In this document: piece by piece, positions 1 to 12,642 of the stretch
Layout: every line of letters begins with the position of its first letter
How positions within the stretch are numbered: position 1 is the first letter of the stretch
Assembly: GCA_006227015.1 (NCBI GenBank)
Contig: SBGI01000261.1
Coordinates: 1-12,642, forward strand
DNA: 12,642 bases
Direction of reading: 5' to 3'
Origin: Gammaproteobacteria bacterium
GTDB lineage: Bacteria > Pseudomonadota > Gammaproteobacteria > Pseudomonadales > Porticoccaceae
Position numbers and translations under genes: made by a program
The notes under the pieces: generated by a model
What the model saw: the letters and a program-made list of their open reading frames with translations, nothing else
Told to the model about the DNA's origin: nothing
Database searches by the model: none

Positions 1-39
1 GCAGTGATTATTAACCGACAATAAGATGTTGAGGGTACT

Positions 40-252
40 ATGGCTAGATATATTGTGACTAAAAACGCACAAGAAAATGGGGATCATATTGTGCATAACA
101 TGGGCACCTGGTGTCCGGATTTACCTGACTCGGTAGATCAGAAATCGTTAGGCAATTTCCCTACCTGTCGCGCGGCTATCCGTGAGGCTAAAAAGCACTT
201 TGAACAGGTCAATGGCTGCTTCAAGTGTTCACGACAGTGCCACATAGCGTAA
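40..252 (+). CDS. Small five-cysteine protein, function unknown
   Basis: A 70-residue protein with a good ribosome site (GAGGG, 5 nt before the ATG). It has no signal peptide or membrane segment, so it is probably cytoplasmic. Cysteines lie at 25, 43, 60, 63 and 67, with histidines at 16, 19 and 68. The C-terminal C60-x2-C63-x3-C67-H68 cluster plus the early H-x(5)-C pattern looks like a small metal-binding (probably zinc) fold, loosely like the N-terminal zinc module of Ada-type proteins. I recall similar short uncharacterised proteins (starting with an NAQ-NGDHxVH pattern) scattered in bacteria but cannot name a family. It stands alone, followed by its own terminator and then by yqhA. The reading frame is convincing; metal binding is inference. 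Confidence 0.75.
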   Translation: MARYIVTKNAQENGDHIVHNMGTWCPDLPDSVDQKSLGNFPTCRAAIREAKKHFEQVNGCFKCSRQCHIA

Positions 253-267
253 TCTGCATAGAAGCAC

Positions 268-298
268 AAAAGGGCCATCAAGATGGCCCTTTTTTTTG
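268..298 (+). terminator. Rho-independent terminator after the small Cys-rich gene
   Basis: GGGCCAT and ATGGCCC form a GC-rich stem around a CAAG tetraloop, extended by an A-tract pairing with the T-run on the other side, and followed by an unbroken run of eight T. It begins 16 nt after the stop codon at 252. The A/T flanks are symmetric, so it may work in both directions. Confidence 0.9.
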
Positions 299-335
299 GC
301 TTTTAATCGGTGATGAAGCCAATCGCTATTAAAGA

Positions 336-363
336 TTGTCGCCTTTATAACCTGCCGTAGATA
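336..363 (+). promoter_or_regulatory. Possible promoter for yqhA
   Basis: TTGTCG (336-341) and TAGATA (358-363) are separated by 16 nt, in the AT-rich gap after the preceding terminator and about 45 nt before the yqhA start. The -35 fits well and the -10 poorly (GATAAA at 360 is an alternative). This is a weak call from spacing and position only. Confidence 0.3.
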
Positions 364-411
364 AAATTTTGTAATCTTGTTAGTTAATCGCTCTATGCAA
401 AGGATGTAATG

Positions 412-900
412 ATGGAAAAAATGTTCGAGAACACCATGTATGCCACCCGTTGGTTACTGGCGCCAATCTACTTTGGCCTGAGCTTTGCGTTGCTGGCCCT
501 GGGTGTGAAATTTTTTGCCGAGGTGATCCACACATTACCCATGATTCTCAGTATGTCTGAGATGGACCTGATCCTGGTGGTACTGTCGCTGGTCGATATT
601 TCGCTGGTGGGCGGTCTGATTGTGATGGTGATGTTTTCCGGCTATGAGAACTTTGTTTCGCAACTGGACCTGGATGAATCCAATGACAAATTGAGCTGGC
701 TGGGAAAGCTGGACACCAGTTCACTGAAAAACAAGGTGGCCGCTTCCATTGTGGCTATTTCCTCCATTCATCTGTTGAAGATATTTATGAATGCCCATGA
801 AATAGCAAATGACAAAATACTCTGGTACGTGGTGCTGCATATGACGTTTGTTGTGTCTGCATTTGTGATGGGTTTGCTGGACACCATGACGCGTAAATAG
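412..900 (+). CDS. yqhA: YqhA family (UPF0114) inner-membrane protein
   Basis: Closely resembles E. coli YqhA over its whole length (about 162 versus 164 residues), including the opening stretch around [15 protein letters not shown], the [12 protein letters not shown] segment, the [13 protein letters not shown] loop and the [17 protein letters not shown] segment. Four hydrophobic stretches (about residues 13-35, 52-73, 108-126 and 137-157) predict a multi-pass inner-membrane protein. Its biochemical role is not established in the family. Two ATG codons occur in tandem at 409 and 412; I chose 412 because AAGGA (400-404) is better spaced for it and it matches the family's start. It appears monocistronic: a terminator lies before it and a 233-nt gap after it. 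Confidence 0.93.
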
Positions 901-949
901 ATCCTGTGTTTGGTTTGTTTCATAGGCCAAGTTGAAGCATTCAGTGGCT

Positions 950-1001
950 GCCCGGCTTTAACTCCTGTGAAGTCGGGCATTGCCCCATTTTGAGGCAAAA
1001 T
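950..1001 (+). other. Two consecutive hairpins downstream of yqhA
   Basis: The first is GCCCGGCTT (950-958) against AAGTCGGGC (970-978): nine pairs counting one G-U, with an 11-nt loop. The second is the exact dyad ATTTTG-AGG-CAAAAT (987-1001). No T-run follows the first, so it is not a canonical intrinsic terminator, though it may mark the yqhA 3' end. The second is short and AT-rich and could be a protein site. The rest of the 901-1085 gap holds nothing else I can support. Confidence 0.4.
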
Positions 1002-1085
1002 TTGCACGTATAAGGCATCAAAGATAAGTTGTGTCAGACAAATTTCTTATATTTCAGCTTGTTAAATATTGGCACTGAGTTTGCT

Positions 1086-1122
1086 AGGTTAATTCTTGTA
1101 TTCTTGATACAACAATTAACCT
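1086..1122. promoter_or_regulatory. 37-bp inverted repeat, candidate NsrR operator
   Basis: AGGTTAATT-c-TTGTAT (1086-1101) is mirrored by ATACAA-c-AATTAACCT (1107-1122) about a 5-nt centre at 1104; 15 of the 16 arm positions pair, with a single C/C mismatch. The central 15 bp, TGTATTCTTGATACA (1097-1111), matches the gammaproteobacterial NsrR consensus as I recall it (TGYATTT-N-AAATRCA) at 11 of 14 informative positions with correct spacing. It ends 11 nt before the globin start and abuts its GAGG ribosome site (1123-1126). An nsrR-like gene ends the operon, which fits autoregulation. In RNA the same repeat would fold into a hairpin beside the ribosome site, so a post-transcriptional role is an alternative. 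Confidence 0.6.
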
Positions 1123-1133
1123 GAGGTGTTCCA

Positions 1134-1490
1134 ATGAGCTTGTATGAAAAACTGGGTGGCGACGCTGCCGTTGATGCCGCCGTCGATATTTTTTACCGGA
1201 AAGTCCTGCTGGATGATCGAATCAACCAGTATTTTGATGGTGTTGATATGGCTGGCCAGTCGCAAAAGCAAAAGGCCTTTCTGACCATGGTATTAGGTGG
1301 ACCGAATAACTACACCGGTAAGGATATGCGTGAAGGTCACAAGCATCTGACCGGATTGAATGATAGCCACGTTGATGCGGTGATCGAGCTGCTGGGTGAA
1401 ACACTCAAAGAGCTGGGTGTTGGCGACGAAGATATCGGTGAAGTGGCGGCACTGGCCAACAGTGTTCGCGATGACGTATTGAATCGCTGA
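1134..1490 (+). CDS. glbN: Group 1 truncated haemoglobin (trHbN)
   Basis: A 118-residue haem protein aligning end to end with Synechocystis GlbN. The proximal haem ligand is His69 (F8, in MREGHKHL). The distal side has Tyr21 (B10), Gln42 (E7) and Gln46 (E11), the polar network associated with tight O2 binding and NO dioxygenation in this globin group. GG pairs at residues 8-9 and 55-56 are the usual trHb glycine motifs. Lys45 stands where Synechocystis GlbN has its sixth-ligand His46, and the C-terminal His that cross-links haem there is absent, so a five-coordinate, ligand-ready haem is inferred. GAGG (1123-1126) serves the ATG. An 8-nt gap to the reductase and a downstream NsrR-like gene point to NO detoxification, with the reductase re-reducing the haem. 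Confidence 0.93.
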   Translation: MSLYEKLGGDAAVDAAVDIFYRKVLLDDRINQYFDGVDMAGQSQKQKAFLTMVLGGPNNYTGKDMREGHKHLTGLNDSHVDAVIELLGETLKELGVGDEDIGEVAALANSVRDDVLNR

Positions 1491-1498
1491 TATCGCTA

Positions 1499-2458
1499 AT
1501 GGCAGTTGTTCGTTACAGTGACCGGACCATTGAGGTTCCGGAAGGTGAGACGCTTTTATCCGCTCTGGAAGGGGTGGATATTGCTGTCCCTAACAGCTGC
1601 CGCGCGGGCCTTTGTCATTCCTGCATGATGGTGGCCCACGATAGCCCGATTCCTGAGCAGGCTCAGGCCGGGCTTTCGGCGCAACAGATTGCCCAAAATT
1701 ACTTCCTTGCTTGCCAGTGCTATCCCGAATCCGATATGGATGTATCTCTGGGCGATGGCGAGCGCCGCTATGAAGCGGTAATGACGCACAAGGAGCCTCT
1801 CAACCAAGGGGTGCTCAGAGTGCGATTTGAAACCGATATGCCCTGGTTTGCCGGTCAGTACACCAGTGTGTGGAAAAATTCGTCAGAAGGGCGCAGTTTT
1901 TCCATCGCCAGCCTGCCCGATGAAGGACATATAGAGTTACACGTGCGCCGGCGTTCCAATGGCGTCATCAGTAGTTGGCTGGAACATGAGCTGCAGGAGG
2001 GTGAACGCTGCCATTTGAGTGCCGCCCGCGGCCATTGTTTCTATAACCCCGGGGCGGAGGAGCAAACACTGTTGTTGGCTGGCACTGGTACAGGGTTGGC
2101 ACCCTTATACGGTGTGGCTCGGCAGGCTCTGGCACACGAGCACCAGGGCGATATTCATCTGTATGCCGCTTCCGGCAGCCCTGACCAATTATATTTAGTG
2201 GATGAGCTGGTTGAGTTGTCCGACCGTCATGAAAACTTTTACTATCACCGAGTCGTAAAGCGGGAAGCAGAACAATTCCCGCAACTGCATCAAGGCGACC
2301 TTGTCGATATTGTCAGCCGTCGTCACAGCAACCTGAAACAACACCGCGTTTACCTATGCGGTGCTCCTGGTATGGTTAAGAAGTTACAGAAGCTGAGCTT
2401 CCTGCAGGGGGCGGCGATTGCCGATATTCTTGCCGATGCCTTTGAGGCACCTGCCTAG
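1499..2458 (+). CDS. [2Fe-2S] ferredoxin / FAD / NAD(P)H oxidoreductase
   Basis: A 319-residue electron-transfer flavoprotein in three parts. Residues 1-90 are a plant-type ferredoxin with C34-x4-C39-x2-C42 and C72 (C74 nearby). Residues about 92-185 are a flavin-binding barrel with R132-S-F-S135 and G155-VISSW. Residues about 188-315 are the nucleotide domain with G195-T-G-T-G199-L-A-P202 and a C287-GAPG motif near the end. The ferredoxin-first order is that of methane monooxygenase, toluene or benzoate dioxygenase reductases. No oxygenase lies nearby; the partner in reach is the globin 8 nt upstream, so its likely job is passing electrons from NAD(P)H to that haem. There is no strong ribosome site before the ATG, suggesting translational coupling. 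The start is fixed by the ferredoxin fold beginning at once. Confidence 0.88.
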   Translation: MAVVRYSDRTIEVPEGETLLSALEGVDIAVPNSCRAGLCHSCMMVAHDSPIPEQAQAGLSAQQIAQNYFLACQCYPESDMDVSLGDGERRYEAVMTHKEPLNQGVLRVRFETDMPWFAGQYTSVWKNSSEGRSFSIASLPDEGHIELHVRRRSNGVISSWLEHELQEGERCHLSAARGHCFYNPGAEEQTLLLAGTGTGLAPLYGVARQALAHEHQGDIHLYAASGSPDQLYLVDELVELSDRHENFYYHRVVKREAEQFPQLHQGDLVDIVSRRHSNLKQHRVYLCGAPGMVKKLQKLSFLQGAAIADILADAFEAPA

Positions 2459-2460
2459 CT

Positions 2461-2892
2461 ATGCAGTTAACGCGATTCACCGATTATGGTCTGAGGGTGC
2501 TGATTCATCTCAGTAGTCAGCCAGCAGGTGTTCGAGTCGGCCTGGATTATCTGGCAGAGCATTTCAACATGAACCGCCACCATCTCTATAAGGTAAGCCA
2601 AAGGCTGTCTCAGCTAGGGTGGACCTCATCTGCTCGTGGTAAAAATGGTGGCATTGTTCTGGAACCGACAACTCGCCAGAAGAATCTGCTGGAAATTATC
2701 AGTGAACTGGAGGAGACCATGCAGCCGATTGACTGCAAGGGCATCCAGTGCCCAATTGCCAACCGTTGTAAGCTACAGGGCGTCCTTGGGCAGGCGGCGC
2801 AGGCCTTTAAAAATGTCTTGGCCCAGTATCAACTGGAAGACCTGCAACAACATGACTTGCAGGTGATCCAAAAAGTTTTCGATGTGACTTGA
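2461..2892 (+). CDS. nsrR: NsrR-type Rrf2 family NO-sensing repressor
   Basis: A 143-residue Rrf2 regulator. It opens MQLTRFTDYGLRVL as E. coli NsrR nearly does, has a winged helix-turn-helix (about residues 25-50, wing RGKNGGI at 59-65), and carries C92-x4-C97-x5-C103 for an Fe-S cluster. The x4 spacing matches NsrR; IscR has x5. Asp8, a cluster ligand in Streptomyces NsrR, is also present. In known members NO destroys the cluster and releases DNA. The gene starts 2 nt after the reductase stop with no independent promoter visible, so it should be the third gene of the globin operon and repress it through the inverted repeat at 1086-1122. It ends 3 nt from a convergent gene. Confidence 0.88.
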   Translation: MQLTRFTDYGLRVLIHLSSQPAGVRVGLDYLAEHFNMNRHHLYKVSQRLSQLGWTSSARGKNGGIVLEPTTRQKNLLEIISELEETMQPIDCKGIQCPIANRCKLQGVLGQAAQAFKNVLAQYQLEDLQQHDLQVIQKVFDVT

Positions 2893-2895
2893 TGC

Positions 2896-3411
2896 TCATG
2901 GGTTCATAGCATTGATCTGGTTGAGGTACTGAATGGCAGGCTGATAGCCAGCCTGTGCTGACCGTTTGAACCAGTCCGTGCCTTTGGTTTCGTCTTTCGC
3001 CACACCCATGCCGTTGTAATAGAGGCCTCCCAGAGCATACATGGCTGCCGGGTGGCCCACACTGGCGGCTTTTTCGTACCAGGGAACGGCTTTTGAATAA
3101 TCTTTTACAACACCTTCGCCGCTTTGATAAGCCCAACCGGTTTCAAACATGCCGCCCGGGTGACCTTGCTCGGCCGACTTCAGATATAACTCAAAAGCTG
3201 TCTTGAGGTCTTTTTCAGTTCCCCATCCTTCCCTGTAGAGAATGGCCAGCGCAAACTGGGCATCGGCATCACCGGTTTTTGCCAGTTCACTGAGGATTGC
3301 GAAGCCTTTATCCAGCTCGCCACCTCGGACTGCCTGGTAACCTTCTTCTAAAGTGGCCGCCATAACGGAAACGGAAAGTAGGATGCCTGCCAGGGCGCTT
3401 AAATATTTCAC
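2896..3411 (-). CDS. Secreted Sel1-repeat (TPR-like) protein
   Basis: A 171-residue protein with a classic signal peptide (residues 1-18/19, cleavage after VMA or VMAA), hence periplasmic. Three uninterrupted 36-residue Sel1-like repeats follow at about 48-83, 84-119 and 120-155, each with the A-x-(F/Y)-x-L-(A/G)-x2-Y-x2-G-x-G-V pattern and an SA-x-x-G or AA-x-x-G end. Such solenoids act as protein-binding scaffolds; no catalytic domain is attached and the partner is unknown. The start is GTG at 3411, chosen because GAGGAG lies 6-8 nt upstream and the signal peptide begins there. It is convergent with nsrR, the stops 3 nt apart with no terminator between. A 163-nt gap separates it from the gene upstream on this strand, so it is probably transcribed alone. 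Confidence 0.88.
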   Translation of the reverse strand: MKYLSALAGILLSVSVMAATLEEGYQAVRGGELDKGFAILSELAKTGDADAQFALAILYREGWGTEKDLKTAFELYLKSAEQGHPGGMFETGWAYQSGEGVVKDYSKAVPWYEKAASVGHPAAMYALGGLYYNGMGVAKDETKGTDWFKRSAQAGYQPAIQYLNQINAMNP

Positions 3412-3574
3412 AGATACTCCTCAATGAGTGATTAACAGGGTGCTTGGACCCAATAGGTTGCCGCGGGTGCAGATCATACAATGGATTATCCACAGATCGT
3501 TTGATTCATTGCCCTGCCATGAGTTCATTCGGTATTGCCAGATGTCTTGATGTGCTTGCAGCTGGTGACGGCGG

Positions 3575-3835
3575 TCAAGCGAGCAATGGGTGCCCCTCGG
3601 GTAACTGCCGGGCAATCCATAAAGCGAGTTTGTGCTTCATATGCGGGATATCGTGTTGCTCCTTGGCGAGAGGTTGGATCAGTTTGTCGTGCACCAGCAG
3701 TTTATAGATGTATTCGACTTTCTCGTTGGCGGAGTCGGAAGCATCAAATTTTGCTGCGCCGCGTTTTTCCGCATAGATCATTCCGATGCGTAAGGCTTCC
3801 TTTAACAGTTCCGGTTCATTTTTCAGCTTGGACAT
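3575..3835 (-). CDS. DUF5062-like small protein
   Basis: An 86-residue soluble protein with no signal peptide or membrane helix, helical in character, ending in a conserved-looking stretch (MKHKLALWIARQLPEGHPLL). It resembles small Vibrio/Shewanella proteins that I remember as DUF5062; the family name is from memory. No function is known and no catalytic motif is visible. AAGGAAG about 6 nt before the ATG is a good ribosome site. It begins 19 nt after the cysE stop on the same strand and probably shares its transcript. Nothing in it suggests a direct role in cysteine synthesis. Confidence 0.75.
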   Translation of the reverse strand: MSKLKNEPELLKEALRIGMIYAEKRGAAKFDASDSANEKVEYIYKLLVHDKLIQPLAKEQHDIPHMKHKLALWIARQLPEGHPLLA

Positions 3836-3854
3836 GGAAACTTCCTTTTTATTA

Positions 3855-4640
3855 TTAGTCGCAGCAACCTGACAGGCCTTGATCCATCAATTCCGCAGGG
3901 GCATCTATCTCAATGGTACCGATCACTTCGGCTGGTACTCCGGCAACCACCGAGTGTGGTGGAATATCATTGAGCACCACGCTGGCAGCGGTAATTTTGG
4001 AACCGGCACCAATTTCTATATTACCGAGAATTTTTGCGCCCGGGCCTATCAGTACACCACGTCTGACCTTGGGGTGGCGGTCGCCACTTTCCTTGCCGGT
4101 CCCGCCGAGGGTGACAGACTGCAGGATGGAAACGCAGTCTTCGATCACTGCGGTTTCACCCACGACAATGCCCGTGGCGTGATCAAACATGATACCGCGG
4201 CCAATTTCCGCCGCCGGGTGAATATCCACGCCAAAAACCACAGAAATACGGTTCTGCAGTACCAGTGCCAGAGATTGGCGATTCTGTTGCCACAGCCAAT
4301 GGGCTGCGCGCCAGGCTTGCAGTGCGTGAAAACCCTTGTAGTAAAGAAATGTGGAAAACAGGTTCTGGCAGGCTGAATCCCGGTTGTAGATGGCAAGAAT
4401 GTCACAGTTGACCTTGTCTTCCATTTCCTGATCTGCAGAGAACGCTTCCTCGAACACTTCGTGTAATGTCAGGGAAGAAGTGGCATCACAGCCGAGTTTC
4501 TCCGCTAATAAAAAACTCAGCGCCTCCAGTATGGAGTCATGCTTAAGGATAGTGACCTGGAGAAAGCTGGCTAACACCGGTTCTTCAGTGGCGACGGCTG
4601 CGGCATCCTGCTGAATTTCTTGCCAAAGGGATAAACTCAT
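3855..4640 (-). CDS. cysE: Serine O-acetyltransferase CysE
   Basis: Transfers acetyl from acetyl-CoA to L-serine, giving O-acetylserine for cysteine synthesis; cytoplasmic and hexameric in the family. The 261-residue product parallels E. coli CysE (273). An N-terminal helical domain (about 1-135, with LASF, LLKH-like and [13 protein letters not shown] motifs) precedes a left-handed beta-helix with VDIHPAA (Asp139), the catalytic [10 protein letters not shown] (His154), [13 protein letters not shown] and the [19 protein letters not shown] repeats. The C-terminal tail differs from E. coli and ends in GCCD; this region carries feedback inhibition and CysK binding in E. coli, where the end residue is Ile, so CysK binding may differ here. 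I start it at ATG 4640, matching the family N-terminus; an in-frame GTG at 4667 is possible. Neither has a good ribosome site. It lies 48 nt after comF. Confidence 0.94.
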
Positions 4641-4688
4641 AAAATAAAAGTCACTGTGTATTAGCACATCATTATCGGGGTGCTGGGG

Positions 4689-5414
4689 TTATTTTTCCAG
4701 CGGTGTGCGTGCCAGGCACCAGACATCAACACGCGTGGCCCCACCGGCTATCAACAACCGGCTAACCTCATTAATGGTACTGCCCGTGGTCACCACATCA
4801 TCCACCACGGCAATTGTTTTTCCGGCCACATGTCCCCTTAGGTCAAACGCTCCCTTCAGGTTCGCAAGGCGTTCTGAGCGGTGCTGTCCTTGCTGTTGTT
4901 GTGTATACCTTGTTCTTCTCAGCTTGCGTGGGCTTACCGGAATGCTCAGCCGCCTGCCGAGGTAATGAGCCAGCCAGGAAGCTTGATTGAAACCCCTCTG
5001 CCAACAACGCCGCCAGTGCAGCGGTACCGGTACCAGTACATCCGGCAGTTCATGCTCAGTTTTCAGTCGGCGTAATAGGTATTCTGATAACAGTGCGGCA
5101 GCACTGAATTTTCCGTGGTGTTTGAAACGGTTGATTAACAGGTTCACTGGAAATTCATAACGCATTGGCGCCACACAATGCCGGTAGGGTGGCGGGCTGC
5201 TCAGGCAGGCGCCACATACTATGGCCGTATTCAGACCCACGCCAGGGGGTAATGCGCAGACAGGACAGCAAAATTGGTTTTCTGGTAACTCTGATGCACA
5301 GCCTGAACACAAATCCAGTGTTTGTTGGCTGGCTGCGCCACAGATCAGGCAGCGACCGGGGAACAGCCGGTAACTTGCCCGACGCAACAGATCTGCCAGT
5401 TGCGGGTAGCTCAT
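4689..5414 (-). CDS. comF: ComF/GntX-type phosphoribosyltransferase-like protein
   Basis: A 241-residue ComF-family protein. The N-terminal part has two four-cysteine zinc modules: C22-x2-C25 with C36-x2-C39, and C50-x2-C53 with C67-x2-C70. The C-terminal phosphoribosyltransferase domain has the PVPLHWRRCWQRGFNQ segment (about 130-147), an RTRYTQQQQGQHRSER segment, and the PRPP-binding loop VVDDVVTTGST (203-213; Asp205-Asp206). The family is linked to DNA uptake (ComF) and, in E. coli, to gluconate or DNA use (GntX); its true reaction is unclear. The start at ATG 5414 follows the SD-like TTTTAGG and matches the family; an in-frame GTG at 5462 would add 16 atypical residues and lie across the bio promoter. 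It is divergent from bioB, the arrangement also known in Pseudomonas. Confidence 0.9.
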   Translation of the reverse strand: MSYPQLADLLRRASYRLFPGRCLICGAASQQTLDLCSGCASELPENQFCCPVCALPPGVGLNTAIVCGACLSSPPPYRHCVAPMRYEFPVNLLINRFKHHGKFSAAALLSEYLLRRLKTEHELPDVLVPVPLHWRRCWQRGFNQASWLAHYLGRRLSIPVSPRKLRRTRYTQQQQGQHRSERLANLKGAFDLRGHVAGKTIAVVDDVVTTGSTINEVSRLLIAGGATRVDVWCLARTPLEK

Positions 5415-5416
5415 AG

Positions 5417-5448
5417 TAGTTAACCTAAAATCCTTTTTTGGTTGACAG
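5417..5448. promoter_or_regulatory. Candidate BirA operator (bio box)
   Basis: TAGTTAACC (5417-5425), a 14-nt AT-rich spacer, and GGTTGACAG (5440-5448). The half-sites match the BirA consensus TTGTAAACC / GGTTTACAA at 7 of 9 and 7 of 9 positions (8 of 9 for the right half if T or G is allowed at its fifth base). The spacer resembles the E. coli bio operator (AACCTAAA then T-rich then GGTT) but is 2 nt shorter. The right half contains the TTGACA -35 box of the bioB promoter, and the left half lies 3 nt before the comF ATG. This is the expected layout for biotin-dependent repression. Confidence 0.6.
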
Positions 5449-5469
5449 CAAGCTTTGCTCACTTATGAT
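5442..5469 (+). promoter_or_regulatory. Strong sigma-70 promoter of the biotin operon
   Basis: An exact TTGACA -35 (5442-5447) and TATGAT -10 (5464-5469, 5 of 6 consensus) are separated by 16 nt. Initiation near 5476 would give a leader of about 28 nt with the GAGAG ribosome site (5492-5496) before the bioB ATG at 5504. No riboswitch-sized leader is present. Confidence 0.75.
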
Positions 5470-5503
5470 AACGAGCTGTGACTGACTATATGAGAGATTG
5501 TTG

Positions 5504-6562
5504 ATGCCTGCCAGCCAAGTTTCAGACACCCGACACGACTGGACCCGAGAAGAAGTATTGGCGCTGTTTAGGCAGCCCTTCAATGACCTGTTGTTTCAGG
5601 CTCAGGTGGTGCATCGCCAGCACTTCAACCCTAATGAAGTACAGCTCAGTACGCTGTTGTCCATTAAAACCGGCGCCTGCCCGGAAGACTGTAAATACTG
5701 CCCCCAGAGCGCTCGCTACGATACGGGCCTGGAAAAAGAACAACTGATGGCGGTTGAACAGGTGATTGAGGAGGCCAAGGCCGCCAAGGCAACCGGTGCC
5801 ACCCGCTTCTGTATGGGCGCTGCCTGGCGTTCACCCAAGGACCGTGACCTGCCTGCGGTCGCCGAGATGGTTCGAGAAGTGAAGGCGCTGGGTATGGAGA
5901 CCTGTATGACCCTGGGCATGTTGAAGGCTGAGCAGGCACAGATGCTGGCAGATGCAGGTCTTGATTATTACAACCACAACCTGGATACATCGCCGGAGTA
6001 TTACGGTGAAATTATTACTACCCGGACTTATGAAGACCGACTGAATACACTGGACAACGTACGTCGCGCAGGAATGAAGGTTTGTGCCGGGGGCATTGTC
6101 GGCATGGGCGAGGGTGACAAGGACCGCGCTGGGCTGTTAATGCAGTTGGCTAACCTGCCCCAGCACCCGGAGTCGGTGCCCATTAACATGCTGGTGAAAG
6201 TGGCGGGGACACCCCTCGATCAGCAGGAGGATCTGGACCCTTTCGAGTTTATTCGCACGATAGCTGTGGCGCGCATCATGATGCCGCAGTCGCACGTACG
6301 GCTGTCTGCCGGTCGCGAGGAAATGAATGACCAGATGCAGGCGCTGGCGTTTCTGGCCGGAGCTAATTCCATATTTTATTGTGACAAGCTGCTGACCACC
6401 CCCAACCCCAAGGCCAACCGGGACATGCAGCTGTTAGAGCGCCTCGGGATTGTGCCGGAAACCCGCCATGTCACCCGTGACAGCGAGGAAGAAGAGCTGG
6501 CATTGCGGCAGGCCGTGGAAGAAGCGGCAAGTGACCACCTTTTCTACAACGCGGCAAACTAG
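5504..6562 (+). CDS. bioB: Biotin synthase BioB
   Basis: A radical-SAM enzyme inserting sulfur into dethiobiotin, the last step of biotin synthesis. The 352-residue product has the [4Fe-4S] motif C59-x3-C63-x2-C66 and the ligands of the sacrificial [2Fe-2S] cluster: C103, C134, C194 and R266, each exactly six residues offset from E. coli BioB (97, 128, 188, 260). Other family signatures are [21 protein letters not shown] and [11 protein letters not shown]. The C-terminal tail is somewhat acidic (DSEEEEL). I start at ATG 5504, 7 nt after GAGAG; two TTG codons just upstream (5498, 5501) are less likely. It is the first gene of the operon, behind the promoter at 5442-5469. Confidence 0.97.
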
Positions 6563-6570
6563 TTATCTGA

Positions 6571-6593
6571 GGGTGGCTACCCGTTGGCCACCC
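6571..6593 (+). other. Intercistronic hairpin between bioB and bioF
   Basis: GGGTGGC (6571-6577) pairs perfectly with GCCACCC (6587-6593) around a 9-nt loop. It starts 8 nt after the bioB stop, and its 3' arm touches the bioF ribosome site GGGAG (6594-6598). No T-run follows, so it is not an intrinsic terminator. It could protect the bioB mRNA end or tune bioF translation; both are inference. Confidence 0.55.
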
Positions 6594-6603
6594 GGGAGTT
6601 CAC

Positions 6604-7791
6604 ATGTCCTTATCCATGGACCAACAGCTGCAACTGCGGCTGGCACAGCGCCGGGCGGATAATCTCTACCGACAGCGACACCTTCTACAGTCCGCCCAGA
6701 ACAGTATTGTTCAGGTCGATGGCAAGACTTGTGTGGCCTTCTGTAGTAATGATTACCTGGGTTTGGCTAGTCATCCCGCAGTTATCGACAGTCTGCGTCG
6801 TGGGGTGGAAACCTACGGGGTTGGCAGCGGTGCATCGCACCTGATTTACGGTCATTCACAGGAGCATCACGCTCTGGAAGAGGAATTAGCGGCCTTTACC
6901 GGCCGGCCTCGCGCACTGCTGTTCTCCACGGGTTACATGGCCAACCTGGGTACCATTCGCGCCCTGGTAGACAAGGGGGACCATGTGTTTGAAGACCGCC
7001 TCAACCACGCCTCCCTGCTCGATGGCGGTCTTGCCAGCAATGCCCGCTGTCAGCGTTTTAAGCACCGGGATGTCAGTGATCTTGCCCGACGCCTGGCTAA
7101 AACCACTGAAGGACGCAAGCTAGTGGTTACCGACGGGGTTTTCAGTATGGACGGCGATGTTGCCCCCTTGCCTGAAATGGCCGAGATCTGCCGCCAGTAC
7201 AACGGCTGGTTAATGGTGGATGATGCCCACGGTTTCGGCGTACTGGGAGAGCACGGTGGTGGCCTGACTGAACAGTATCAGCTCGATGTGGAGGAGCTGC
7301 CCATCCTGATGGGCACACTGGGTAAGGGTTTCGGTACGTTCGGCGCCTTTGTGGCCGGTTCCGAAGCTTTGATCGAAACGCTGATTCAATACGCACGTAC
7401 CTATATTTACACCACGGCGCTACCGCCCTCGGTGGCTGCGGCCACCCGGATCAGTTTGAAAATATTGCGTCGCGAGACTTGGCGCCGGGAAAAACTGCAA
7501 AGTCTTATCGCGCGCTTTCGACAGGGAATTGCCGATCTCGGTCTGGAGCTGATGGATTCATCGACGCCAATTCAGCCTGTGCTACTCAACGATGACGCGC
7601 TATGTCATAACGTGGGTGAAAGGCTTCGTGAAAAGGGCTTTCTGGTGGGCGCGATTCGCCCACCCACAGTGCCGCAGGGTAGTGCGCGCCTTAGGGTAAC
7701 CCTCTGTGCCGAACATACCGAGGAACAGGTCGATGCGCTTGTGGACGCTATCGACACCAGTCTTCGTGAATTGCAGAGCGACGGCCTGTGA
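6604..7791 (+). CDS. bioF: 8-amino-7-oxononanoate synthase BioF
   Basis: A PLP enzyme condensing pimeloyl-ACP (or -CoA) with L-alanine to give 7-keto-8-aminopelargonate. Its 395 residues carry the alpha-oxoamine synthase signatures: [11 protein letters not shown] near the N-terminus, [12 protein letters not shown], the [13 protein letters not shown] substrate-site stretch, [11 protein letters not shown], the D206-D-A-H209 PLP-ring contacts, and the Schiff-base lysine K241 in TLGKGFG. Length is typical (E. coli 384). GGGAG 5 nt before ATG 6604 is a strong ribosome site. The stop overlaps the next gene's GTG by 4 nt (GTGA), so BioF and BioHC translation are coupled. Confidence 0.97.
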
Positions 7792-9395
7792 TAGCGGTAC
7801 CCCTGACACACATCTCGGACGGATCGCTCGCTGTTTATGAGCATCCGTGTACCGACATCCCAGTCCAAGCAGAGCCATTGGTGTTGCTGCACGGGTGGGG
7901 TAGTGATAGCCGGATTTGGCAGGAAGCCCTGCCGTTGCTGACACCGCACTTTCACTTGCTACTGGTGGATTTGCCGGGTTTTGGTGACAGCCCTGTGCTT
8001 GATGATAATGATGGCCTGGACGATTTCCTCCAGGCGCTACTGGTAGTCTTGCCCGAACGGTGCAGTCTGGTGGGCTGGTCTCTGGGTGGCATGCTGGCGA
8101 CAGCCTTGGCCAGCCGTTACCCGGAGCGTATCGCTCAACTGGTGACCATTGCCAGCAATCCCTCCTTTGTTCAGACAAAGGATTGGGTCACCGCTATGCC
8201 TGGGAAAGTCTTTGCTGACTTCAGTGAATCATATCGGCAACAACCGGCACTCTGCCTGAAACGTTTCCAGGGGTTGCAGAGTCGTGGTGATGGACGCGAA
8301 AGGGATCTGGTCAAGCAATTGCGTGCTTTTTCCCGGTTACCTACTCCCTCCCAGGGAGCCGGCTGGCAGAGAGGTCTGGAGTTATTACAGGAACTGGATA
8401 ACCGTTCTGCACTGGCCGATTTGTCCGTCCCCGGCCTGCATATATTCGGCGACTCGGACCAGCTGGTTCCTGTGGCCACCGCCAAGGCCCTGCAGAATCT
8501 AAACCCCGCCCAGCAGGTGGTGGTACTCGATGAGACAGCTCATGTTCCGTTACTCAGTTGCCCTCAGCGACTGGTGGAGACCATTACCAACTATCTTCAG
8601 GCTGACCGCTACCGGCTGGATAAAGTACACATCGCAAAATCCTTCAGCCGGGCGGCAAACAGCTATGACAGCGTGGCACGACTGCAGCGCCAGGTGGGTC
8701 AACAATTACTGGAACAGTTGTCACCGGGGCTGGATTCGGCAAATGTTGTGGATCTGGGTTGTGGTACCGGTTATTTCACCACTCGGCTGGCTGAACGGTT
8801 TATGCCTGCCGCACTGAAAGGTATAGATCTGGCACAGGGCATGCTGGACTATGCTCGTCAGCATTACGGTGATTGCGCCACCTGGGTTTGTGATGATGCG
8901 GAGTCGCTTGCTTTACCAGATCGCAGTGTGGATCTGATTTTTTCCAATCTGGCCTTCCAGTGGTGTGAGCGGTTGCCTCAGTTGGCCGAGGAACTGGCGC
9001 GAGTCTTGAAGCCCGGAGGTGTAGTGGCCTTTACCTCACTGGGGGAGAAAACCCTGTACGAGTTACGCCAAGCTTGGGCAGCGGTAGACGGTTATGTTCA
9101 CGTCAATCGTTTTCTACCGGCACAGCAATGGCAGGAGGTCTTTGTCCAGGCAGGTTTCCACTTCAATTATTTTGCTGTGGAGCCAGAAGTGTTGCAGTAC
9201 CGGGATTTGCGTCACCTGACTTCTGAGCTGAAAGGGCTGGGGGCGCATAACGTCAATCAGGGGCGCAACCGCAAAATGACCGGGCGCGATCCTATTCGTC
9301 GTTTGATGAATGCTTACGAACAGTTCCGGGATGACGATGGCCAATTGCCGGCCACCTGGGAAGTGATTTATGGAGTCGCAAGGAAAGATGGCTAA
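7788..9395 (+). CDS. bioHC: BioH-BioC fusion: pimeloyl-ACP esterase + malonyl-ACP methyltransferase
   Basis: One uninterrupted 535-residue frame encodes two enzymes. Residues 1-271 are BioH, an alpha/beta hydrolase: oxyanion LHGWG (34-38), nucleophile Ser98 in GWSLGG, acid Asp224 in GDSDQLVP, base His252 in ETAHVPLL. It cleaves the methyl ester of pimeloyl-ACP. A linker of about ten residues (272-282) leads to BioC, about 278-535: [14 protein letters not shown] motif [11 protein letters not shown] (320-330), acidic GIDLAQGM, the BioC-typical SNLAFQWC (386-393), HVNRFLP and [13 protein letters not shown]. It methylates malonyl-ACP to prime pimelate synthesis. Separate bioH and bioC lie in this same order in Pseudomonas, so loss of a stop could have fused them. 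No ATG or GTG with a ribosome site occurs at the junction, so separate BioC synthesis is unlikely. The start is GTG, overlapping bioF by 4 nt. Confidence 0.95.
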
Positions 9396-10080
9396 GAGGT
9401 TTTTTGTCACGGGCACCAACACCGGTGTGGGCAAAACATTGGTGACGTCAGCCCTGTTGTGTGCAGCCAGGCAAAGAGGCTTGCGCACGATTGGCCTGAA
9501 ACCCGTGGCCGCAGGCTGTGAACAGACCGAAGAAGGTTTGCGCAATGAGGATGCACTGGCGCTGCTGGCACAGACCACAGAGCCATTAAGTTACGCACAG
9601 ATCAACCCGGTGGCGTTGGCCCCGGCTATTGCGCCGCATATTGCTGCTGCAAAGGACAACCGTCGCCTCAGTGTTGATCGTCTGGCAGGTTTTTGTCGTG
9701 GCTCCATGATGTTGCCATCAGACCTGGTATTGGTTGAAGGTGCTGGCGGCTGGAGAGTGCCAGTAAATGAGAGGGAAACTTTTGCAGATTTCGTTAAAAT
9801 CCTGCAACTACCGGTAGTGTTGGTGGTCGGAATGGAACTGGGCTGTATTAATCATGCGTTGTTAACCGCCGAAGCGATTCGCAATGATGGCTTGGTTTTG
9901 GCCGGGTGGGTAGCCAATTCCGTGTTGCCCGAGATGGATTGTTTTGAGGATAACCTACAGTATTTAGAGCAAAGGTTGGGTTGTCCTCTCGTGGGTAACT
10001 TGCCGTTTATGGCAGAGGTCAGTGCCGATCAGGCGGCGACATATATGGCGCTGGACCAGCTGTTGGCAGCAGTGAATTAA
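9388..10080 (+). CDS. bioD: Dethiobiotin synthetase BioD
   Basis: An ATP-dependent carboxylase closing the ureido ring of 7,8-diaminopelargonate to give dethiobiotin. The 230-residue product has the P-loop G9-TNTGVGK16-T, the KPVAAG catalytic-lysine stretch (about 37), LRNEDALAL, VEGAGGWRVP, and the LGCINHALLTAE and LAGWVANSV segments shared with E. coli BioD. I chose ATG 9388 because MAKRFFVTG matches the E. coli start MSKRYFVTG; an in-frame ATG at 9370, six residues earlier with a GGGAAG upstream, is a real alternative. Either way it overlaps the end of bioHC (8 or 26 nt), so translation is coupled. BioA, which makes its substrate, is not encoded here. Confidence 0.96.
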   Translation: MAKRFFVTGTNTGVGKTLVTSALLCAARQRGLRTIGLKPVAAGCEQTEEGLRNEDALALLAQTTEPLSYAQINPVALAPAIAPHIAAAKDNRRLSVDRLAGFCRGSMMLPSDLVLVEGAGGWRVPVNERETFADFVKILQLPVVLVVGMELGCINHALLTAEAIRNDGLVLAGWVANSVLPEMDCFEDNLQYLEQRLGCPLVGNLPFMAEVSADQAATYMALDQLLAAVN

Positions 10081-10101
10081 ACGTTTAGAGGTAGACAAAT
10101 T

Positions 10102-10290
10102 ATGGGCATGCGAAGTGAAGAAGAGTACTCGGAGGAGGATCTGGAACGTATCCGTGGTGTGGTGAATTCCGGTATCCATTCCGTGGAGCGCAAGCCATTC
10201 CGTTTCCGTCTGCTGTTTTTGTGGTGGATTGTGGTCGCTGCTTTAGGTGGCGCCGCCTGGATTTTTGCTAGTTCCGTGGGCGCTGTTTAG
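10102..10290 (+). CDS. DUF3094-like small single-span membrane protein
   Basis: A 62-residue protein: an acidic, helical N-terminal half (about 1-20), a basic VERKPFRFR patch (28-36), then one membrane helix of about 21 residues (LLFLWWIVVAALGGAAWIFAS, 37-57). The positive patch before the helix suggests a cytoplasmic N-terminus. The acidic start, VERKPFR and terminal helix recall short gammaproteobacterial proteins I know as DUF3094; function is unknown. GAGG (10088-10091) supports ATG 10102; ATG 10108 is an alternative. It starts 21 nt after bioD and is probably the last gene of the bio transcript, without evidence of a biotin role. Its stop overlaps that of the convergent EVE gene. Confidence 0.8.
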   Translation: MGMRSEEEYSEEDLERIRGVVNSGIHSVERKPFRFRLLFLWWIVVAALGGAAWIFASSVGAV

Positions 10291-10751
10291 TCAACGCCGG
10301 CCATCGATTCGATGGTTTGCCACTCTTCAGTGGTCAGTGGTACCACCGATAGGCGGCTCTGTTTAAACAGCGTCATGTCCTTCAGGTTGGGGTTGGCCTT
10401 CAGTGCCGACAGCGGTAGAAGCTGAGCAAATTTCTTCAATAGTTTTACCTCTACCACATACCAGCGGGGATTCTCTGCCGTGGCTTTGGGGTCATAGTCA
10501 TTGCTTTCTACATCGAACTGGGCCGGGTCAGGATAACCGGCCTTTACGATTTTCATTATTCCTGCAACGCCTGGTCGGGGGCAGCCTGAATGGTAAAACA
10601 GCACCTTATTGCCAACCTGAACCCTGTCCCTTAGGTGATTGCGGGCCTGGTAGTTGCGAATCCCGTCCCAGCGGCACTGTTGTTGGGGTTCGACAGCCAG
10701 ATGATCAATGCCATAGACATCTGGTTCCGATTTAAAAAGCCAATAGTTCAT
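10287..10751 (-). CDS. EVE-domain (PUA/YTH-like) protein
   Basis: A 154-residue single-domain protein. The start MNYWLFKSEPDVYGIDHL and the following WDGIRNYQARNHLRD, G-KVLFYHSG and GVAGIMKIVK stretches are hallmarks of EVE (DUF55) proteins related to human THYN1. The fold is an aromatic-cage reader; EVE domains are thought to bind modified bases in DNA or RNA, but the ligand of this stand-alone type is not settled. Later DPRWYVVEV-like (NPRWYVVEV) and PLTTEEWQTI segments complete the family. I begin at ATG 10751 because the family starts MxYWLFKSEP; 20 further upstream residues are open but lie in a terminator hairpin. The stop overlaps that of the convergent gene at 10290. Confidence 0.9.
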   Translation of the reverse strand: MNYWLFKSEPDVYGIDHLAVEPQQQCRWDGIRNYQARNHLRDRVQVGNKVLFYHSGCPRPGVAGIMKIVKAGYPDPAQFDVESNDYDPKATAENPRWYVVEVKLLKKFAQLLPLSALKANPNLKDMTLFKQSRLSVVPLTTEEWQTIESMAGVD

Positions 10752-10765
10752 TCGAAAAACCATTA

Positions 10766-10797
10766 AGAAGGGCGGTCCCGCTTTACCGGAACCGCCC
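10766..10797 (-). terminator. Probable terminator after the MDR oxidoreductase gene
   Basis: GGGCGGT and ACCGCCC (10770-10776 and 10791-10797) form a 7-bp GC stem, extended by three more pairs after one mismatch, with a 6-nt loop. Read on the - strand it lies 28 nt beyond the stop at 10825 and is followed by TTCTT, a short imperfect T-tract. It would separate the oxidoreductase transcript from the EVE gene. Confidence 0.55.
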
Positions 10798-10824
10798 TCG
10801 TTGCGGCACAAAAGGGATTGTAGT

Positions 10825-11838
10825 TTATACGTCTTTAACGCGAACCATGAGCTTGCCCATATTGTCGCCCGTATAGAGTTTCTTCACGGCTTGCAGCGCG
10901 TTTTCCAGTCCGTCGGCGACGTCCAGACGGGCTTTAAGCTTGCCTTCTTTCATCCAGCCGATCAGTGCTTCAGTGGCTTCCGGATAGCGATCCATGTAAT
11001 CAAGAATGATGAAGCCTTGAATTTTCAGGCGGTGCATAAGAATCAGGCCGTAGTTGTAGGGACCGGGCACCGGCTCGGTGGCGTTGTACTGTGAAATCAG
11101 GCCACAGGTGGGTATGCGACCGTGCAGGTTCATCAGTTTCAGGCACTCGTCAAGAATCTTGCCGCCGACATTGTCGTAGTAAACATCAATGCCGTTGGGG
11201 CAGGCCTCAGCCAGCGCTTTTCCCACATCCTGGGTCTTGTAGTTGATGGCTGCATCGTAGCCGAGGTCCTCGGTGATCCAGCGGCATTTATCATCGGAAC
11301 CGGTCAGGCCCACAGCGCGGCAGCCCTTGATTTTGGCGATCTGGCCTACCAGGGAGCCGACAGCGCCGGCAGCGGTGGAAACCACAACAGTTTCACCGGG
11401 CTTCGGATCGCCGATATCCAGCAGGCAGAAATAGGCGGTGGGCCCGACTAGAGCCAAGGTGCCAAAGGCATCGATAACCGGCACATCACCGGTGTCACCC
11501 AGAAGGCCGACGCTGGCGGAGGAACCGATCTGATAGTCAGCCCAGGTGCCAATGCCGCTGACAATATCGCCTTCCTTGAATTCAGGGGTATTACTTTTGA
11601 TGACAGTGCCACAGACCACGCCGCGCATAGGTGCATCCAGCGCCACCGGCTCCATGTACTGTTCCATGTCACTCATCCAGATGCGGTTGGTGGGGTCCAG
11701 GGACAAGTAGTTGAGTCGAAACAGAATTTCGCCTTCTCCGGGCTCTGGAATGGCCTCATTTTCAAGGCTCAGAACATCATCGGTGATATCGCCAACAGGG
11801 CGCTTCCGCAAACGCCAGACGCGGTTTGTTTCATTCAT
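10825..11838 (-). CDS. Zinc-independent MDR oxidoreductase (CurA/PTGR-like)
   Basis: A 337-residue medium-chain dehydrogenase/reductase of the NADPH-dependent alkenal / 15-oxoprostaglandin reductase type (E. coli CurA, mammalian PTGR1). Visible features are the N-terminal GroES-like half with LNYLSLDPTNRIWM (42-55) and MRGVVCGTV (71-79), and the Rossmann half with TAAGAVGSLVGQIAKIKG (155-172), GSDDKCRWITEDLGYDAAINYK and IDVYYDNVGG. Structural-zinc cysteines are absent, as in this subfamily. Likely chemistry is reduction of the C=C bond of alpha,beta-unsaturated ketones or aldehydes; the substrate cannot be read. AGGAG 6-8 nt before ATG 11838 supports the start. It is 44 nt downstream of the DUF3237 gene and probably co-transcribed with it. 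Confidence 0.9.
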   Translation of the reverse strand: MNETNRVWRLRKRPVGDITDDVLSLENEAIPEPGEGEILFRLNYLSLDPTNRIWMSDMEQYMEPVALDAPMRGVVCGTVIKSNTPEFKEGDIVSGIGTWADYQIGSSASVGLLGDTGDVPVIDAFGTLALVGPTAYFCLLDIGDPKPGETVVVSTAAGAVGSLVGQIAKIKGCRAVGLTGSDDKCRWITEDLGYDAAINYKTQDVGKALAEACPNGIDVYYDNVGGKILDECLKLMNLHGRIPTCGLISQYNATEPVPGPYNYGLILMHRLKIQGFIILDYMDRYPEATEALIGWMKEGKLKARLDVADGLENALQAVKKLYTGDNMGKLMVRVKDV

Positions 11839-11882
11839 ACTTACTCTCCTGTGAGCATTTATTATTCGTGATTATTAATTGA

Positions 11883-12374
11883 TCAGCGGACCTGAAAAAC
11901 ATCATATTTGACATAGCCTTCCGGGCCAAACTGAATTTCTGTCATTTTATTGATGGTCTGGATTTCGTTGAGCCAGCCGTATTTTTCGGAAGCAGTTTGA
12001 AAGGTAGGCGCGGCAATGAAGTAGGGGACATCACGGTCCGTGAGAACTTCCCCATTATTGAGTCTCTCCATGACTTCCGGGGTGCTTTTGATAATGCCGT
12101 TGTAGGTAACATAGATGTGTTCGCCATCATCGGTTTCGACCAGTCCGCGTACGTCGAGGCGCATGGTCCCGGAGGGCATAATGCGCAACCAGTCAGCACC
12201 TGGCGCAACGAATTGGCCGTTGATCTTTGGCCCCTTGACCCAGCCTCCCGGGCGCACGTTGATGATAAGCAAGCTATCATCAATCGGCATCGGCGGGTCC
12301 AGTGGTGCGACATAACTCATCAGGTATTCAGTGGTGATATGGGTGGTGGGTAGCTGGCCTTCAGTTGCTGCCAT
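11883..12374 (-). CDS. DUF3237 family protein
   Basis: A 163-residue soluble protein. The succession LIINVRPGGWVKGPKINGQFVAPGADWLRIMPSG, then LDVRGLVETDDGEHIYVTYNGI and PYFIAAPTFQTASEKYGWLN, is the pattern of DUF3237 (UPF0311), a beta-barrel family of unknown reaction often found beside catabolic oxidoreductases. No signal peptide is present. ATG 12374 has AGGAG 8 nt upstream; 14 extra in-frame residues up to 12416 are not supported. It is followed by the MDR oxidoreductase in the same direction, so a shared pathway for a ketone or aromatic-derived substrate is reasonable inference. Confidence 0.88.
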   Translation of the reverse strand: MAATEGQLPTTHITTEYLMSYVAPLDPPMPIDDSLLIINVRPGGWVKGPKINGQFVAPGADWLRIMPSGTMRLDVRGLVETDDGEHIYVTYNGIIKSTPEVMERLNNGEVLTDRDVPYFIAAPTFQTASEKYGWLNEIQTINKMTEIQFGPEGYVKYDVFQVR

Positions 12375-12472
12375 GAAACTATCTCCTTGGAGTCTTCTTC
12401 GGATGGGTGTAGCCATGTCTGGCCATTTTGCATCTTCTTGTTTTTGAAATATTTTTAATCGTTATTATGGTG

Positions 12473-12508
12473 CCGGATAGTCGATGCTTCCGACACCGGA
12501 GTTTTTTT
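12473..12508 (+). terminator. Orphan terminator-like hairpin on the + strand
   Basis: CCGG (12473-12476) with CCGG (12496-12499) and, inside, GTCG (12480-12483) with CGAC (12491-12494) form a two-part stem with a small internal loop and a 7-nt apical loop, followed by AG and seven T. No + strand gene precedes it. On the - strand no T-run follows, so it would not serve the gene that ends at 12580. It may end an unrecognised short RNA, or be chance. Confidence 0.4.
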
Positions 12509-12579
12509 ATTCTATCTATAGTTGAATGCCCAGTACAATATTGCTCGAGCGGGTTTGCGCAATCTTTATTTTCGAAAGT

Positions 12580-12642
12580 TTAAAACCAGTCGAGGTCGCT
12601 TTTCAGAACGATTTCTTCCAGGTAGACAGCCGCCTCTCTGAA
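12580..12642 (-). CDS. C-terminal end of a gene running off the window
   Basis: The last 63 nt, read on the - strand, are open for 20 codons and then stop at TAA (12580-12582). The residues include VYLEEIVLKSDLDWF. The closing SDLDW resembles the S-x-LDWT segment of NmrA-like NAD(P)-binding proteins, in which more sequence would normally follow; such a short piece cannot settle identity. It would lie upstream of the DUF3237 gene in the same direction, with about 205 nt between them holding only the hairpin at 12473-12508. Confidence 0.35.
   Translation of the reverse strand, partial: FREAAVYLEEIVLKSDLDWF

Follow-up and report, generated by a model that had tools for sequence, protein, structure and literature searches.

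A truncated globin, a [2Fe-2S] flavoreductase, and an NsrR-like regulator in one predicted operon: a probable NO-inducible NO dioxygenase on separate chains

Gene content of the locus

We analyzed a stretch of 12,642 nucleotides (the window, to which coordinates refer unless a locus is named). Its nearest named relatives are Porticoccus, and the source bacterium is probably marine. Three genes follow one another on the forward strand: a group 1 truncated haemoglobin of 118 amino acids (1134–1490, +), a [2Fe-2S]-FAD-NAD(P)H reductase of 319 amino acids (1499–2458, +), and an NsrR-like Rrf2 regulator of 143 amino acids (2461–2892, +). Each was identified as an open reading frame and by Pfam, along with solved relatives and a residue alignment for the globin; NCBIfam, a PDB match, and a cysteine alignment for the reductase; and NCBIfam, Asp8, and three cysteines for the regulator. 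The gaps are 8 nt between globin and reductase and 2 nt between reductase and Rrf2 gene, so that genes, strand, and spacing are as an earlier sequence-only reading of this DNA had given them. That reading began its finding at position 1086, which is where an inverted repeat opens that its text does not mention (1086–1122, unstranded; 16-nt arms around 5 nt, 94% complementary). At the center of the repeat, 21 nt 5′ of the globin start codon, lies a putative NsrR-type operator core (1096–1112, +).

No sigma-70-like promoter passed a scan of positions 850–3450, and no Rfam family matched the window at gathering scores. A single terminator-like site was found, inside the reductase gene, versus 2.6 in shuffled sequences. 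Positions 409–900, 5′ of the operator, encode a TIGR00645/UPF0114 protein of unknown function. Positions 7788–9395 encode an alpha/beta hydrolase fused to a methyltransferase; because it is flanked by what we take to be bioF- and bioD-like genes, we read it as presumably a BioH-BioC-like fusion.

The globin scores 70 bits against Pfam Bac_globin (cut-off 21), and the solved structures nearest to it are those of a group 1 truncated haemoglobin and of cyanoglobins. Alignment identifies Tyr21, Gln42, Lys45, Gln46, and His69 at the positions that we take to be B10, E7, E10, E11, and F8, which bears out both the group 1 assignment and the Tyr-B10/Gln-E7/Gln-E11 distal set read earlier from the sequence alone. 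The same residues recur in 110 globins linked to a reductase (Tyr B10 in 110, Gln E7 in 109, Lys E10 in 108, Gln E11 in 110, and His F8 in 110). Lys45 precedes His69 by 24 residues, as Lys53 precedes His77 in the Chlamydomonas globin THB1, for which we know of no linked reductase gene. THB1 is, like the window globin, a group 1 truncated globin, though eukaryotic, and it dioxygenates NO in vitro with a lysine as distal ligand (PMC4304232). A conserved E10 lysine in the linked globin group is not among the published points that we found in excerpts of the open-licence PMC literature.

The reductase contains Fer2, FAD_binding_6, and NAD_binding_1 domains, each above its Pfam cut-off, and scores 169.5 versus 338 for its best NCBIfam model, that is, below the cut-off. 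It has the three-domain BenC/GcoB architecture, in which an N-terminal plant-type [2Fe-2S] domain is followed by FAD and NAD domains. The cluster ligands are Cys 34, 39, 42, and 72, all four of which are kept in 110 of 110 reductases. GcoB is its best sequence match in the PDB and also the best fold match of the reductase from a relative, L057. The earlier description of an oxygenase-type reductase with a [2Fe-2S] domain therefore holds.

The Rrf2 protein scores 98.8 bits in Pfam (cut-off 30). Its best NCBIfam model is PRK11014 NsrR, ahead of RirA and IscR, at 102 bits against a cut-off of 182, so it remains below the curated threshold. It has Asp8, which we take to correspond to a cluster ligand of NsrR, and the cysteines Cys92-X4-Cys97-X5-Cys103. 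In 68 aligned Rrf2 sequences, which include a duplicate (L081, identical to L003), Asp8 is present in 68, Cys92 in 67, Cys97 in 68, and Cys103 in 67. The cysteine spacing is X7-X5 in 48 of these and the window's X4-X5 in 13, while six have another spacing and one (L004) has none.

Recurrence and co-occurrence of globin and reductase

We scanned a genome collection with a reductase alignment and inspected the best 80 of 458 loci; since these are ordered by similarity to the query, they do not amount to a census. Of these 80, 69 have a truncated globin gene 5′ of the reductase in the same orientation (L072, cut at a contig end, is scored as lacking one). The gap between profile ends is at most 100 nt in 56 of the 69 and more than 200 nt in five. 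Globin, reductase, and an adjacent Rrf2 gene occur together in 49 of the best 80, with the Rrf2 gene downstream in 26, divergent upstream in 22, and upstream on the same strand in one. An upstream Rrf2 gene was scored as adjacent only where a globin was found, so its restriction to globin loci is partly by construction; L020 has an Rrf2 gene and no counted globin. The trios come from Gamma-, Beta-, and Zetaproteobacteria, Acidobacteriota, Myxococcota, Hydrogenedentota, and one Planctomycetota, that is, five phyla, with taxonomy taken from record titles; many are metagenome bins, and single assignments may be wrong.

A second set, largely independent of these 80 loci, consisted of 276 genomes sampled evenly across the class to which Hahella G002 belongs, a genome that supplied sequences to both search alignments. 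With a threshold of 250 bits, it yielded 48 reductase matches, all at least 252 bits (the next full-length match has 205 and one partial match 221). A truncated globin adjoins 41 of the 48, a count that includes the duplicate L081, which was left out of the 110-row residue counts above and the distance correlation below. Confinement of the adjacency to the window genome, which the original reading had set as a refutation, is thus ruled out. Among 274 genomes drawn evenly from the window's own order (that of Porticoccus G001), 12 of 27 reductase matches of at least 250 bits adjoin a globin and 15 do not; the pair is rarer and looser there than in the class sample.

Co-occurrence exceeds expectation in both samples, with kinship ignored throughout. 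A group 1 truncated globin is present in 42 of the 44 reductase genomes of the class sample (8.9 expected) and in 19 of 23 in the order sample (3.8 expected). When genomes with an adjacent pair are removed from the latter, 7 of 11 still have both (1.4 expected, P 6e-5). Globin and reductase distances are also correlated (r 0.48, versus 0.16 as the largest of 999 permutations). From the side of the globin, 41 of 74 class-sample globins of at least 98 bits adjoin a reductase; because 33 do not, adjacency by itself is no ground for taking the reductase as electron donor to all such globins.

Not every reductase has a globin neighbor. In a tree of 127 reductases, which omits L081 and L072 and labels L125 and L127 as without adjacent globin despite their fused ones (below), the label "globin adjacent" needs 9 changes versus 16.3 in shuffles. 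The 16-member clade that holds the window reductase is evenly divided, eight with an adjacent globin and eight without. Other relatives adjoin a Rieske oxygenase gene (L009) or a hemerythrin gene (L128), and in L011 (1768–3415) and L068 (5279–6948) a homologue stands almost gapless behind miaE, the gene of a tRNA hydroxylase, and might supply MiaE with electrons. Given these neighbors and the even split of the clade, the reductase family is probably lent to several oxygen-using enzymes. One member of the tree, L037, is titled as a Bordetella parapertussis MAG and groups with Acidobacteriota; it is perhaps a misnamed bin or contig.

We also considered mutual exclusion of the pair and Hmp as proof of function, and rejected it. 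Full-length Hmp matches occur in 21 genomes of the class sample and 81 of the order sample. None of the 41 pair genomes in the class sample has Hmp (3.1 expected, P 0.03, kinship ignored), but the exclusion is not general: 3 of 12 pair genomes in the order sample do (3.5 expected).

Natural fusions of reductase and globin

Two of the seven class-sample reductases without an adjacent globin, in genomes G182 and G280, continue in frame into a truncated globin, so that 43 of the 48 are beside or fused to one. The frames, of 530 and 616 amino acids, contain Fer2, FAD_binding_6, NAD_binding_1, and Bac_globin, all above the Pfam cut-offs. The true start of the 616-residue frame is probably later, since its TTG start lies well 5′ of the reductase. 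The fused globins keep Tyr B10, Lys E10, Gln E11, and His F8, and have Leu (L125) or Ser (L127) at E7. Both were found by the genome searches; a protein search gave no protein with Bac_globin plus NAD_binding_1 among 120 listed of 3147 matches. In the excerpts of open-licence PMC articles retrieved, by searches none of which was aimed at the fusion alone, no reductase-globin fusion was found described. We regard these fusions as the best individual indication that electrons pass between reductase and globin.

Putative NsrR-type operator

When the window is searched for WTGYAT-N5-ATRCAW with at most one mismatch, a single site emerges, the palindrome center TTGTATTCTTGATACAA, which fits at 12 of 12 positions. 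The published NsrR consensus is gATGyAT-N5-ATrCATc (PMC1274295). Against the strict pattern ATGYAT-N5-ATRCAT, the window site has the same spacing and one differing position in each six-base half-site, a 10/12 fit that is also reached by 19 of 443 control upstream regions. As the looser pattern, with A or T at two positions, was chosen after the window's site had been seen, we give both counts. The whole inverted repeat is kept in Porticoccus L001, while in L002 only the core and right arm are recognizable, so we assign the outer arms no separate function.

Sites were counted over 260 bases 5′ of each globin; as controls we used the regions that precede other genes of the best 80 loci. A strict site of at least 11/12 precedes 37 of 69 globins from the best 80 of 458 loci and 24 of 40 in the class set, versus 4 of 443 controls; for the looser site, the counts are 41 of 69, 27 of 40, and 9 of 443 (5 of 155 for controls with G+C under 50%). 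With an adjacent Rrf2 gene, the looser site is present at this level in 37 of 49 (best 80 of 458) and 13 of 16 (class set); in pairs without one, it is present in 4 of 20 and 14 of 24, respectively. Seven unlinked globin loci were inspected, and two have it. The class set of these counts leaves out L081, which is included in the 111 upstream regions of a separate tally. Altogether, the site counts are good evidence for NsrR-type control of the globin-reductase group and fair evidence for such control of the window's own predicted operon.

Relation to known systems

The comparisons in this section draw on excerpts of open-licence PMC articles. In Legionella, a glbN-ferredoxin-reductase operon was predicted in 2005 by Rodionov et al. 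as the sole NsrR target, and the product of glbN-lpg2536 was suggested to oxidize NO like Hmp (PMC1274295). Gardner in 2012 interpreted this operon as pointing to the reductase as the likely donor (PMC3820574). The sequence-only reading could not tell whether such a system had been described; in these excerpts it has, as a prediction for one species. Because that prediction and Gardner's donor reading precede our analysis, the window is a further case of a predicted kind. As in the window, the L. pneumophila genes comprise a cyanoglobin-type truncated globin adjoining a ferredoxin reductase as a predicted NsrR target; they are described as two genes, and the window adds the regulator as a third, a comparison made by description only. 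In the excerpts retrieved, we did not find the trio described beyond the Legionella prediction. The genes glbN and nsrR are reported in Hydrogenedentota and Sumerlaeota genomes in an excerpt that does not mention linkage (PMC10866078), and the excerpts of PMC11904497 and PMC4720485 contain nothing on a linked reductase. What we add is breadth, operator statistics, conserved residues, and fusions, none of which we met in the literature found.

Hmp is one chain with a 3/3 globin and no [2Fe-2S] domain, and Bjgb of Bradyrhizobium japonicum is likewise a 3/3 globin and not a truncated one. Hmp shares globin, FAD, and NAD modules with the window pair, which is encoded by separate genes, and is a predicted NsrR target in many bacteria (PMC1274295). 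Bjgb and Flp resemble the window in that a single-domain globin and a separate FAD/NAD(P)H protein are encoded in one operon; their mutants are sensitive to NO donors, and Flp is proposed to feed Bjgb (PMC4724949). Unlike the window reductase, Flp is described with FAD and NAD(P)H domains only and is also proposed to serve a nitrate reductase, and control is by NasS-NasT (PMC4724949). GcoA-GcoB, like the window, pairs a three-domain [2Fe-2S]-FAD-NADH reductase with a separate heme oxygenase, but electrons from GcoB go to a P450 (PMC6021390).

Proposed function

Based on these results, we propose that the trio is probably an NO-inducible NO dioxygenase whose globin and reductase are separate chains. 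As long as NO is absent, the Rrf2 regulator, with its Fe-S cluster in place, would bind around 1096–1112 and repress the predicted operon including its own gene. NO would damage the cluster and lift repression, and globin, reductase, and new repressor would be made. The FAD of the reductase would accept two electrons from NAD(P)H, which would then travel one at a time over the [2Fe-2S] cluster and reduce the ferric globin heme; the [2Fe-2S] domain would serve the globin heme as that of GcoB serves the P450 heme. Ferrous globin would then bind O2, convert NO to nitrate, and revert to the ferric form. The sequence shows the genes, domains, ligands, operator-like site, recurrence, co-occurrence, and fusions in relatives; from these we infer repression, NO sensing, the electron path, the choice between NADH and NADPH, and the dioxygenase chemistry.

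The sequence-only reading had described a dedicated, self-regulated NO dioxygenase system. Linkage, co-occurrence, and fusion of globin and reductase genes give the module strong comparative support, and NsrR-type sites also argue for this interpretation, but "dedicated" is too strong for the reductase because 8 of 16 in its own clade and 15 of 27 in the order sample have no adjacent globin. We also ran AlphaFold2 on joined chains from L057, where globin plus reductase reached a pTM of 0.83 versus 0.72 for reductase plus Rrf2, from 27 and 9 joined alignment rows and with unequal linkers. The difference hints at a defined placement of globin and reductase in the models, and we did not count it as evidence.

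Among other readings, the best survivor, which we nonetheless consider unlikely, is that the NO-induced pair, its globin supplied by the Fe-S reductase, acts reductively on nitrite, hydroxylamine, or, where O2 is lacking, NO, and yields products that do less harm. NsrR-type control would suit any nitrogen-oxide stress, truncated globins have reductive activity with nitrite and hydroxylamine, and tandem or triple globins occur in loci of Mariprofundaceae, which are low-oxygen iron oxidizers. The Tyr/Gln/Gln distal set, however, accompanies tight O2 binding. The algal relative THB1, with its distal lysine, also dioxygenates NO in vitro (PMC4304232). We find it quite improbable that the reductase is a general oxygenase donor that merely shares an NO-responsive operon, with the globin reduced by something else: the relatives beside miaE, Rieske oxygenase, and hemerythrin genes and the half of the clade without adjacent globin fit this, whereas co-occurrence far above chance and fusions in two genomes speak against it. 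Least credible is an Rrf2 protein that senses Fe-S status or oxidative stress and a globin kept reduced for O2 handling or peroxide defense, for although the Rrf2 score is under the NsrR cut-off, the window site is a consensus variant, and a Roseobacter truncated globin is reported, in the excerpt available, with peroxidase activity (PMC4319818), NsrR-type sites recur across the group, Asp8 and the three-cysteine set are present, and NsrR outscores RirA and IscR.

We lean slightly towards the broader view that bacteria have, besides Hmp, a second widespread means of removing NO aerobically, namely a truncated globin supplied by a three-domain [2Fe-2S] flavoreductase. This system would span at least five phyla and in many cases be subject to NsrR-type control; its globin is sometimes doubled, and certain lineages have the whole of it on one chain. 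On this view, the flavoreductase would be the physiological reductase for a substantial share of bacterial group 1 truncated globins. The conserved reductase neighbor, with its clear cofactor chain, makes this directly testable in Hahella ganghwensis (L004) and Myxococcus dinghuensis (L075), and the natural fusions offer a one-chain protein for testing alongside.

Other globin arrangements

Several loci have further combinations of these domains. In Gallionella locus L032 (2610–3824), a 404-residue frame contains Fer2, a stretch that aligns to the FAD domain of the reductase, and a globin of the same kind, with no NAD domain; it lies upstream of an ordinary globin-reductase pair. This frame, the two full fusions (L125, 1865–3457; L127, 1960–3810), and a free globin of L138 have a common C-terminal piece with two Cys-X2-Cys motifs, which perhaps binds metal.

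Tandem truncated globins precede the reductase in L042, L055, L066 (three globins), L071, L074, L078, L079, and L080, and in L065, which is Neptuniibacter; these loci are mostly from Mariprofundaceae and relatives. Double truncated globins in one frame occur in L028 (2823–3653), L058 (5166–5990), L129, and L132, and proteins of about 400 amino acids (P0248 and others) may hold repeated globins, as they score high while a quarter of the query is aligned. Finally, the truncated globin of L130 (1326–2456) is preceded by a hydrophobic N terminus and a charged region, an N-terminal part that, by eye, we take to resemble YhcB/ZapG.
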